This document shows positions 1 through 64,000 of a DNA stretch of 64,000 nucleotides, in pieces. How positions within the stretch are numbered: position 1 is the first letter of the stretch; the number at the start of each line of letters is the position of its first letter. Both the position numbers and the translations under genes were made by a program. The notes below the pieces were generated by a model. It worked only from the letters and a program-made list of their open reading frames with translations. It ran no database searches and was not told where the DNA came from. The stretch is from Halodesulfurarchaeum sp. HSR-GB (GTDB lineage Archaea > Halobacteriota > Halobacteria > Halobacteriales > Halobacteriaceae): NCBI RefSeq assembly GCF_031432215.1, contig NZ_JAVKGN010000002.1:62001-126000 (forward strand). Direction: 5' to 3'.

Positions 1-19
1 TCGACGAAGAATTCTAGTC

Positions 20-304
20 ATGGAGAAATACAAGCAGTTTCACCTTACCCGAGTCTTTCTCTCGATCCGTGATTATCTCGTCGAAAATTACGATATCACT
101 GAATCGGATTTCTCGCAGTTTGACGCCCTCGATTATGCTCCCCTCTATCTTACCGGCAACAAGACAGAAGAAGTAGCTGAAGCACTCTGGGCGATAGTGA
201 AGGACCTGAGTGAGGCTCTAGATGAGATCGACCAGCAAGATCAATCACACCCAGAACCACAACAGCCTCATTCGAGCTCAGACCAAGAACGCATCAGAAC
301 TTGA
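20..304 (+). CDS. small acidic hypothetical protein
   Basis: A 94-residue protein that I do not recognise. It starts at an ATG 20 bases into the window. The first two thirds look like folded helices with a hydrophobic pattern, and the last 25 residues are a Gln/Ser/Glu-rich tail that is probably disordered. It has no signal peptide, membrane segment or cysteine motif. A TnpB element begins about 30 bases after its stop, so the original 3' neighbour is unknown. The acidic composition and strong GC bias at third positions support real coding. Confidence 0.6.
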   Translation: MEKYKQFHLTRVFLSIRDYLVENYDITESDFSQFDALDYAPLYLTGNKTEEVAEALWAIVKDLSEALDEIDQQDQSHPEPQQPHSSSDQERIRT

Positions 305-421
305 TCGATGCCGGCCTATTTCTATAAATAGAGCAGCGCGAGTCCCACGGACCATCGTGCCCGTGGGTGAAGCGCGTCAAAACACGAGCATTTAACAGCT
401 ATCAAACCATATAGGAATACA

Positions 422-1759
422 GTGCAGTCGTCTGAACTCACCCACACATTATCCTTCAGTTTGAACATTACCACGGGGAGTGCCGACGACCTGCAAAACG
501 GGTGTCGCGAAGCCCGCCGCATTCGTAACGAGACAAACCGTCTCGACCGACAAGGTTGGAAGTGGAGCGACATCAAATCAGTTATCGTCGACAACGCCAA
601 CCACATCAAAAACACCAGTCAACTCATCGTTGATAAGGCGCTCGGTGAAATCGAAACCTACCTCGACAACAAGGATGACGGTTGGGGACGACCATATCCG
701 TACATCGACCGGATGTACCCGATAGTGATGAACCATGAAGAAGGCTACCGCCTGTTCCTCGAAGACGATGGAACGGTTCGATTCCGTGTCACGGCCACGA
801 GAGGAACACACGTCAAAGGCGAACTTCGTGGGAGTCCCGACCATTTCGACCGTCTTCGAATCGCGTTCAACGACGAGGAATGGCGTGTTGGGACTGCTGA
901 AGTCGTTCACAAACACGACGAGTGGCGACTTCATGTTACCGTTACACATGAGCAACACAGAGTTGCCACCAAGGCCGATGCAGACCCGATCGTTGGCGTT
1001 GACGTGAACGAGGACTGCATTGCTCTCGTTGCAATGGATCGAAAAGGGGCGGTAAGAGACTCTGTAGTACTTGAGTATCCGTCGGTCAAAGAACAGCGCC
1101 ATGAGTTTTTTACCAAGCGCAAGCGGATGCAGAAAGCGGGACAAACTGCGTTCGAGACAGTCGTGCAAGCTGAAGAACGTAACTACGTTCACGACTGCTT
1201 ACACAAAGTGTCGCGTCGAGTAGTCGAATGGGTCTCGCAGTTTTCGGACCCGGTCATCGTCTTTGAAGACCTCAAAGACATGCGAAACAGTATCGACTAC
1301 GGGACGCGGATGAACCGTCGGCTGCACTCAATACCGTTCGCCGCACTCCAAGAGATGGTATCGTACAAGGCTGCCTGGAACGGGATTCCCTCAGACGAGG
1401 TTGACCCGAAGTACACGAGCCAACGGTGTCCCCGAACGGAGTGCCAGCACACAGAACGGGCGAACCGTCACAAAAAACGGTTCAAGTGCAATCAGTGTGG
1501 GTTCCAAGACCATGCCGATCGGAAAGCGGCAGTGTGCGTGGTGCAGAATTGGTTCGACAAGCAGGATGAGAATGTGCCGTCTCTCGAAACCCTTCCTCGT
1601 ATGGTAAAGGTGAGACGGGCGGCATCGGGGGCTGGTGGAGGCCCCGACTCTCACGGAGCGGGTTTCGCTTCGGGTGTTGACCGACACGGAACGTCGGCGC
1701 GACCAGAGGTGGAAGCGCGAGAGGAATTAAAGCCCATTGCCTCAGCAGTGCCAGAGTAA
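422..1759 (+). CDS. tnpB: TnpB, RNA-guided RuvC nuclease of IS200/IS605
   Basis: A 445-residue TnpB that begins at a GTG. All three RuvC parts are visible: the RuvC-I aspartate in GVDVNEDCIAL (around residue 195), the RuvC-II glutamate in VIVFEDLKD (around 285), and the RuvC-III aspartate in QDHADRKAA (around 365). A four-cysteine zinc finger (CPRTEC followed by CNQC) precedes RuvC-III. TnpB proteins cut DNA at sites matched by an RNA from the element's right end and favour element retention. The 70-residue tail after RuvC-III is long and low in complexity. The protein looks intact and possibly active, unlike the second TnpB at 49.5 kb. Confidence 0.92.
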   Translation: MQSSELTHTLSFSLNITTGSADDLQNGCREARRIRNETNRLDRQGWKWSDIKSVIVDNANHIKNTSQLIVDKALGEIETYLDNKDDGWGRPYPYIDRMYPIVMNHEEGYRLFLEDDGTVRFRVTATRGTHVKGELRGSPDHFDRLRIAFNDEEWRVGTAEVVHKHDEWRLHVTVTHEQHRVATKADADPIVGVDVNEDCIALVAMDRKGAVRDSVVLEYPSVKEQRHEFFTKRKRMQKAGQTAFETVVQAEERNYVHDCLHKVSRRVVEWVSQFSDPVIVFEDLKDMRNSIDYGTRMNRRLHSIPFAALQEMVSYKAAWNGIPSDEVDPKYTSQRCPRTECQHTERANRHKKRFKCNQCGFQDHADRKAAVCVVQNWFDKQDENVPSLETLPRMVKVRRAASGAGGGPDSHGAGFASGVDRHGTSARPEVEAREELKPIASAVPE

Positions 1760-1768
1760 ACACGGACG

Positions 1769-1790
1769 CCCCGCGCCACTGTGTGCGGGG
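1769..1790 (+). repeat. right-end hairpin of the TnpB element
   Basis: CCCCGC and GCGGGG are separated by ten bases just downstream of the tnpB stop codon. Related hairpins occur near 11213-11234 after a tnpB relic, near 46985-47010 among the origin repeats, and near 49465-49490 after the second tnpB. In TnpB elements this part forms both the transposon end and the 3' part of the guide RNA scaffold. The RNA role here is inferred from the family. Confidence 0.6.
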
Positions 1791-1845
1791 TACTTCACGA
1801 CGGCACCATTACAATTTAATTCAGTGAACAACCATATGCCATAGT

Positions 1846-4260
1846 GTGAGCCAACTCGATCGCTGGATTGACGATCCCCAAGCAATCCCTGGTTCGCCCC
1901 GAAAAATCACCTCAAAACAGGGCCGTGAACCAGATTTTTCGCCTTTGGAGCTTTCAAACCCGATTCAAGAGACATTGAAGAATAACGGAATCACACAGCC
2001 ATATTCACATCAAACCAAAGGGGTCCAGTCAATCCGAAATGGGAAAAACGTCGTCGTAGCAACCCCCACAGCAAGCGGGAAAAGCCTTGTTTACACACTT
2101 ACTGCCTTCGAACGGGCATTACAATCTAACTCTCGGGCGCTATATATTGGCCCACAAGTCGCCTTGATCAACGACCAAACAAAGACGCTCAAAAATTTTG
2201 CCAGCGAAATATCATCCCGTGCAGAGGAGGGGGTGCAAGTCGAATCCTATTCTGGGCAAACCGATACAGAAGAACGGCATCGGATTCGGGAGGAGAAACC
2301 CGATATCATCACAACAACGCCGGACATGGTCCACTACTCTTTCCTCCCCTATGCGAGCGACAAATGGCGATGGCTATTCCATAGTCTAGATACGGTCATC
2401 ATTGACGAGATCCATGAATACAGAGGTGTCTTCGGCGGCCATGTTTCTCAAATTCTGCGCCGATTAAACAGGATCGCAGAGGACTACGATTCACACCCTC
2501 AATACATTACGACATCTGCCACAATCGGCAATCCGATCAAACACGCAAGTCGGGTTACTGGGCTGCCTGCCGATTCATTCGATCTGATCGAAAACGACGC
2601 GAGCAAAAGTGGACCTCAAGAATGGGTGTTCTGGGAACCAGATGAAGAATACACCCCATCAGATGAAGAAGATGACGAAACCTACGCAACCTCCTCCCAC
2701 ACCATTTCGAAGGAAGTCCTGAAACAACTGATCAAAAACGACTATCAAACAGTCGTTTTCACACGAGCTCGACAAGCAGCCGAACGATACGCAACTCAGA
2801 CTAAAGAGGATTTCTTCGAAAACGATGACCACCACCTTGCCGATTCAGTCACCGCTTATCACGGAGCCCTCGGTGCTAAGAAACGGACTGAAATCGAGTC
2901 TGGGTTGAAATCGGGAGAGCTGAAAGGCGTATGGAGTACAAACGCTCTCGAACTCGGTGTTGATATCGGCTCTCTCGATGCCGTGATTCTTGATGGGTAT
3001 CCGGGAACAACGATGGCTGCCCACCAACAAGCCGGACGGGCTGGGCGCGGTGATGATACCTCACTCGTTCTTTACGTGCCGAACAGAGACCAACTCGATC
3101 ATTACATGCTAGATAATCCAATGGAAGTCCTGGACGGTGAGCCCGAATCGGCCACGGTAGATCCGTTCAACTCTCAGATTTATCACCCTCACCTCGTTGC
3201 CGCAGCATCGGAAAACCCAGTTACAACCGACGAGTCAAATCGCTACAAGGACCTCCAAGAAGTCGCGAATTATCTCGTTAACAAAAATCGGTTGAAGCCC
3301 CTGAAATTCAATCCCGGCTGGGCAGCGGACGTGAATAACCCACAATATGGGATGTCAATCCGCTCTATCGACTCCAAACAAATCGATCTGATCGATAAAA
3401 GTTCAATGCCAAGCTCACCATCGGGCGATAATCTACCAACTCCCGACCCAACTGATGAAATATCGGAAGATGAATCAAGAAATGCCATCGGATCGCTTCA
3501 ATACCGATCAGCCCTCAGAGACGCCCATCCTGGAGCCATCTATTACCATCAAGGGCAGAAATACGAGGTCCAGACCCTCGATATCGACGACGAATTTGCC
3601 GCTCTCGAAAAAACCGACGCAGATCACTACACTCAGCCATTATTCAAAAAGGAAGTCTCGACTAACGAAATCGAGAAGACGGAATCGCTTACGGGTGATG
3701 ATCGGATCATTGTCGGCCTCGCCGATGTGACTGTGACAGAACACCTACTCGGGTACAGAGTTACCTACTCGGACGGGAGTGAGCAGCAAGAATACCGACT
3801 CAAACTCCCACCAAGCAAGTTGAATACGCGATCTATCTTTCTCGCAATCCGCGATGGAAACATCACAGAGCCGATTGAAGAAAAGGGCTACCGACACGGA
3901 GTTGATTCACCGCTTCGGAGCGCACTTCACGCGATTGAACACACAATGATCGGCCTTCTCCCGCTCGAGATTTTAGTTGATCGGAATGACGTCGGGGGTC
4001 TCTCGAGTGCTGCCCATTCCGAAACGGGTCTGCCCACCATTTTCATCTACGATGCCCATCCAGGAGGGGTTGGAATTGCCCCCTCGGCATTCAATCGAGT
4101 GCGAAAGCTCCTCGAAAACACACACAATCGAATATCAGCCTGTGATTGTGACGATGGATGCCCGAAATGTATCATCGACTCCAACTGCGGGAATGCAAAT
4201 GATTTCCTGAACAAACACCTCGCGGTCGATCTCCTCGACTCGATCACAGAACTTCTCTGA
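1846..4260 (+). CDS. DEAD/DEAH helicase with DUF1998 domain, MrfA/YprA-like
   Basis: An 804-residue superfamily 2 helicase that starts at GTG. Walker A (ATPTASGKS) is near residue 78, the DEIH box near 186 and the SAT motif near 225. The second RecA lobe has TNALELGVDIG and QQAGRAGRG. The C-terminus is a DUF1998 domain with a four-cysteine cluster (CDCDDGCPKC and a later Cys). This order and length fit MrfA/YprA, a 3'-5' helicase for mitomycin-type lesions in Bacillus. DUF1998 also occurs in defence helicases (DISARM DrmB, Druantia DruE), but their partners are absent here. It converges with the CoiA-like nuclease gene, overlapping by 17 bases, so a DNA-repair role is the best guess. Confidence 0.9.
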   Translation: MSQLDRWIDDPQAIPGSPRKITSKQGREPDFSPLELSNPIQETLKNNGITQPYSHQTKGVQSIRNGKNVVVATPTASGKSLVYTLTAFERALQSNSRALYIGPQVALINDQTKTLKNFASEISSRAEEGVQVESYSGQTDTEERHRIREEKPDIITTTPDMVHYSFLPYASDKWRWLFHSLDTVIIDEIHEYRGVFGGHVSQILRRLNRIAEDYDSHPQYITTSATIGNPIKHASRVTGLPADSFDLIENDASKSGPQEWVFWEPDEEYTPSDEEDDETYATSSHTISKEVLKQLIKNDYQTVVFTRARQAAERYATQTKEDFFENDDHHLADSVTAYHGALGAKKRTEIESGLKSGELKGVWSTNALELGVDIGSLDAVILDGYPGTTMAAHQQAGRAGRGDDTSLVLYVPNRDQLDHYMLDNPMEVLDGEPESATVDPFNSQIYHPHLVAAASENPVTTDESNRYKDLQEVANYLVNKNRLKPLKFNPGWAADVNNPQYGMSIRSIDSKQIDLIDKSSMPSSPSGDNLPTPDPTDEISEDESRNAIGSLQYRSALRDAHPGAIYYHQGQKYEVQTLDIDDEFAALEKTDADHYTQPLFKKEVSTNEIEKTESLTGDDRIIVGLADVTVTEHLLGYRVTYSDGSEQQEYRLKLPPSKLNTRSIFLAIRDGNITEPIEEKGYRHGVDSPLRSALHAIEHTMIGLLPLEILVDRNDVGGLSSAAHSETGLPTIFIYDAHPGGVGIAPSAFNRVRKLLENTHNRISACDCDDGCPKCIIDSNCGNANDFLNKHLAVDLLDSITELL

Positions 4261-5350
4261 GTGTCTCAACCAGCGGCACCATACGCTCTTCATCGCCCCA
4301 TCGATACTTGATTCCCATCGTAGACGTATTTCCGTAGGCATCCTTCCGGCCAAGAATCCACATGACGGGCCCGGTGGCCGGCTTTGCAAGCGAGAGCCAA
4401 CCTGAAACACCCCTCCCACCTGACAGACTGGTTGTACCGACCGTTCGCCAGTAATCTGCGGTGTCAAAAATGTCATCGCCATCCGTTTGATCAACTTGCT
4501 CGAGAAGAGACTGCAACCGCTCGATATCCTCTTTCAAAACTGCGATTGTATGAAACCGACCATCGCCATTTGCTTCCTCCGATTCCTGCCATAACTCGAG
4601 TCTCACAACATTATTCGGATGGTGCCAGACATCCCACCACGCATGTTCTTCCCCCTTCGTTTGGAACGGAACGGCTTCGACATGGTTCCATTCAGTCCCT
4701 TCGATAAACCGAGGTGTGACTTCCTCAGTCTTTCTGAACCGATAATACTGACCTGGTAACGGGACCTCTATTTCTAAGCTGGTTGGATCAGAATCCGAAA
4801 ACCATTCCTCAAATGGCTCTTCAAGCCCGCTCCACCTCGATTTCGACGGAACTGCCGCTGGCCAAACTGTATGGAACCGATTGGAAGCAATTTTCAGCTC
4901 ACTCCCATGAACATCGCCCAAATATGCCACATAGACCGAGTATCCTTCATTGCCGTATTCTTTGAATACTGAACTGAAGTTTTTGTCCTTATGTTTCACC
5001 TGTGCCTCGATTATGATTCCATTCCCATACGGGAACCGAGGTTCATCAAATTCCACAAGGACGTCAGCGACACGATCACCAACCCCTTTCTCTAAATGAA
5101 CCACCGAGTCAGGAAACCGTCGATCGAACGTCGATTTCGCGATGGTCTTCAGTTTGATATGGGCGTTCGACTCACCAGAACAATTGGTGTCCGAATGATG
5201 GAAAAAGTGCCTCGAAACGATACTTCCACCTTGGCGATGAGTCGATCGAACCCCCATGGATCCACCGCATTCTGGGCATTCTACACTCTCCCCATCATCG
5301 ATATCGTAGGGGCCGACATATTCTCCATCGACCATGCCCACGAATGGCAT
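4244..5350 (-). CDS. CoiA-like PD-(D/E)XK nuclease with N-terminal zinc motif
   Basis: A 368-residue protein. A CPECGG half-site near residue 24 and an HFFHH stretch near 48 resemble the N-terminal metal-binding part of competence protein CoiA. The nuclease core follows: an aspartate in RVADVLVEF (around 92) and an E-x-Q signature in IIEAQVKHKDK (around 115), the pattern of the CoiA-type PD-(D/E)XK fold. The C-terminal 170 residues match no domain I know. The gene runs toward the helicase and overlaps its 3' end. CoiA proteins act on recombination intermediates, so the two genes may form a repair or DNA-uptake pair, although convergence argues against a shared transcript. Confidence 0.75.
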   Translation of the reverse strand: MPFVGMVDGEYVGPYDIDDGESVECPECGGSMGVRSTHRQGGSIVSRHFFHHSDTNCSGESNAHIKLKTIAKSTFDRRFPDSVVHLEKGVGDRVADVLVEFDEPRFPYGNGIIIEAQVKHKDKNFSSVFKEYGNEGYSVYVAYLGDVHGSELKIASNRFHTVWPAAVPSKSRWSGLEEPFEEWFSDSDPTSLEIEVPLPGQYYRFRKTEEVTPRFIEGTEWNHVEAVPFQTKGEEHAWWDVWHHPNNVVRLELWQESEEANGDGRFHTIAVLKEDIERLQSLLEQVDQTDGDDIFDTADYWRTVGTTSLSGGRGVSGWLSLAKPATGPVMWILGRKDAYGNTSTMGIKYRWGDEERMVPLVETLREVL

Positions 5351-5377
5351 ACATTGACTTTCTTACCGCTTTATTAA

Positions 5378-5539
5378 GAGGTTTTCTAAATTCGAAAGCA
5401 AGGCCCCTTCCTCAAAGAGCAACCAACGGGAGCGTGTAGGGGGGGGGGAGTTCACTAAGAGGTTTTCGCCCGAGTCGGTTGTTAGTAATTGGTTTTTAGT
5501 GCCTTGTTTGCAACGGAGCGTTTTGGTAACTCTTCAACC
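5378..5539. promoter_or_regulatory. divergent intergenic region upstream of PCNA
   Basis: This region separates the nuclease gene (leftward) from the PCNA gene (rightward). It contains a run of about ten G near 5441. A T-rich motif (TTGGTTTTTAG) lies about 50 bases before the PCNA start and resembles sequences upstream of other genes in this block. No ribosome-binding site is obvious, which is normal for leaderless haloarchaeal transcripts. Confidence 0.4.
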
Positions 5540-6358
5540 ATGTCAGCTAGCGCAGAAACCAGTGACACCAGCACAGTATCGCCCTTTGAAATCATCACAA
5601 CGATCGGGGTGCTCAAGCCGTTCATCGAAGAAGCACTCACGCTCGTCGACGAAGCCAAGATGTTCGTCGAAGAAAACTCCCTCCAAATCCGCGAGGCAGA
5701 TGCCGCCAACGTCGGTATGGTAGATGCCTCACTCGACACAAGCGTTTTCGAATCATACAATGGTGAGTCCCATCAAGACCTCGTCCTTGGTATTGATCTC
5801 GAACAGTTTAGTGACGTCCTTAGTCAGGGCGATCACAACGATACGATTCATCTTGTACTGGATCCGGAAACGAGGAAGCTAACCGCATCGTTCAACGACT
5901 CGCTCGAATTCACTATGGCGCTACTGGATCCTGACACCATCCGCTCAAGTCCCGATCTCCCGGATATGGACCTCAATGGCCGAGCTGAGTTGAAAGGACG
6001 TCAACTCAACCGTGCAATTCGTGCAGCCGACATGGTATCCGATTACCTTCAAATCGGTTTCCCAGACACCAGTGATGAACTCTACTTCCATGCAGAGGGA
6101 GATACTGATGACATGCATCTGGACTTGAGCGAAGACGATGAAGGGATCGAAGAGGTTTCCAGAGACGTCGAAGAGATGTACGCGATTTACAGCCTCGACT
6201 ATCTCAAGGACCTGAAGGCCAATATGGGACCGAGAGACGACATCACATTACTCCTCGGAGACGACTTCCCCGTCAAATTCCACGTCGACAAACCCGACAA
6301 CGACGCCCTCGATATCACGTACATGCTCGCCCCGCGAATCGAGGATTCTAACACCTAG
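5540..6358 (+). CDS. pcn: DNA sliding clamp PCNA homologue
   Basis: A 272-residue PCNA-family clamp, close to the usual archaeal length of about 247 plus a short Ser/Thr-rich N-terminal extension. The family pattern runs throughout: an N-terminal domain with VDEAKMFVEENSLQIREADAA, the VDASLDT region, a central linker, and the C-terminal YSLDYLKDL and FPVKFHV strands. I chose the ATG at 5540, which removes a short non-homologous leader. As a second clamp beside a prim-pol gene it probably serves element replication or repair. It is divergent enough from chromosomal PCNA to form its own homotrimer or to mix with it. Confidence 0.9.
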   Translation: MSASAETSDTSTVSPFEIITTIGVLKPFIEEALTLVDEAKMFVEENSLQIREADAANVGMVDASLDTSVFESYNGESHQDLVLGIDLEQFSDVLSQGDHNDTIHLVLDPETRKLTASFNDSLEFTMALLDPDTIRSSPDLPDMDLNGRAELKGRQLNRAIRAADMVSDYLQIGFPDTSDELYFHAEGDTDDMHLDLSEDDEGIEEVSRDVEEMYAIYSLDYLKDLKANMGPRDDITLLLGDDFPVKFHVDKPDNDALDITYMLAPRIEDSNT

Positions 6359-6400
6359 AACTGTGTATTTGTTTTTAATATCCGTGCAGAGAGGTGGGTT

Positions 6401-7240
6401 ATGAGTTTCAGTACAACCGCAGCAAGTTCTATATCCGAGTCCTCCCTATCGCGTTCTCACATTCCAGACGAACTGGCCGGCTTTTCCCTCAATAGGGTGT
6501 GTCGCCCAGATTGCACCGTTCATTCAAATTGTGATAACGGAGGAAAACGGCCCGTTTCCTCAGTTGATGATATCCAATCCAAAAGCGAAGTATCACAATG
6601 GGTCCAGGAAGGAGGAAACGCAGGGATCGTCCCAAAAGCCAACGACGAATTAGCAATCCTCGATATCGACTCCGATCAACTCGCAGCCCTCGCTTCGAGA
6701 TACTTGCCAGAAACATTCACAGTCGAAACCCAAAGCGGGTTTCACCGATATTATCGCGTTCCGGGTTGGGATAGAAACTTCGGGTGGGGTGAATTGGGCT
6801 CAATCCGAGCAAATAATTGGATGGCTGTAATCCCACCCTCTATTCACCCGACAGGGACACGATACACCGTCGATCGGAAATCACCGATCGCGAGGATTTC
6901 CCCTCGAGAGTTAGAGTTGGTTGTCGACAAAATCCAAGAATCGCAATCAGAATCAGATTCGCGCCCTCATTCATCCCAAATCCCGACTAAATCAGTTGGG
7001 GCCCTCGATTTCATCCAATCAGACTCGATTCGGAACAGGATTGAACGATACCTTCACGAGTCAAACCCCGACCACAGTGATAGGATATGGCTCGTCGGGT
7101 GGCTCTATCACGTTCCCGAGAATCCGAATCTGAAAGAGCAAGATATCGTGGACCTGATCATGCAGAAGGCTCAATGGTCAAACCTCAACCGCGACATTGT
7201 AGAAGAACAAGTCGACTCCGTGATCAAATCGTCCGGATGA
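6401..7240 (+). CDS. prim-pol type primase/polymerase N-terminal domain protein
   Basis: A 279-residue protein with the bifunctional DNA primase/polymerase fold typical of plasmids and viruses. The DxD metal motif is in ILDIDSD (around residue 85). A histidine follows in SGFHRYY (around 113), then WMAVIPPSIHPTGTRY (around 140), the usual substrate-binding stretch. There is no helicase domain, so this is a stand-alone primase. A cysteine/histidine group near residues 30-43 may bind metal. The gene begins 42 bases after the PCNA gene, suggesting a joint replication module. A dedicated polymerase and replicative helicase are not visible nearby. Confidence 0.8.
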   Translation: MSFSTTAASSISESSLSRSHIPDELAGFSLNRVCRPDCTVHSNCDNGGKRPVSSVDDIQSKSEVSQWVQEGGNAGIVPKANDELAILDIDSDQLAALASRYLPETFTVETQSGFHRYYRVPGWDRNFGWGELGSIRANNWMAVIPPSIHPTGTRYTVDRKSPIARISPRELELVVDKIQESQSESDSRPHSSQIPTKSVGALDFIQSDSIRNRIERYLHESNPDHSDRIWLVGWLYHVPENPNLKEQDIVDLIMQKAQWSNLNRDIVEEQVDSVIKSSG

Positions 7241-7277
7241 CACAACTGACAAATATATTGGCGTATTTGTCGTAATC

Positions 7278-7556
7278 ATGTTCGAACTCACAGGCTTCCA
7301 GCGTGATCTGATAATCATTATTTCCGGCCTTGACGAACCAAATGGGCTTGAAATCAAGGAAGAGACCGATGATTACTACGAATCAGAAATCAACCACGGT
7401 CGACTCTATCCTAACCTTAATACGCTTATTGACGAGGGATTACTGAACAAAGAGAAAGCAGACGAGCGAACCAACAAATACGAACTCACCAAATCGGGGA
7501 GACAAGCCATAAAAGAGCGCCGGGAATGGGAAGAGCAGTACGTCGATATCGACTAA
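7278..7556 (+). CDS. PadR-like winged-helix transcriptional regulator
   Basis: A 92-residue winged-helix protein of the PadR type common in haloarchaea and their viruses. The recognition part is HGRLYPNLNTLIDEGLL, the wing is TNKYELTKSGRQAI, and a short acidic C-terminus follows. It sits between the prim-pol gene and the AAA/vWA block and probably regulates one of them. A likely promoter element (acaaatatattggcgta) lies just upstream at 7246-7262. Confidence 0.82.
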   Translation: MFELTGFQRDLIIIISGLDEPNGLEIKEETDDYYESEINHGRLYPNLNTLIDEGLLNKEKADERTNKYELTKSGRQAIKERREWEEQYVDID

Positions 7557-7653
7557 GGTCGCGACTAGTTTTGGTGTTCAGTTTGGGATTTGGTAGGATT
7601 TGGTTTTTTGTCCCTTTTGATGCAGTGAAGGACTAATCAGACATTATCCAACC

Positions 7654-9105
7654 ATGAGTAGCAATAACCAGTCCTCAAACAGCGGCAGCACCGGCACTAA
7701 ATCGCTAACGCCCCACCTCCTCGACAAGGAGGCAACAATCCCCTTCCTCGGCCTGACAGCCGACAGCGTCCTCGAGTATCCTGAAGAGGTGGATACAGAA
7801 GGGGAACGATTCAGCGAAGACGCAGCTCCTTTCGAAGACGTCATCGAAGTACTTCCCAAGCCCATGGCCGTCGACGTTTGGGCAGTCAATCCCTTCGTCG
7901 ACGAATCGGGCGAAGTGGACGTCGAAGCCATTAGAGACGTTCACGGTCTCGATACAGACACGTTGGAAAACGCGATGGGTGAATCGCTCGAAACGGTAGT
8001 CGAGGACACCGATCCCACCCCCCTCGAGGAAGACCGACACCGGAAGGCAATCGTCGATCCACGACGGCTCGCACTCAATGCACTTGGGTACGATACTCGG
8101 TTCCGGTGGCAGATCGCTTCCAATCGATACACAGCCGGCGATCCACAGGACTTCCTGCGGCCAGCTATCGATGCGTTCCGGCGCCGGGGCATGGACGGAT
8201 TCGGGTGGCTATCCTTCGACAACTGGGGCGGTCACGTCAAGCTGACCATGATCTGGCCATCGGTCAATACGGATTTCGATACCGGGCCAACAAGTGACCT
8301 TACGGCCTACATGGGCTACCGAATCCAGTGGGACGTCCAGGGGACTCAGAAGATCAAAGCCCATGAAGTCGTCTTCCTGCCTGAGCTTCAAGTCTCGATT
8401 CCAGACATCGGCCAGGTATACAGCCGAAAACACCTCGGGCAATTCATCGATCCCGAACACGAACGGCAGAACGATCGGCTCCCGCCCCGGAAATGGCACG
8501 GTCAAATCGCAAGCACCGCGAACCAGCGGGTCGTGACGGTCCCAGAAAACATCCTCCGACTGCGTGAAACCGATCTCGACCTGACTCAGGTTCCTTACGC
8601 CCCGATCGACGATGACGCCGATGAAATGAGCAAGCAAGCGGCTATAAACACCCTCACCACATTCTATCTCCTACACGGTATCCCCGAAACCTACGCAGAG
8701 GAGGCAGCTGCGGAGTCGGTTCGCATGGCAGAACCGCATTATCAGCCAACACTCTTTGCGATCGTTCTCAATCTCCAACGGACCCTCCTTGAGGTCTATG
8801 AAGATCACTCTCTCGCGAGCGATCAGTACGTCGAATACCAGGAACTCGCGTCCGATATCTACGATCGGCCCTTCCAGATGATCCAACTGGCTGCGAGGGA
8901 ATACGAGATCCAGCGAACGGACGAAGATGAGGAGTGGATTCCTGAAAATCAGTTGGGGCTCGTCGACGATCCCGAGTCTGCAAACGAGATCCCCGGTGTG
9001 AATGTCACGAACGAACGGGCGCTAACAGATGTCGAAGCCACACAACTTGAGAACCGTGTCCAGCAGAAAGTTCAGGAAACTTTGGGCGGTTTTTCGAGTG
9101 CTTGA
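7654..9105 (+). CDS. conserved plasmid-type protein, possibly DUF932-like
   Basis: A 483-residue soluble acidic protein. I recognise no catalytic motif with certainty. A central stretch (residues 130-200, with GYDTRFRW, SNRYT and a FDNWGG segment) resembles DUF932 proteins of phages and plasmids, but weakly. It ends 13 bases before the AAA ATPase gene and probably shares its transcript. It may be the substrate or adaptor of the ATPase-vWA pair downstream. The ATG at 7654 is about 50 bases after the shared T-rich upstream motif. Confidence 0.55.
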   Translation: MSSNNQSSNSGSTGTKSLTPHLLDKEATIPFLGLTADSVLEYPEEVDTEGERFSEDAAPFEDVIEVLPKPMAVDVWAVNPFVDESGEVDVEAIRDVHGLDTDTLENAMGESLETVVEDTDPTPLEEDRHRKAIVDPRRLALNALGYDTRFRWQIASNRYTAGDPQDFLRPAIDAFRRRGMDGFGWLSFDNWGGHVKLTMIWPSVNTDFDTGPTSDLTAYMGYRIQWDVQGTQKIKAHEVVFLPELQVSIPDIGQVYSRKHLGQFIDPEHERQNDRLPPRKWHGQIASTANQRVVTVPENILRLRETDLDLTQVPYAPIDDDADEMSKQAAINTLTTFYLLHGIPETYAEEAAAESVRMAEPHYQPTLFAIVLNLQRTLLEVYEDHSLASDQYVEYQELASDIYDRPFQMIQLAAREYEIQRTDEDEEWIPENQLGLVDDPESANEIPGVNVTNERALTDVEATQLENRVQQKVQETLGGFSSA

Positions 9106-9118
9106 ATAAGGTAGCACA

Positions 9119-10666
9119 ATGAGTAGTACATCAACCTCCTCCGCCGTTGAATACTCGGACGAGGACTACGTCGTTCACCTCGCAAACGCTCTCATCAACG
9201 AACATGGAGGGACTGTCGATGCGAGTATCGTTGCCAATCTGGCACCAGAATATTTCGAGCTCGATGGTGGAACAACAACGGAGCGGGTTCGAGAAATCAT
9301 CGACGAGTCCGACCATATCAACGTGAACCGTGACGGAGCACAGGACAGGATCGAAAGCGTCCGAGCCCACGGACAGCCCCCGAGGGAAATCCTCGAGATC
9401 AATCCCCGATTAGGGGGCAACGAGGCCACACTTCACGCTCTCGAGATCGTGAACGATACGGTGGCTGAAAAGCTGAACAACGAGGGTTTAGAGACTGTCA
9501 AAGACATCGCGAACGCCGATCCCTGCAAGATCGAAGGGATCAGTGCCACTATGACCACCGCGAAGGCGCAAGCCCTCGTTGAGGAAGCCCAGCAGCACGT
9601 CAGTTCTGAATCACATCTCTCCAATTCCGGACTCTCTCCCTACGTTCGCGATGATGAATCCCCGGCAGCCACAGTCCAGGAAGTCTCTGAAATCGATACG
9701 CCTGTCGGGGAACCTCTCGTCATCACACAAGGCCTCGACCCGGACGATCCCAAAGCTCACTACCACGGCCTTCTGGTCCACCAAGATATCGGCCATCCGA
9801 AGGTGCCCAAAAAGGAGTCCAACGCTCGCGACGGCGAAGTAAAACTCTTCGAGGACGAAAACGGCGACGTCATCGAGCCCGCAATCCCGACTGAGCCAAC
9901 GTTGCAAATGCCAATCGACGAAATAGTCGCGAAAACCCTCTCGAGAAACGAAACGCCGGTCATGCTCAAAGGCCCCCACGGGTCGGGGAAAAACACGGTC
10001 ATCAAGTGGCTGGCTTACCAGACGAACCGGCCCTACATCTCGATCGACGCCCACGAGGATATGCTGGCTCAAGACCTCTTTGGATCCATGTCGCTCGACG
10101 AAGATCGGAAAGTCGTGCGGCGTGATACGGCGCTCACAGCCGGGATGAAGATGGGGGCGCTCATCGTCATCAACGAACTCCCAGCGGCGCAGGCGGGCAT
10201 CCTCATGTCCCTCCACCGATTCCTCCAGGAGGGTAAGTTGCTCATCAAAGAAACGGGCGAACTGATCGAGCCCCACAGCGCGACTCGGATTCTCGCGACT
10301 CAGAACCCGGCTACGGTCGACTACGGAGGGAACAGCGAACTCAACATGGCGACTGACGATCGATGGGCTACGTACCAGCACAACTACCCTCCGAAGGATG
10401 AGGAGGTCCGTGTGCTGCACGAGATGGCAAACCGTGATACGCAAGTGGCAGATCGGGCCACAATCCGGAAGATGGTCGAAATCGCTTACATGACGAGGAA
10501 TGAACGAACGATGCCGACCGTAAGTACCCGGCACCTCAAAATCTCCCTCAACCGGATCGATGACGGCGCTTCGCCAAAGGCCGCGATGAAGTGGGCACTC
10601 CAATCGATGAGCCGGGAAACGCATAACCCGAAGGACCTCTACGGAGAAATTGACGACCGGCTATGA
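9119..10666 (+). CDS. MoxR/CobS-like AAA+ ATPase with HhH region
   Basis: A 515-residue protein. The N-terminal 100 residues resemble a winged helix. A helix-hairpin-helix segment spans roughly residues 110-160. An AAA+ core then has Walker A GPHGSGKN near 285 and sensor ILATQNPA near 395. The Walker B equivalent reads ALIVINEL, with Asn in place of the usual Asp but the catalytic Glu kept. CobS/MoxR ATPases work with vWA proteins as chaperone-like remodelling pairs, and a vWA gene follows within 1 kb. It overlaps the next small gene by ATGA, so the two are probably translationally coupled. Confidence 0.82.
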   Translation: MSSTSTSSAVEYSDEDYVVHLANALINEHGGTVDASIVANLAPEYFELDGGTTTERVREIIDESDHINVNRDGAQDRIESVRAHGQPPREILEINPRLGGNEATLHALEIVNDTVAEKLNNEGLETVKDIANADPCKIEGISATMTTAKAQALVEEAQQHVSSESHLSNSGLSPYVRDDESPAATVQEVSEIDTPVGEPLVITQGLDPDDPKAHYHGLLVHQDIGHPKVPKKESNARDGEVKLFEDENGDVIEPAIPTEPTLQMPIDEIVAKTLSRNETPVMLKGPHGSGKNTVIKWLAYQTNRPYISIDAHEDMLAQDLFGSMSLDEDRKVVRRDTALTAGMKMGALIVINELPAAQAGILMSLHRFLQEGKLLIKETGELIEPHSATRILATQNPATVDYGGNSELNMATDDRWATYQHNYPPKDEEVRVLHEMANRDTQVADRATIRKMVEIAYMTRNERTMPTVSTRHLKISLNRIDDGASPKAAMKWALQSMSRETHNPKDLYGEIDDRL

Positions 10667-10857
10667 GCGATAGAGAAGTCCAGACAAACGACCAAGAAGA
10701 TACAGAAGTTGGTCAGCCAGTTTCCCTCAATCTGACGTACAGAGAGGCTTCGATACTCGATGCCTATGTTCGCACAATGTTCGAAGCTGATGACAATTAC
10801 GACGATTACAGCAAGCCCATGGGATCAGTTCTCGATAAGTTGGAGGCTCAATTATGA
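10663..10857 (+). CDS. small acidic protein coupled to the AAA ATPase
   Basis: A 64-residue acidic protein whose start codon overlaps the ATPase stop (ATGA). It has the look of a short helical dimer (SLNLTYREASILDAYVRTMF). No family is recognised. A further ATGA overlap at 10854 opens another frame that runs only about 20 codons before entering tnpB relic sequence. The original third cistron was therefore probably cut by that insertion. Confidence 0.6.
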   Translation: MSDREVQTNDQEDTEVGQPVSLNLTYREASILDAYVRTMFEADDNYDDYSKPMGSVLDKLEAQL

Positions 10858-11240
10858 ACGATAGAGACGCCCGCGAAGACGAGAATAAAAAAAAGGGTAC
10901 AGTTGGCCTAAAGATGGCTGTCGTGCAAGTCGATGCTCGGGGGACGACCAAAGGGATTTGCGTCGTGTGGTGTGGAGACGGAAAAGCCAATCTGGGTGCG
11001 GGAACACTCCTGTCCCACGTGCGGATTCGAGACGGACAGGGACGCGAACGCAGCGATGAACATCCTCAAGCGCGGTTTTCAAAAGCTAGGGCTGGGATGG
11101 CCCGAATCAACACCTGTAGAGACTGTGACCGCTACGGACACTGATGACTTCCGAGAGGTGTCTGCACGTCACGTCATCGAAACAGGAAGCCTACCCTCGT
11201 GAGAGCAGGATTCCCCGCGCCACCGTGCGCGGGAAACATT
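10854..11240 (+). pseudogene. tnpB: tnpB 3' relic with retained right end
   Basis: From about 10915 the sequence encodes the C-terminal third of a TnpB: VQVDARGTTK, a zinc finger with a CGVETEKP half and a CPTCGFETD half, and the RuvC-III stretch RDANAAMNIL. The reading frame shifts near 10950, so the product cannot be made from one frame. A right-end hairpin (cccgcgcc..gcgcggg, about 11213-11234) still follows. The relic sits between the AAA and MC1/vWA genes and appears to have truncated a small coupled cistron that starts at 10854. It belongs to a different TnpB subgroup from the intact copy at 422. Confidence 0.8.
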
Positions 11241-11262
11241 CAAATCATTTGCTTGTGACACG

Positions 11263-11574
11263 ATGCTTATGGTCCGAGAAGACGGGAAACGAAATTTCGT
11301 ATTGCGTGAAGACGGCGAGGAATCCAGCGTATTTTCCGGGAATACCCCCCGCCAAGCGGCAATGAAAGCGGCCCGTCGCCTCGATGATCAAGGTGATTCA
11401 GAAAGCGAAGCCCCTCGAGAAGAACTCATCCTTCGAGAGAAGGGATCCGACAAACTCCACAAATACGAAGCCTGGGCCTGGACTGAACCAGCACCGGAGG
11501 ACTCCCCCGATTGGCTTGAAGGAGAAGTATCCAAAGCCAACGTCTCAAAGCAAGGAATCGAGCACCTCGACTAA
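11263..11574 (+). CDS. MC1-family chromosomal architectural protein
   Basis: A 103-residue protein matching archaeal MC1, a small monomeric DNA-bending protein. Recognisable blocks in order are RNFVLREDG, NTPRQAAMKAARRL, ELILREKGSDKLHKYEAWAW and the closing KANVSKQGIEHLD. Methanogen MC1 is about 93 residues. The haloarchaeal version is more acidic and has a longer loop around residue 45. The start is either 11263 or the second Met at 11269. Its place between the AAA and vWA genes suggests element-specific chromatin packaging. Confidence 0.9.
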   Translation: MLMVREDGKRNFVLREDGEESSVFSGNTPRQAAMKAARRLDDQGDSESEAPREELILREKGSDKLHKYEAWAWTEPAPEDSPDWLEGEVSKANVSKQGIEHLD

Positions 11575-11616
11575 TACTCTGGTTGGTTTTTGGGCCTCTT
11601 GATGGGGTGAAGGGTC

Positions 11617-14148
11617 ATGTCTTCAGCAGCCACTCGTAACACCTTCTCTCAATCGGCGGCCTACTTTCGTTCATCTCCTGACCGCCAAGAACGACTGCGA
11701 AACTACGTTCAGCGGCACACCGGAGAGCACGTCGACGTCAGGCTTACGCCCAGTGTTGAGACGGCAGCTGTTATGCCGGCCTCGGAAGACGCTCTCCTCG
11801 AAGCCGAAGAAACAGATTTCGATAACCAAGAAGCCGAGCGACTGATCGATGCAACTGACGGCGATTATTTGGCCCTGATCACTACCCAGCCCACCGATCT
11901 CGACAAACTCGGTGGCATCACCCGTCAAGTTCACGCCGATCGGAACTTCCAGATGGGTGCTGCCCTCCACGAACTCCTCCACATCCTCCATACCAACAGC
12001 AGCTATATCAGAAAGCAACTCAGCGAGAGAGTTGACGAGCAGTACCAAGACCTCGTTCACGAGCTCATTAATCTGGTCGAGGATGCGGCGATCGAGAAAT
12101 CAGTCTTCGACTCGGATAAATGGACCAAGCGGGCCGAAAACCGGCTCATAACAAGTCGAAAAGCAGTCGCGACTACTGTCGAAGATATCCCCACCCCGGT
12201 CGAATTTGGCCTTTGGGATGCGATTTCCGGAATTATCTATGAGCGAGGGATATTCGACAGCGGAAAAACCGATATCCTACTCAATCATGATGACGACCGA
12301 ATCAGGTTCCAGAACGAAGGAGTCCGACAAGTTGTCGAAAGCCTGCAACCCCGTCTTGAAGAATGGGTTTACGAAACTCGATCCAAACCCGACTCAAAAG
12401 ATCGAACGGACGCAATAATCGATTTCTGGGAGAATGTACTGAAACCCATTTTCGATCAAGCAAACTCCCAGCAGCAGTCTTCCGGTCAGTCTGACGGCGA
12501 ATCCGATGAAGGTGAAGAAAGCCGATCAGGGCCATCCCCACAAAGTCCGAACCAACCGTCAGTAAACGAGCAAGACCAGGAGAACGGGCAGGGATCAGAC
12601 TCGGGTTCTGAAACGCCACAACAGGACCAGTCAAATGCCGATTCAGAAGAGACAGAACAAGGTGGCGAAAACAAGAACCCGGTTCCAGACGATCTGGGTA
12701 CAGATGATATCGATCCTGATATCGATACGAGTGATTTCAACCCATCAATCGGTCGCGACGTAGGCGAAATGCCCAATGTGGGCGAAAACCAGCCAACTCC
12801 GACAAACGAAGAGGAAAATGATTCGAGTAACGAGGCCGATGGGTCTCAAACTGGTAAGGATACGAACGGCTCGTCACAAAATGAGCCAGAAGAAGCCGGT
12901 TCCGGAGATGAAAAGCAGGGAACAAATGACTCAGAAGGGGCCGATAACGCCAACTCGGGCGAAGACGTCGACGATCACACCCACAGCCCTGATTCAGATT
13001 CCAGTTCGGATAATGGAGCCACCGACCAAACGACTCTTGGCGCATTTGACCAATCCGGTGGCGACCCAGAAGACGAAACAGATGCTGGGGAAGAATCGAA
13101 TCAAGAAGGCGGAGAAGACGTCGAAGATCAAGACGCGACACCCGGCCAAGAACTAGACGAGCAAGATACAACTCCCCACGAAGACGGGAAAGAAGATCCG
13201 GGCAGTGGCCATGATTCGGAACCAGCAGTACCGAATGAGCTCAACAATGACATCTCCGAAGAGATCGAGGACGAAACCTCGGCAGAAATGGACCAAGTAG
13301 GCCCCGATGCAGACCAGATCGACCAAGAACTCGATGAACTCGAAAGAGCCCTCTCCGAAAGTGCTGGCGAAGAAACTCTAGATCAACTCCGAGTCACAGA
13401 CAACCGAGCTGACGAAATACCGCCCCATCTCTGGGAGGAAATCAAAGCCGAAGCCAAATTCGTCGGACGTACCCTTCGCAAGACGCTCGAGAAAAGCCGT
13501 AACGACTCGAGACGATCGGGCCTTACCAGCGGTCGTTTAGACCGCAGGCAACTCGGCAAGGTCGGCCTGGGTGATCCTCACGGGTTCTCTGTCGACCTGA
13601 GTGGCGACGATAAGAAGTACGATCTCGTCTTCGTCCTGGACGGTTCTGGATCTATGCGAGGAAGCAAGATGCAGACGGCGACCGAAGCGATTGCTCGGCT
13701 AACTGTCGCAGCCGAAGATATCGGCATCAACGTGGCAGTCACAGGGTTCCGGAATGGGGCCGCCGAGTTGATCAAACCGTTCAGCGTCGACTCGGATTTC
13801 GCACGAGACAAGCTCCTAAATTCGGAGACGGGTGGAGGCACCCCACTTGCACAGGCACTCTCCCTCGCACGAAACCTCCTCGAAACCGAAAGCCACCGGG
13901 GTCACAAGCCCATGATCGTAACCATGACGGACGGGATCCCCGCAGATGTTGACGCCGTTCGCGAAGAGCTACAGCAGACCCAAGCACCAGTCCAGAGTCT
14001 CACGATCGCGACCGACACGACAGCGAACAACCCACCTGATCGGGCTGACGAACTGACGGGATACTACGACGGCCACACCTACATCTTCGACCCAGACCGA
14101 CTCGACGATCGCTTAGACGATTTGATCGCTCAATTTGCGGGCTATTAG
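11617..14148 (+). CDS. CobT-like vWA protein with HELLH motif and long acidic linker
   Basis: An 843-residue protein in three parts. The N-terminal domain (1-280) has HELLH near residue 118, followed by a conserved Glu in HELINLVEDAAIE, a zincin-like arrangement. Residues about 285-560 are a Ser/Asp/Glu/Gly/Gln-rich linker. The C-terminal vWA domain has a complete MIDAS: DGSGS near 674, a threonine in GGGTPLAQ and an aspartate in TDGIP. CobT-type vWA proteins pair with CobS/MoxR ATPases, and such an ATPase lies 1 kb upstream. A T-rich motif (GGTTTTTGGG) lies about 33 bases before the ATG. Whether the zincin motif is catalytic is unknown. Confidence 0.87.
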   Translation: MSSAATRNTFSQSAAYFRSSPDRQERLRNYVQRHTGEHVDVRLTPSVETAAVMPASEDALLEAEETDFDNQEAERLIDATDGDYLALITTQPTDLDKLGGITRQVHADRNFQMGAALHELLHILHTNSSYIRKQLSERVDEQYQDLVHELINLVEDAAIEKSVFDSDKWTKRAENRLITSRKAVATTVEDIPTPVEFGLWDAISGIIYERGIFDSGKTDILLNHDDDRIRFQNEGVRQVVESLQPRLEEWVYETRSKPDSKDRTDAIIDFWENVLKPIFDQANSQQQSSGQSDGESDEGEESRSGPSPQSPNQPSVNEQDQENGQGSDSGSETPQQDQSNADSEETEQGGENKNPVPDDLGTDDIDPDIDTSDFNPSIGRDVGEMPNVGENQPTPTNEEENDSSNEADGSQTGKDTNGSSQNEPEEAGSGDEKQGTNDSEGADNANSGEDVDDHTHSPDSDSSSDNGATDQTTLGAFDQSGGDPEDETDAGEESNQEGGEDVEDQDATPGQELDEQDTTPHEDGKEDPGSGHDSEPAVPNELNNDISEEIEDETSAEMDQVGPDADQIDQELDELERALSESAGEETLDQLRVTDNRADEIPPHLWEEIKAEAKFVGRTLRKTLEKSRNDSRRSGLTSGRLDRRQLGKVGLGDPHGFSVDLSGDDKKYDLVFVLDGSGSMRGSKMQTATEAIARLTVAAEDIGINVAVTGFRNGAAELIKPFSVDSDFARDKLLNSETGGGTPLAQALSLARNLLETESHRGHKPMIVTMTDGIPADVDAVREELQQTQAPVQSLTIATDTTANNPPDRADELTGYYDGHTYIFDPDRLDDRLDDLIAQFAGY

Positions 14149-14162
14149 GCTCACTCACCAAC

Positions 14163-14663
14163 TCAAAGTCCAAGGTATGAAACGATATCCTGTTCGCGCC
14201 CATACAGCGTTTTTCGCTCAATAGAGACGATATCCCGCTCGATTAATTCCCCCATAGCTTCATCGACCGCTTGGGGTGGCCTATCAATTTCGCGGTCCAC
14301 ACGAGTAATCGGGACCTCACCCCGTTTCTGCAACAACGACACAATAGATGTCGCCAGCGGAGACGCCTCTTGCAATTCGGGCGGAAGTTCAGATTCATTG
14401 AATTCCACAGATGATGAGTTGTCTTGCTCGGGGATCACTAATTCGTAGGTTTTACGCCCGTTATGTGTTGTTTCTTTCCGATTTACAATTCCGGAATCTG
14501 CAAGCGATTTTGCTATGCGAGAGCCAGTCCGGCTCGAAGTGTCCAACTCTTTCCACAGTTCACTCTGATGGATGCCATCATTGTCTTGAATCAATTGGAG
14601 TGCCTCTTCTTCCGATTTGGAAAGGTCACCTTCAAATAATTCGGCTTGAAATCCAGACACCAT
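14163..14663 (-). CDS. double winged-helix transcriptional regulator
   Basis: A 166-residue protein from the internal Met in MVSGF (a few codons of a longer frame precede it). It contains two winged-helix units: residues 15-75 (IHQSELWKEL..TGSRIAKSLADSGIV) and residues 105-160 (ITRVDREIDRPPQAVDEAMGELIERDIV). It converges with the vWA gene and diverges from the SWIM-protein gene, sharing a 72-base intergenic region. It is a natural candidate regulator of that block. No ligand-binding domain is present. Confidence 0.75.
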   Translation of the reverse strand: MVSGFQAELFEGDLSKSEEEALQLIQDNDGIHQSELWKELDTSSRTGSRIAKSLADSGIVNRKETTHNGRKTYELVIPEQDNSSSVEFNESELPPELQEASPLATSIVSLLQKRGEVPITRVDREIDRPPQAVDEAMGELIERDIVSIERKTLYGREQDIVSYLGL

Positions 14664-14735
14664 AACAAGACACACTTCTTATTTCTACTATTATCAATTT
14701 GATGTTTTTGTCAGTCGTGATTCAAGTGACTGTCC

Positions 14736-15758
14736 ATGTCTAGTGCTGATGATCCTAACCCATATCTCGATAACCCGGCTTCTGAACTCCCCCTCAACTT
14801 CCCCAAACCAAGCCTCTCGAGAAAGAACCCGCTATACGAGTACGATCCCACCATTCACGCACCTGAAATCGAGCCGATCGAGCACCGGATTCGATACGAT
14901 TTCGCAAAAGCCGGCCTCACGATGAAAATGAGTCTCCTCGAAAGCTATTCCCCGTACAACAATGACTCGAGCAGCGAAGATCCGTGGGCCAATAGTGGAG
15001 ATTTGAATCCCAAGCCAGAAGCTCTAAAGAACGCTGAATTCTCGATACAGGACCGGCTTGAATACGAAGAGCATCTCTTCGAAAACTGGGATGACGACTC
15101 CGTAATCGAGAAGGCGCCCGGATACCTCGCCCATCGATTCCGGGAAATCCGAGACTCAGACAACCCCGAAGAAGGTGTCCAAAACGAGCGAGCCAATCGA
15201 ACCTACTGGTACGAGCAAATGCCATGGTCGAATCTCTATGCCCTCTTCACGAAGGACAGCTCGCTTGGAGACCTCTATCCTTCGTCTCATCGGCAATATT
15301 CAGATACGGGAAAGCCAGTAGACGAAGCCCACAACAAACATACCAATTACTTCGAGGGTGCAATCCTCGTTGATAACAACTCGGATCCAGAAAAGGTTGC
15401 AGAAGACTTCGATGTGGACCCAGACCACGTCTATCGCGAAGAGGAATTCAATTACACCCACAAGGGGGATGCCCTCGTTCGACCCGACGAGTATATCGAA
15501 GCGTTTCCAGCACCAGTTGTGATCGGTCACTACGCAAACGACTCCGAATACGTCCTATTGCCCTGGACGGGCGGTTTGACTTGCCAATGTCACTACAAGC
15601 ACGAGAAGCCCTTCCGAGTAATGTGCAAACACGAGGCCATGGCGTCGATGCTTGCAGGCGAACACGGAAGCGAGTATTTGCCCCTTACTGAAGGGATCGA
15701 TGTTCCCGATCGGGTACGACGTCTCTACGACCCTCTCGCCATCGATTGGACGTCCTAA
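14736..15758 (+). CDS. SWIM zinc-finger protein
   Basis: A 340-residue protein with a SWIM finger near its C-terminus: CQC near residue 285 and CKH about 12 residues later, the CxC..CxH signature. The rest is acidic and unrecognised. SWIM proteins occur beside MoxR ATPases and vWA proteins in bacterial gene clusters. The same trio (AAA, vWA, SWIM) is found here, supporting a joint role. A T-rich motif (GATGTTTTTG) lies about 35 bases before the ATG, which also fits coordinated expression with the vWA gene. Confidence 0.8.
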   Translation: MSSADDPNPYLDNPASELPLNFPKPSLSRKNPLYEYDPTIHAPEIEPIEHRIRYDFAKAGLTMKMSLLESYSPYNNDSSSEDPWANSGDLNPKPEALKNAEFSIQDRLEYEEHLFENWDDDSVIEKAPGYLAHRFREIRDSDNPEEGVQNERANRTYWYEQMPWSNLYALFTKDSSLGDLYPSSHRQYSDTGKPVDEAHNKHTNYFEGAILVDNNSDPEKVAEDFDVDPDHVYREEEFNYTHKGDALVRPDEYIEAFPAPVVIGHYANDSEYVLLPWTGGLTCQCHYKHEKPFRVMCKHEAMASMLAGEHGSEYLPLTEGIDVPDRVRRLYDPLAIDWTS

Positions 15759-15827
15759 CAGGTTTCAAACGCGCTTTCAATCGATTCGGGTCTTCTTGGT
15801 TTTTTCTCGGGCGTGAGGAAACGGCCC

Positions 15828-15968
15828 ATGTCCACAGAAGCACCATCCGAAAGCCAACCTTCCGAGACAGACCCCTCAGAAGAGCACACAAGCCTCTCAA
15901 TCGCCGAGGAGCACCGGATCGCCCAACAGACCGGCGCAATCTTCGGACCCAGACACGAGGAACTATGA
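15828..15968 (+). CDS. 46-residue acidic leader protein
   Basis: A short frame starting MSTEAPSESQ and ending at a TGA that overlaps the next ATG (ATGA). It sits 29 bases after the T-rich motif TGGTTTTTTCTCGG, which resembles the upstream sequence of neighbouring genes. The N-terminal half is Ser/Glu/Pro-rich and the second half could form a helix. No family is recognised. Translational coupling to the following zinc-ribbon protein is the strongest sign that it is real. Confidence 0.55.
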   Translation: MSTEAPSESQPSETDPSEEHTSLSIAEEHRIAQQTGAIFGPRHEEL

Positions 15969-16696
15969 CCCAAGAAGGCCTGCCTGAAACACTATACCTC
16001 GTCCCGGACTGGGAGTATCACGAAGCACACGATACCTGGCGAGCTCACGGCACCATCATCAACGGCACGCCCATCGTCATCGAAGAACTCGTTACAACTC
16101 GATACGACGGAAAAGCACCCACCTGCGAAGTGTGCAGAGAACGGCGTGAAGATGCTTACCGGCTTGCAGACGAAGATGATATCGCTGGGATACCTCTATG
16201 CCGGGACTGCCTCGAGGAACAAGGCTGGATCAAAGAGATCGTCGAAGACAAAACTGAGTTGGACAACAACGTCGATGTACCAAGCTCTCATATACCCCTT
16301 CCTGATCAAAACAGGGAGAGAAAAGAGACCTCACCTTTGCCTGCAATCGGGGAAGCCCCTGAACGACTATACATCGTCCCCGATCTGAATTCTGAGGGTT
16401 TCGACATCTGGGAGTTTCACGGGCAAACGATCCACGGGACACCCGTTGTGATCGAAGACCGGGTCCACACAGATTACGATCAGGAGGCATTATGCGAGGT
16501 GTGCGGCGAGCCTCGAGAAAACGTGTACCAATTAGCAGACGAGCACGCACCCGGCGTGACGGTCTGTCTCGACCATCTCAACGAATCTGTCTGGGTTAAT
16601 ACGATCCATACGACGTGGCGCACGGTCATGTTCGATGAAACACCGGTTCCTGAATATACTGAACCGGGTGCGGATCGCGCACTGTCTGAAATCTGA
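15965..16696 (+). CDS. tandem-duplicated zinc-ribbon protein
   Basis: A 243-residue protein made of two copies of one unit, about residues 5-95 and 128-220. Each copy begins with a LYLVPD or LYIVPD strand, continues through HG..I.GTP(I/V)VIE and carries a CEVC pair followed by a CRDC or CLDH pair, enough for one zinc site per copy. The linker between copies is polar. The function is unknown; such ribbons usually mediate protein or nucleic-acid contacts. The start overlaps the 46-residue gene by ATGA. An AT-rich non-coding region follows. Confidence 0.7.
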   Translation: MTQEGLPETLYLVPDWEYHEAHDTWRAHGTIINGTPIVIEELVTTRYDGKAPTCEVCRERREDAYRLADEDDIAGIPLCRDCLEEQGWIKEIVEDKTELDNNVDVPSSHIPLPDQNRERKETSPLPAIGEAPERLYIVPDLNSEGFDIWEFHGQTIHGTPVVIEDRVHTDYDQEALCEVCGEPRENVYQLADEHAPGVTVCLDHLNESVWVNTIHTTWRTVMFDETPVPEYTEPGADRALSEI

Positions 16697-17089
16697 ACAA
16701 ATTTTAAAATTTGTAGAACTTGTGCGAAGTCTGGAAATTTAGTAATGTAGGACAGTTTCAAACATGGTACCAGCCAGCTCCAGCTTTAGCGAGGTCTAAA
16801 CCTCGCCAACGTTCCATAAGGCCTGAACATTTTCAAAAGTCCAGACTTCCAAAGATTCGCACAACCTTTTAAAATTACACAGTATGTATACATTTTACAA
16901 AGTTTTCCACTTCCACACAGTGTATGATTTCCACACTTCTAAAAACGTGTACAACTTATACAACTTAAACAAATTCCAGAAATTGTTAAGATTTCGGGCG
17001 TTTCAGACGGTCAATAAGGCGTGAAACGTCCTCGGGTTTTACAACCTCTCCAACGTATACAATTCGTTAGAAACCATCCAACACAAACC
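16697..17089. other. AT-rich dyad region before parA, candidate partition site
   Basis: This 393-base region has no gene and is clearly richer in A+T than its surroundings. An imperfect long inverted repeat spans it: aattttaaaat, ttgtgcg, aagtctgg (16700-16734) against ccagactt, cgcacaa, cttttaaaatt (16841-16876). Near its centre is a perfect hairpin, GCGAGGT-CTAA-ACCTCGC (16789-16806). Between 16880 and 17060 short acaactt/gtatac words recur. Position and structure suit a ParA-system centromere or the parA operator, but no binding protein is proven. Confidence 0.5.
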
Positions 17090-17962
17090 ATGGAAGAAAA
17101 AACACCACGAGCCGTGAGCGTTTCAGTCCTCAAAGGCGGCGTCGGTAAATCAACAATAGCAGGAAACCTTGCAGAAACACTCGCACACAGAGGAAACACA
17201 GTCCTGTTTATGGATCTCGATAGTAACGGACACGCCTCAGCAGGACTCGGATTTGAAGACCACTACGAAAATTACGAAACGCACCTTGGAGACGTGCTTT
17301 TTAATACGGCAAATCCAAGCGACGTGATTTTTGATACAGGATTCGGTTTCGATATCCTCCCGGCAACGGACAACCACAGCTCGATTGAGAATCAAATCAA
17401 AGAAACCGAAATGCCAAGCCTTCAATTGAAAAATAATCTTATAGATCCACTCCTGAACAATGAATACGACTACATTATCGTCGACAATTCTGGAGACAAA
17501 TCAACACTCCTGAACAATACCCTCGTTGCCGCTCAAAACATCATAATGCCCCTAACACCGGGGGAGGAATCGCTTCACGGTCTCCAAAGGACCAAAGAAG
17601 ACCTCCTTAAGCCATTGAGAGAGTACATCGATCTGAATATTCTCGCGATCGTTCCCAATAGGCTTTCCCGAAGAATCGACTACCACTACGGTGACCGTAA
17701 ATTAGTCGAAGCAATCAATCGAGGGAGCCCATCGAAAGTGCCCAACTTCGCTCGAATACCCGCAGAAGATTGGAATAAAATGGATAACGGCGATTGGCAA
17801 GGCAAACTTCCAAAACCAGGAATTCGAGAAAATAACGAATTCACCGAAGCATACGGAAGAGAAAAGCCCCTCCGGGAGTATAATCCAAACAATCCAGAAC
17901 TTGAGAACCTCGAAGAACTTGCACAAATTGTAGAACGTGGAGGTGTCAACCATGACGGATAA
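17090..17962 (+). CDS. parA: ParA-type partition ATPase
   Basis: A 290-residue deviant-Walker ATPase. The signature KGGVGKST is near residue 15, followed by MDLDSNGHASAGLG and the switch region DYIIVDNSGD near 127. I start at the ATG at 17090, five residues before the conserved beta strand, because the in-frame upstream stretch lies in the AT-rich dyad region. ParA proteins segregate plasmids with a small DNA-binding partner, and the next gene overlaps its 3' end. It probably maintains this replicon. Confidence 0.92.
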   Translation: MEEKTPRAVSVSVLKGGVGKSTIAGNLAETLAHRGNTVLFMDLDSNGHASAGLGFEDHYENYETHLGDVLFNTANPSDVIFDTGFGFDILPATDNHSSIENQIKETEMPSLQLKNNLIDPLLNNEYDYIIVDNSGDKSTLLNNTLVAAQNIIMPLTPGEESLHGLQRTKEDLLKPLREYIDLNILAIVPNRLSRRIDYHYGDRKLVEAINRGSPSKVPNFARIPAEDWNKMDNGDWQGKLPKPGIRENNEFTEAYGREKPLREYNPNNPELENLEELAQIVERGGVNHDG

Positions 17963-18317
17963 CCCATTCGAAGACCTCGAGGAACTGGACGAGGAAACAG
18001 AAGAATCAGAAGACCAGGTTGCCGAGGATGTCCAAATTCAAGAGGAAAGAGACCAATCTGCGGAAGTCAAAGATCGGGAACAGTCATGGGAAAATACGCC
18101 AGGATTCCCCTTTGAAGAGTGCGATAACCGAACCTTCTATGCACGTAAAGACATCATGGAAACCCTCGATGACACAATATTCGACGTCGAAGTTATACTC
18201 CGGCAAGAACACAATCTAAAAGATTTCAAAACGCGAGAGTTCTATGACGCACTAATTAGAAGTGCTGACGAAAACAAAATTGCTGATTTAATCAAGCAGC
18301 AACGAAAACCTGATTAA
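17952..18317 (+). CDS. small ParA-partner protein
   Basis: A 121-residue protein starting 11 bases before the parA stop. Residues 1-55 are very acidic and probably disordered. Residues 60-120 form the conserved part (NRTFYARKDIMETLDD..FYDALIRSADENKIADLI). It has no ParB HTH, but small genes in this position commonly supply the centromere-binding function in archaeal and plasmid ParA systems. A degraded copy of its C-terminus lies at 20149-20235, so the family has been duplicated here. Confidence 0.65.
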   Translation: MTDNPFEDLEELDEETEESEDQVAEDVQIQEERDQSAEVKDREQSWENTPGFPFEECDNRTFYARKDIMETLDDTIFDVEVILRQEHNLKDFKTREFYDALIRSADENKIADLIKQQRKPD

Positions 18318-18355
18318 TTCCATAAATTTCGAAATACACAGTTGATCCCTTTGCA

Positions 18356-18976
18356 ATGGTCGATGATTTACGCACTATCACTAACTGCCTTCGCAATGGC
18401 GTTTACAACCGAGTCGTTAGTCCGGTAAGTCTGATCATCGCCGGAATTTCAATTTTACTCTTTGTATCTAACATCGGTAAAGACGGCATAAACGGTTACC
18501 TAATCCTCCCCTTTCTACATGGGTCATGGATCCATCTAACTGATAACTTGTTTTTTCTTCTAGTTCTTGGGAGTTGGGTGGAATTCAGAATTGGTAGCGT
18601 GAATTTCTTGAAGCGAATCATTCCAATAGCCTACATTTCGTTGTATGCACCATTGTTTCTAAGATACGGGGAATTGGCTTGGGGGCTAAGTGGTCTTACA
18701 AAAGCATTAACAGCATATGCAATCCCTGTTCTATTTATTCGACTCAATTATCACTTTGACAATCTCGAGTTTGGATTCTATAGAATTGCAACCTTACTAA
18801 TACATTTCACTTTGATGGTCTATTTATTTGCAAGCGTTACACTTACTGCCAAGAGGTTGATGGGTTTATCTCCAATACCATCTGGACTAGCACTATCAGT
18901 TCATGTGACTGGAATCTGTTTAGGGATCATATGGTTTTGTTGGCGACTCCGAAACTATGCAGCCTACGATATTTAA
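18356..18976 (+). CDS. rhomboid-like intramembrane serine protease
   Basis: A 206-residue membrane protein with about six hydrophobic segments. The rhomboid pattern is visible: HGSWIHLTDN in the second segment, the catalytic GLSG serine near residue 108 and a histidine in SVHVTGICLG near 183. Such enzymes cleave within membrane segments. Its codon use is more A+T-rich than that of its neighbours, suggesting separate acquisition. The ATG at 18356 follows a 38-base gap after the ParA-partner gene. The substrate cannot be predicted. Confidence 0.72.
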   Translation: MVDDLRTITNCLRNGVYNRVVSPVSLIIAGISILLFVSNIGKDGINGYLILPFLHGSWIHLTDNLFFLLVLGSWVEFRIGSVNFLKRIIPIAYISLYAPLFLRYGELAWGLSGLTKALTAYAIPVLFIRLNYHFDNLEFGFYRIATLLIHFTLMVYLFASVTLTAKRLMGLSPIPSGLALSVHVTGICLGIIWFCWRLRNYAAYDI

Positions 18977-19156
18977 TTGAATGAGTTAATTCGAAATATA
19001 GAACCAAGGTTGGAAACCCATACCCGATGAAAGTATTCTGTCCGAATTGGCACATAGAGGTCTTGAAAGTGCAAATTTGATCATACGATTTCCAGGTCCG
19101 GAAGGGTCGGAAGGGTCCATACCTCGATTATCAACTAGGAGCCCCTTCCTCCGAAT

Positions 19157-19828
19157 ATGCATCAGCCCGGATCGATCCCGGAACTCCCCCAACTCGAATC
19201 AGGCGTCCAGCTTCTCGAAACGCCCGATCGGGCGGTCGGCCCACTCCAAACACTCGTCCTGGACCATCTCCTCCTAGACGGTGGCACAGCCGTCTGGATC
19301 GACGCCCTCGAGTACGGCACCTCAGTTTATCTCGCCGAAGTTGCCCCCTCACAACGAATCCTCGACCGGATCAAGATCGCCCGAGGGCAAACAGCCTACC
19401 GGCATTTTAGTCTCGTTCAAAGCGCGGTCGAGCAGCTGACCGAGGATACAAACCTGATCGTCGCCCCCGCCATCGACGGGCTTTATCGAAACGACGACGT
19501 CCGAGGCCTCGAGCCAAAGGAATTGATGCTACGAAGCCTCTCTCGGCTAGCTCAATATGCGCGTGAAGCAAATACCCCGGTCTTAACGACCCGCACCCGT
19601 GCAGATGGATTCAGCGCCCCGATCGAATCGCTCGCGACCAACACTATCGAAGTCCACCAAACCGAATTCGGAGCCCGGTTCGAGAGTGACGATTTCGAGA
19701 CGTTAGTGTACACAAACGGCCAGACGATGCAGACTACCCTGGCCTACTGGAAACGGATCCTCAAAGCCAGGCAACCTATCTACGGGCGTGAAGGTGTCCA
19801 ACAGACCACAACCACGGTGAAATCCTAA
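19157..19828 (+). CDS. RecA/KaiC-like protein lacking Walker A
   Basis: A 223-residue protein with the look of a RecA-fold domain (GTAVWIDALEYG, LDRIKIARGQTAYRHF, LIVAPAIDGLYR, TPVLTTRTRAD) but no GxxxxGKT loop. It ends with TTLAYWKRIL, a stretch I associate with a haloarchaeal family encoded next to the small protein that follows. It may bind nucleotide weakly or act as a structural partner in DNA repair. The family assignment is from memory and uncertain. The following gene starts two bases after its stop. Confidence 0.5.
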   Translation: MHQPGSIPELPQLESGVQLLETPDRAVGPLQTLVLDHLLLDGGTAVWIDALEYGTSVYLAEVAPSQRILDRIKIARGQTAYRHFSLVQSAVEQLTEDTNLIVAPAIDGLYRNDDVRGLEPKELMLRSLSRLAQYAREANTPVLTTRTRADGFSAPIESLATNTIEVHQTEFGARFESDDFETLVYTNGQTMQTTLAYWKRILKARQPIYGREGVQQTTTTVKS

Positions 19829-19830
19829 CG

Positions 19831-20094
19831 ATGGGGCGTGCAATCCCCGCCTATCGCGATCATCTCACAACCCTCGAACAGAATTGGAGTGGCTATCGGC
19901 ATAGCCTACAACCCGAGGAACGAAACCACTATGACGCGCTCTGGGCCGCTGCTCGAGCTCATGCCGAACCAAGCGGTTGCCAGAACCCCAGGAATCCCAT
20001 GAACGCGGTCCTCATGTCGATCTGTCTTGAACAGGTAAAGAAAATAGGCAAATTGACGGATCGGCTCAATTTTCTCGAAGAAAATGGGCCGTGA
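19831..20094 (+). CDS. small conserved haloarchaeal protein
   Basis: An 87-residue helical protein starting MGRAIPAYRDHL, directly after the RecA-like gene. Homologous pairs of these two genes occur in haloarchaeal chromosomes, as far as I recall. The C-terminal half (PMNAVLMSICLEQVKKIGKL) is a likely amphipathic helix. It has no catalytic motif. The tight spacing suggests co-transcription and a complex with the upstream protein. Confidence 0.6.
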   Translation: MGRAIPAYRDHLTTLEQNWSGYRHSLQPEERNHYDALWAAARAHAEPSGCQNPRNPMNAVLMSICLEQVKKIGKLTDRLNFLEENGP

Positions 20095-20148
20095 AGCCCT
20101 ATTATGCCACCACAAGGGTAACCCGCTCAAGGGGTAGTCAGAAGATAG

Positions 20149-20235
20149 TTCTATGATGCACTAATCAGAAGTACCAACACAGAAAACATGACAGAGCTGA
20201 TCAAAGAACAACGACAATCGAGCAATCAAGAGTAG
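20149..20235 (+). pseudogene. relic of a second ParA-partner gene
   Basis: The frame reads FYDALIRSTNTENMTELIKEQR and then a stop, which aligns with the last 29 residues of the ParA partner at 17952-18317. No start or N-terminal part is present. It is the 3' end of a lost paralogue, 1.8 kb downstream of the intact gene, and implies an earlier duplication or recombination of the partition module. Confidence 0.7.
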
Positions 20236-20256
20236 CTCCCTGCGGAAGATGAAGCC

Positions 20257-20592
20257 ATGACCAAAGACGGCCCAGTTGACGAGACAATCGGTTTGAAGGC
20301 GCCAGACTGCCGTGGCTGCGGTCGTCGGATGGCTGTCGAGGCCTACAATTACGGAATCAATAAACAAACTAGAGAGGTATCCAAATACGTGGGGTTGGCA
20401 AAATGCGAATGCTGCCCTATCTATTGGTCACCCGAACGGGGATGGCAATACGATCCCAACGAAAATGGATGCGAGCACATTGATTTCGAATGCTTAGACG
20501 AACCCTGCCCAAATTGCGAAGCACCACAGCTATGGTCATTTGCAGGGATACGGACCTGCCCAGCCTGTAGTTGGGAAGATGCTCACGATTAA
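20257..20592 (+). CDS. zinc-ribbon protein with four CxxC pairs
   Basis: A 111-residue protein with cysteine pairs at CRGC, CECC, CPNC and CPAC, enough for two zinc ribbons. The first pair starts near residue 18. The rest is acidic with aromatic patches (YWSPERGWQYDP). It is preceded by the ParA-partner relic. No enzyme motif is seen and the role is unknown. Confidence 0.6.
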   Translation: MTKDGPVDETIGLKAPDCRGCGRRMAVEAYNYGINKQTREVSKYVGLAKCECCPIYWSPERGWQYDPNENGCEHIDFECLDEPCPNCEAPQLWSFAGIRTCPACSWEDAHD

Positions 20593-20965
20593 CCAACAAT
20601 CGGCATTCCTAAAATCGGCTAATTGGATTTATTCTGGGCGTGGCGAAGGTGTCCTTTCATGCTATCTCAATCAACATTAGGAGCTAATGAAGGGCCACCG
20701 ATTATCGGCTACCACTTCGAGTCCAGACCCCTCTTTGGACCCAACAACGATCGACCAGTCGGGGATTAGGGAGAACTATACACTACGTGGCATCCAGACG
20801 AACTCCAGGAGAGCGAGGTTCGGGACGTCACCAAGCTCGTTCCAAAAAAAGGAGACCAACCAGTTGTCGCCTTCTACTTCGATCGACGAATCAACGGTGA
20901 AGTGGAAGGAAAAACCGTCGAGTTTCACCCCATAAAACTCAGAAGACGACCGGGGGTTGGCCTTC
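20593..20965 (+). pseudogene. gene-poor stretch holding the 3' relic of an unknown gene
   Basis: From about 20770 to 20973 an open frame without a start reads ELYTTWHPDELQES and later AFYFDRRINGEVEGK..FHP. Its second half matches a relic at 45568-45720 (AFYFEQEINGNLEGK..FHPENL). Both are therefore broken copies of one unidentified small-protein family. Nothing else is recognisable in the stretch. Confidence 0.5.
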
Positions 20966-21265
20966 ATGGCTAAACGGATGATCATAGAGAATGGAACAAA
21001 GAAGGTAAAAGAATACAATATTGGTTCCCTCGAGGATGAACCCCTGTTGTTGACAGGCTATTACCTCCCCGAATCCGATAATGGTCAATCTTGGCGATGG
21101 TTTGGTGTTCCCTCGGCAAAAGTTGAGATTTACTTCACTGACGATCTACAGGACACAGATTCAGGACGACTCATTGGAAACCCCATCAAATTTGGAGAAA
21201 TATCAGCAGATGTCTTCTTTGATGGAAAGGCAACCGACCATTTTGAGTTTGGCGATCAAAATTAG
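20966..21265 (+). CDS. hypothetical beta-rich protein
   Basis: A 99-residue protein starting at the ATG at 20966 (MAKRMII). It has alternating hydrophobic and charged residues typical of beta strands, with GYYLPES and WRWFGVP in the middle. No domain is recognised. Its start overlaps the end of the preceding relic, so it may have been the second gene of a now broken pair. Confidence 0.45.
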   Translation: MAKRMIIENGTKKVKEYNIGSLEDEPLLLTGYYLPESDNGQSWRWFGVPSAKVEIYFTDDLQDTDSGRLIGNPIKFGEISADVFFDGKATDHFEFGDQN

Positions 21266-21414
21266 CTATCGATAGATTTGATTTTCACGAAGTTCCGATG
21301 TTTATGTGCTGTATTCGCGCTTTATTTTGCACGCAGCAATCGTTGACATTCCGTTACTTCTGGAGAAGACGGCCGGGAAAGGCTCTTTGAAATTACGACG
21401 GCGGTTCCGATGGC

Positions 21415-22119
21415 ATGTCGAACAAGCACTCGGAACAGTCCAGTTGGGCAGATCGTCATCGAAAAGACCTGACCACCAGACACACTCACGAAGATGTTTT
21501 GACCGACCGCGAATTTGAATTGCTACTGGAAGCTTGCGCTAGCCTCCCTGAACCGCAGGACCTTCAAGCTCGATTCATCTGTTTGGCGGCTGGCCGACTC
21601 GGACTTCGAGGAGGAGAGATCTCGCATTTTCAAACGAACTGGCTCAATTGGGACCGAGGCATTCTCCGGGTCCCGAAGCATGAGCCTTGCACTTGTGGCT
21701 ACTGCCGTCGTCAGGCTTCTCAGGAGGCCAACCATCATGACAAATTAACAACTGAGGAGGCATTGAAAGATCGCTGGCACCCGAAAACTGTTACTTCGGC
21801 CCGAGCTGTACCATTCGATCTTTCCCTAAGAGTAGAGCTATGTATCGAACGGTTCGCCGAACGCTATGATGAATTTCCAGTATCACGCTCCACAGTTAAT
21901 CGACGAGTGCAGACTGTCGCCGAAAAAGCAGACATCAGTGGCCGAGTTTACCCACATAGCCTTCGAGCGACTGCTGCCAGCTATCACGCATACCAGGGGG
22001 TTGCACCAGTCCCCTTACAAGCATTGATGGGCTGGAGTGATCTGGCGACTGCCCAAAAGTATATCCGCATTTCGGGGACTGTGACTGCTAACGCTCTCCG
22101 GCAAGTCCACGATAGTTAG
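21415..22119 (+). CDS. tyrosine recombinase/integrase, catalytic domain only
   Basis: A 234-residue phage-integrase family protein. The catalytic set is complete: Arg in LGLRGGE (around 66), Lys in WHPKT (around 125), His and Arg in YPHSLR (around 183-186), Trp in LMGWSD at the second His position, and the Tyr in AQKYI (around 216). Only about 30 residues precede the catalytic domain, so the core-binding domain is very short or missing. A CxCxYC group near residue 90 may bind metal. An eroded type A site lies about 80 bases before its start, and the site array begins directly after it. It is the obvious candidate to act on those sites, but that is inference. Confidence 0.88.
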   Translation: MSNKHSEQSSWADRHRKDLTTRHTHEDVLTDREFELLLEACASLPEPQDLQARFICLAAGRLGLRGGEISHFQTNWLNWDRGILRVPKHEPCTCGYCRRQASQEANHHDKLTTEEALKDRWHPKTVTSARAVPFDLSLRVELCIERFAERYDEFPVSRSTVNRRVQTVAEKADISGRVYPHSLRATAASYHAYQGVAPVPLQALMGWSDLATAQKYIRISGTVTANALRQVHDS

Positions 22120-22256
22120 CCGACTTCTTTGAGTGCTGTCAGTTACCAATTGCCGATTTGAGATAAGCCATTACCCCATTCTTCGCCCCTACCGACCTGC
22201 AGGAACGCATAACGCAGTCTTTCAAGTGAAAGTGAAAACAGAAACGGACTTCTCAC

Positions 22257-22757
22257 TCATTCCAAAATTCGCTCTAAATACTGGCGGGAAACGCCCTCCA
22301 ATGTGTATCTACCCACACTTTGCACCTCTTCAATTGCCTCTTCCAATGAATACCCTCGCGCATGCGCCAGCCAAAGCACCATAACATGGCCAGTCCGTCC
22401 CTGGCCAGCTGAACAGTGAACTACAATGGGTGTATTTTCCCGATCTGCGCGTTGAAAAAACGGAACGAGTGACTCCAAGAACGTCGCTTCGTCGATACCT
22501 CCTTGGTCTTGGATGGGTTCGTGGCAAACCCACTCTTCGCCAAAAGTCTCTTGATAGGTATCGATTAAACCTGAATACTTATTGAGTTCGGACGGGGTTA
22601 GAAGTGTGCAGACCCCTCCAATACCACGTGAAACCATAAAATCGGTCCACCCAGTGACAGCTTCTTTCCCTGGTGAATCCGCATAATAGCCTGGCCGATG
22701 GGCTCCATGCACGATAGATTCATCCCGTGCCGCCGGACCAAAATTAAATGAACCCAT
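22257..22757 (-). CDS. dual-specificity protein phosphatase-like protein
   Basis: A 166-residue protein with the cysteine phosphatase loop HCSAGQGRTG near residue 115 (nucleophile Cys, P-loop Arg) and a general-acid candidate Asp in IQDQGGID near 83. It starts at MGSFNFGP. The size and the ARGYSLEEAIEEV helix after the loop fit small dual-specificity or tyrosine phosphatases. It stands alone between the integrase and the first intact type B site. The substrate is unknown. Confidence 0.85.
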   Translation of the reverse strand: MGSFNFGPAARDESIVHGAHRPGYYADSPGKEAVTGWTDFMVSRGIGGVCTLLTPSELNKYSGLIDTYQETFGEEWVCHEPIQDQGGIDEATFLESLVPFFQRADRENTPIVVHCSAGQGRTGHVMVLWLAHARGYSLEEAIEEVQSVGRYTLEGVSRQYLERILE

Positions 22758-23127
22758 CTTTGGATACTTCTCACGTAGACACTTGCCGTCAATGAACGTA
22801 GTGATTCGGACTCACTCTTCTGTATGACATCGAATTTTGGTGGGAAAACCGCCAAACGATAGTTGGATTGACGAAAACTGACTGCTGAATATAGACCATC
22901 TATTCAGCAGTTCCCAGTTGGGTAGATGGTTTCTTTCTCACCGGCCCATAATTCTTGTCAGATCCAAGGCGACCAAGACCTTCACCGGCTTGCATAAAAA
23001 GGGTTCAGAGCCCTTCTACACCCCGGTTCGTTTACTTCCACGAATATCAGGCTAATCGAGGGTTGTTGTTATTGTAGACATACACCCCTGGTGTGGGGCC
23101 CAATGGCCGAGTGATAGGGTGTTCACC
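22758..23127. other. intergenic region with a perfect type B site
   Basis: The site at 22883-22909 has two perfect 9-base arms. It is preceded by ACGAAAACTGAC, which matches the sequence before the B sites at 62316, 59915 and 38430. The remainder shows no gene. A C-rich stretch near 23085 (ctggtgtggggcccaatgg) looks tRNA-like at first glance but does not fold into one. Confidence 0.5.
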
Positions 23128-23535
23128 TTACTCAGTTTCGACGAATATTGCATAGGAGGCAGTACCCCCGGTGAAAACTATAACCCGAAAATCACCGCCT
23201 TGGTCAGCTTGGTGGGTAAATGTCGCCTCGTCGTCGACGTTCTCCTCGAAAATTTGCTCGTTATCGGGGTCGTATAACCGGACGAGCGTCCCACCGGCCC
23301 CGCTCTTTTCTTCTTCGGTGACTTCAATCCGAACCGTCTCCCCTTGTTTTACCTCCACAAAGTTATCGGCCGAATTTGAAGTTACCTCGCCCGATTCTAT
23401 TGGTTCGGGGGTTGGTTCCGCGGTTGTCGGTTCCGGGGTTTTGGTTCGGTCTTGTCCCCCCTCTTGCGAAGAACACCCGGCCAGGGGGATTATTGTCACA
23501 CCTATTCCCACCGTCAAAAACTGCCTCCGGTTCAT
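23128..23535 (-). CDS. Tat-exported lipoprotein, unknown function
   Basis: A 135-residue protein from the ATG encoding MNRRQFLTVG. The twin-arginine signal NRRQFL and the lipobox LAGC place it outside the membrane, lipid-anchored. A Thr/Pro/Glu-rich linker follows (residues 25-50), then an approximately 80-residue beta-rich domain resembling pre-peptidase C-terminal or emp24-like folds. It is next to a second lipoprotein in the same orientation, and the pair is bracketed by B sites at 22883 and 24223. Confidence 0.72.
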   Translation of the reverse strand: MNRRQFLTVGIGVTIIPLAGCSSQEGGQDRTKTPEPTTAEPTPEPIESGEVTSNSADNFVEVKQGETVRIEVTEEEKSGAGGTLVRLYDPDNEQIFEENVDDEATFTHQADQGGDFRVIVFTGGTASYAIFVETE

Positions 23536-23599
23536 AGGTTTGCTACTCTCGGCCACGCCTTAACCTTTCACACGGTCGAATAACTCCCGCACCCGGCGG

Positions 23600-24091
23600 T
23601 CACTCCTCGATACCGGGCCACTCGGCGTACATATACTCTGCGTACCTACCTGCAGCGCCGCGATTAGGCACTGCTTCAGATCCATTCAACCGTGCCGAAA
23701 TGACTTGTCCAACTGCGTTACTGTCCCTAAAAGTACATCTCGCAAATTCGCCGTTATCGGATATGATCGCTTCTTCAGCCAAAGGATAGTCATCAACATT
23801 TGTTGCTAATGATTCCTGCCGAGAAAATTCATCTTTTGCACCTTCAGTTTTATCGTAGATATTCACCCACATGAAAACACTCAGATCTGAGGTTCTCCAA
23901 ACCCGGTCATAATCTTCGTATTCTTCGTGTCTGGGCTCCAAATCCTGATCGGGCCAGTCTTCCCCCACCTCATCGGGGAGTAACGTCTCTTTTTCCCCTG
24001 GTTCGTATTTCGGCCCGCCCGAGAAGCCACTACACCCCGCCAGCGCCGATATAGCGACGGCCGCACCCGCCAGGTACTCACGTCTTTTCAT
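23600..24091 (-). CDS. Tat-exported lipoprotein, unknown function
   Basis: A 163-residue protein from MKRREYLAG, with a twin-arginine motif and a lipobox ALAGC near residue 20. The mature part is acidic and Tyr/Trp-rich (YEDYDRVWRTSDLSVFMWVNIYD), typical of small haloarchaeal surface lipoproteins. A longer frame exists upstream, but starting there would bury the signal. It lies 65 bases upstream of the other lipoprotein gene and may share its transcript. Confidence 0.72.
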   Translation of the reverse strand: MKRREYLAGAAVAISALAGCSGFSGGPKYEPGEKETLLPDEVGEDWPDQDLEPRHEEYEDYDRVWRTSDLSVFMWVNIYDKTEGAKDEFSRQESLATNVDDYPLAEEAIISDNGEFARCTFRDSNAVGQVISARLNGSEAVPNRGAAGRYAEYMYAEWPGIEE

Positions 24092-24329
24092 TAAGCTCAC
24101 ATTCACATACCAGTACCAAATATCCCCTGATTGACCGTTAATACCTACAATAATGGCCATTAGTAGCCAACATTTTGGGCGAATTGAGGATTAATATGAA
24201 AATCGACATTGCAAAATGTCGTTGCTGAATATAGAGCAGGCATTCAGCAATTTCCCATCGCATATCTCGTCATTTATGCGATATGTATTTAAATAAACAG
24301 CCGTACTGACTATTTAAAAGAGGTATCAA

Positions 24330-24872
24330 ATGACTACGCCAGAATCACCGGATGGATATACCCCGTACAAGAAATACTCTCCCCATAGGTTAGTTCTGCT
24401 CCTTATAATAGCAATTCTACTCACAGTTGCTGGTTTGGTCATCTTCTTAGAAGATGTCGTTCTCTACCCGCAGAACAATGTCAAACTGATCGTTGGTGCA
24501 GGTATAGCAATTGTGGCCACGATCTACGTCCACGAATCGCTCCACTACCTCGCCAACTCTGCTATAGGCTACGACCCAGTTTTCGTATGGCCAAATGCTG
24601 TCTACGTTCCAGAGGTGTCCCTTGACCTGTGGGAGATTACGGTTGTGCTGTTAGCTCCACAGTTCCTTTCGGTCACCTACACGGTGCTTCTAATAACAGG
24701 TGCAGTCAATGACCTAGCGATAGTCGTCGGTTGGGGATTAATCCTCAATCTCGGCGGAGCTGCATCTGACGTGTTCTGGATTGTGCGACGGCTGACCTGG
24801 CCTGCTGAAACGAAAGTGGTTGTCGGGGACGACAAAAAGAACTACGTAGCATTTCCTAAAGACTCGCTGTAA
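24330..24872 (+). CDS. membrane zincin-like metalloprotease, DUF3267-type
   Basis: A 180-residue protein with about four membrane segments. HESLH (HExxH) lies near residue 69 in the second hydrophobic stretch and a candidate third ligand Asp lies in GAASDVFWIV near 150. This resembles the DUF3267 group of putative membrane metalloproteases. The interval between B site 24223 and A site 24921 holds only this gene. No partner is visible. Confidence 0.68.
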   Translation: MTTPESPDGYTPYKKYSPHRLVLLLIIAILLTVAGLVIFLEDVVLYPQNNVKLIVGAGIAIVATIYVHESLHYLANSAIGYDPVFVWPNAVYVPEVSLDLWEITVVLLAPQFLSVTYTVLLITGAVNDLAIVVGWGLILNLGGAASDVFWIVRRLTWPAETKVVVGDDKKNYVAFPKDSL

Positions 24873-24990
24873 TCCGGCTGAGGGTTACACTATTGAACTG
24901 ATCTCACAGACCAACCTTCGTGCTGAATTCGCGCCATAGATCGGTCAATGGAAAGGTAGTACTTTGGGCCCTCGTCTCGCTTTTTTCCAT

Positions 24991-25800
24991 ATGTATTGGA
25001 GCGAGGAAGAGGTTGAGGACTACATTCGATACCCGAGTGAGGGAAGTGCAGAGGAACTTGGTTCTCCCATTTATTTCATTGGCCAGAATGAACTTGAGCA
25101 AGATGGGTTGATGGAGGATTTAACCAATGATCTTGAGGAAAAGGGATACGATTACGCACCGATCAGACCTTACAATTCAGGGGAGTACTATGAGTTGGAG
25201 ACCGGAGAAGTCCACTCTACCGATGAGGGTCAGTACGTCGGGTACAACGAGATAATGCTGTACTGTATTAATATCTTGACCGAGTATCCTTTTGCGTTGG
25301 CTACGCATCCTGATCGAGATTCTTGGCAAATTGTGACGCCTGCTGATTTGAATACGAGGACAGCAAAGGAGTTCTTGTTCACCTATTATGCAGAGATGGC
25401 GAAGGCAGTATCCGATCTGATCAAGGAGAACTATACTATTGATGAGCTCCAGGAGATCTACGAGGATGCACGTCCAGGAGGAGGGGCGATAGGTAGATGG
25501 AGTGACGCCGTCGACGAGAATGTGAATCTTCACCCAGTTGAGTTCATGTCCATAGCGGACCTGAAAGAAGTAGTTCGGGATAACGAAGATCTCCTTGATG
25601 AACTGGATTTCCGCTCGAAGACTCAATGTAAGCAGGCGTTCGACACGGTTGAGAAGTACCGGAACAAGGTGATGCACGGGAACCGTAGCGTAATCTCCAG
25701 CGAAGAGGATGTTGGGGCTCTAGTCGAGTCGATTGAGATATCCTGTGATATCGCGATCAACGTTGGCGGTGACGGTCCCGGATTAGACATCCCGCCCTGA
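24991..25800 (+). CDS. HEPN-like domain protein, possible toxin/abortive-infection type
   Basis: A 269-residue acidic protein, started at the ATG at 24991 rather than a TTG nine codons earlier. The C-terminal helices contain RNKVMH, the R-x4-H pattern of HEPN ribonuclease domains, after a long helix (PADLNTRTAKEFLFTYYAEM). A paralogue with the same layout is at 28280-29188. HEPN proteins often act in toxin-antitoxin or antiviral systems, but no partner is adjacent. A sites at 24921 and 25835 closely bracket the gene. Confidence 0.55.
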   Translation: MYWSEEEVEDYIRYPSEGSAEELGSPIYFIGQNELEQDGLMEDLTNDLEEKGYDYAPIRPYNSGEYYELETGEVHSTDEGQYVGYNEIMLYCINILTEYPFALATHPDRDSWQIVTPADLNTRTAKEFLFTYYAEMAKAVSDLIKENYTIDELQEIYEDARPGGGAIGRWSDAVDENVNLHPVEFMSIADLKEVVRDNEDLLDELDFRSKTQCKQAFDTVEKYRNKVMHGNRSVISSEEDVGALVESIEISCDIAINVGGDGPGLDIPP

Positions 25801-25958
25801 ATCTCGATTCTCCGCCAGATGACGACTGGCAAGATGCTGGATTCGAGCGTTCTATTCAGCAACGATCATTTGATGGTGAAATAGCATGTCCGAGAATTCA
25901 GGGGGAAGTCGGACATTTTGCTTACAGTTTCGAAATGGAATGCTGAATACAGACCATG

Positions 25959-26188
25959 GGCCTTGTTTAGACGCTCGAAAACGGGCGGTTGAAGGCTTCT
26001 CTTTTGATTGGCCGTTAAGTGGGATCGCAAACTGCAGTGAGAAAAACTTCGAAAACGTCACAAACCGACATCAGTAAATGAATAAACGGCTTGAATTAAG
26101 TGAATTATCTCACCATGATCCCGATTGGAAGCCCAGGGAGCGCGTCAGAAGCTCTGCAACCTCCGAAATTTGGCGTCTAAACAAGGCC
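25959..26188. mobile_element. MITE-like element inside a type B site
   Basis: A 230-base element with perfect 15-base terminal inverted repeats: GGCCTTGTTTAGACG at 25959-25973 and its complement at 26174-26188. It is flanked on both sides by CAGACCATG, an 8-9 base target duplication. Removing it restores a 27-nt type B site with left arm TGCTGAATA at 25941 and right arm TATTCATCA ending at 26206. No complete transposase is inside. The 8-9 base duplication and a GG..TGTT end recall IS6-type elements. Confidence 0.8.
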
Positions 26189-26284
26189 CAGACCATGTAT
26201 TCATCACGACGGCTAAAACCTATCACTGGCCGAGGATCACAACATAGCCAAGGGGGAATCAACGACCTGTCTTCCTCAGAATCA

Positions 26285-27664
26285 TCAGTCAATGTCGAAC
26301 TCGGACAGATCGACTTCCCGTCGAACCCACTCCTCAAAGGCAACATCAATCAGGTTCTCTAATGAGTCGTACTCAGAATTGTTGGTGACCGTCTCATCGA
26401 CCTCTTCAGGTAGCTCATCAACATCGGTCATTTCTTCAAGCAAAACTGAAAGCGCCTGCTCTAACTCGGCCCGGGAGTCAAAATCGGTATGGCCACGTAC
26501 AACCTCGTCGGTGAACAATGCTGGCGCGCCGATGTAATTCAAGGCAATATCGATGATATCTTGGTCAGCCCACTCTTCCAATGAGTCTCGCTCGTCCTGC
26601 TCCAGTTCCACCGAAACCTCAGCAAAAGACTCAGTGATGTCGTCCACAAGCCGTTGCATCCCCTTCATTTCCGCAACGTGGACTGTCGAGGACTGGTAGT
26701 TGATGAAGGCGAACGTTATCTGGGCCAAGGACAGCGCTGTCAGTTGACCGGGGCGACTTAATCCTGCGTTCGACGGCCCAGCTAAGAGAAGGTCAGGTTG
26801 TTCCATATCCGGGATATTGAGAAGTCCCAGCCGGTCGAGCGTGCCCTTAGATCCGCCGTGGACGGATTCGCTGGCCAACCGGTAATACGGTTGGTAGTGG
26901 CCTAGATCCACGGCGTCCTGCAAATCTCTGATTGACGGTCCGCCGCTACCATCGTATGCTTCTGCAGCCCATCCGGTGCCATATCCGTTGTCGTCGAAGT
27001 CTGAACCAAATCGATCCACGAGCTCATCCTTCCCTTCCTTCAGCGATTCTATTATTTCATCTTCAACTTCATCGTCTCCGAGTTCCTCGGCGTGATCCTG
27101 ATACGTCTGTGCGAAGTAGTATTCCCACAGATACCGATAGTGTAGGAATCGTTTCGCGGTGTCTGTCCCTGCCTGTTTGATGAAGGAGGCGGTGATCGAG
27201 ATTTCGTGGAGTGACCGCCACCGGGCGAATGCACCGTCGGCAAAACCGCCCTTGAGCAGATTGTGGATCTCCATTGAAACTTGGACGGCTCGTGCGTGGA
27301 GGCGTGTCAGGGCGTCAAAGGCAAAATCTTGCTTTTCTGCAGCCTGGAGGCGGTGTTCGGAGTTGATTGCCTCGCCTGTTTCTTGGGACCAAACGATGAA
27401 TCGTTCGAGCAACTCTAGGGGTACGCCCCAGCGTTGTTCGATGCCGCTTTCAAATTCGGCCTTGGTTTCATGGAGCCGTCGCAGACCTTCATCGTTGTCT
27501 CGCACCTGATGGTACATGTCCTCTCCGAGGCTATTGATGACTTCGCTGGTGGCATCCGCGATATCGTCTTGTGTGATGTCTTCTTCTACGTCTTCTTCCT
27601 GTATGGTTTGGCGAAACTGGTCTTTGATCGCTTTGAGGAAGGGGTCACTGTCGTTAGGAGGCAT
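26285..27664 (-). CDS. DUF5677-like helical protein
   Basis: A 459-residue acidic, largely helical protein. The middle (residues 90-300) has RLHARAVQVSMEIHNLL, ARWRSLHEI and YRLASESVHGG, a pattern I associate with DUF5677 proteins found in accessory regions. Conserved His and Arg residues in these helices could form an active site, but none is proven. No export signal or membrane segment is seen. It occupies its own segment of the site array. Confidence 0.5.
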   Translation of the reverse strand: MPPNDSDPFLKAIKDQFRQTIQEEDVEEDITQDDIADATSEVINSLGEDMYHQVRDNDEGLRRLHETKAEFESGIEQRWGVPLELLERFIVWSQETGEAINSEHRLQAAEKQDFAFDALTRLHARAVQVSMEIHNLLKGGFADGAFARWRSLHEISITASFIKQAGTDTAKRFLHYRYLWEYYFAQTYQDHAEELGDDEVEDEIIESLKEGKDELVDRFGSDFDDNGYGTGWAAEAYDGSGGPSIRDLQDAVDLGHYQPYYRLASESVHGGSKGTLDRLGLLNIPDMEQPDLLLAGPSNAGLSRPGQLTALSLAQITFAFINYQSSTVHVAEMKGMQRLVDDITESFAEVSVELEQDERDSLEEWADQDIIDIALNYIGAPALFTDEVVRGHTDFDSRAELEQALSVLLEEMTDVDELPEEVDETVTNNSEYDSLENLIDVAFEEWVRREVDLSEFDID

Positions 27665-27809
27665 ACTGGTCTGGTCTTACGTGAATTTCTGCGGAGAGGA
27701 TTGATGGAACTTTGGGAGTAGACGATCAGAGCTACATAATCCAATAAGCCTATCTGGCTCAACTTTCCTGGGATAGGGATTTATTTTGTGCCGGAAACTT
27801 TCCCAATTT

Positions 27810-28049
27810 ATGGGAGACCTGAAAGCGACTATTGATGACCCAGAAGGCGGAATCATAGCCAGATTCTATGAAACACCAAATGAGAAGCATGACTTCGAAA
27901 TACAGCTTGTGAGCGAGAATGATAGAATTCACCAAGTCAATGTGAGAAGGCCTATTACGCCATCAAAAATCGAGAATGAAGTTATGGAATTTTTGGAATC
28001 CATTGATAGCCCCTATGCTGATGGAGATTGGACAGTCGAAATGAGTTAA
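27810..28049 (+). CDS. small hypothetical protein
   Basis: A 79-residue protein starting at the ATG at 27810. It reads as mixed alpha/beta with FEIQLVSENDRIHQVNV in the centre. The codon pattern is more A+T-rich than the left block. No family is recognised. It is followed by about 230 bases without a gene that include an eroded possible array site near 28077. Confidence 0.45.
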   Translation: MGDLKATIDDPEGGIIARFYETPNEKHDFEIQLVSENDRIHQVNVRRPITPSKIENEVMEFLESIDSPYADGDWTVEMS

Positions 28050-28279
28050 TTTTGTAGCTTTCATCTAAATGTTTTCTTCAGCAAATGCATCAGGTATTTA
28101 TCAGCGGTCGATTGTACCCAATTTCGATAATAGCTATAATATAGCAATGAAATCCAGAGCCGGCATTTTTTGGCAATAAATCCTTACTGCCGACCCCGTG
28201 ATGTGTGGCTGCTACGGAATCCATTTAAGCCCCTATAGAGACTAGATTTTGTCATTTACTACTTACCAGGAGTATCCCA

Positions 28280-29188
28280 TTAGATATCTATTGGTTTATT
28301 CTCTTCCAGAGTCTTTAGCACATCTTGGGTGCGACGAACGCGATCAACGTGATCCTCAAGATCCTGTTTGTCATGTACTAATGCCCGTGTGGGATGCATT
28401 ACTTTGTGCCGAAGATCATTCAGACCTCCCAAATGCTCATCAAATTGGCTGCGCGACGAAAATCCGAAACTCCCCCGTATCTCCTCATTCTTTCCTCCCA
28501 CTTTCAACAACGAGGATAGATTCATGTGTTCTGTGATGTGAATCTCCAACTCGTCAATTTTCGCTCTATACCAACGTTCTATCTCTGTTTCCTTCACCCC
28601 TGGAATAATTGAATTCGGGTAATGTGATTTAATCAGGTTGGAAAGTTCAATTTCAAATTCAGAAAGGACATGATAGAACAACTCTCGTGAACGTCGTTTG
28701 TTTACATCTGCCAAAGTTAGAATGTGGTATCTTTCTTCATTAAACCATAATATATCATTGACTTGCTTCTCGGCATAGCTTTCCTTATCAGAGAGCTCGT
28801 CCAGTAGGGAGTCTGATTCCTCAACAACTTCACTTGCAGTATATGTTTCACCCATAATATCGTAATTTGATTCACCAGACGGCACAAAATCTTGATCTCC
28901 TTCGTCGGGATATTCAAAATCCATGAATAGGTCAACAAGCAGAAAAGGATGCTTTTCAAGTCGCTCAAAGGCAGCCATCATTGAGAGCTCAGGCGGAATA
29001 TACTGATCCTCGTCAATATCCCGTAACTCCTCATCAGTTACATGATAGTATTTATCCGAAGACGGAATAGGAATATATGTGAAGTTATTTTCCCGATAGT
29101 GGCTGCGGTTCGATTCGTATGATTCTATTGTCTCTGTATCTGCTTCTGAGATAATACCTTGAGCACGAAATTGGTCAAGGGACAGCAT
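28280..29188 (-). CDS. HEPN-like domain protein, paralogue of the 25 kb gene
   Basis: A 302-residue protein. The central helix LADVNKRRSRELFYHVLSEF corresponds to PADLNTRTAKEFLFTYY in the protein at 24991. The C-terminal RHKVMH corresponds to RNKVMH there, again R-x4-H of HEPN type. The N-terminal half, with many Tyr, Asp and Glu, differs more. The gene is clearly A+T-rich and stands alone. Two diverged paralogues in separate array segments suggest repeated acquisition of one family. Confidence 0.55.
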   Translation of the reverse strand: MLSLDQFRAQGIISEADTETIESYESNRSHYRENNFTYIPIPSSDKYYHVTDEELRDIDEDQYIPPELSMMAAFERLEKHPFLLVDLFMDFEYPDEGDQDFVPSGESNYDIMGETYTASEVVEESDSLLDELSDKESYAEKQVNDILWFNEERYHILTLADVNKRRSRELFYHVLSEFEIELSNLIKSHYPNSIIPGVKETEIERWYRAKIDELEIHITEHMNLSSLLKVGGKNEEIRGSFGFSSRSQFDEHLGGLNDLRHKVMHPTRALVHDKQDLEDHVDRVRRTQDVLKTLEENKPIDI

Positions 29189-29680
29189 AGTTTACGACAC
29201 TGGTTGAACGATATTATTGTTTGGTGTAGAATCACAAGGAAATCTAAGCCGCTTTTTGACAAAATAATTTTCAGACTCTATGATTTGTTACACCGATATT
29301 ACCTTAAGCATACCTCGCCACCAAATGGCCAAAATGGGCAATAGATACGAACAACTGTGGGGAAAATCCCAACCCTAGAACGCCCCTTCATGCTGGAGAA
29401 TTAATAACTTATAGTCAATGCCCAGTTTTCATAGATCTCTCGAGATATCCCCGGCGAATTTTCCAAATGGGATGCGATGAACGCTTCGTAGCGGATTAAC
29501 CGTCAGTTTTTGTTAGTGCCCTGATGCTCCCTTCTGACAAGTTCTGCATACAGAGAGTAGAATACAGCATGACGACTTCGCTTGTTTCCTCTTTGAACCC
29601 GTTTACATCTTTGCTACATGAAACCATGTAACTCAATTATAAGTATCTCGCAGTCCGTCATTTGATAACGAGATTCACCG
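29189..29680. other. A+T-rich intergenic region, no gene seen
   Basis: This stretch of roughly 490 bases separates the HEPN-like gene (leftward) from the DUF3892-like gene (rightward). I see no supported coding frame. A 25-nt partly palindromic stretch at 29545-29569 (tgcatacag..gaatacagca) resembles a B site but is two bases short, so I do not count it. Confidence 0.4.
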
Positions 29681-29989
29681 ATGACATCGTACCGCATCGT
29701 GTGCACGGAACAGGATCCGCCTAGTGAACCGCACGACCAGGCCCACATCGTTGCTGTCGGTACGGGGAATGACCCCGACAAGGCGAGTCGACGCTGGGAA
29801 CTCAACGAAGTATTAGTCGCGATGGATGGCAATGACGAGTTTTACACCAAAAGCGAGTCTACCAGCCAGACGGCCGAAGTCCATAAATACGAGTGCGGAA
29901 CCTGCGGCCAAACCACACTTCGTTCCACCGCCGACGAAACTGAAGATAACAACCTCAATAACCTCCGCGAATGCCGAGGCTGGGGCTAA
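29681..29989 (+). CDS. DUF3892-like protein with a CxxC
   Basis: A 102-residue protein common on haloarchaeal plasmids. The pattern HIVAVGTG, EVLVAMDGNDEFYTKSESTSQTA, CGTCG and LRSTADETEDNNLNNLRECRG fits DUF3892. The function is not known. A GTG-less, leaderless start at ATG 29681 is likely. It precedes a 456-residue HEPN-like gene by 88 bases. Confidence 0.75.
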   Translation: MTSYRIVCTEQDPPSEPHDQAHIVAVGTGNDPDKASRRWELNEVLVAMDGNDEFYTKSESTSQTAEVHKYECGTCGQTTLRSTADETEDNNLNNLRECRGWG

Positions 29990-30077
29990 CATGGTCTCGG
30001 TGGGCATTCCTTGACACCGGCTTGTATCTTCGACTGAGTACCAATCTCTATAATGTTAAATAACGGCGTGATTAATT

Positions 30078-31448
30078 ATGTCGGGTAAAATTCCGGATGA
30101 CATTCCTGACGATATTGATAAAGAGGAATATCTTGATTTTGTCATGGAGAAGGTCGAGGAGGATCCGCTTCTTCGCGACCTGATGAATGCGGTACACAAG
30201 CGTTTCTGGATCGAACATGAGCTATTTGATGACGATCTGTCAGTGGCACTCGACTTGGTCCAGGTCATCATGCTGACGTCCTATGTGAGCAAGGTGGAAC
30301 TGGATCATTATCTCTCGACTAAGGAAGGACGCCAGGTATTGGACCAAGTAAAAGTAGATTTTGAGCGGGGAGCGGTCTCTAACGATTTGGAAAAACGGTA
30401 TCAGCGGAACGCTACGCCGGTGCTTGACGAAATTGATGAGTATATCGAGGAGACGCGTCGGGATCTGTTTGGCGACAGTTACGAGGAGATCGTGGAGATA
30501 GAAGAATCGGACCGAGACGATAAGAATGAGATCCTTGAACGGTTACGCGACCCGATTCTTGAGGATCCAGAGAACAAAGAATTGGTTGATAGACTCTCCA
30601 TCCTGAGAAATACGAGAAGCAGGGTGGAGAGTTTTCCATACGACAAGTCCGATCTCCAATCTGAGATAGCGACGATTGACGGAGATGAGTATCGCATTCA
30701 TAAACATTATGCCCTCCAAATTCTCAAACCGAGGCTCTATACCCAGCTTTACAGGTTTGAAGAGGAGTATGAAGGTTTCCCGCTACGGTGGTTAACGGAT
30801 CTCACGATCCCACAGGCACGGGCAGTATATCAGAAGTACAAACAGGGCGACTTCGATGAGTCATTCGTCGTTGACGAGGTTGAACGCGAGGGGTACTTCG
30901 ATGATTTGCTGGAGGAGGTTGCGAAGCTCCCATCGTTTCGCGAACGCGAGGACCTCATGCAGGAAGTGGTCGATAATTATCGCGATGAGCGGTACGCCTC
31001 AGTTATCAATCTCATCTTGCCCCAGACCGAGTTTCTCCTCTGGATCTATGGAGCCTACCTAAACCAGCAAGCGGGAGAGACCATTTATCTCAATACTGAC
31101 TACGACAATTTTTGGCAGTTCAATCCCCGCGATCACAACGACCTTTCCCTGCAAAGTGTCAACGGGAACGAGATCCAAAAACCTCGCATCCGCGATCTTG
31201 TCCAAAACACCGCAGTGCAGGACTATTTGAACGAAGCAATTTCTGAATACTTTGTTGATGAGTTATACGAGGAACGTAATCCGATCCTCCATGGGAACGT
31301 GGCTGATTACCATTCCGATTTGGAGGCCGCAAAGAAACTCATCTTTTTCAAAACCATTATTGAACGTGTCACCGACCAACTTCGTGACGACATCGTTGAC
31401 CAAATCTATGATGACCTTCCCGACGACTTTCTACCCGACGACCAGTAG
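30078..31448 (+). CDS. 456-residue helical protein with C-terminal HEPN-type motif
   Basis: A long acidic helical protein. The last 70 residues contain EERNPILHG, an R-N-x3-H motif of HEPN-type nucleases, flanked by long helices. The N-terminal 350 residues have no domain I know. HEPN proteins with large sensing regions are often antiviral effectors. The gene is monocistronic and followed by about 380 bases with only a possible relic. Confidence 0.5.
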   Translation: MSGKIPDDIPDDIDKEEYLDFVMEKVEEDPLLRDLMNAVHKRFWIEHELFDDDLSVALDLVQVIMLTSYVSKVELDHYLSTKEGRQVLDQVKVDFERGAVSNDLEKRYQRNATPVLDEIDEYIEETRRDLFGDSYEEIVEIEESDRDDKNEILERLRDPILEDPENKELVDRLSILRNTRSRVESFPYDKSDLQSEIATIDGDEYRIHKHYALQILKPRLYTQLYRFEEEYEGFPLRWLTDLTIPQARAVYQKYKQGDFDESFVVDEVEREGYFDDLLEEVAKLPSFREREDLMQEVVDNYRDERYASVINLILPQTEFLLWIYGAYLNQQAGETIYLNTDYDNFWQFNPRDHNDLSLQSVNGNEIQKPRIRDLVQNTAVQDYLNEAISEYFVDELYEERNPILHGNVADYHSDLEAAKKLIFFKTIIERVTDQLRDDIVDQIYDDLPDDFLPDDQ

Positions 31449-31831
31449 TTCACCAAACATCATGTGATAAGATAAACGAGTCTTGGTTCAGACAGTGGTA
31501 TCTCTATATTTTCTATCAAGTCACTATGTATGGATGTGCTGGTGGAGGTCGTCCATCGATTCGGTTAACACACCTTGTAACTCTTCATTTGGTCGGTGTG
31601 CCTGGTTGGATCCATCCCGTTGTCTACTACCGCGACCTCATTGGCGTCCCTGACTTCAGTTTTGACCTACACAATCGGGTCATGCAGTTAGGCTGAACCG
31701 TATTTAGCCCGGACCACGCTGGCGATCTGCCGCTCGATCTACTGTGGTAACCATATGACTGATACGCTCCTTCTATTCATCTCGGAGATGTTGTCGAAGA
31801 CTAAGTAGTTTCAGCTAAATGTGGACATATC
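31449..31831. other. intergenic region with a possible coding relic
   Basis: No intact gene is seen. Around 31575-31696 an open stretch reads LVGVPGWIHPVVYYRDLIG and then FDLHNRVMQLG before a stop. It looks protein-like but has no start, so it may be a remnant of a gene I cannot name. Confidence 0.3.
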
Positions 31832-32215
31832 ATGGGTGGAAAAGACCCGTTGCAGGATCTATATGCTGATGAGGAGCCATACGACAAACAGAATCTGAGC
31901 CAGGTGTTAGAACCTTACATTAATATTGATCCTGACAGTGGCGAGCCCGTTTTTTCTTTGGAATTCGAATCACTTGAGGCGGAGGAGAAGGTAATTCTGT
32001 TCTTGGTTTACAAACGTGTTGCAGCCGATTTAGAGGAAATATCCGGAGATAAAGTCCCCCAGAGTGTAGTTGCAATCTCGGAAGAAACGAATGTTGATGA
32101 GGGAGAGGTAGATGAAACAATCTTCACATATAATTTCATTGTTGAAGAGGATTCCTCGCAAGACGTTTTGATTCCCAAACACCGAGTGGCTCCCGCTATA
32201 GATTACGTGAGTTAA
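31832..32215 (+). CDS. small acidic partner of the Mrr-like nuclease
   Basis: A 127-residue acidic protein ending one base before the start of the nuclease gene. A helix-turn-helix-like segment (PQSVVAISEETNVDEGEVDETIF) lies near residues 75-100. Such a partner could be a regulator, specificity factor or antitoxin. No better match is recognised. Confidence 0.5.
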   Translation: MGGKDPLQDLYADEEPYDKQNLSQVLEPYINIDPDSGEPVFSLEFESLEAEEKVILFLVYKRVAADLEEISGDKVPQSVVAISEETNVDEGEVDETIFTYNFIVEEDSSQDVLIPKHRVAPAIDYVS

Positions 32216-32216
32216 T

Positions 32217-33029
32217 ATGTCTGAGATTCAAGAATTAGTTCGCGAGCTCCAGGTGATGGGTGATGAGGAATTTGAATACTTCGTGGCGGACCTTTGGGCC
32301 GCTCATGGGTGGCAAACGGAAGTCACGGATGTGAGTAGAGATGCAGGCGTGGATGTCATCGCTCGAAAAGACCTGCCTGTGGATCAGGAAATCGTAATCC
32401 AAGCCAAACGTTATGGTAATAATTCAACAGTTTCAGGACCAGATATCCAGCAATATCATAGTCTTAAGCGTCAGGAAGATGCGGATTCAGTGGCGGTAAT
32501 AACAACGGGTGAGTTCACTTCGGACGCAGAAGAGCGGGCAGATGATCTTGATGTGAAATTGGTGGACGGTCCCCAACTCGCACGTCTGGTTAAAGAATCC
32601 GGGGGAAAAGATGTTATTGCGGATTACAGACGATCAAATACAGGACCAAGAGAGGTGGCCCAAACTGTCTCGGAATCTGTTTATTCGCTACCCCACCTGA
32701 TTTTCGGGACTCGGGCTGACGAAGGAAACCGCTTCTTTGGGATCACTCCGTTTGGATATCTCATACCTGTTAGTGTCGTCGTGTTATTGAGCTGGCTAGG
32801 GATGATTTATCCTTCATTACCATTGGCTTCTGAAACTTGGTCCACACTCGGTTGGTTATTTGTTCCGGCAGGAATGGCCCTCCTCATTGCTGATAATAGG
32901 GGAGTAGCGATCCCGTTTACGTCTAAAAAGCTGAAAAGGGGGGCGTGGGTGGTACTATCGCTATTGACTCTTGGGTGGGCGTTAATTGCGTATGTATTGT
33001 TCGTAATTGAAGACGTGACAATAGAATAG
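32217..33029 (+). CDS. Mrr-type restriction endonuclease with C-terminal membrane anchor
   Basis: A 270-residue protein. Residues 1-130 are an Mrr-cat PD-(D/E)XK domain: EFEYFVADLW, then Asp in SRDAGVDVIAR (around 43) and the QxK pair in VIQAKRY (around 63). Residues 175-265 hold about four hydrophobic segments, anchoring it in the membrane. Mrr-type enzymes cut modified or foreign DNA. A membrane-tethered form suggests action on incoming DNA at the envelope. It is coupled to the 127-residue gene upstream. An A site follows at 33195. Confidence 0.78.
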   Translation: MSEIQELVRELQVMGDEEFEYFVADLWAAHGWQTEVTDVSRDAGVDVIARKDLPVDQEIVIQAKRYGNNSTVSGPDIQQYHSLKRQEDADSVAVITTGEFTSDAEERADDLDVKLVDGPQLARLVKESGGKDVIADYRRSNTGPREVAQTVSESVYSLPHLIFGTRADEGNRFFGITPFGYLIPVSVVVLLSWLGMIYPSLPLASETWSTLGWLFVPAGMALLIADNRGVAIPFTSKKLKRGAWVVLSLLTLGWALIAYVLFVIEDVTIE

Positions 33030-33701
33030 CCTTCAAATAATGATCTGACCCTCCTTTGGTTATGGGACTTCTTACTGATTTAGACCACAAACCCACAATG
33101 ACACACTATTGGAGTTGTTGTAGGGATTTTCGGACCGGAGTGATGCGGGCTCGATATTGCAGGATCTAAGCAGGCTGTATCGACAACACTCCGATGCTGA
33201 ATTATCGCTATCTAATCAGCAGGGAATTATTGACGGTAGCTACGTAGGTTGGGATTCGATCGTAATCTCGACTGAGAAGAAAATCTCTATAGGATGGGGT
33301 CTACTTCGAGTAAAGAGGAGTTTGGAGACCACGAGAAGTCACCACCCAGAAATGGAATGGAAATTTGTTGGCTGCCTAATGGGACCCGAGTTCAGGGCAT
33401 AGATGAGAATAGACCCAATTCATCTGCATTCAGATTCGACCCGCGATGAACGATTCATCACGGAATAACCGTTAGAATTTAAAGTGATAACCAGCCCAGC
33501 TGGAACTCGGCACTTCGTATGTTTTCCGTGTGAGTCTTCGGTTGAAGAGTTACGCGGATCACCATGCCGACCAATTCGGTATTTACTCGTGAGCCAGCCT
33601 ACGAATTTCTCGATCACTTCCTTCTCATGGAGATATTTCTCGCTCTATTTTCTTTTCGATCAACTCGGGGCGAAGTTTCCGCTCATCATTCACGGGGATG
33701 G
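33030..33701. other. non-coding stretch with a near-perfect type A site
   Basis: The A site at 33195-33221 reads TGCTGAATT, a short core, then CTAATCAGCA, one change from the consensus right arm. No other feature is supported here. Short open frames exist but have no codon bias and cross the site. Confidence 0.5.
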
Positions 33702-34005
33702 TCACTTCGGGATGTCTCTGATGTTGTCGTCCCAGCTCTGGCCGCGGGCATCGTAAACTGGTTCGCCGCGGTCCAGGTTGTCAATCTGATCAGGGTCCTC
33801 CGGGTCGAGTTTCCAGTCGAACAGCCCTAGGTTCTTGTGGTTGTGCTTCACGGAAGTAGACTTCAGGACGGTGACCACATCCTTCTCGTAGGCCCAGCGG
33901 AGGATGGCTTGGGCCGGCGTTCGGTCACGTTTTATCGTCAATCTCCAGAATCGTATCGTCATTGAGGAATTCGGAGCGGGCCAGCGGTGAGGCGGATAGC
34001 TGGTA
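33702..34005 (-). pseudogene. aldo/keto reductase 3' fragment
   Basis: The last third of an aldo/keto reductase is recognisable. ASPLARSEFLNDDTILEI lies in one frame, then after a frameshift near 33945 comes TPAQAILRWAYEKDVVTVLKS and the end FDWKLDPEDPDQIDNLDRGE. The catalytic N-terminal half (Asp, Tyr, Lys) is absent. It is a decayed metabolic gene left in the accessory region. Between 34005 and 34180 only a short helical relic frame is visible. Confidence 0.75.
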
Positions 34006-34180
34006 CCATCAAAGGGATGACACGTCTATATTGCGGACCAGCGTCCGTTCGAGGAGGTCTGCGGATTCCCGATATTGTTGATCTCGGTTCGAATATTTCG
34101 ACCTTCACACTGCGTTTGAGAGGTAGGAAAAATCCGATTAGAAAGTGAACGATTTTCGGCCCAAATTACAGATATAATGC

Positions 34181-35227
34181 TCAGCTGTTGGGGAGATCGA
34201 AGATACCATCTGGTACTGCCTTGTCGACGATAATCGAGTTCGGACGAGTACAAATTGCCTTGATCCGACCGTATTGACGGGTCGACAGTATCTCTGTTTC
34301 ATTACTACATGCTGAGCGGTAGTTATCGTAGGCGTCCTGATCGTCTTTCTCCCCGACACTCACGATCACATAATCGGGATCCATAGCCTCCACGGCCTCT
34401 CTATGGAAGCCATCCTTGCGTCCGTGATGGGCCGCTTTTAGCACATGGACGTCTTTGAGAACTTCAGGTCCCCAGTATTCTAAGATTTCATCCCACACTT
34501 CTTCTTCGGCGTCTCCAGGGAGCAAGATTGAGCGTGACCCATGTTGAATTTTTAGAACGTAGCTGTAGTCGTTATATTCTGGCTCTTTCCGATTGCCATT
34601 TTGTTCATTAAGTTCCCGAACAAACTCAGGGGATGGATGAAGGATCTCGATATTGTCGTGCTCCCAGTATTTCTTTTGTTGCCCTCGAGTCGGCTGGATA
34701 TTGTCGTGGTCCGTTTTTCCCTCTCGAATGTCTTTATAGAGTTCCCAATCGGCCCACTCATAGACTTCATACCAGTCGTCTCCATCACGTTCGCGGTTGT
34801 GATCGGTATCCCAAAACACACTGAATCCAATTTCTTCATCAAGTCGATTCAACCCCGATAGATGATCCATATCTGGATGAGTTGCGATGAAGCGCCAGAC
34901 CTTGTGCCTCACCTCGTCAAAATTCTCGTTGTAATACCCGATTGGATCATTGAGATACTCCTGAGCGTACTCTTTTGGGCTAATTTGACTTTTTTGCCGA
35001 ATTCCTGTTGAGCGGCTTTGTTGCCTGTCCTTCACAGGAAATTGAAGATAGTATTCTAGACTGTCGATGTCGTCTTCTTCGACATAGTCCTTCTGCTCTG
35101 GCCAATCGTTGATATCGATAACAGATATTCGTCCTTCGTCCCGATGCTGATCTCCAGGGTGCCGAACGATAGTACAATCACCGTGGTCGACGTTCAAAAA
35201 ATGAACCTGGAGATGATTATAGAGCAT
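34181..35227 (-). CDS. ComEC/Rec2-like metallo-beta-lactamase-fold hydrolase
   Basis: A 348-residue soluble protein. The metal motifs of the MBL fold are in order: HFLNVDHGDCT strand, HPDMDH (HxxxDH-type) near residue 118, LLPGDAEEE near 240 and AAHHGRKDGF near 265. The spacing is that of the ComEC C-terminal nuclease-like domain, without its membrane channel. It is transcribed away from a second MBL gene that starts 102 bases to the right. The divergent pair probably belongs to one system. Confidence 0.8.
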   Translation of the reverse strand: MLYNHLQVHFLNVDHGDCTIVRHPGDQHRDEGRISVIDINDWPEQKDYVEEDDIDSLEYYLQFPVKDRQQSRSTGIRQKSQISPKEYAQEYLNDPIGYYNENFDEVRHKVWRFIATHPDMDHLSGLNRLDEEIGFSVFWDTDHNRERDGDDWYEVYEWADWELYKDIREGKTDHDNIQPTRGQQKKYWEHDNIEILHPSPEFVRELNEQNGNRKEPEYNDYSYVLKIQHGSRSILLPGDAEEEVWDEILEYWGPEVLKDVHVLKAAHHGRKDGFHREAVEAMDPDYVIVSVGEKDDQDAYDNYRSACSNETEILSTRQYGRIKAICTRPNSIIVDKAVPDGIFDLPNS

Positions 35228-35328
35228 TAGATGTGAAAACGCACCAATCCCGTATGTTTCTTTTGCGGTGACAGTTCTTTTTTCGCTTTATCCGAACCTC
35301 CTAAGCGGCCGGTTAATCTAATGAATGT

Positions 35329-36210
35329 ATGGCTGCTGTTGAAATCTATATTTGGGACGTCGAGCGGGGGGATGCCATTTTCATAAAAGGGCCAGAACGT
35401 AACGCGATTATCGATCTCGGTCAGCACGCGAACGGCTTTTCGCCCAGTCGCCATATTCATACACAGCACGGTGTTGACTCGGTTGATTATCTGGTACTCA
35501 CGCATCCGGATGAGGACCACATCGAAGATCTCCCCGAATTTCAATCGTACTTTTCACCTGAAGTAGTCGCTAGACGTGACGAAGCAGACAAGTACATCAG
35601 AAGGCGGAAAAACGACCTCTATCCCGACCGTTCACACTATCAGGCTGTGACGGAGGCCTATCTGACACTCACTGACACTTACGATCAACGAGCGACCTTT
35701 TCACCGAGTAAGCCTTCCTGGAATGGCGGTTTGACCTTTTCTCATCACATCCTTTCATTAGAAGAGGCTGGAACGGCACCGATCGAGGGCTTAACGGATA
35801 ATGAGACGGTGAACCTCAACAATCTGAGTATCTTGACGGTCCTTGAATTTGGATCGTTCAAACTTGTCACTGCTGGCGACCTTGAAAAGGAGGCCATCGA
35901 AACTCTTCTGCAAAAGTCCTCGGTACAGGATGACTTACGTGGTACGGATGTTCTCATCGCACCTCACCACGGTCGTGAGAGCAGCTACACTCCGAAATTA
36001 TTCAAGTATACGACGCCAGATTTAGTCGCGATCTCGGACGCGAAAGCCGGGTCAACGAATGCAAGCCAGAAATACAGTGCGCAAGCAACTGGTGCTACCG
36101 TTTTTCGACGGTCAGGATCAACCACTAGTCGGAGTGTTGTCACGACTAGACAGGATGGTGTCATCGATCTCGGAATTGACGACGATGGGTACCGTGTACG
36201 AATCGACTGA
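35329..36210 (+). CDS. second ComEC-like metallo-beta-lactamase-fold hydrolase
   Basis: A 293-residue protein with LTHPDEDH near residue 58, VTAGDLEKEA near 182 and APHHGRES near 208. It lacks membrane segments. It resembles its divergent neighbour in layout but is not a close copy. It is followed in the same direction by a 98-residue and a 232-residue membrane protein. Such MBL plus membrane-protein sets occur in conflict systems, so a nuclease/effector role is plausible, but I cannot name the system. Confidence 0.78.
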   Translation: MAAVEIYIWDVERGDAIFIKGPERNAIIDLGQHANGFSPSRHIHTQHGVDSVDYLVLTHPDEDHIEDLPEFQSYFSPEVVARRDEADKYIRRRKNDLYPDRSHYQAVTEAYLTLTDTYDQRATFSPSKPSWNGGLTFSHHILSLEEAGTAPIEGLTDNETVNLNNLSILTVLEFGSFKLVTAGDLEKEAIETLLQKSSVQDDLRGTDVLIAPHHGRESSYTPKLFKYTTPDLVAISDAKAGSTNASQKYSAQATGATVFRRSGSTTSRSVVTTRQDGVIDLGIDDDGYRVRID

Positions 36211-36274
36211 TCAACTTTTACACTCGTCAATTTCTACCAAGTATTTATAAATCGTCACACGCTAATGACAGTCA

Positions 36275-36571
36275 ATGACATCTACGTTTGATTCCGTACA
36301 GAAAGGTGGTCTCGGTGACGGCACTGAGGTCCAGAATGTAGTTCCCACTGCCAAGACGTCATCAATGGGACTTTTCGACGACATTCAGGAACCTGCAGCG
36401 ACTATGGCTACGTCGAAGCAGCAGTCTAAGCAACCCTCGTTGGGTGAGGCTATTGCGGGCGCAATCGTCCTGGTCGGGGGAGCGTGGCTCGCTGGTGAGA
36501 TCCTCAGGGAGATTTTTGGGTCCGGGGCAGATTTGACTGCCGTCGAACAACAGATTCTCGCGTCGGCATAA
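36275..36571 (+). CDS. small protein with one hydrophobic helix
   Basis: A 98-residue protein. The first 50 residues are polar and probably disordered. A glycine/alanine-rich hydrophobic helix (AIAGAIVLVGGAWLAGEIL) follows near residue 60. It could be a single-pass membrane protein or a pore-forming toxin-like peptide. It lies 65 bases after the MBL gene and 94 bases before a four-pass membrane protein. Confidence 0.5.
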   Translation: MTSTFDSVQKGGLGDGTEVQNVVPTAKTSSMGLFDDIQEPAATMATSKQQSKQPSLGEAIAGAIVLVGGAWLAGEILREIFGSGADLTAVEQQILASA

Positions 36572-36664
36572 TCCCATTTTCAATCAAGTGTGTATCTCAA
36601 TAGACCCTTCTGTGCTGCATATGAGATGATATATAGGTTATCGGACTATCCGTTGTAACAAGCT

Positions 36665-37363
36665 ATGGCTCTTGAGCGAAGCTTCCGAGCACTGGGATTC
36701 TATGATGTCATCACAAATCTCGTTCCTGGCGCGCTCTGGGTCGGTGCTCTCATTATTCTACTCCAGGTTGATCAGCTGATACAGGGCCTTCCCAATGGTG
36801 TGATTGTCGGCGGATTTCTTGCACTAGCATATGTAACCGGCCATTTACTGCAGGCGCTGGGCAGTTGGACTGATTCACCCACAACCTTCGGTGATACACT
36901 CGCCGCGATTCAAAATGAGACGCCAGCTACGGCGCCGATCTCAATTACTCACGTTGAAGAATCATTTTTGACGTTATGCGAACAACGGTTTTCGCTACCA
37001 TCTGATTTTGACCATCACGGAAAGCTATTGAAGATGGTTCTGAGTTATCTTGCGACGACTTCCTATACGCGAGCCCTGCGGTTTCAGGCACTCTATTCCT
37101 TTCATCGGAGTATGTGGGCGGCATCATGGTCCCTACTCGTAGTGATCGCTATTTTTGGTCTCCTTAGCATTCTTGGACATGTAATTCTCCCTTCACTTAC
37201 CGTAACTGGTGGTATTACCATCGCTGCACTTGTTGGCGTCGCAGTCTTTTGGAATCGGAAAAATAAGTTTGATAAAACCTTTGTGAATTACCTGTTCATC
37301 GATTTTTATAATGCCCAGCAATCGACTGTATCGGAAAATCTGACACCGGGAACTGAGGCTTGA
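36665..37363 (+). CDS. four-pass membrane protein
   Basis: A 232-residue protein with two hydrophobic segments near the N-terminus (starting GFYDVITNLVPG), a cytoplasmic helical region with Cys/His residues around 110-130, and two more segments near 155-205. The layout, short hairpins around a soluble middle, is like membrane effectors of immune systems, but no family is identified. It probably belongs with the MBL gene and the 98-residue gene upstream. Confidence 0.5.
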   Translation: MALERSFRALGFYDVITNLVPGALWVGALIILLQVDQLIQGLPNGVIVGGFLALAYVTGHLLQALGSWTDSPTTFGDTLAAIQNETPATAPISITHVEESFLTLCEQRFSLPSDFDHHGKLLKMVLSYLATTSYTRALRFQALYSFHRSMWAASWSLLVVIAIFGLLSILGHVILPSLTVTGGITIAALVGVAVFWNRKNKFDKTFVNYLFIDFYNAQQSTVSENLTPGTEA

Positions 37364-37441
37364 TTATTGATTAGACAGTAGTTTAACTGCTCTGACGTCA
37401 AAAATTCGGGATATCACTTGAGGACGTGACTTGCTAATCTA

Positions 37442-38284
37442 TTACGCGGAAGTCTTTGAGCCGGTATTTTCCTCCATGTGCTCTATGAAGTCGAATATTA
37501 TATCTCTCGTAAGTAGGAGCATTTCCTTCCTTGTTTGGCCTGGCAGTTCAACATAATCTCCGTGGCGACGTGGGTCGGCAAATTCCTTTATGTCGCGAAT
37601 TGCATCCTCATCAACCGACAGCGTCTCTCTCAATGCTTCCCAGGAATCAGACTTACTTTGTTCATCAGTATGAAAATACTGCCTGATAGATTCGATTGCC
37701 CTGTAGCAATAGAATCCGGTTTCATGATGCGATTTCATTGCTAGAATATAATCAGCGAGACTCAACCGTAGAAGCGTCCCTGATTCCCCATCGTAGAGTG
37801 TCATTATTCTGCGCATATTGTCAAGAATCTTTCCGTCAGGTTCGACATCTGCAAGCTCGGGAATGTTCGATTCAAATGTGACGGCTTTGCCGTCTGGTAA
37901 CTCTACCTGAGATATTTCAGCGTCAAGAACTCTCCCGGTAATAAAACAGATGGGGTCTATAATACTTTGGAGCAAATTTTCTATTAGATTTTTGAATGAG
38001 TGTAAATCTGCCAGTGAGACATTCAGTTGATAAACAACAGCAACTTCCGAATCCTCGATAAAAACCTTAGCTTGACCTGGATGCTTACCTTTGCTGACGG
38101 TTGTTTCCAGTTCTGTGGGAATGTCTAGGTTTGCTTGATGAGGCCGGATCTCGCCATAAAAAATATACTCTTCTCCCATATGTCTCCATAATAGGTTATT
38201 AGCCTTAGAATTGGTCCTCAATTGGTTTTTTGGGAGTTCGTAATTTACTCCGATTTGATTGGATATCTGGTCGAGATATTTCAA
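37442..38284 (-). CDS. hypothetical protein with a HEPN-like C-terminus
   Basis: A 280-residue protein. The N-terminal 140 residues look beta-rich. The C-terminal part is helical and contains ADPRRHGDYV, which resembles the R..HG motif of Apea/HEPN-type domains, followed by RKEMLLLTRDIIF. The assignment is tentative. The gene ends the segment before the 94-nt double site at 38363-38456. Confidence 0.45.
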   Translation of the reverse strand: MKYLDQISNQIGVNYELPKNQLRTNSKANNLLWRHMGEEYIFYGEIRPHQANLDIPTELETTVSKGKHPGQAKVFIEDSEVAVVYQLNVSLADLHSFKNLIENLLQSIIDPICFITGRVLDAEISQVELPDGKAVTFESNIPELADVEPDGKILDNMRRIMTLYDGESGTLLRLSLADYILAMKSHHETGFYCYRAIESIRQYFHTDEQSKSDSWEALRETLSVDEDAIRDIKEFADPRRHGDYVELPGQTRKEMLLLTRDIIFDFIEHMEENTGSKTSA

Positions 38285-38362
38285 AAGTTGCTTTATGCCC
38301 TATGTGGTCTGCGTTAACCTCCTGTATATTGATGTTTTGAATAGAATATTGGTAGAGTCTGA

Positions 38363-38456
38363 TGCTAAATATGCGCGATCTATTCAGCAAATTCAGTTTG
38401 TACTCATTCAGATAATATCAAAACCGGACTGCTGTATATAGACCATCTATTCAGCA
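38363..38456 (+). repeat. 94-nt A+B double site
   Basis: An A site (38363-38389), a 40-nt spacer with TTGTACTCATTCAGATAATA and AAAACCGGAC, and a B site (38430-38456) with a perfect right arm. The right arm supplies the last two codons and stop of the adjacent histidine kinase gene (GCT GAA TAG on the - strand). The same 27-40-27 geometry recurs at 56121, 57741, 59848 and 62249. Confidence 0.8.
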
Positions 38457-41400
38457 ACAACTTCGATATCCCTAAACTCGAACCGGGCCCCTCCATCTGC
38501 TCCTTCAGTCACGTGCACTTCCCACCCATGGGCTTCGGCGATTCGCCTGACAATCGCCAACCCGAAGCCTGTTCCGTCGGGCGTATTCGAATGGCCAGGT
38601 TCGAACACCGATTCGCGTTCGTCTTCTGGAATGCCAGGGCCGTCATCCTCCACGTAGAACCCATCAGGGAGTGCTCCCACTCGCACGACCACGTCGTCCC
38701 CACCATGCTCAACCGCGTTGCGGATGAGATTCTCCAATAGTTGCCGAAGGCGGCTTCTGTCGGCTTGTATCGTTTGATCGAGATCAACAGCAACTGTCGC
38801 GTTGGCTGTATCGAAATCCTTCCAGCACGTTTCGATAAGACTGCCAACATCAACAGGTTGCATTTCGCTTACTTGTTGGCCATCTTGGGCAAGTGTCAGC
38901 GTATCCTCAATCAGGTCGAAACTTCGCTCAATACTTCTCGCTGCAGTATCCAATTGATCGCTATCATACTCTTCTTGAGCAATGGCTATCCGTCCTTTGG
39001 CGACATTCAACGGATTGCGAAGGTCATGGGAGACAACACTAGCAAACTCGTTGAGACGCTCATTTTGTCGCTGCAATTTTTCCTCTCGCTTTTGCTGTTT
39101 TGTCATCTCCATAGAAGTGATTTTCCGACTGATGATGAGATGTTGTCCAGGGACGATATCGGTTTTCGCCGTATATTCGACTGGATTCACTCCCCCGTCC
39201 GCACTGACAATCTTCATTTCATCACGTTTCATTTTGGCTGCCTGGATCTCGCCCCATTCGGCTTCGAAATCGAAATCGTCCGGCAGGAAATCCTTCATCG
39301 ACCGACCGACCAACTTCTGTTTCTCCACTCCGTATATTTGGGTGGCTTCTTCATTCACATCCAGAATGCGTGCCTCGTCATCGGTAATCGTCATGCCATC
39401 CCCGGCTTTCTTGAAGGCAGCTTCGTACTGAACCAACTCCTCCTCCCACTTTTTCCGGTCTGTGATATCAGTAATGATACCGGTCATCCGCCTGTTCCCG
39501 TTGGCACTCTCATGCACCTGACCACGGGCTTCGACCCAGACCTGATTGCCGTCCTCTGGTCGGATGCGGAACTCCGTCTCTACCCGTCCGTCAGACTCGA
39601 TAGCCGCTTGGAAGTCTCTCACTACTTTCTCCCAATCTTCAGGATGGACATACTCGGCGAAGGCTTCGATGCTCTCCTCAAACGTCTCAGGATAAAACCC
39701 GAACAGTTGTTCCATCGTGTCGGACCAGTGTACCGTATTGTTCTCCAAATCCCACCCCCAGACAGCCGAATCTGTTCCAGCAAGGACGATGTTGAGCCGT
39801 TTGGTGAGTTCTTTGACCTCTGACAGGTCCCTAATAACACCGATGAAACCCGCGATTTCGCCCGCAGGATTCCGCAGATAGAAGATATTGGTTTCTCCTG
39901 GGAACGTCTGGCCTGACTTCGTCTCATAGGTTACCGTGTACGTAAACTCGGGATCCCCTATATGTCCCTCAATCGCCTCCCCCATGGCCTCATATTCTTC
40001 CTCGCTTTCATACACGTATTTCGTGTGTTTGCCTTCGATTTCTTCGAGTTCATACCCGAACAGATCTTCGAATGCCGGATTGCAATTGATGATTTCACGG
40101 TCGGTATTAGCGACCAGAATCGCATCCTGTATGCTATTGAAAAGCGACTCATAGCGCTGTTTCTCTGTGTGGAGTTGCTGGTTCAGATCGCGTATCTTCT
40201 GCTCGCGCTCTTTGACTTCCGTTATATCCTGGCCTGCCGCGATTATCCCAGTGACGGAGTCCGAGGCGTCCCGAAGCGGTGCCGCCGAAATGCTCAAGTG
40301 TACTGGAGTCCCGTCTTTTCGCTCTCGTTCTACTTCCAAGCCGGTTATCGTTTCACCGGTTACCACCCGCTCGAACCGCTCTTGGAATCGTGAAGATTGC
40401 TCGTCGGTGAAAAGAGCCAGGGATTGTAGTTGCGCTCCGATAGTCTCCTCCGCTGGGTATCCGAATGCGTCTTCGGCAGCTTCGTTCCACAGAATGACAG
40501 TCCCCGAGGTATCTAACACCCAGATTGGTTCGGGGGACAGTTTGATGATGCCTTCGAGGCGCTGCTTGGTTTCCTGGAGTTTCCGCTCCCGTGCTTTGCG
40601 CTCGGAGATATCAAACTGGATTCCCACGAAACGAAGCGGGTCCCCTTCATCGTCTCGGTCCACGATTTTTCCCAAACTCTGTAGCCACATCCAATCGCCC
40701 TCGGCCGTTTGCAATCGGTACTCAGTTTCAAAGTATTCCGTCTCGCCTGCAGTGTGAACGTCCAATCTAGCCTCCATCTGTTCACGGTCGTCGGGGTGAA
40801 TACGCGTTTTCCAATCATCGACGTGGTGCCCGAATTCCTCCTTGGTGTAGCCGAGCATCTCGACATACTGTTCGTTGAGCTCGACTTCGCCAGTGGTCAT
40901 GTCCCAGTCCCAGACTCCCAGTTCAGCAGCCTCGACCGCCAGTTCGAAGCGTTCCCTGAGATTACGAAGGTTACGTTCGCGCTCCTTCTGCTCCGTAATA
41001 TCTCTGCTCTCTGCGATAAACCGGTCTTTCCCGTCGAGTTCTAAATGAAGCAAGTGGACTTCAACGGGTACCGTAGACCCATCCCGACGTTCATACCTCC
41101 CTTCGAATTGCCGCCGTTCACCATGATCGAAATCCGAAAGCAGTGTTTTCACATCCTCCGCCTCAACCTGCTGATCAAGCTCCCAGATGGGTGTCCCAAG
41201 CAACTCGTCTTTATTATAGTTTAAATCCTCACAAAGCCGCCGGTTTACATCAAGAATGGTACCCTCCGGGTCAAGCACATCGATCATATCCGGCGAATTT
41301 TCGAAGAGCACTTCGAGACGAGCAGATTTTTTCCGGAGGCTGGTTTCGCGTTTTTTCCGCTCGGTAATATCCCGGCTAACAATGAGATGCTGACCGGGGA

Positions 41401-42943
41401 CGATATGGCTTTTCGCAGTATATTCGATGGGGCATATCCCGCCGTCACCCGTAACGATTTCCACCTCATCGCGTTTCATTTCAGCGGCTTTGATTTCACC
41501 CCATTCGGCTTCGAAGTCGAAATCCTCGGGGAGGAATTCCCGTATCGGCCGACCAATCATTTCCTGTTGGTCGACTCCAAAAATTCGAGCCGCTTCGTTA
41601 TTCAGATCCAGAATGTGGCCTTCATCATCGGTGATTGTCATACCGTCGCCGGCCTCTTCAAAGGCTGATTTGTACTGATCACGGGCTCTGACCAAATCGT
41701 TCAGTTGCTTTTGAGCCCCTTCTGATGGGGTTTTCGGGACTAAAACCGACAGTGTCGTCCCTTCTTCTGTGGCGGTGGCATCGATGAGGCCCCCTTGGCT
41801 GGTCACGATCCAGTTCGTCAGCCACAGTCCCAACCCACTGCCATGCAACAGGGGGGTCTCCGATCCTGACCGAAAAACTGAGGCGTCCTGCTCTTCGATA
41901 CCCGGTCCATTGTCGGCGATTCGGATCTGTATATCGTCGGGATTCGCCTCGATTGTTATGTCGACGCGGGGGTTATCACCGCTGTGCTTAATGGCATTTT
42001 CGACGACTTCCTCAATGGCACGTTTGAAACTCGGAAGCACTTCGGCCGTGACCCCTTCATCTGGCGTCTCGACTGATATTGTCGCAGCGGAATTCTCCTG
42101 TCTCATCTGCGTGGCGATCTCCTCAACAAGGGCCGGGATATCGGCTGGTTCGGGGTTGGCGTCGCTGGAGATTAATTGGTCTAGTACACGGGCTTTCTCG
42201 CTGAGTTCGATGAGACTGTCAATGGTTTTCAGGGCTTTCTCCCCATAGTTGGTATCATCCAGCTTTTCAGCCATCATTTGAGTATAGCCCCGAACCACGG
42301 AGATGTCGTTACGCAAATTGTGTCGCAAGACTCGATTGAGGACGATGCTGAGGTTTGTCTGGCGTTTGAGAGCCTCTTCTTGGTTTTTCTTTTCGGTGAT
42401 GTCAATGACCGCGCCCCTGTATCCCTCGAAACCACCCTGATCATCTCTGAGAACTTTCACACTGTCGGAAACCCATCGGGTCTCACCCTCTGCTGTGCGC
42501 ACCTGATATTCGAATTGGTTGATTTCTCCGACGGCGTCCAGCGTATCAGCGTACCGCTTATATTTGTCAGAATCCACAAAAACATCGTCTTCGATGCTGT
42601 CGACGGCCTCGCATAACGCCTCCCCACTTTCGTATCCAAGCAGATCCGCAAATGCCGGATTCGCGAGGTCGTACTCGTCAAGACTCTCGGTCGCCGTGTA
42701 AATCCCTTCGTGGGCACTTTTGAAGAGCCGCTGATACCGTTCCTCCATCTCGGACGCCAATTCGAGCGTGCCCTTGGTCGTTTCCTTCAGTTCGGTTTGG
42801 AGGGATTCTTTTGCTTCACGCAGTTGTTCGTTTTCGGCCTGAAGATCGTCTATCTCCTGTGAGAGCGTTTCCAGTTCTTGGTGTAGTTCTGGGCTGCTCC
42901 GTGCTTTCACGCTCTTCAGGATTTGTTCAATCTGGTCGGTCAT
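38447..42943 (-). CDS. giant multi-PAS histidine kinase with two kinase cores
   Basis: A 1498-residue cytosolic sensor. An N-terminal coiled coil (20-70) and a PAS domain lead to a first kinase core with the histidine in LRHNLRND (around 210) and an ATPase domain with DNGPGIEE and GSGLGLWL. About six PAS domains follow (around 430-1260). A second core has SHDLRNPLN and ends with ATPase motifs DDGPGIPEDE and GTGFGLAI. I start at MTDQIEQ, which overlaps the RsbX-like gene by 17 bases; the longer frame upstream only shadows that gene. It is the last gene of the stressosome-type operon and probably its output or input kinase. No response regulator is adjacent. Confidence 0.88.
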   Translation of the reverse strand: MTDQIEQILKSVKARSSPELHQELETLSQEIDDLQAENEQLREAKESLQTELKETTKGTLELASEMEERYQRLFKSAHEGIYTATESLDEYDLANPAFADLLGYESGEALCEAVDSIEDDVFVDSDKYKRYADTLDAVGEINQFEYQVRTAEGETRWVSDSVKVLRDDQGGFEGYRGAVIDITEKKNQEEALKRQTNLSIVLNRVLRHNLRNDISVVRGYTQMMAEKLDDTNYGEKALKTIDSLIELSEKARVLDQLISSDANPEPADIPALVEEIATQMRQENSAATISVETPDEGVTAEVLPSFKRAIEEVVENAIKHSGDNPRVDITIEANPDDIQIRIADNGPGIEEQDASVFRSGSETPLLHGSGLGLWLTNWIVTSQGGLIDATATEEGTTLSVLVPKTPSEGAQKQLNDLVRARDQYKSAFEEAGDGMTITDDEGHILDLNNEAARIFGVDQQEMIGRPIREFLPEDFDFEAEWGEIKAAEMKRDEVEIVTGDGGICPIEYTAKSHIVPGQHLIVSRDITERKKRETSLRKKSARLEVLFENSPDMIDVLDPEGTILDVNRRLCEDLNYNKDELLGTPIWELDQQVEAEDVKTLLSDFDHGERRQFEGRYERRDGSTVPVEVHLLHLELDGKDRFIAESRDITEQKERERNLRNLRERFELAVEAAELGVWDWDMTTGEVELNEQYVEMLGYTKEEFGHHVDDWKTRIHPDDREQMEARLDVHTAGETEYFETEYRLQTAEGDWMWLQSLGKIVDRDDEGDPLRFVGIQFDISERKARERKLQETKQRLEGIIKLSPEPIWVLDTSGTVILWNEAAEDAFGYPAEETIGAQLQSLALFTDEQSSRFQERFERVVTGETITGLEVERERKDGTPVHLSISAAPLRDASDSVTGIIAAGQDITEVKEREQKIRDLNQQLHTEKQRYESLFNSIQDAILVANTDREIINCNPAFEDLFGYELEEIEGKHTKYVYESEEEYEAMGEAIEGHIGDPEFTYTVTYETKSGQTFPGETNIFYLRNPAGEIAGFIGVIRDLSEVKELTKRLNIVLAGTDSAVWGWDLENNTVHWSDTMEQLFGFYPETFEESIEAFAEYVHPEDWEKVVRDFQAAIESDGRVETEFRIRPEDGNQVWVEARGQVHESANGNRRMTGIITDITDRKKWEEELVQYEAAFKKAGDGMTITDDEARILDVNEEATQIYGVEKQKLVGRSMKDFLPDDFDFEAEWGEIQAAKMKRDEMKIVSADGGVNPVEYTAKTDIVPGQHLIISRKITSMEMTKQQKREEKLQRQNERLNEFASVVSHDLRNPLNVAKGRIAIAQEEYDSDQLDTAARSIERSFDLIEDTLTLAQDGQQVSEMQPVDVGSLIETCWKDFDTANATVAVDLDQTIQADRSRLRQLLENLIRNAVEHGGDDVVVRVGALPDGFYVEDDGPGIPEDERESVFEPGHSNTPDGTGFGLAIVRRIAEAHGWEVHVTEGADGGARFEFRDIEVVAE

Positions 42944-43595
42944 TGGTTTGGGTGACGACGAGGGCCGTGGCATCATCGTCGGATTTGCCATACTCTTCGA
43001 GCAATCGGTTCGCCAACGTGGCGGCCGATTCCGGTTCCCCGTTTCGGATATCCTGCCACTTCCACCGGGTCGAGATCCCGTCGGAGAACAAGGCAAGGGT
43101 AAACGATGGCTGCCAGTCCCGAGTGACAACAGAAACTTCCGGATTGTTTCCCCCGAGGACGCCACGTCGAACGATGAATCCGGTCCACTCGGGCCCGGCT
43201 ACTCTCACGTTGATATTTCCAACGTTGGCAAACGTGATCGTCCCAGCCGTCCAATCGAATTTTGCGAGGGCCATCACGACACCGCGAGTTCCGATGCAGG
43301 CCCTGTCAACTCCTCGAAAAATCGAATCTAATGACCTCTCCACATGGGACTCGACGTACTCACGAGCAGCAGTTGACGCTTTGTGGGCGCGAGGCCCATG
43401 GCCGAGGCCATCAATGACACCTACAAGGGTCGATTCGTTCCACGACTTGGAGACAAACGAATCTCCGTTTGGTTCGCCCTCCGATATTGGCCTCGTTGCG
43501 GCTCCAATCGAGACTGGAATTTGGTTTGCTGCTTCTTGGCCGTCAACGTTGTCTGGTTCTTCCTCGGTGGTGAAGTCAGCGCCCATCATTCCCAC
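42927..43595 (-). CDS. rsbX: RsbX-like PP2C/SpoIIE phosphatase
   Basis: A 222-residue PP2C-type phosphatase of the RsbX size class, without sensor domains. Metal-binding signatures are NGDSFV (around 45), VGVIDGLGHGP (around 58-68), LFSDGI (around 172) and DDATALVV near the end. In Bacillus RsbX resets the stressosome by removing phosphate from RsbS and RsbR. It overlaps the RsbT gene by ten bases upstream and the kinase gene downstream, so it belongs to one operon. Confidence 0.85.
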   Translation of the reverse strand: MGMMGADFTTEEEPDNVDGQEAANQIPVSIGAATRPISEGEPNGDSFVSKSWNESTLVGVIDGLGHGPRAHKASTAAREYVESHVERSLDSIFRGVDRACIGTRGVVMALAKFDWTAGTITFANVGNINVRVAGPEWTGFIVRRGVLGGNNPEVSVVTRDWQPSFTLALFSDGISTRWKWQDIRNGEPESAATLANRLLEEYGKSDDDATALVVTQTNDRPD

Positions 43596-43987
43596 TTCCT
43601 GATCCGAATAGTGGTCCCCTCACCTGGTTCGGTCTCGATCTCCATATCGTCCATAAGCGTCTGGGTCCCGGACAATCCCCGTCCCATGCCATTCGAGGTG
43701 GAATATTCCCCATCGAGGGCAGCCTCGGGATCGGCAATTCCCGGCCCCTCGTCCTCGAAAACGAACGTGAGGCCGTTCCGATTCTGTTCGGGAATCCGCT
43801 CCCATTCCATCGACCCTTCCCCGGCATACAGATAGATATTCCTGGCGAGTTCGGAAACGGCCGTCACGATCCGGGTGGTATCGGTCGTCCCAAGGCCGAT
43901 TTCTTCTGCTACTTCACGGGCTGTCTGACGGGCTTTGAGGATATCGTCCTCGGAATCGATTTCGATACGCCCAGTGTGATTGCTCAT
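43586..43987 (-). CDS. rsbT: RsbT-like serine kinase (GHKL switch protein)
   Basis: A 133-residue GHKL kinase very close in pattern to Bacillus RsbT: SELARNIYLYAGEG (N-box), EDEGPGIAD (G1), YSTSNGMGRGLSG (G2) and the end GEGTTIRIRKW. RsbT phosphorylates STAS proteins RsbR and RsbS on stress and is then released to a partner. Archaea have no sigma-B, so the released partner here must differ; the kinase or the phosphatase encoded next is the natural candidate. It overlaps rsbS by ATGA. Confidence 0.9.
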   Translation of the reverse strand: MSNHTGRIEIDSEDDILKARQTAREVAEEIGLGTTDTTRIVTAVSELARNIYLYAGEGSMEWERIPEQNRNGLTFVFEDEGPGIADPEAALDGEYSTSNGMGRGLSGTQTLMDDMEIETEPGEGTTIRIRKWE

Positions 43988-44352
43988 TCTGGGTCCCGGT
44001 TAACACCTAATATTTCCAGTGCCTGGTCAGTTGAGCGGGCTGTTTCCACGTTACCGAGACCATAGCCAAGTTCAGCAGCGGTGATCGCAACTTCGGGTCG
44101 CATCCCGGCAATGACGGTCGTTCCCCCCATGAGGTCGATTAATTGTGCTGTCTCGGATATGTGGCGAGCAAAAAACGAGTCCATCAACTCGACTCCTGAA
44201 ACGTCGAGGATAACGCCCTCCGGCTGTGACGTATCCATCGCCTCCAGGATCGTTTCTTGTAACTCGTCGATGATTTCGTCCTTGGGATTGTTGGGGAAGG
44301 TCCCCAACAGAATGTCGTGAATCCGAACAACATTGGCACTGTTTTGCAACAT
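43984..44352 (-). CDS. rsbS: RsbS-like STAS protein
   Basis: A single-STAS protein of 122 residues. The phosphorylation-site region GVELMDSFFARHISE aligns with the RsbS DSF(I/V)A segment and its serine. VIAGMRPEVAITAAELG matches the following helix. RsbS forms the structural core of the stressosome with RsbR. Its start overlaps the RsbR stop (TGATG) and its stop overlaps the RsbT start (ATGA), so translation is probably coupled. Confidence 0.9.
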   Translation of the reverse strand: MLQNSANVVRIHDILLGTFPNNPKDEIIDELQETILEAMDTSQPEGVILDVSGVELMDSFFARHISETAQLIDLMGGTTVIAGMRPEVAITAAELGYGLGNVETARSTDQALEILGVNRDPE

Positions 44353-45137
44353 CAGTCGATAGATACCTCCTGGAGTTCGAGTGCCGTTTTGAGACCGTCC
44401 TGCAGTGACGACCGCGTTTCGACATCGAACGCGACCCCGAGTTTTACGAGTGTCTGGGAGATGTCCGGATTAAGCCCCGTGATGATGGTTTGGCCGCCCA
44501 TCAGCTTGACCGCGTGAATCGTGTCGATAAGGTGCTGGGCTGTTTGCGTATCGACCGAATCAGCTCCGGTAATATCGATGATTGCAATCGAAGCCCCTTT
44601 TTCGGCAATTCGGTCCAGCAGTGCTTCTGTGAACGTTTCTGCCTCAGCGGAGCTCAACTTGCCGATGACCGTCGAAAGCAAGATCCCATCCCAGATTTCA
44701 ACAATGGGCACAGAGAGTTCCTGGGATTTGTACGATTTCTTTTGACCTTCTGCCTCTTGGTGGGGTTCAGCGATCTCCCGACCAATGCTTGCCACTGCAC
44801 CGTCGTTTCGTTCCGGAGTATCGATTTGGGCCCATTGGAATTCGTACGGGACACGATTCCCAGTCTTGGTTTCGAGTTCCGTAGAAAATGTGACCCTTGC
44901 CGAATCCTGGGTCACGGTATCTATAGCTTCGTTCAACCGTTCTCGCTCGGTCTCGGGGACGAGAGCGGGTACATTCAGCTCCGAAATCTCTTCATCGGAG
45001 TATCCGGTGACGTTTGTGAATTGAGTGTTCCAATCGGTGATCCTGCCTTCTGGTGTAAATACGTAGAAGAGGTCCCCAAGGGAGTTGATTGATTCTTCGA
45101 GTAATTCGGGGGGAATATTTTCTCTCATATATTTCAT
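44352..45137 (-). CDS. rsbR: RsbR-like PAS-STAS stressosome sensor
   Basis: A 261-residue protein. An N-terminal PAS domain (10-125) replaces the globin-like sensor of Bacillus RsbR. A C-terminal STAS domain (145-261) keeps the threonine site in ADSVDTQTAQHLID and has serines where RsbR carries its second Thr (ETRSSLQDG). It is the first gene of the RsbR-S-T-X-kinase operon. The start is either 45137 or a second Met three codons later. An A site lies 146 bases upstream. Confidence 0.88.
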   Translation of the reverse strand: MKYMRENIPPELLEESINSLGDLFYVFTPEGRITDWNTQFTNVTGYSDEEISELNVPALVPETERERLNEAIDTVTQDSARVTFSTELETKTGNRVPYEFQWAQIDTPERNDGAVASIGREIAEPHQEAEGQKKSYKSQELSVPIVEIWDGILLSTVIGKLSSAEAETFTEALLDRIAEKGASIAIIDITGADSVDTQTAQHLIDTIHAVKLMGGQTIITGLNPDISQTLVKLGVAFDVETRSSLQDGLKTALELQEVSID

Positions 45138-45282
45138 AACTGTCTTTAGTCAGATAAATACTGTCACCATTATAGCATATTTGCATGGTATGCCATGGAA
45201 TGAAACCCTCTCGTTGAAAACTACCCACCGGCGAGAATTGTCCTGTTAACCGATTACTGAGTAGAAAACTATCCTCGCTGGT

Positions 45283-45309
45283 TGCTGAATTCGCGCTATG
45301 TATTCAGCA
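45283..45309 (+). repeat. type A site upstream of the stressosome operon
   Basis: The left arm TGCTGAAT, a core beginning TCGCGC and the right arm ATTCAGCA form a perfect 8-base stem. It is the cleanest single A site in the window and marks the boundary between the stressosome operon and the replicon segment. Confidence 0.8.
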
Positions 45310-45403
45310 CGGTCGAAATAATTCATATATATTTTGAAGTTTTTAATCTTAAACTTCGACTTCGAACCACGAATGCATCAAACTAAAACCCCAAATTGGG
45401 AAA

Positions 45404-45560
45404 TTAACCAAGCAGGAATTTTCTGAATCGATCTTTTCGTTTGATCACGTTTCCAAAGGCCACGTTCTCTTTTGCTTCAGCCATTTCGACAGAAACTCGA
45501 TCTCTCACCTTCGTATCAGGAACGATTACAACATAGCCAGGTCCGACTCGGGTAACGAAA
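45404..45560 (-). pseudogene. TRAM-domain 3' fragment
   Basis: On the - strand a frame without a start reads FVTRVGPGYVVIVPDTK and then RVSVEMAEAKENVAFGNVI before a stop at 45404. This is the typical end of a haloarchaeal TRAM domain, a small RNA-binding fold. The N-terminal part is missing, so I call it a relic. Confidence 0.6.
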
Positions 45561-45567
45561 AGAAGAC

Positions 45568-45720
45568 GAGCCGATCATCGCCTTCTATTTCGAGCAAGAA
45601 ATCAACGGCAACCTGGAGGGGAAGATCGTTTCCTTCCATCCAGAGAACCTCGACTCGAATCCCACGAGCGTGACTCCGCTCTCCAGCCTCGAGGACTCTC
45701 GGTTCAAAACGGACGTGTGA
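45568..45720 (+). pseudogene. 3' relic related to the 20.8 kb relic
   Basis: The frame reads EPIIAFYFEQEINGNLEGK and later FHPENLDS before a stop at 45720. It matches the AFYFDRRINGEVEGK..FHP segment near 20850. Both copies lack starts. The family is unidentified. Confidence 0.5.
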
Positions 45721-45731
45721 CCTACCTATGC

Positions 45732-46133
45732 TTATCTCCCGAACTGTTCACTATCCGACTTCCTGACATCATTTGCTGTATCAAACGATAAATCTGAATC
45801 GTCGATTTCCTCGGCAATGTCGTCAGGGATGTACTCGGATTGGTCAGCTGGATCAACCTCATACCCATCGTATAGTTCGATACCACGAACTGAGCCAACA
45901 TCCGCTGGCTCGATACCACCTTCATCGAGAGCAGCTCGAATCAACCTTGGCGAGAGTGGGATACGATACTCTTCTTCGACTTCCATTGAAAACGGGTTAT
46001 AGGCGGTGATCTTCGTCATATGACCTTCTTCCCATTCAGAGAAAGCATACGAAACCGCTGCCTGTGGATCGCCCTCTTGTGGATACCGAATCACAGAAAT
46101 CAGGTTTTCGCGATTGGTTTTGAATGTGCTCAT
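45732..46133 (-). CDS. hypothetical acidic protein
   Basis: A 133-residue acidic protein starting MSTFKTNREN. The centre (AAVSYAFSEWEEGHMTKITAYNPFSMEVEEEYRIPLSPRLI split by short turns) looks folded. The C-terminal 40 residues are Asp/Glu-rich. No family is recognised. It lies near the replicon and could be a small plasmid maintenance factor. Confidence 0.5.
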   Translation of the reverse strand: MSTFKTNRENLISVIRYPQEGDPQAAVSYAFSEWEEGHMTKITAYNPFSMEVEEEYRIPLSPRLIRAALDEGGIEPADVGSVRGIELYDGYEVDPADQSEYIPDDIAEEIDDSDLSFDTANDVRKSDSEQFGR

Positions 46134-46256
46134 TGTCTTCCTCTAACTGTATAATGAGACAAATCAAAAAGGTAGGTAAATCATATTCGATCCAATCCAT
46201 CGTCGTCGTCGTTCTCTTGCTGGTTTTTGGCCTCCATGAATCGGTGCGAGTCTATC

Positions 46257-46460
46257 ATGTCCGACCGTTACGAAACCAGTACCACCGAAGCCCAAATCAC
46301 AGTCACCGACACGAAAACTGGTGTCGAGCACAAATTCGCAGAAAGAACCACCACCCTCGTCTACGACGGCCCGCTCCCTTCGGCACCTGATGCAGTCAGG
46401 GACATAGCTCGAGATTTCTCCGGCAAACCCGTCCAGGAGAAAACCCCGGCGCGTCTCTAA
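46257..46460 (+). CDS. small hypothetical protein
   Basis: A 67-residue protein starting MSDRYETSTTEAQ at the ATG at 46257. The beta-type repeat of Thr/Val residues and a closing helix (DAVRDIARDFSGK) suggest a small folded domain. After its stop a further open stretch (about 46475-46665) contains GPVQIRDVQEPDIHRH and STIIVIDSNGHRVN in one frame. It may be a second small gene whose start I could not fix. Confidence 0.45.
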   Translation: MSDRYETSTTEAQITVTDTKTGVEHKFAERTTTLVYDGPLPSAPDAVRDIARDFSGKPVQEKTPARL

Positions 46461-46972
46461 ATCCCATCCTAAATCGTTTCCTCAGTTATGTCTGCGACGA
46501 CGAGCTCGGACCAGTACAAATCCGTGACGTCCAAGAACCGGATATTCATAGGCACAGACGGGAAGGATTCGACCACCACTTCATCAAATCGGAAAGCACA
46601 ATCATCGTCATCGACTCAAACGGTCACCGAGTCAATCGGGTCGAGCAAGTGAGCGCAAATTCCTAGATCAAAGCAATCAAAGTGCGTTACGGATAGCAGA
46701 ACCGCGAGTTGTATACAAATTTTATGGGAACGCTCGAAAACACTATGCTCGAGTCCACACCTTGACCCTATTTCAGTGATGAATACTCTCCATTGAGCCC
46801 CCTAATTGGGGTGGGGGACCCTACGTTTCCGTCGTAAATCGGTTATTTTTGATTTAGTAGACTCGGTTTCCTGAAAATACGAGCCAACCACCCCATTCCA
46901 CCCCACGTTTCCGTCGTAAATTCCGCCGGGAAGTAACACCCCACGTTTCCGTCGTTTCCTGGTTGGATTGCC

Positions 46973-47012
46973 CACGGAGGAATCCTCGCGCTTTAGCGCA
47001 GGGAGGAAGCCA
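46973..47012 (+). mobile_element. IS200/IS605 right-end relic among the origin repeats
   Basis: The sequence cacggaggaatcctcgcgc, then tttagcgcagggaggaag, looks like a right end of a haloarchaeal TnpB element, with a small GCGC-TTTA-GCGC hairpin. No tnpB is attached. It separates two groups of origin repeats, so an element once inserted in the origin. Confidence 0.5.
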
Positions 47013-47183
47013 AACCACCCCGGGTTTCCGTCGTAAATTTCGCCGGAAGGTAACACCCCGGATTTCCGTCGTTAATCGTGTATTTTCCTTTTGCCAAATT
47101 CTTCACCTGAAATTGTAGTCAAAACAGCACACCCCAGGTTTCCGTCGTAAATCTCGTTTGGGGAACACCCCAGGTTTCCGTCG

Positions 47184-48410
47184 TTAACCGTCTATCCAAC
47201 GATCCATCCGAGTGTCTTCGAGAATGGTTTCTCGAACAACTTCTGAATCTTCAATCAAACGATTTTGTAAATGGATACCGCCTTTTTTGCCCATGTTCAC
47301 CCGTTCTATCTCAAGAATATCCAAGAAAGCCTGTTCTTTGAGGATGTCTCTTACTCGACGAACAGAAAGTTTGTCAATGTCTAATTCTTTGCAAATTGCT
47401 TCATACTGTGAATACACTTCGCTAGTCATGAACGCATCTTTATTGGAATTTATATCAAGCTCTGTCAATGCCAGCAACGACGCTTTAGCTTGAGTCGGAG
47501 CCCCATCAATCAATTCTCGAAATCGCCCTTTTTCAGCATGTTGCTTGGCCTGCCGAACATGCTCCTCGAGGACCTTATTTGATTCTTCCTCATAGGCAAC
47601 CTCACCCGCATGACGCAATATGTCAATTGCTTTCCGGGCATCACCATGTTCCTGGGCGCTTAATGCAGCTGCGAGAGGAATAACATCCTCAGTTAAAACT
47701 CCATCATGGAACGCATCCTCTCGATTGTACATAATCTCACGAAGTTGATTGGCATCATATGGTTTGAAAAATAGCTCCTTGTGTTGGAAACTACTCTTTA
47801 CCCGCTCGTTGAGATTTTCTACATATTGAATTTTGTTGCTGATAGCAACAACACCAATGCTAGTATCGATCTTCCCCGCTTCTTCCGCTCGAGACAATTT
47901 CATTAACACATTATCATCTTGCATCATATCGATCTCGTCAAGAATTATGATTGTAGAATTATATTGTGAATCCATAATATCCCAAAGCAATTTGTAATAT
48001 TTCGATGTGCTTAACCCAGTATACGGAACTTCTATTCCTGTTTGATTCTCATCATTCAGAGATTCTGAAAGCGAAGAAATAACCTGGGTCTCCGTTTTGT
48101 CTTCGGCACAATCGATATACGCGGTTCCTACCTCAACCCCATCTTCAGCTGCGTTTCGAGCTCGAGAAGAAACGTGTTTAGATACAAGGGATTTTCCAGT
48201 CCCGGTTTTTCCATAGATAACAACATTATCAGGTGAATATCCATGGACAGCACCATTTAATCGGGTAGCCAATTTAGATATCTCAGTATCTCGCCCCACA
48301 ATACGATCGGCTTTGGGAACGTGCCCAATCTTTAGAAGATCCTTGTTCCGAAAAATCGGATCCTCTGAATTAAACAAAGAATCGCTAACGGTGTTTTGAT
48401 CGGAGGTCAT
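47184..48410 (-). CDS. orc1/cdc6: Orc1/Cdc6 replication initiator
   Basis: A 408-residue AAA+ initiator. Walker A YGKTGTGKS is near residue 67, Walker B IIILDEIDM near 155, sensor-type ISNKIQYVENL near 205, and a C-terminal winged-helix domain with SVRRVRDIL lies near 360. It is flanked on both sides by ORB-like repeats, one overlapping its stop codon, as usual for a haloarchaeal replicon where the initiator sits next to its origin. Codon use is more A+T-rich than in the PCNA block. Confidence 0.95.
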   Translation of the reverse strand: MTSDQNTVSDSLFNSEDPIFRNKDLLKIGHVPKADRIVGRDTEISKLATRLNGAVHGYSPDNVVIYGKTGTGKSLVSKHVSSRARNAAEDGVEVGTAYIDCAEDKTETQVISSLSESLNDENQTGIEVPYTGLSTSKYYKLLWDIMDSQYNSTIIILDEIDMMQDDNVLMKLSRAEEAGKIDTSIGVVAISNKIQYVENLNERVKSSFQHKELFFKPYDANQLREIMYNREDAFHDGVLTEDVIPLAAALSAQEHGDARKAIDILRHAGEVAYEEESNKVLEEHVRQAKQHAEKGRFRELIDGAPTQAKASLLALTELDINSNKDAFMTSEVYSQYEAICKELDIDKLSVRRVRDILKEQAFLDILEIERVNMGKKGGIHLQNRLIEDSEVVRETILEDTRMDRWIDG

Positions 48411-49108
48411 TATGATATTTCTAGGGTTGGAAGCCGAATTCCTATAAAAGTATAGGGTTAACCCACCCCAGGTTTCCGTCGTAAACTAGCCGATTTCAAG
48501 GAATAGAGAGTTTATAACGGCTAACTCGGGTGTTTGATATGTTAACCCTGTTTCCGACGTTAACGCTTGTTTAGTTAATACTCACCCACCCCAGGTTTCC
48601 GTCGTTAGCTAAGATACAGTAGAAGCGAAGGTCAAAATTTAAAAACTGTCTTATTACAGGTTGTATTGCAGAATCTTAGGCAGATTAAGTTTGAACCACG
48701 GTCCTGTATTTCAACGGACGAAACGAAATTCTTCGTTTCGTCAATGAAACGAAGTTAGCTTAATGAGCGATTCTCGTGTAGCCACCTTAAAGTTATGGGT
48801 AAGTTACACCTAATGGTAAAAAACCACTTTGCATGATCACAGATTGTTTTTCTTTAACGACGGAAACGTGGGGTGTCTGTCAACATATTTGAACCGCCTT
48901 AGAGCAAATGTGATACTCAGCCTATCTCGTCTACAGATTCAAACCTTGGATGGCTACGTTCCTCGAGAATACTAAAACTCTTCAAAAACCACCAAAAACC
49001 GAACCGGTTCAGAGGTGGGTGTAGGCAAAGTGAACTACCCCACCCTACTCGGTCACGGCTGACTCCGTTCGCTACTTGAGGACGGGGACTTAGCCTGTGA
49101 GAGTTAAA
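48411..49108. other. gene-free origin flank
   Basis: About 700 bases with no supported gene. It carries four origin repeats (one inverted), A+T-rich stretches and the 10-bp hairpin. The last 150 bases (from about 48960) are ordinary intergenic sequence leading to the broken nucleotidyltransferase gene. Confidence 0.55.
48718..48741. repeat. perfect 10-bp hairpin in the origin region
   Basis: ACGAAACGAA, a four-base loop ATTC, and TTCGTTTCGT form a perfect stem. A third related word (tgaaacgaag) follows at once. It lies in the gene-free stretch between the last direct repeat and the inverted repeat, so it may be part of the unwinding or regulatory region. Confidence 0.6.
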
Positions 49109-49459
49109 TCAATCCAGTAGGTCAACTTGTGTAGATAGATACTCTTGGAGGGCTGTGACTGTCTCCGTTGAAACAGCTGACGCCCCGAAATCACTCCGAT
49201 ACCCGTGCTTGAGTTCCTCACTTTCCAATATCTCTAATCCACGTTCGAGTTGTGCTCGCAGTGCAGCCTTATCCCCTCGTCGCAGGTGGGGTGTGACAGC
49301 TTCGAGGTCGGTTTCTTCTGCAACCGCCAGGACGTCTCGAAGGTCTGTTTCGCGACCGCTGTGGAGCTTTGCCGCTACGAGGACCGCACCGTCGATAACT
49401 CTCGCCGTGGTCGTTACCGTTCCACCGCTGATTTTTTGTTGGTGACTGTTCTCGTACAA
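49109..49459 (-). pseudogene. nucleotidyltransferase gene, 3' part split by a TnpB element
   Basis: About 116 codons resembling the C-terminal part of haloarchaeal nucleotidyltransferase-fold proteins (VIDGAVLVAAKLHSGRETDLRD..LEAVTPHLRRGD). The N-terminal part with the GG[Y] nucleotidyltransferase motif lies 1.9 kb away at 51395-51484, on the other side of the inserted element. The central part between them seems short of a full-length protein, so some coding sequence was probably also lost. Confidence 0.7.
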
Positions 49460-49515
49460 ATGACATCCTCCCCGTCGTGAACGACGGGGTTTCCTCCGTG
49501 GGAGTCACACCCAGT

Positions 49516-50856
49516 CTAAGACTCGCCGGAGGCAACATTCCCGTCACGGTGGACAGTACTCGGGTCTGTGCGCTGTTCTTTGGGACTTTCGTGAGAGTGT
49601 GGTGACTCCGACCATTCGTGGTCGTCCCACTCGAACCGCACGGGCCGTGCCATCGGCCTGACTGGGTTCTCTGTGTGCCGTCTCAGGAACGTTTCTGACG
49701 CCGTGAGGTCAGCGTGGCCCTCGAAGCCACAGGGACAAGTGAGCGTGTCCTGATGCCGTATCGTTCGGTCTGTCGAACCGCATTGCGGGCACTCTTGGCT
49801 GGTCCACGCTTCCGACCGGACTTCCACCGAAATACCGTATTCCTCGGCGGTACACGCCAGTCGTTCGGTGAATTGCTTGAACGCCCAGAAGTTGTGGGTC
49901 TTGGCGTTGGTTTCGACCGACCAGTGCGTTTCGAGTACGTCGGTCAACCCACCGATATACACCGTGTCCACGCCCTCGGCGTACAGTTGTTCCATCATGT
50001 CACGGCACAATGCTTCTTGGGCGTGGTCGCGGCGACGGGTTCGCTTGCGGTACAGCCGCCGGATACGCTCGCTACTGTATCGGCCTTCTTCGAGTTTCGA
50101 CTGTAACCGGGCGATTTCTCGCGTCGTCTCGCGGAACCGCTGGAACAACTCGCGGCCCTCGTACAGGTATTGCTCGCCGGTCGTCGTGGTACAGGCGACG
50201 AGATTGTTCGCACCAATATCCAGAGCGGCCTTCTCGTCGGCCAGTGGAGTGTCCCGTGCATCAGAAACAGTCACGGGTTGCGAAGCTCTGAAGGTGCTGT
50301 CTGTCTCGTCGTACCACAGGTCCAATCGGCCCTGTTTCTCGTAGTCGGGCCAATTCGGGTCGCCAGCGATCTCCAGCCGGAGACGCCCGGTGTGGTCGTA
50401 TCGGTCTTTCAAATCGCTCCCGACCAGTATCTCAAGTCGGGACCACTCGCCCCATTCGACGGTGTATGCGTCTTTTCGGATGACGCCTTTGAGAACGCGG
50501 CCATCGTCTTCGTTGCCACGGAATCCCGGCGGCTCCGGGTGTTCCGTGACCGACGTATTTTCGGGGTCGTGGTACTGGTCTTTCAACCGGAAGAACGCCC
50601 GCCAGGCTTCGCTGTTTTTGCGAATGACCTGTTGGGCGGTGGACGCGCCGAGAACTCCTTTATATTTGCCATCGAGAGCGCCGGTATTAGCATCCCACAC
50701 GTCCTCGCCCTCGAAGCCGTCCTCGTCGTTGTACCGCATGAGGCGCTGATAGTTGACTTCGTTCCAGAGAGCGGCGGAAGCGTCCAACAGGTCCCGGAGC
50801 AGTTGCTCTCCATCGTCAGAGAGCGGTCGCACGGCGAACGTGTTGGTACGCTTCAT
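49516..50856 (-). CDS. tnpB: TnpB-family protein lacking the RuvC-II glutamate
   Basis: A 446-residue TnpB from [11 protein letters not shown] (about 15 codons of frame precede it without similarity). RuvC-I has [11 protein letters not shown]. The zinc finger has CPQC and CPCGF. RuvC-III has [10 protein letters not shown]. The RuvC-II position reads [11 protein letters not shown], with Gly-Gly where active enzymes have Glu-Asp. The following [18 protein letters not shown] is kept. It may be cleavage-dead and act by RNA-guided binding, or use an alternative glutamate such as the one in DVLETHW. Related haloarchaeal proteins with GDL at this place exist as far as I recall. Confidence 0.85.
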
Positions 50857-50899
50857 GCCACAATTTTTACGTCTCCACGTCAAATAAGTCTTATGAGAC

Positions 50900-50971
50900 A
50901 TGGCGACTGAAACGCCACTAACCTGCTACATCTGTGGGCAGACCAACGACGACTGGATGACAGTTGAATGA
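50900..50971 (+). CDS. tiny CxxC frame, first of three coupled cistrons
   Basis: A 23-residue frame ([19 protein letters not shown]..) divergent from tnpB. Its stop overlaps the next start as ATGA. It contains one CxxC and the next frame contains another, so the two could be halves of one zinc-ribbon protein separated by a frameshift. The start is 44 bases from the tnpB start, so the two directions share a promoter region. Confidence 0.4.
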
Positions 50972-51126
50972 TTGGATTGTTTGAGGACCAAGAGGAGGCC
51001 CACGAACGCTTCAAAGAAAAGCACGGCACGGAACCGGAAAGTTACCTGTTCGTCTGCCCGAAGTGTGAAGATGAGAATCCCCACCACGCCGAGAACTCTT
51101 ACGAGAAATACGGGAAATACCAATGA
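50968..51126 (+). CDS. 52-residue CPKC protein, second coupled cistron
   Basis: A frame starting [15 protein letters not shown], with CPKC near residue 34 and a polar C-terminus. Its start and stop both lie in ATGA overlaps with its neighbours. It has the helix-then-zinc-knuckle look of a small DNA- or RNA-binding protein. The function in the element is unknown. Confidence 0.5.
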   Translation: MIGLFEDQEEAHERFKEKHGTEPESYLFVCPKCEDENPHHAENSYEKYGKYQ

Positions 51127-51266
51127 GGCCAGCAATCGACATTTCGTACGGCTTGCACGGACGGCTCAAAGACTACGCAGAAGCGAACGATGTGGACCTT
51201 TCGGAAGCCTATGGCGAGGTGTTAGAAGCCGGTCTTGAAGCGTTGGAGACTCAAGACCAGCAGTAA
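51123..51266 (+). CDS. 47-residue protein, third coupled cistron, ribbon-helix-helix-like
   Basis: A frame reading MRPAIDISYGLHGRLKDYAE, then DVDLSEAYGEVLEAGLEAL. One strand followed by two helices is the plan of small ribbon-helix-helix DNA-binding proteins such as CopG. It ends inside the left part of the element. As a passenger it could regulate tnpB transcription from the shared upstream region. Confidence 0.5.
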   Translation: MRPAIDISYGLHGRLKDYAEANDVDLSEAYGEVLEAGLEALETQDQQ

Positions 51267-51394
51267 CGTGGCGGTACTGTAACCGAGTTTACGCGATTCA
51301 CGCCCGTCCCCAGAAATCGTAGATTTCTGGTGTGCGAACGAGACGCGAAGCGTCTCGTCAAGGCCGTGAACGGCGGGACTCTCTCTGTTGAAAG

Positions 51395-51484
51395 GTAGCC
51401 GCCGACAAGGACGTACTCGTGCCTCTCTTGAGTGAGTTCCTCGAGCAATTCGATGAGCGCGTCACTTCGGTTGTGGAAACTCAT
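51395..51484 (-). pseudogene. nucleotidyltransferase gene, 5' part
   Basis: The first 30 codons (MSFHNRSDALIELLEELTQE, then YVLVGGY) of a nucleotidyltransferase-fold protein, ending abruptly at the left end of the TnpB element. The ATG overlaps the stop of the HTH gene (ATGA). Intact HTH plus nucleotidyltransferase pairs of this layout resemble AbiE/MenT-like toxin-antitoxin systems. Here the putative toxin is broken. Confidence 0.7.
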
Positions 51485-52155
51485 GTTTGTGCCCGTTCCG
51501 TCTCCTGGTAAGTGACATCGAGTTCCAGGTCGTCGTACATCCGGTCGAGCATCGCGAGCGCCGATTGGAATTGGGCGTAGTTTTCGCGCATATATTCAAT
51601 CGTTTCCGATCTCGGGATCACCGGATAGCCTTCGACGTGCTCGATTTCAAGTGATGGTTGTGGATCGATGACAATCTGCAACGGACCTCCGAGTTCGTCT
51701 TGGGGCTGCCGCTCGAATCCAGTAGGAAGTTCAAACGACTCGAAAAACGCCTCCCAAGTGTCGACGTCCTGCTCACGAACGGCCAGGAACAGCGGATAGT
51801 CGGTGGGGTCGCGACCGACTTGGTAGCCCCCCTGTGTCCACACGTAGACAGCGTCGATGCGGGTGAATGCGAATGGCCAGTCACCGAACTGTGGAAGGAC
51901 GTAAGCCTCCTCAATGGTTGGTGGACTAACGCTGGCGCTGGCAGCGACGAGCTCGCGAGCTGCATCTCTTACGCGGTCGTCGATGACAGAGAGCCCGTCA
52001 TCATAGTGAACGTATCCAGCGTCTTCGAGGCGGTTGACGGCCTGTCTTACCGTCTCGTAGGGTGTGTGGAGGTGGTGGGCGACTCGACGGATGGAGTCAC
52101 CCCTCTCGATAGCGAGGATGACCTGTGCCGCCGTATCGTTGAGAACTTCATACAT
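51481..52155 (-). CDS. HTH protein paired with the broken nucleotidyltransferase
   Basis: A 224-residue protein. An N-terminal winged helix (IRRVAHHLHTPYETVRQAVNRLEDAGYVHYDDGL) covers residues 18-55. The rest, with VYVWTQGGYQVGRDPTDYPLFLAV, is a domain typical of the haloarchaeal partner of nucleotidyltransferases. It is probably the antitoxin/regulator of an AbiE-like pair and binds its own promoter. With its partner split by the TnpB element it is now orphaned. Confidence 0.72.
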   Translation of the reverse strand: MYEVLNDTAAQVILAIERGDSIRRVAHHLHTPYETVRQAVNRLEDAGYVHYDDGLSVIDDRVRDAARELVAASASVSPPTIEEAYVLPQFGDWPFAFTRIDAVYVWTQGGYQVGRDPTDYPLFLAVREQDVDTWEAFFESFELPTGFERQPQDELGGPLQIVIDPQPSLEIEHVEGYPVIPRSETIEYMRENYAQFQSALAMLDRMYDDLELDVTYQETERAQT

Positions 52156-52258
52156 CTTATAATTACCAATAATCCGGTAACAGTTAAAAGTCTAACTCGA
52201 ATGGGTCTTAGGCGATTTTATCCGTTTGGGGAGGAAAAAGCCGCCCCGTTCTGCCGAC

Positions 52259-52306
52259 CCTTATGTAACTCCAAAACCAATATACCCCTCTGTCGGTTAC
52301 ATAAGG
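52259..52306 (+). promoter_or_regulatory. dyad operator over a TATA-like box
   Basis: CCTTATGTAAC (52259-52269) and GTTACATAAGG (52296-52306) form a perfect 11-base inverted repeat. Between them AATATACC lies about 27 bases before the ATG at 52309, the normal position for a haloarchaeal TATA box of a leaderless transcript. A dimeric repressor binding both arms would cover the promoter. Confidence 0.7.
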
Positions 52307-52308
52307 CT

Positions 52309-52635
52309 ATGGAACACCCGTCAGCGCCCGCCTCTCTGCCGAAATATCTGGCCGAAGGGCTACCCAAGCAAGACGACTCGACGCTTCGCGACACCCAAGC
52401 GTACATCGAAGACCTCCTCGAGGCCAGGAATGAACCAATCAAGGAAACCGAACTGCCTGATACCGCAGAAGTCGTAGAGACTGACTCTAAGGGGAAAGGA
52501 TCGGTTGTCAAGGAAAAAGTGAAATGCGGCGACGAATCCTGTCATTGTGCAGACGGGGAACAGCATGGCCCGTATCTCTACAGATATTGGAAAGAGAACG
52601 GCAAAACACGATCTGAATACGTAGGAAAGCCTTGA
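52309..52635 (+). CDS. DUF6788-like small protein with Cys/His cluster
   Basis: A 108-residue protein. The C-terminal 40 residues carry CGDESCHCADGEQHGPYLYRY and end in RSEYVGKP, a pattern shared with the DUF6788 family found near mobile elements. The Cys/His cluster probably binds a metal. The N-terminal half is helical and acidic. Its promoter lies inside the dyad just upstream. I use the ATG at 52309; a long open frame further upstream is antisense shadow. Confidence 0.7.
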   Translation: MEHPSAPASLPKYLAEGLPKQDDSTLRDTQAYIEDLLEARNEPIKETELPDTAEVVETDSKGKGSVVKEKVKCGDESCHCADGEQHGPYLYRYWKENGKTRSEYVGKP

Positions 52636-52952
52636 ATCGGCTCTGTTGAAATCCTTTGCAAATGATATATTTCAGTGGCCGTGCTGAATATAGACCTTAG
52701 GTTCAGCAAACCGGTATGGAGTAAACTCGGGCAGAACTTCCGTCATCATGTAATTACTGTCGAAAACTGAATAATGAGCGATTCGACGTTTTGAGAACGA
52801 ACTACCGATTGCCAAAATTGCGTTTGCTCTGTCACCGATTATTGGCCAGGATCGAAAGGTTCGGGTAGTCTTTCCTGCCATAGCAAAACTCCCGTTGGTT
52901 GGTATGGACCGAGGCCGGCGTTCGGTCGGCGGTAGATGAATGGCTACAAGAG
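52636..52952. other. gene-free stretch with a type B site
   Basis: The B site at 52682-52708 has the left arm TGCTGAATA, core TAGACC and right arm GTTCAGCA. Just before it, ggctctgttgaaatcctttgcaa looks like the end of a haloarchaeal IS element, but no transposase is attached. Nothing else is supported. Confidence 0.45.
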
Positions 52953-53258
52953 CTAAATTGACGGAGTCACCGGATATGGTGCGGGTTCCCCGTCATTACC
53001 ACTCGCTTGAAGCAGTTTCTTCCCATCTATAGTGATTACATACTGCGACGGCCCATCTTGTGGAACCGGGCAGCCCTTGGACATCGGACAAGTATCACAC
53101 GCAGAACCGGCACAATCGAGATCTTGTAGGTGACCTGCACGAACCTGTGATTCGATAATTGCCTTCACAGCGTCTGGCCGCATTGCTAACTGCTCGGCGA
53201 TGTCTCTAATCTCGATGCCGCGGTTAACGAATCCGAGTACCTCCTCGTAAACGCTCAT
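52953..53258 (-). CDS. FeoC-like HTH protein with four cysteines
   Basis: A 101-residue protein. Residues 5-45 form an HTH (EIRDIAEQLAMRPDAVKAII). A cysteine cluster follows (C-x4-C-x2-C-x5-C in DCAGSACDTCPMSKGC), as in FeoC proteins that bind an Fe-S cluster. It is the last gene of the Feo operon and overlaps the preceding gene by four bases. It probably senses iron or oxygen for FeoB control. Confidence 0.7.
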   Translation of the reverse strand: MSVYEEVLGFVNRGIEIRDIAEQLAMRPDAVKAIIESQVRAGHLQDLDCAGSACDTCPMSKGCPVPQDGPSQYVITIDGKKLLQASGNDGEPAPYPVTPSI

Positions 53259-53710
53259 TTCCCCTCACCTGCTGCAGTAGGTTCAAACGCTTGCATGCGA
53301 TATTTAACCACGACAAGTGCGAACAGTCCGAAGATGATCGAGGGGCTATACGGCGGGGCAAATGCGAGGGCGATCTGATCCAATTCTGCAACCCAAACAT
53401 CGTGGCCACCTGGAATCGCTCCAAGGAACCGACCGAGAAGATCAGTTACGGCAACGATCCAGAGCATCGTCCCCGCAAGCACTGTTACCACCTGATTTCG
53501 GCGAGATCCGAGGCCATGCGTTGAACCGTAAAGGAAAAACGCCCCGGCCGATGCGACGATGACGCCACGCCAGAGCAGGTACGTTCCGCTAACACTCAAG
53601 ACGGAAATCGAAACGGAATTCCCGGAAACGCCGGCCAACAACTGGAGGCTACCGATCAACACCGAGATAATCCCTAATGCCCCGAAGTAAATCTCATCCC
53701 AGGATGGCAT
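53255..53710 (-). CDS. four-pass membrane protein in the Feo operon
   Basis: A 151-residue protein with four hydrophobic segments (near 10, 42, 75 and 122) and no recognised motif. It starts two bases after the FeoB transport-domain gene and overlaps the FeoC-like gene. It is probably an accessory subunit of the iron transporter. Confidence 0.6.
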   Translation of the reverse strand: MPSWDEIYFGALGIISVLIGSLQLLAGVSGNSVSISVLSVSGTYLLWRGVIVASAGAFFLYGSTHGLGSRRNQVVTVLAGTMLWIVAVTDLLGRFLGAIPGGHDVWVAELDQIALAFAPPYSPSIIFGLFALVVVKYRMQAFEPTAAGEGK

Positions 53711-53712
53711 TT

Positions 53713-54948
53713 TTAAGCCACCCCCATGATCATCCCAATCAGTCGAAGCAGTCCACCCCAGAGGAACAACGTGACTCCGAGGATTGCAACGGCTCCAACC
53801 AGGGTTTTGACGATTCCGAAGCTCGATTTGCCCTCTTTAATCAACATCGCAAAGGTTGCGGCACATGGGAAGTAGATGCTAATCATGACGACTGACATGA
53901 CTGTCTGGAAGGGTGACAGTCCGACCCCGGTCAATTGCGCCACGGCCAGGTCTTTGCGTATGAACCCTGCAACAAGTCCCGGCACGGTCTCCTTTGGCAC
54001 CCCAAACCACCCCGTCAGCAACGGCTCGAGCGTCGTTGACAGCCAGTCGATCGCGCCACCCATCCAGAGGACGTTAATCAAACCGACGCCCAGCAACACG
54101 AACGGAATAGCCGAGACGAAAAAGCCCCGCATTCGAAGCCACAGTTTTGTCGACACATTCCCAATAGTGGGTTTCCTCATTGGAGGGACGTCCGTAATCA
54201 GCTTGGGTGTCTTGCCCGGGAGGAGTTTGTCAAGCACGGCTCCGACGGTGAAAAATCCAATGAGCAGGTAAAGAAGAATGTAGCCGGTGTATTGCGGAAT
54301 GAGTGAGAGCATGATACCGAGTTGTGCGCCACATGGGATGAACACCGAGAGCAGTGTCATCATCATGAAGCGCTGTTTTTTGGACTCGAGATTCCGAGTC
54401 GCTGCAACCCCCGGAACGTTACACCCAAACGAGAGGACCATGGGGATGACCGAGTAACCCTGTAATCCAATTTTCTCGAACACTGTGTCCAGCAAAACGG
54501 CGAGACGAGACATATAGCCGGAGTCCTCTAAGATGACGAGGACGAGGTAAAGAGCGAAGATCGCTGGCAAAACGACGCCAATTGCGACGAAAAGTCCGCT
54601 GGTGAGCATCCCCCAGGAAACGACGGCTCGCTGAGCTGCTGGATCACCAATGAGTATGAAGTATACCCAACTGCCTTCCCAGGGGAAGACACTCTGAAGC
54701 CAGGGTAACCAGTACTCATCGAACAGGGGGACGAAGTAGCCGTCGGTAAAGAATCCCGCAACAGCACCGAAAAAGGCCCAGGCCCCGTACAGTACCGTGA
54801 CCGCAAATGGAATTCCAAACCACGGGTCGACAAGCAAATCGCCCATAATGTCCGTGAACGAGTCTCTCTGTTCTCTGTACTCTACCGTGTTCGAAACGAT
54901 TTGATCGACGAGCTCCCACCGTTCGGCCGACCCAAGACCTGAACTCAT
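53713..54948 (-). CDS. feoB: FeoB transport domain, separate gene
   Basis: A 411-residue integral membrane protein matching the C-terminal half of FeoB: Gate motifs (VLEDSGYMSRLAVLLD, FGCNVPGVAATRNLESKKQR, FIPCGAQLGIMLSLIPQYTG) and about eight membrane segments. The GTPase domain is in the next gene upstream, overlapping by ATGA, so FeoB is split in two chains here. It would carry Fe(II) across the membrane under control of the G protein. Confidence 0.9.
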   Translation of the reverse strand: MSSGLGSAERWELVDQIVSNTVEYREQRDSFTDIMGDLLVDPWFGIPFAVTVLYGAWAFFGAVAGFFTDGYFVPLFDEYWLPWLQSVFPWEGSWVYFILIGDPAAQRAVVSWGMLTSGLFVAIGVVLPAIFALYLVLVILEDSGYMSRLAVLLDTVFEKIGLQGYSVIPMVLSFGCNVPGVAATRNLESKKQRFMMMTLLSVFIPCGAQLGIMLSLIPQYTGYILLYLLIGFFTVGAVLDKLLPGKTPKLITDVPPMRKPTIGNVSTKLWLRMRGFFVSAIPFVLLGVGLINVLWMGGAIDWLSTTLEPLLTGWFGVPKETVPGLVAGFIRKDLAVAQLTGVGLSPFQTVMSVVMISIYFPCAATFAMLIKEGKSSFGIVKTLVGAVAILGVTLFLWGGLLRLIGMIMGVA

Positions 54949-55571
54949 CCTTCAATCGCCTCCTTTGTGCCCTCCGTGCGTTCTTGTATTGCTGTTAGCG
55001 AGGGGGAATGGGCCGCTTCAATACTTTCAACGAGGTCTTTGAGTCCTTCACCAGTTGTTGCGACTGTAGGCACAACTGGCACATCCAAGATGTGTTCAAG
55101 GTGCGCGACGTCAATCTGGATGTTCTGTTTGCGAGCCTCGTCGATCATATTTGCTGCGACGGTGACGTCGTACCCGTCATCGATAATTTCGAGGAGCAAA
55201 TTGAGTCCCCGTTCGATCCGAGTCGCGTCGAGGACACAAACAACAACGGCGTCCGAGTGCTCCTCCAAAATCTCGACAGCCACCTCTTCGGAGGCGTTCT
55301 TGGGTGAGAGGGAGAACGTTCCTGGAACGTCAATAACGTCGATCGACTCGCCCTGATATTGAAGCTCACCGTGGGTGTAATCGACCGTCGTTCCGGGATA
55401 ATTCGATTCAGTGACATTCGATTCACCAAAATTTGGCCAGAATCCCTGTTGCGACCATTTATTTGACCCTACGTTGGAGTCGATATTTCCGGACCCAGTT
55501 AATTGGTTGAATAGAGCGCTTTTGCCGACGTTCGGATGACCAACGAGTAATATTGACGGCCTATCACTCAT
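54945..55571 (-). CDS. feoB: FeoB GTPase domain, separate gene
   Basis: A 208-residue G protein started at MSDRPSILLVG. G1 is GHPNVGKSALFN, the G2 threonine is in NYPGTTVDY, G3 is DVPGTFSL and the G4-like motif is NMIDEA. A C-terminal GDI-like helical part closes it. Splitting of FeoB into G and transport chains occurs in some prokaryotes. The gene overlaps feoA upstream and the transport gene downstream, ensuring balanced expression. Confidence 0.88.
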   Translation of the reverse strand: MSDRPSILLVGHPNVGKSALFNQLTGSGNIDSNVGSNKWSQQGFWPNFGESNVTESNYPGTTVDYTHGELQYQGESIDVIDVPGTFSLSPKNASEEVAVEILEEHSDAVVVCVLDATRIERGLNLLLEIIDDGYDVTVAANMIDEARKQNIQIDVAHLEHILDVPVVPTVATTGEGLKDLVESIEAAHSPSLTAIQERTEGTKEAIEG

Positions 55572-55857
55572 CATCTGTAGCGACATAGATGCGGCGGGCG
55601 TGATCCTGACTCAACGATGTCGTACTGTGACCGATCGTTATGGTGATCGGCCCATTGAACGGCTGTTTTGATTGAACGACAAGCTCTTTGCCCGATCGGA
55701 TCCCCATCTCTCCGAGTTCTTCCCGAAGAGCGTCATCGATGTCTTTGATTCTGCCTCGCTTTTTCCTACCCAATTCATTGAGGCGGCGTCGCTTCCGCTT
55801 CCGCTTTCTTCGTCGAGTTTCGCCGTTTTCCTTGCCTGTTATGTTTTTCCGATTCAT
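55564..55857 (-). CDS. feoA: FeoA SH3-like protein with a basic N-terminus
   Basis: A 97-residue protein. Residues 38-97 form a FeoA domain (ALREELGEMGIRSGKELVV..GPITITIG..LSQDHARRIYV). Residues 1-36 are extremely rich in Arg and Lys (RRRKRKRKRRRL), which is odd for a haloarchaeal protein and may bind nucleic acid, membrane or be a start misassignment. It is the first gene of the Feo operon, just downstream of a DtxR-type operator. Confidence 0.75.
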   Translation of the reverse strand: MNRKNITGKENGETRRRKRKRKRRRLNELGRKKRGRIKDIDDALREELGEMGIRSGKELVVQSKQPFNGPITITIGHSTTSLSQDHARRIYVATDDE

Positions 55858-55872
55858 TTAGTCTCACCTAAC

Positions 55873-55886
55873 TTAGGCAGGCCTAA
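55873..55886 (-). promoter_or_regulatory. DtxR/IdeR-type iron operator before feoA
   Basis: TTAGGCAGGCCTAA is a perfect 6-2-6 palindrome 16 bases upstream of the feoA start. It matches the TTAGG..CCTAA sites of DtxR-family iron regulators, including the haloarchaeal Idr proteins. Iron-loaded repressor bound here would cover the promoter and shut the Feo operon. Confidence 0.72.
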
Positions 55887-56321
55887 TGTTTTGGAGAGGG
55901 CATGATAAACCCAGATGTGTATTCCCATTAATTGGAAATTGTTCTCATGGATCTCCCAAGATAGTGCCATGCAAATCCCGGAAAATACTCAGAGGAGTCG
56001 AAAATCCGAGAAACCGATTTTTCTTAATTCAGTATTAAATTTCACAATTTGTGCTCATTCTTATTTGATATATTGGGTGATGTGTCCAACAATTAAGTGT
56101 TAATTTTTACAATCATTCGCTGCTGAATTCGCGCCTTGAGTTCAGCACGAGCTTATTGTTAGAACCTGGATGGGATTTTGAGTTGACTGATGAATTTAGA
56201 GGATCAAGTCAGCACAGCGGTTTTGATATCAAAGACGCCACCCTCACCACTCGCACAGGTTTCTTGTATATGGACGTGTCGCTGACGACGACTGAGACCG
56301 ATGGACAGACGAGGTCTTCTC
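55887..56321. other. gene-free region with a 94-nt double site
   Basis: A perfect A site at 56121-56147 is followed after exactly 40 bases by a diverged B site at 56188-56214 (arms TGATGAATT and AAGTCAGCA, core with TAGAGGATC). The stretch from 55887 to 56100 is A+T-rich with no supported frame. Confidence 0.55.
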
Positions 56322-57602
56322 TTAGCCAAGGAATGAAAACAAAGCATAGGACCCCACGAGCGACATCACCGGCGTGATCACCCAGAGTGTCACGACGCGA
56401 GCTGCCGCCTCTTGGTGGAACAGGCCTTCGGCGGATAGTTTTTCCGGGTCTTTTTCGCCGATATTAGACACTCTATCCCCGGATGCGTGCTGCCTGTCCG
56501 GGTCAGGAGTCTCGCCTTCAGCGAGTTCGCCCACAGTCGGGCCCGCAGCGACCTCCTTTTTACCTTCAACTGGGTGAAGTTTCAGGGCACCAGTCGTGAA
56601 CTTTGGAGCGGATTCATCGGCAGGGGACTGTGTGACTAATTCTGCGAGCGTCCGCGCTCGGCTTGCACGGCCCCACCCGAGCCCAATGATACAACTGGTC
56701 GTGCTTACGGCGAGACTGGCTGGAATTCCGAGCCACGAGAGGACGGTGATAATCGTCGCACCCACGGTCGAAACAATGAGCGCTGCCAGAATCGGCATCT
56801 CCGTAATATCGTTGCCAACGGTTGCCAGCGTCCGCCGCGCAATTGTGAAGCCGCCCACACTGATGGCCCCGACTGCAAGGAGAATCGCCGGGCTGGAGTC
56901 AATGGAACCGTTGCCGACAAGCGGGGCGACTGCGTTCGCCGCGTTCGAGGCTCCGGCGCTGAACCCCATATAGCAGGCAATTGCCACTACAAGCGCCGAC
57001 CCGAACAGATCCCGAGGTGCCACGTTATCGTTGATCGATAGCCGTGGGAGGCTCCCCTGGGTATCGATTGCGATCAACGGGTTCGTGAGGCGACCAAATT
57101 CGAATATGGCGTCGAGGTGCGGGTACAGATATCTGCCGATAAACACACCTGTGAAGACAGCGATCAGTGGGGAGACGATCCATGCCGACAGGATGGTAAA
57201 CATCAGGGCAGTGTTGAGCGTCGCCGTTGCTAATCCGAGTCCGACGATTGCTGCGACGGCTGTCATCGAGGTTGACGCCGGAACACCGTAGACGTTCGAG
57301 ATCAGGAGTGCGAGACCGGTAAAAAAGAGGACGCCAACGCTCGCTTCGGGGGTAAAGGCGGTTGCATCGACGATTTCGGTACTCATCGTCGTGATGACCT
57401 TCCGCCCAATCGTCCACGCTCCGAGGAACGCGAATACGGTAAACAGGGCTCCGGCGGTGACTTTTCTGACGGCCCGGCTACCGACTGCCGGACCGAAGGC
57501 AACAGCGGTTGATGACCCCCCGATATTGTACCCGACGAACACCGCCACCAGCAATCCCACGAGAATTAGTAATTCTGCCACGTCCGTGTGCTCAGTTCGC
57601 AC
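56322..57602 (-). CDS. pitA: PiT-family inorganic phosphate permease
   Basis: A 426-residue membrane protein with about ten segments. The two PiT signature regions are GYNIGGSSTAVAFG near residue 25 and SAGASNAANAVAPLVG near 215 (relatives read GANDVANA). A polar cytoplasmic loop (around 325-400) is longer than in most members. It imports phosphate, usually with sodium or protons. It stands alone, without the PhoU gene often found beside it. Confidence 0.88.
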   Translation of the reverse strand: MRTEHTDVAELLILVGLLVAVFVGYNIGGSSTAVAFGPAVGSRAVRKVTAGALFTVFAFLGAWTIGRKVITTMSTEIVDATAFTPEASVGVLFFTGLALLISNVYGVPASTSMTAVAAIVGLGLATATLNTALMFTILSAWIVSPLIAVFTGVFIGRYLYPHLDAIFEFGRLTNPLIAIDTQGSLPRLSINDNVAPRDLFGSALVVAIACYMGFSAGASNAANAVAPLVGNGSIDSSPAILLAVGAISVGGFTIARRTLATVGNDITEMPILAALIVSTVGATIITVLSWLGIPASLAVSTTSCIIGLGWGRASRARTLAELVTQSPADESAPKFTTGALKLHPVEGKKEVAAGPTVGELAEGETPDPDRQHASGDRVSNIGEKDPEKLSAEGLFHQEAAARVVTLWVITPVMSLVGSYALFSFLG

Positions 57603-57740
57603 GCGAAAAAATAGTGACGTTTCGCTGCTGAACTATTGGCTACGAGCGATAGACGCACTAACACGAAAATTTCGCACTTGACAACTGAAGTCCCACTGAT
57701 CTCTACCGATTCGTCTTCACACGGGTTGCTCAAAGATCAG

Positions 57741-57834
57741 TGACCGATATGCGCTATCTATTCAGCAAGCTTTGTTTGTACCTATTCAGATAGTAAACGA
57801 AAACAATTGCTGGTAAGAGGGCCTGTACCGCCAG
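57741..57834 (+). repeat. 94-nt double site, B half eroded
   Basis: The A half keeps ATGCGC and a perfect right arm TATTCAGCA. The 40-nt spacer (TTGTACCTATTCAGATAG, then ACGAAAACAA) is nearly identical to that at 62276-62315. The B half has decayed to GCTGGTAAGAGG. A separate B right arm (ATTCAGCA) lies at 57889-57896. Confidence 0.65.
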
Positions 57835-57998
57835 AAAGTCGGTATCAAATCCCTAAGAATCCCTTTTTCTTGCGCCTTTAAACCATACATTCAGCAGTCC
57901 ACCGAGGAACTCTTCGATAGCTACCACAAGAGTAGATGTGTACAGAGTGAGATTCTGTGGGCGTCCGAATTCTGATGGAAAACAGTTCGAGGGGATCG

Positions 57999-58172
57999 TT
58001 ATTCTGTTTCGAGGGCGTCGTAGATGTCGCGGTTGGCATCGCGGTCTGCGGCAGCGACCCGGCGGACGAGTTCCTGGCGGATGTCCGCCATAACCTCGTC
58101 CAGTGGGGATGTCGGTTCCGTTCCTTCCTCCGTCGCCATATCTCTTGATTGGTCGTGAATGTGGTTAATCAT
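57999..58172 (-). CDS. small partner of the Doc toxin
   Basis: A 57-residue protein (MINHIHDQSRDMATEEGTEP..) whose start overlaps the doc stop by eight bases. A shorter start at the internal Met (58139) is possible. The C-terminal half (DEVMADIRQELVRRVAAADRDANRDIYDAL) is helical. As the second gene of the pair it may be the antitoxin, in the unusual toxin-first order. Confidence 0.6.
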   Translation of the reverse strand: MINHIHDQSRDMATEEGTEPTSPLDEVMADIRQELVRRVAAADRDANRDIYDALETE

Positions 58173-58686
58173 TTGGGTCCTCCCGGTTGGTTAGTTCGTC
58201 AAGTCCATACTGGATGAGGTCCGCTCGCCAGGTCTCTATTGCCCCGGGCAGGTCGATCGATTCAGTGTGGGATTTCAGATACTGGATGACGGTGTCTTGT
58301 TCGACAGTTCTCTGATCGGTGCCGAACTGCTTGAGGATGGTCCGAATCTCGTCGTCGTACGTGAAGCGGTATCCGTTCAAGAAGTAGAATGCGGCAGTGG
58401 TGTTGAGTGCGGTACGCTTGTTGGCATCAACGAATGGGTGGTTCGCCACGAGGAGGCGGAGAAGATGGTACGCTTTCACGTGAATTGTCTCAGGTGTTGT
58501 GTCGAAACTCCCCTCCTCGATGTATTGGAGTGCAAACTCGATATCCCCACGCCGCTGTACCCCCGGGTTTGTCTCGGTGTACTCCGAGACGATCTCCGCA
58601 TGGATGTTGAGGACATCCTCGACTGACGGATACCAGAAGTCAGTCATTACCAAAGCGTCATTCGAAACGGGTGTAATCTTTTCCAT
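58165..58686 (-). CDS. doc: Doc/Fic-family death-on-curing toxin
   Basis: A 173-residue protein (160 if translation starts at the internal MTDFWYP, which better matches the family). The catalytic loop HPFVDANKRTALNT is near residue 92, with the Doc form HxFxDANKR. Doc proteins phosphorylate elongation factor Tu in bacteria; the archaeal target would be elongation factor 1-alpha, by inference. It is coupled to a small downstream gene. An A site lies 28 bases before its start. Confidence 0.88.
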   Translation of the reverse strand: MEKITPVSNDALVMTDFWYPSVEDVLNIHAEIVSEYTETNPGVQRRGDIEFALQYIEEGSFDTTPETIHVKAYHLLRLLVANHPFVDANKRTALNTTAAFYFLNGYRFTYDDEIRTILKQFGTDQRTVEQDTVIQYLKSHTESIDLPGAIETWRADLIQYGLDELTNREDPND

Positions 58687-58942
58687 ACTCCGCGGGTCTG
58701 CTCCAATACTCGCTGCTGCATTCGCGCCTTCAATTCACGTATGGGAAAATCTGCTATGTAGAATTATCCAGCCCGGTTGCAAGATTCTTTCGCCCAACTC
58801 GATAATTCGTCAAACAAATGTGCCAATCACTAGAGGGCGGTTTGATTTGTTAGCCTACGACTGACCAGTGGCGGCTTCGTGAATTCCAGAGCTATTGCTC
58901 CCGCTCCCTCCAACCGGCCGCTCTGCAACCGCTCAGATACCG

Positions 58943-59593
58943 CTATGCCGAGACGCCTGGTGGGTTGTACACCTCTCCCCGATCCAACATGTGATAGATC
59001 GACACCAGCAGCTTCCGGGCAGTCGCTACCGCGGCAGTCTGGCTGTTCTTTCGCCGTTCGATTCGGTGATAGAACCGGCTCAGATACGGGTCTTCGACCG
59101 TGTGGACCGCACTATGGACGGCCTGCACGAGCAGCCATCTGACTTTTCCTGGCCCTTTCTTCGAGATGCCACCCTCAAACTGGGAATCGCCTGACTCCCG
59201 GACTACCGGGTTCAGCCCCACATACCGCACTACCTCCTTGGCTTTGTCAGATCGGTCAATGTCTCCGAGTTCCGCATAGATCACCAGCGACGTGTAGTGG
59301 CTCACACCAGGAATCGTCATGAGGAGCCGCGTCGCTCGAAGTCCTTCCGCTCGTTCCTCGATTCGTTTGTCGAGATCGTCGATCTCCTCGGTGAGTGTCT
59401 CGATGACCGACAGATACGACGACAATAACTCGTCCCACGGTTCAGGGAGTGACAGCCCTTCGAGGTACTCACGGCCCTGTTGGGTCAGCGGCTTCACCTC
59501 CTGGGTGATGCCGTTGTCCAGAAGCAACGAGTGGATCTTGTTGGCGTACTTGGTTCGTTCCTGGAGCAGGCTGATCCGAGCAGCGGGTCGCAA
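58943..59593 (-). pseudogene. IS110-family transposase C-terminal fragment
   Basis: A 216-codon piece of an IS110-type transposase: the helical middle (TKYANKIHSLLLDNGI, LSVIETLTEEIDDLD) and the C-terminal transposase_20 domain (LLMTIPGVSHYTSLVIYAELGD..YVGLNPVVRESG..GPGKVRWLLVQA). The N-terminal DEDD catalytic domain is absent. The next 340 bases upstream hold no continuation. It is an inactive remnant. Confidence 0.82.
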
Positions 59594-59931
59594 TCACACG
59601 AGCGACAGCTGTAGCGGTTCACGCCTTTCCGCAAGGGCGGCGAGAGAGTAGCCGGAGTCGGCTGCTTGCTAAGGATTAGTGACACCATTGGAAAAACGCA
59701 TACGGTGACCAGAGGAATTATGACAAAACCTCCCATATATTCAGACGGCGGGATTCTCAGCAATGGACCAGTCAGCAGCGCGCGGTCTAAGCCGCTGAAT
59801 AGAACTCGGTCTCTTGTGCCCCATGCTTGGCCTTTCACCCAGCTACGGGAGCAGATTTTCCCATCGAGTCAGCAAAAGCCCATTGTATCTTTTTAGATAA
59901 TAACCAAAACGGACTGCAAGATAGAGACCTT
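59594..59931. other. gene-free stretch with an eroded double site
   Basis: The stretch leads into a 94-nt double site at 59848-59941. Of the A half only the right arm (GTCAGCA) survives, while the spacer (TTGTATCTTTTTAGATAAT..AAAACGGAC) and B half (TAGAGACC and a perfect right arm) are kept. Nothing else is supported. Confidence 0.5.
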
Positions 59932-62178
59932 CTATTCAGCAGCAAACTCGACATCAGTAATCTCGAATCGTGCGCCGCCATCGGCTCCTTCCGTCACATG
60001 GAGGTTCCAGTCGTGTGCATCAACGATTTGTTTTACAATACTTAATCCGAAGCCAGTGCCGTCTTCGGTCGTCGAGTAACCGGTTTCGAATATGTCCTCC
60101 CATGCTTCCGGAGGGATACCAGGGCCATCATCTTCGACGTAGAAACCTTCCGCCAACGCTCCGACTGTCACAGTAACGTCCTCGCCACCGTGATCTATCG
60201 CGTTTCGAATCAAGTTTTCGAAGACCTGTTCCAAGCGGCTTTCATCAGCCTGCACGGTTCGCTCAATATCGGCGACCAGCGTGTTGCCAGCCGTCTCGAC
60301 GTTTGCCCAGCAGCCTTCCACCACTGAATCAAGGTCAACTGGGTTAGTGTCAGCGATAACTTCTCCCTCGCGGGCCAGTGTGAGGAGATCCTCAATCAAC
60401 ATCGCCATCCGGTCGTGGGCACGTTCGATGGCGTCGAGGTGTTCGCTGTCACAGTCCTCAGCAGCGAGATCCAGGCGGCCGCTAGCGACGTTAAGCGGAT
60501 TCCGAAGGTCATGGGAAACAATATTGGCGAATTTTTCTAGTTGCCGCTCGCGATTTTTCTGCTCGGTGACGTCGGTGGCGATACCACAGGTGGCGTATAC
60601 GGAGCCATTTTCAAACAGCGGGACGATGCGGGTGAGGAAGTGTATCGGGCCGTCGTCCGTCTCGACGGTTTCTTCGATCTCGACCGGTTCCTCCGTTTCA
60701 TAGACTCGTTGATCATTTTCTTGAAATTTTCCAGCCACTTCTGCCGGAAGCAAATCTGCGAACCGCTTCCCGGCGACCTTGACATCGTCAGGAATGTCGA
60801 ACAGGTCTCGATGGTATTGATTCATATACATATACTCGCCATCTTCATTTCGAATCCACATCGCCCCCTCAACGCTGTCGATGACATTCTGTATCTGTTC
60901 CGTGCGATTCTGCAGTTCCTGCTCTCGTTCCTTTCGCTCACCGATATCCGTAGTCGTCACGAAGACACGTGAGTAATCATCGTTCGCGGATTCGGGAACA
61001 TAGACATTGAGAAGTTCATCTCGTCGATCGCCTTGCAATGTCTTGGACACCGTTTCTGCGCGAAACCGTGTCTCACCGTTGGCTATAGCGGCGAATTCCG
61101 CGGCGATGATCTCGTATGCAGTCTCGGTTAATGTTTCCTCAAAATTCGCCATCAGTTCTTCTTTCGAGTTGGCCGCAAAGTAATCTACAGCTGTTTGATT
61201 CACACCAATAATTTCAGCGGTTCTCAACAAATCTTTGAGTATAGATGGATTCTCCCGAAGGTATTGCTCGACTGAATCGGTTTCTGCGCTTAGCTCGTCT
61301 AAACGTTGCTTCGTAGTCGACAAATCTTCTTCCCAGATCACCAGCGGATTTTCTTCAAATAATGACTCGTATCGTTCTTTGAGTTTCTTTAGTTCCTTTT
61401 CCTGTTCCTTTCGCTCGGTAATATCCTGAATCGTTCCCCGTATTCTAACGATCTCGCCATTCATATATTGCGGTTCGCCACGAGTCCGGACCCACCTTTT
61501 AGCTCTAACTTCGTCAACCACTCGCAACTCTAAATCGTAACCCTTCCCCTCCTCTATTGCTTTTTGGAACGCAGTACGGATAGTTGGCCGATCTTCTGGG
61601 TGATAATATTCGAATGATTTCGCCGCACTCATGTTCTCCTCTGGAGAGAGACCATGGATTTTCAGCACTTCCTCAGAATTATAGAATGTCTCGGTCTCGA
61701 TATCGTACTCCCAGGCACCAACTGTGGCGATATCCTGGGCCTTTCTGAACAGGTCGTTCTGGCGTTCAATGTGCTGAGTTGCCCGGTACCTTTCGACAGC
61801 GTTCACCACACGGTTTGCCAGGATGCCGTACTGTTCAGTCCCACTCTCTTTTTGGAGGTAATCAGTCACGCCTGAACTGATCGCGTCACTGGCAACCTCT
61901 TCGGAACCCTTCCCTGTATAGAGAATAAACGGGAGATCTGGCCGATCTTCGCGAACGGTTTCGAGAAACTCAATCCCACTCTGGCCAGGCATATCATAGT
62001 CAGAAATAATGCAGTCAACGTCCGTGTCAGAGAGTGATTCGAGACCAGCGCTGGCACTGGTCGCGGTCTGGACAGAAATCCGGTCGTCTTCTCGTTCCAA
62101 AAAGTCGGCCACAAGCTCAGTCAAATTCAGCTCATCATCGACATGAAGAACGTGGATTTTCTCAGTCGTGGTGCTCAT
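59932..62178 (-). CDS. hybrid receiver-PAS histidine kinase
   Basis: A 748-residue protein from MSTTTEKIHVLHVDDE. An N-terminal receiver domain has the acidic pair in VDDE, the phospho-acceptor in CIISDYDMPG (around 58) and Lys in YLQKES. About three PAS domains follow. The HisKA domain has SHDLRNPLN (around 550), and the ATPase domain has NLIRNAIDHGG, DDGPGIPPEAW and GTGFGLSI. The C-terminal 200 residues are closely related to those of the giant kinase at 38447. Its stop codon lies in the right arm of a type B site. Confidence 0.9.
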   Translation of the reverse strand: MSTTTEKIHVLHVDDELNLTELVADFLEREDDRISVQTATSASAGLESLSDTDVDCIISDYDMPGQSGIEFLETVREDRPDLPFILYTGKGSEEVASDAISSGVTDYLQKESGTEQYGILANRVVNAVERYRATQHIERQNDLFRKAQDIATVGAWEYDIETETFYNSEEVLKIHGLSPEENMSAAKSFEYYHPEDRPTIRTAFQKAIEEGKGYDLELRVVDEVRAKRWVRTRGEPQYMNGEIVRIRGTIQDITERKEQEKELKKLKERYESLFEENPLVIWEEDLSTTKQRLDELSAETDSVEQYLRENPSILKDLLRTAEIIGVNQTAVDYFAANSKEELMANFEETLTETAYEIIAAEFAAIANGETRFRAETVSKTLQGDRRDELLNVYVPESANDDYSRVFVTTTDIGERKEREQELQNRTEQIQNVIDSVEGAMWIRNEDGEYMYMNQYHRDLFDIPDDVKVAGKRFADLLPAEVAGKFQENDQRVYETEEPVEIEETVETDDGPIHFLTRIVPLFENGSVYATCGIATDVTEQKNRERQLEKFANIVSHDLRNPLNVASGRLDLAAEDCDSEHLDAIERAHDRMAMLIEDLLTLAREGEVIADTNPVDLDSVVEGCWANVETAGNTLVADIERTVQADESRLEQVFENLIRNAIDHGGEDVTVTVGALAEGFYVEDDGPGIPPEAWEDIFETGYSTTEDGTGFGLSIVKQIVDAHDWNLHVTEGADGGARFEITDVEFAAE

Positions 62179-62248
62179 CAACCCCCCTCTCATATTTATT
62201 TGTTACGAGACCGAGTCTTAAACAGTGCCGGTCTTGAGTGGTTTCTTT

Positions 62249-62342
62249 TGCTGAATTCGCGCCGTCTATTCACCACTAATCGATTGTACCTATTCAGATA
62301 GTAACGAAAACGGACTGCAAAATAGAGACCCTCTATTCAGCA
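62249..62342 (+). repeat. 94-nt A+B double site, best preserved
   Basis: The A site at 62249-62275 (TGCTGAATTCGCGCC..), a 40-nt spacer (CGATTGTACCTATTCAGATA, then GTAACGAAAACGGAC) and the B site at 62316-62342. The B right arm again supplies the end of a kinase frame (GCT GAA TAG), here a relic. Confidence 0.8.
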
Positions 62343-62555
62343 GTGAACTCAACGCCAGTAATCTCGAAGCGTGCCTCACTCTCGGAACCTTCGGTAAGAC
62401 GAATATCCCAATCGTGGGCTTCCATGATCTGTTTTCGATGGATAATCCGAGTCCGGTCCCTTCTTCGCTTCCTGAAAATCCAGATTCCCATACGTCCTCG
62501 CTCTCTTTCAGGGGGATTGCAGGGCCGTAATCTTCCACGCAAACCCACCAGGCAA
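62333..62555 (-). pseudogene. histidine kinase C-terminal relic
   Basis: The last part of a HATPase domain in two frames: EDYGPAIPLKESEDVWESGF and SEEGTGLGLSI in one, then EAHDWDIRLTEGSESEARFE and ITGVEFTAE in another. It is related to the ends of the two intact kinases. No HisKA or N-box remains. It is the third kinase tail attached to a double site in this window. Confidence 0.75.
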
Positions 62556-62790
62556 TAAACTAACCCTGTATGAACCCGGTTGTCTCAAAAAGAGAAGAGG
62601 CTAACTATTTCAGCACTTCCTCTGTTCGGATGGGAGGGGTCTCTTTATCCTGATGGAGCAATGGGTACATTCAGTCTTTCTACCAATTACCTTCGTTGAG
62701 AAGTGACAGCCATCAAAAAGAATACAGGGTCATGTATAGTTACAGCAATAATTCAAACTAAGTCAAAATGATATAGTAGAAACGGCCCAA

Positions 62791-63249
62791 TTATTCTATT
62801 TCGACTTCCGAAGTTAATATCACCTGGTCATCAAGGACAATCCGGACCGTGTAATCCCCCAGTGGACCAGTGTTCGAGAACCAATTCCCATCACTTTGTT
62901 TTAATTCTTCGTTATTGATTGGGACAGTTTGTCCCGCGGAAATAGAACTGGTAGTATAGTTATACTCATTGGTTCCGTCTAAAATGACCTCAGCCCCTGA
63001 CGGGATATCATCGCCTCCGTTGTGGGAGATGACAATCACGTTAGTAGCCGTATCACTTGTTGGATCCTCAGCGGGAGCATCACTGACCTCTAAACTAGCC
63101 TGCGGTGCCTGTTCAATATCCCCACCAATTCCAAGCACGAAGGAGCCGATCACGGCGGCCAAAATGACAGTAATTGCAACCATCAGTATGACCCCTATGA
63201 CAGGCGATACGCCCCGATCATCGAGTTGTTGTTTTATGGATTCGATCAT
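62791..63249 (-). CDS. type IV pilin with PibD-type signal
   Basis: A 152-residue pilin. The class III signal ends at DRGVSPVIGV, after which comes the hydrophobic helix (VILMVAITVILAAVIGSFVL). PibD would cut just before the SPVIG segment. The mature domain is beta-rich and acidic with a Gly/Asn/Thr-rich surface. It is three bases from a second pilin gene in the same direction and shares 110 identical bases with it around the helix. It probably assembles into an adhesion pilus; no pilus ATPase is in the window. Confidence 0.88.
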   Translation of the reverse strand: MIESIKQQLDDRGVSPVIGVILMVAITVILAAVIGSFVLGIGGDIEQAPQASLEVSDAPAEDPTSDTATNVIVISHNGGDDIPSGAEVILDGTNEYNYTTSSISAGQTVPINNEELKQSDGNWFSNTGPLGDYTVRIVLDDQVILTSEVEIE

Positions 63250-63251
63250 TG

Positions 63252-63626
63252 TTAGACCTCCAGTTCGGCGATTATTTTATCAGACGGATTATGAACTATT
63301 TTTAACGGGTCATCTACAGGAGTAGTTAAATCCCAAGAACCGCCAGGATCTAAACTTTCACCCGAGTGGCTAGTGACGAAAATGGCATCCGCATTTTTAA
63401 TGTTATCATAAGCAATGGAATCTCCCCCCTGATGCACGAGTTCAAGACCTGAATCGGTGCTATCAATAGTCAAACTAGCCTGCGGTGCCTGTTCAATATC
63501 CCCACCAATTCCAAGCACGAAGGAGCCGATCACGGCGGCCAAAATGACAGTAATTGCAACCATCAGTATGACCCCTATGACTGGTGATACACCTCGTTCG
63601 CTTTGTAGTGAATCTGGAAGTTTCAT
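63252..63626 (-). CDS. type IV pilin with PibD-type signal, tandem copy
   Basis: A 124-residue pilin started at MKLPDSLQSERGVSPVIG; 13 codons of frame precede it and do not fit a class III signal as well. The signal and helix are identical to those of the next pilin over 110 bases, while the C-terminal domains differ. This is the pattern of a pilin pair diversifying behind a conserved assembly helix. Promoter elements probably lie between 63630 and 63730. Confidence 0.86.
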   Translation of the reverse strand: MKLPDSLQSERGVSPVIGVILMVAITVILAAVIGSFVLGIGGDIEQAPQASLTIDSTDSGLELVHQGGDSIAYDNIKNADAIFVTSHSGESLDPGGSWDLTTPVDDPLKIVHNPSDKIIAELEV

Positions 63627-63710
63627 GTTTTGTGTTTCGACGGACTTTGTGTGGACGACTTCCATCCCACTTTGACCTTAACGATTATTAACGGATGCAG
63701 AGTTATAAAT

Positions 63711-63725
63711 GTACGTCAGACGTAC
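63711..63725. promoter_or_regulatory. 15-base palindromic operator
   Basis: GTACGTCAGACGTAC is a perfect 7-1-7 palindrome. TTATAAAT lies immediately before it and is a good TATA box for the rightward gene at 63753. The palindrome lies between the divergent pilin operon and that gene, so a bound protein could control both. Confidence 0.6.
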
Positions 63726-63752
63726 GGGAACATCCAACATGGCATGTAATAT

Positions 63753-64000
63753 ATGAATTTGAAAAACCCTGTTCAACTTGCGACCCCGAAGGAATTCGCC
63801 CGTACCTATGAAGCCCATGAAAGACCATGGACGGTAGTAAAGCAATACAATAGGCATCTTGAACTCACCGCAGCAAACCCGAACCTGGGGAGTACGGCTA
63901 TTGCCCGAAAATTAGCTGACGAGTTTGACTATCAGTGCCCTCGGGGCCGAGTCCGCACATGGATGGAGGGTGGAGCGCCTGATGCAGTCCATGGGATTCA
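63753..64000 (+). CDS. unrecognised protein, cut by the window end
   Basis: An open frame from the ATG at 63753 runs off the window. It begins MNLKNPVQLATPKEFARTYE and contains AIARKLADEF, CPRGRVRTWMEGGAPDAVHG, which looks like a helix-turn-helix followed by a loop typical of a haloarchaeal family of site-specific DNA proteins. The identity cannot be fixed from 82 codons. Confidence 0.55.
   Translation, partial: MNLKNPVQLATPKEFARTYEAHERPWTVVKQYNRHLELTAANPNLGSTAIARKLADEFDYQCPRGRVRTWMEGGAPDAVHGI

Follow-up and report, generated by a model that had tools for sequence, protein, structure and literature searches.

The large sensing hubs called stressosomes are best known for the release of RsbT that switches on SigB. 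At the molecular level, RsbT activates RsbU by turning a flexible linker into an ordered coiled coil, and histidine kinases with RsbU_N, the RsbT-binding domain, adjoin stressosome genes in some Proteobacteria (PMC12143880); most of the downstream signalling proteins examined are devoid of this domain (PMC9237108). In Gram-negative bacteria, an RSTX module followed by a two-component system in place of SigB is a described arrangement (PMC9237108, PMC10014275). The presence of these genes in archaea has also been reported: the rsbRSTX module of four genes is described as present in "even some archaeal species" (PMC9237108), stressosome genes occur in "many bacterial and archaeal lineages" (PMC8942246), and Pane-Farre 2017 is cited for archaeal species with stressosome genes (PMC10014275). 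Together with our genome samples, these reports rule out that the locus presented here is the first stressosome in an archaeon. Of the novelty claimed in a preliminary description of this DNA, what stands is that we found no paper in the open-access literature in which an archaeal stressosome is studied biochemically. The operon is of a known kind, and it occurs in hosts for which such operons were known from genomes but had not been studied.

The window, that is, the whole stretch of 64,000 nucleotides analysed, carries five genes (R-S-T-X-K) head to tail on its minus strand, from 45137 to 38447, with overlaps of 1 nt (R/S), 4 nt (S/T), 4 nt (T/X) and 17 nt (X/K). RsbR (44352..45137, 261 aa) consists of an N-terminal PAS and a C-terminal STAS domain (Pfam STAS 5e-15, PAS_4 2e-10) and matches the stressosome RsbR 7o0i among solved structures (5e-20); the fold matches of its predicted structure (mean pLDDT 73) are YtvA, RsbS and the Listeria stressosome. 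Light sensing of the LOV type, considered because YtvA came top in the fold search, is not claimed for RsbR, since its PAS domain, inspected by eye, is devoid of the LOV cysteine motif, which we take to be NCRFLQ. RsbS (43984..44352, 122 aa) is a lone STAS domain, close to the RsbS structure 6jhk (3e-14). RsbT (43586..43987, 133 aa) is a GHKL ATPase of the switch-kinase type (HATPase_c_2 6e-14); among solved structures it matches SpoIIAB alone, and weakly (5e-4), and the relatives retrieved by alignment search, at about 50-60% identity, belong as RsbT genes to rst operons, those of bacteria being about 47-54% identical. RsbX (42927..43589, about 220 aa) is an RsbX-type PP2C phosphatase (SpoIIE 4e-9) that matches structures of such phosphatases (3zt9 4e-16; B. 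subtilis RsbX 3w40 8e-12), with its ATG placed within the T stop and an alternative GTG at 43595 also possible. The last gene, K (38447..42943), encodes a histidine kinase of 1498 aa, in which an N-terminal helix is combined with many PAS domains and a pair of HisKA-HATPase cores, and which we propose as the output; its start is most likely the ATG at 42943, rather than the GTG at 43165 with which the program-made open reading frame begins.

The phosphosites required of these proteins are kept. Both Ser59 of RsbS and Thr197 of RsbR, the equivalent of Thr205 in B. subtilis, are invariant across the aligned operons. The equivalent of B. subtilis Thr171 is Ser163, a position occupied by Thr in most aligned operons and by Ser in the window's clade, and the spacing of 34 residues between Ser163 and Thr197 is the same as that between Thr171 and Thr205 in B. 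subtilis RsbR. In acid signalling by Listeria, the sites equivalent to Ser59 and Thr205 are needed and the one equivalent to Thr171 is dispensable (PMC8942246). The ATP-binding residues of RsbT (N box, G1 and G2: Asn49, Asp78-Gly80-Gly82 and Gly101-Gly103) are invariant in the RsbT alignment, RsbX retains its motifs GDS, DGLGHG, SDG and DDD, and both kinase cores of K are intact (His208 and His1306). By every sequence feature tested, this is a stressosome RSTX operon. The preliminary description had correctly recognised the five overlapping genes, the four Rsb identities, with which Pfam and PDB matches and key residues agree, and the archaeal host, which belongs to the class Halobacteria and to the same family as Halanaeroarchaeum sp. 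HSR-CO. It needs amending in two respects: the "giant histidine kinase" contains two complete HisKA-HATPase cores, and the conservation of phosphosites holds for Thr197 and Ser59, the optional Thr171-equivalent being Ser163.

When compared with described systems, the operon shares with RSTX-D1-D2 of Vibrio vulnificus (PMC9237108, PMC10014275) the R-S-T-X order, with RsbX straight after RsbT, the lack of a SigB cascade and a PAS-containing histidine kinase as the next gene, which here overlaps rsbX by 17 nt; it differs in the sensor of RsbR, a haem globin in Vibrio and a PAS domain in the window, and in K, which contains two kinase cores and is not accompanied by a linked response regulator. 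The same order is found in bacterial plasmid operons of the type R-S-T-(RsbT-like + PP2C)-kinase (Deinococcus radiodurans MP1, Variovorax, Paraburkholderia, Sphingomonas and Xanthomonas vasicola), where X is usually followed by a kinase gene, in many cases one with an ETNRG-type helix; there, however, X is a fusion with an RsbT-like domain, a second of which is often present in the effector, whereas the window's clade has neither. In the case of the SigB stressosome of Bacillus subtilis (RsbR/S/T/U/V/W/X), RsbR, RsbS, RsbT, RsbX and the key phosphosites are common to both, but the window is devoid of RsbU, RsbV, RsbW and SigB, RsbX comes after RsbT, and a PAS domain takes the place of a non-haem globin sensor. 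Finally, archaeal RSTX operons from the other classes of the phylum (L146-L165) resemble that of the window in being archaeal R-S-T-X, but their effector is often an RsbU_N histidine kinase and their lineages in the tree are separate.

A search of archaeal genomes for adjacent Rsb genes, as suggested earlier, found R and S side by side in 11 of the 391 haloarchaeal genomes sampled and in 24 of the genomes sampled from the phylum's other classes, the named carriers including Halonotius roseus, Halonotius aquaticus, Halobaculum halophilum and Haloarculaceae archaeon H-GB1-1. In each of the 12 haloarchaeal loci inspected, the order is R-S-T-X and a signalling gene comes directly after X, overlapping it or within about 80 nt; the 20 loci of other classes show R-S-T and then, in most, X, before which a second T or an RsbU_N gene is interposed in some. 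In a tree of R, S and T, the haloarchaeal operons form a single clade (support 98) that groups with a Methylococcaceae MAG (100), whose contig is possibly mis-binned. This grouping suggests that the haloarchaeal operon was probably acquired from bacteria, the bacterial sampling being composed of plasmid records and one scan of 80 loci dominated by Bacillales. A single archaeal origin was considered and is rejected by the tree (p-AU 1.9e-75, from a quick search with several long branches); together, these data indicate that archaeal stressosomes derive from more than one exchange with bacteria.

We regard it as rather probable that RsbT in this haloarchaeal operon is released onto the N-terminal helix of K as its output. 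For the assembly of the particle, the phosphorylation steps, the contact between RsbT and K and the direction of control, we infer the following course. RsbR, with its PAS sensor, and RsbS would form a STAS scaffold holding the switch kinase RsbT, which upon a signal would phosphorylate Thr197 of RsbR and Ser59 of RsbS, leave the scaffold and act on the product of the next gene, until RsbX strips the phosphates and resets the switch. The released RsbT would attach to K at its long N-terminal helix, which leads into the first PAS domain, and would alter the activity of the first of its kinase cores, with K then signalling via a response regulator encoded elsewhere. Neither RsbU nor a match to RsbU_N, K included, was found in the host genome, in which the only two SpoIIE-family genes are both rsbX, and K is therefore the most likely target of RsbT. 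In favour of this reading we count the gene identities and key residues, the overlapping frames, the order and the adjoining signalling gene found in 12 of 12 loci, the second copy of the operon described below, which is under purifying selection, the linkage of the helix to RSTX, the fact that the gene at K's place in archaea of other classes often bears RsbU_N, and the known action of RsbT through the ordering of a linker helix in its target (PMC12143880). Against it count the degenerate helix motif of the window's clade, its X without an RsbT-like domain, the helix-less Halonotius operons and, in Vibrio, an RsbT-D1 interaction that went undetected (PMC9237108). An output rewired through the kinase, as the preliminary description supposed, is the best-supported reading, but this wiring is not specially archaeal, as an RSTX module with a two-component output is known in Gram-negatives.

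The helix in question opens the haloarchaeal effectors with the pattern ELxETNEGxxALxxEL, and no RsbU_N was found in haloarchaea. It occurs in nine of the 391 haloarchaeal genomes, all of them among the 11 with RSTX, and every match is the gene after X; the only exceptions among RSTX carriers are two Halonotius operons (L027 and L030), which are followed, 66-79 nt further on, by the gene for a helix-less histidine kinase of the PAS/GAF type. Several of the carriers (L028, L029, L033 and L035) are PAS histidine kinases, followed by a response regulator in L033 (HalX) and L035. In three genomes of one haloarchaeal genus (L031:11718-14060, also L032 and L034), the helix stands on a GAF-BAT-HTH_10 regulator of the bacterio-opsin-activator type, the ATG of which overlaps the rsbX stop, a possible direct link from stressosome to transcription factor. 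We also searched 72,556 plasmid records with the haloarchaeal and bacterial versions of the helix. The former matched two records, both RSTX, and the latter 24, of which 21 coincide by coordinates with STAS matches and three, which were inspected, have RST. The helix thus lies in an RSTX operon in 26 of the 26 records matched, although the independent number of bacterial ones is small, because near-identical plasmids of Deinococcus radiodurans make up 15 of the 24. In several bacteria the effector has an RsbT-like domain before the helix, a layout that fits the helix contacting such a domain. The same composition is seen in another archaeon of the phylum, where the kinase after rsbX (L164:8023-11784) is formed by an RsbT-like ATPase, an ETNRG helix, PAS repeats and a kinase. 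Proteins of 144-167 aa that follow rsbX in three further loci (L158:8231-8734, L160:8138-8572 and L161:8396-8845) have the helix and a helical region without the ATPase domain.

We propose that the helix is a docking linker for released RsbT or for the RsbT paralogue in X. That docking of RsbT, or of the RsbT-like domain in X, might be a general role of the helix, as an alternative to RsbU_N, is a broader and more tentative suggestion, which we hold to be somewhat short of an even chance. In the archaea of other classes, whose effector often bears RsbU_N, an RsbU_N-type profile picks up ten downstream genes, eight of which had been used to build it, and three of the three tested pass the Pfam cut-off. 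Across 36 loci, 17 combine the helix with a fused X, 14 RsbU_N with an unfused X, three the helix with an unfused X (the window's clade), and two have RsbU_N with no X found. That the helix and the RsbT-like domain of X had repeatedly evolved as partners was considered and rejected, as this clean split corresponds to just 2-3 changes on the tree and may be simple co-inheritance.

This possible co-inheritance lends some weight to the reading that the RSTX switch works while the helix, an ordinary inherited signalling helix, is not the route to K, with RsbT transiently phosphorylating K or an unlinked protein, as has been proposed for Vibrio outputs without RsbU_N (PMC9237108). The degenerate motif in the window's clade points the same way. 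Residues 18-76 of K (42716..42892, minus strand), the proposed docking linker, are predicted by AF2 to be a single continuous helix running into the PAS domain (six sequences, modest confidence); their motif is ETTKG, and the conserved frame L-EL-T-G-L-E is retained in the alignment. The helix of K matches the profile at 2e-15 when its own clade is included but is not found by a profile from which the clade is left out (E 0.83), and that of K from plasmid pHSR-CO is matched by a query from outside the clade at E 7e-3. However, the helix is absent elsewhere in haloarchaeal genomes and is retained where the output has been swapped for a BAT/HTH_10 transcription factor, and we consider this reading rather unlikely. 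Within the preferred reading of the helix as a docking site, the link from switch to K may be modified in the window's clade, given its degenerate motif and an X that has lost the N-terminal RsbT-like domain present in the X proteins of the other haloarchaea: RsbT may be sufficient on its own, or the contact may have diverged.

The new element in these loci is the RSTX-linked helix, which appears to be undescribed, together with its presence on a transcription factor in a single archaeal genus. They suggest a testable route to the output for stressosomes without RsbU_N effectors, namely the conserved helix that opens the next gene, which the archaeal case places on a transcription factor. If the proposal is true, the docking helix would explain how stressosomes control outputs without RsbU_N, and archaea, which to our knowledge have no sigma factors, would plug a bacterial stress switch into histidine kinases and, in one genus, into a BAT/HTH_10 factor, bypassing sigma factors. 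The many PAS domains of K, its lack of a receiver domain and the absence of a linked response regulator from the window could also be read as those of an input or feedback sensor, bringing additional signals into RSTX or controlling expression of the operon, with the output of RsbT encoded elsewhere, but the response regulator after the kinase in two relatives and the replacement of the kinase by a transcription factor in one genus make this quite improbable.

The operon lies on a plasmid-like replicon, the window being part of a 170-kb contig (C2), and the same genome has a second RSTX copy on a contig of 105 kb (C3). The two copies are 97% identical in S, 89% in T, 86% in R and 76% in X, and the second K is longer and rearranged. 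Among named relatives, the nearest is pHSR-CO, a plasmid of Halanaeroarchaeum sp. HSR-CO, and dN/dS values of 0.06-0.27 among the two copies and this relative indicate purifying selection. That the operon is a decaying plasmid passenger, with recognisable genes and a switch dead in this lineage, as its secondary replicons, sporadic distribution, the lost N-terminal domain of X and the split K of HSR-CO might suggest, is hardly likely in view of these values and of the intact catalytic motifs and overlapping frames. In pHSR-CO, K is annotated as two genes (L166:10408-14574), with the C-terminal kinase core set apart from the rest. Consistent with a secondary replicon, an Orc1/Cdc6 replication protein and an IS605 OrfB-type transposase are encoded upstream of the operon (window 47184-50901). 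On its other side, two adjoining genes (34181-36210) match the candidate defence family PDC-M48B, of the metallo-beta-lactamase type, with 35329-36210 at 1e-49, and the region 32217-33029 encodes a protein with an Mrr-type restriction endonuclease domain (Mrr_cat 8e-28).
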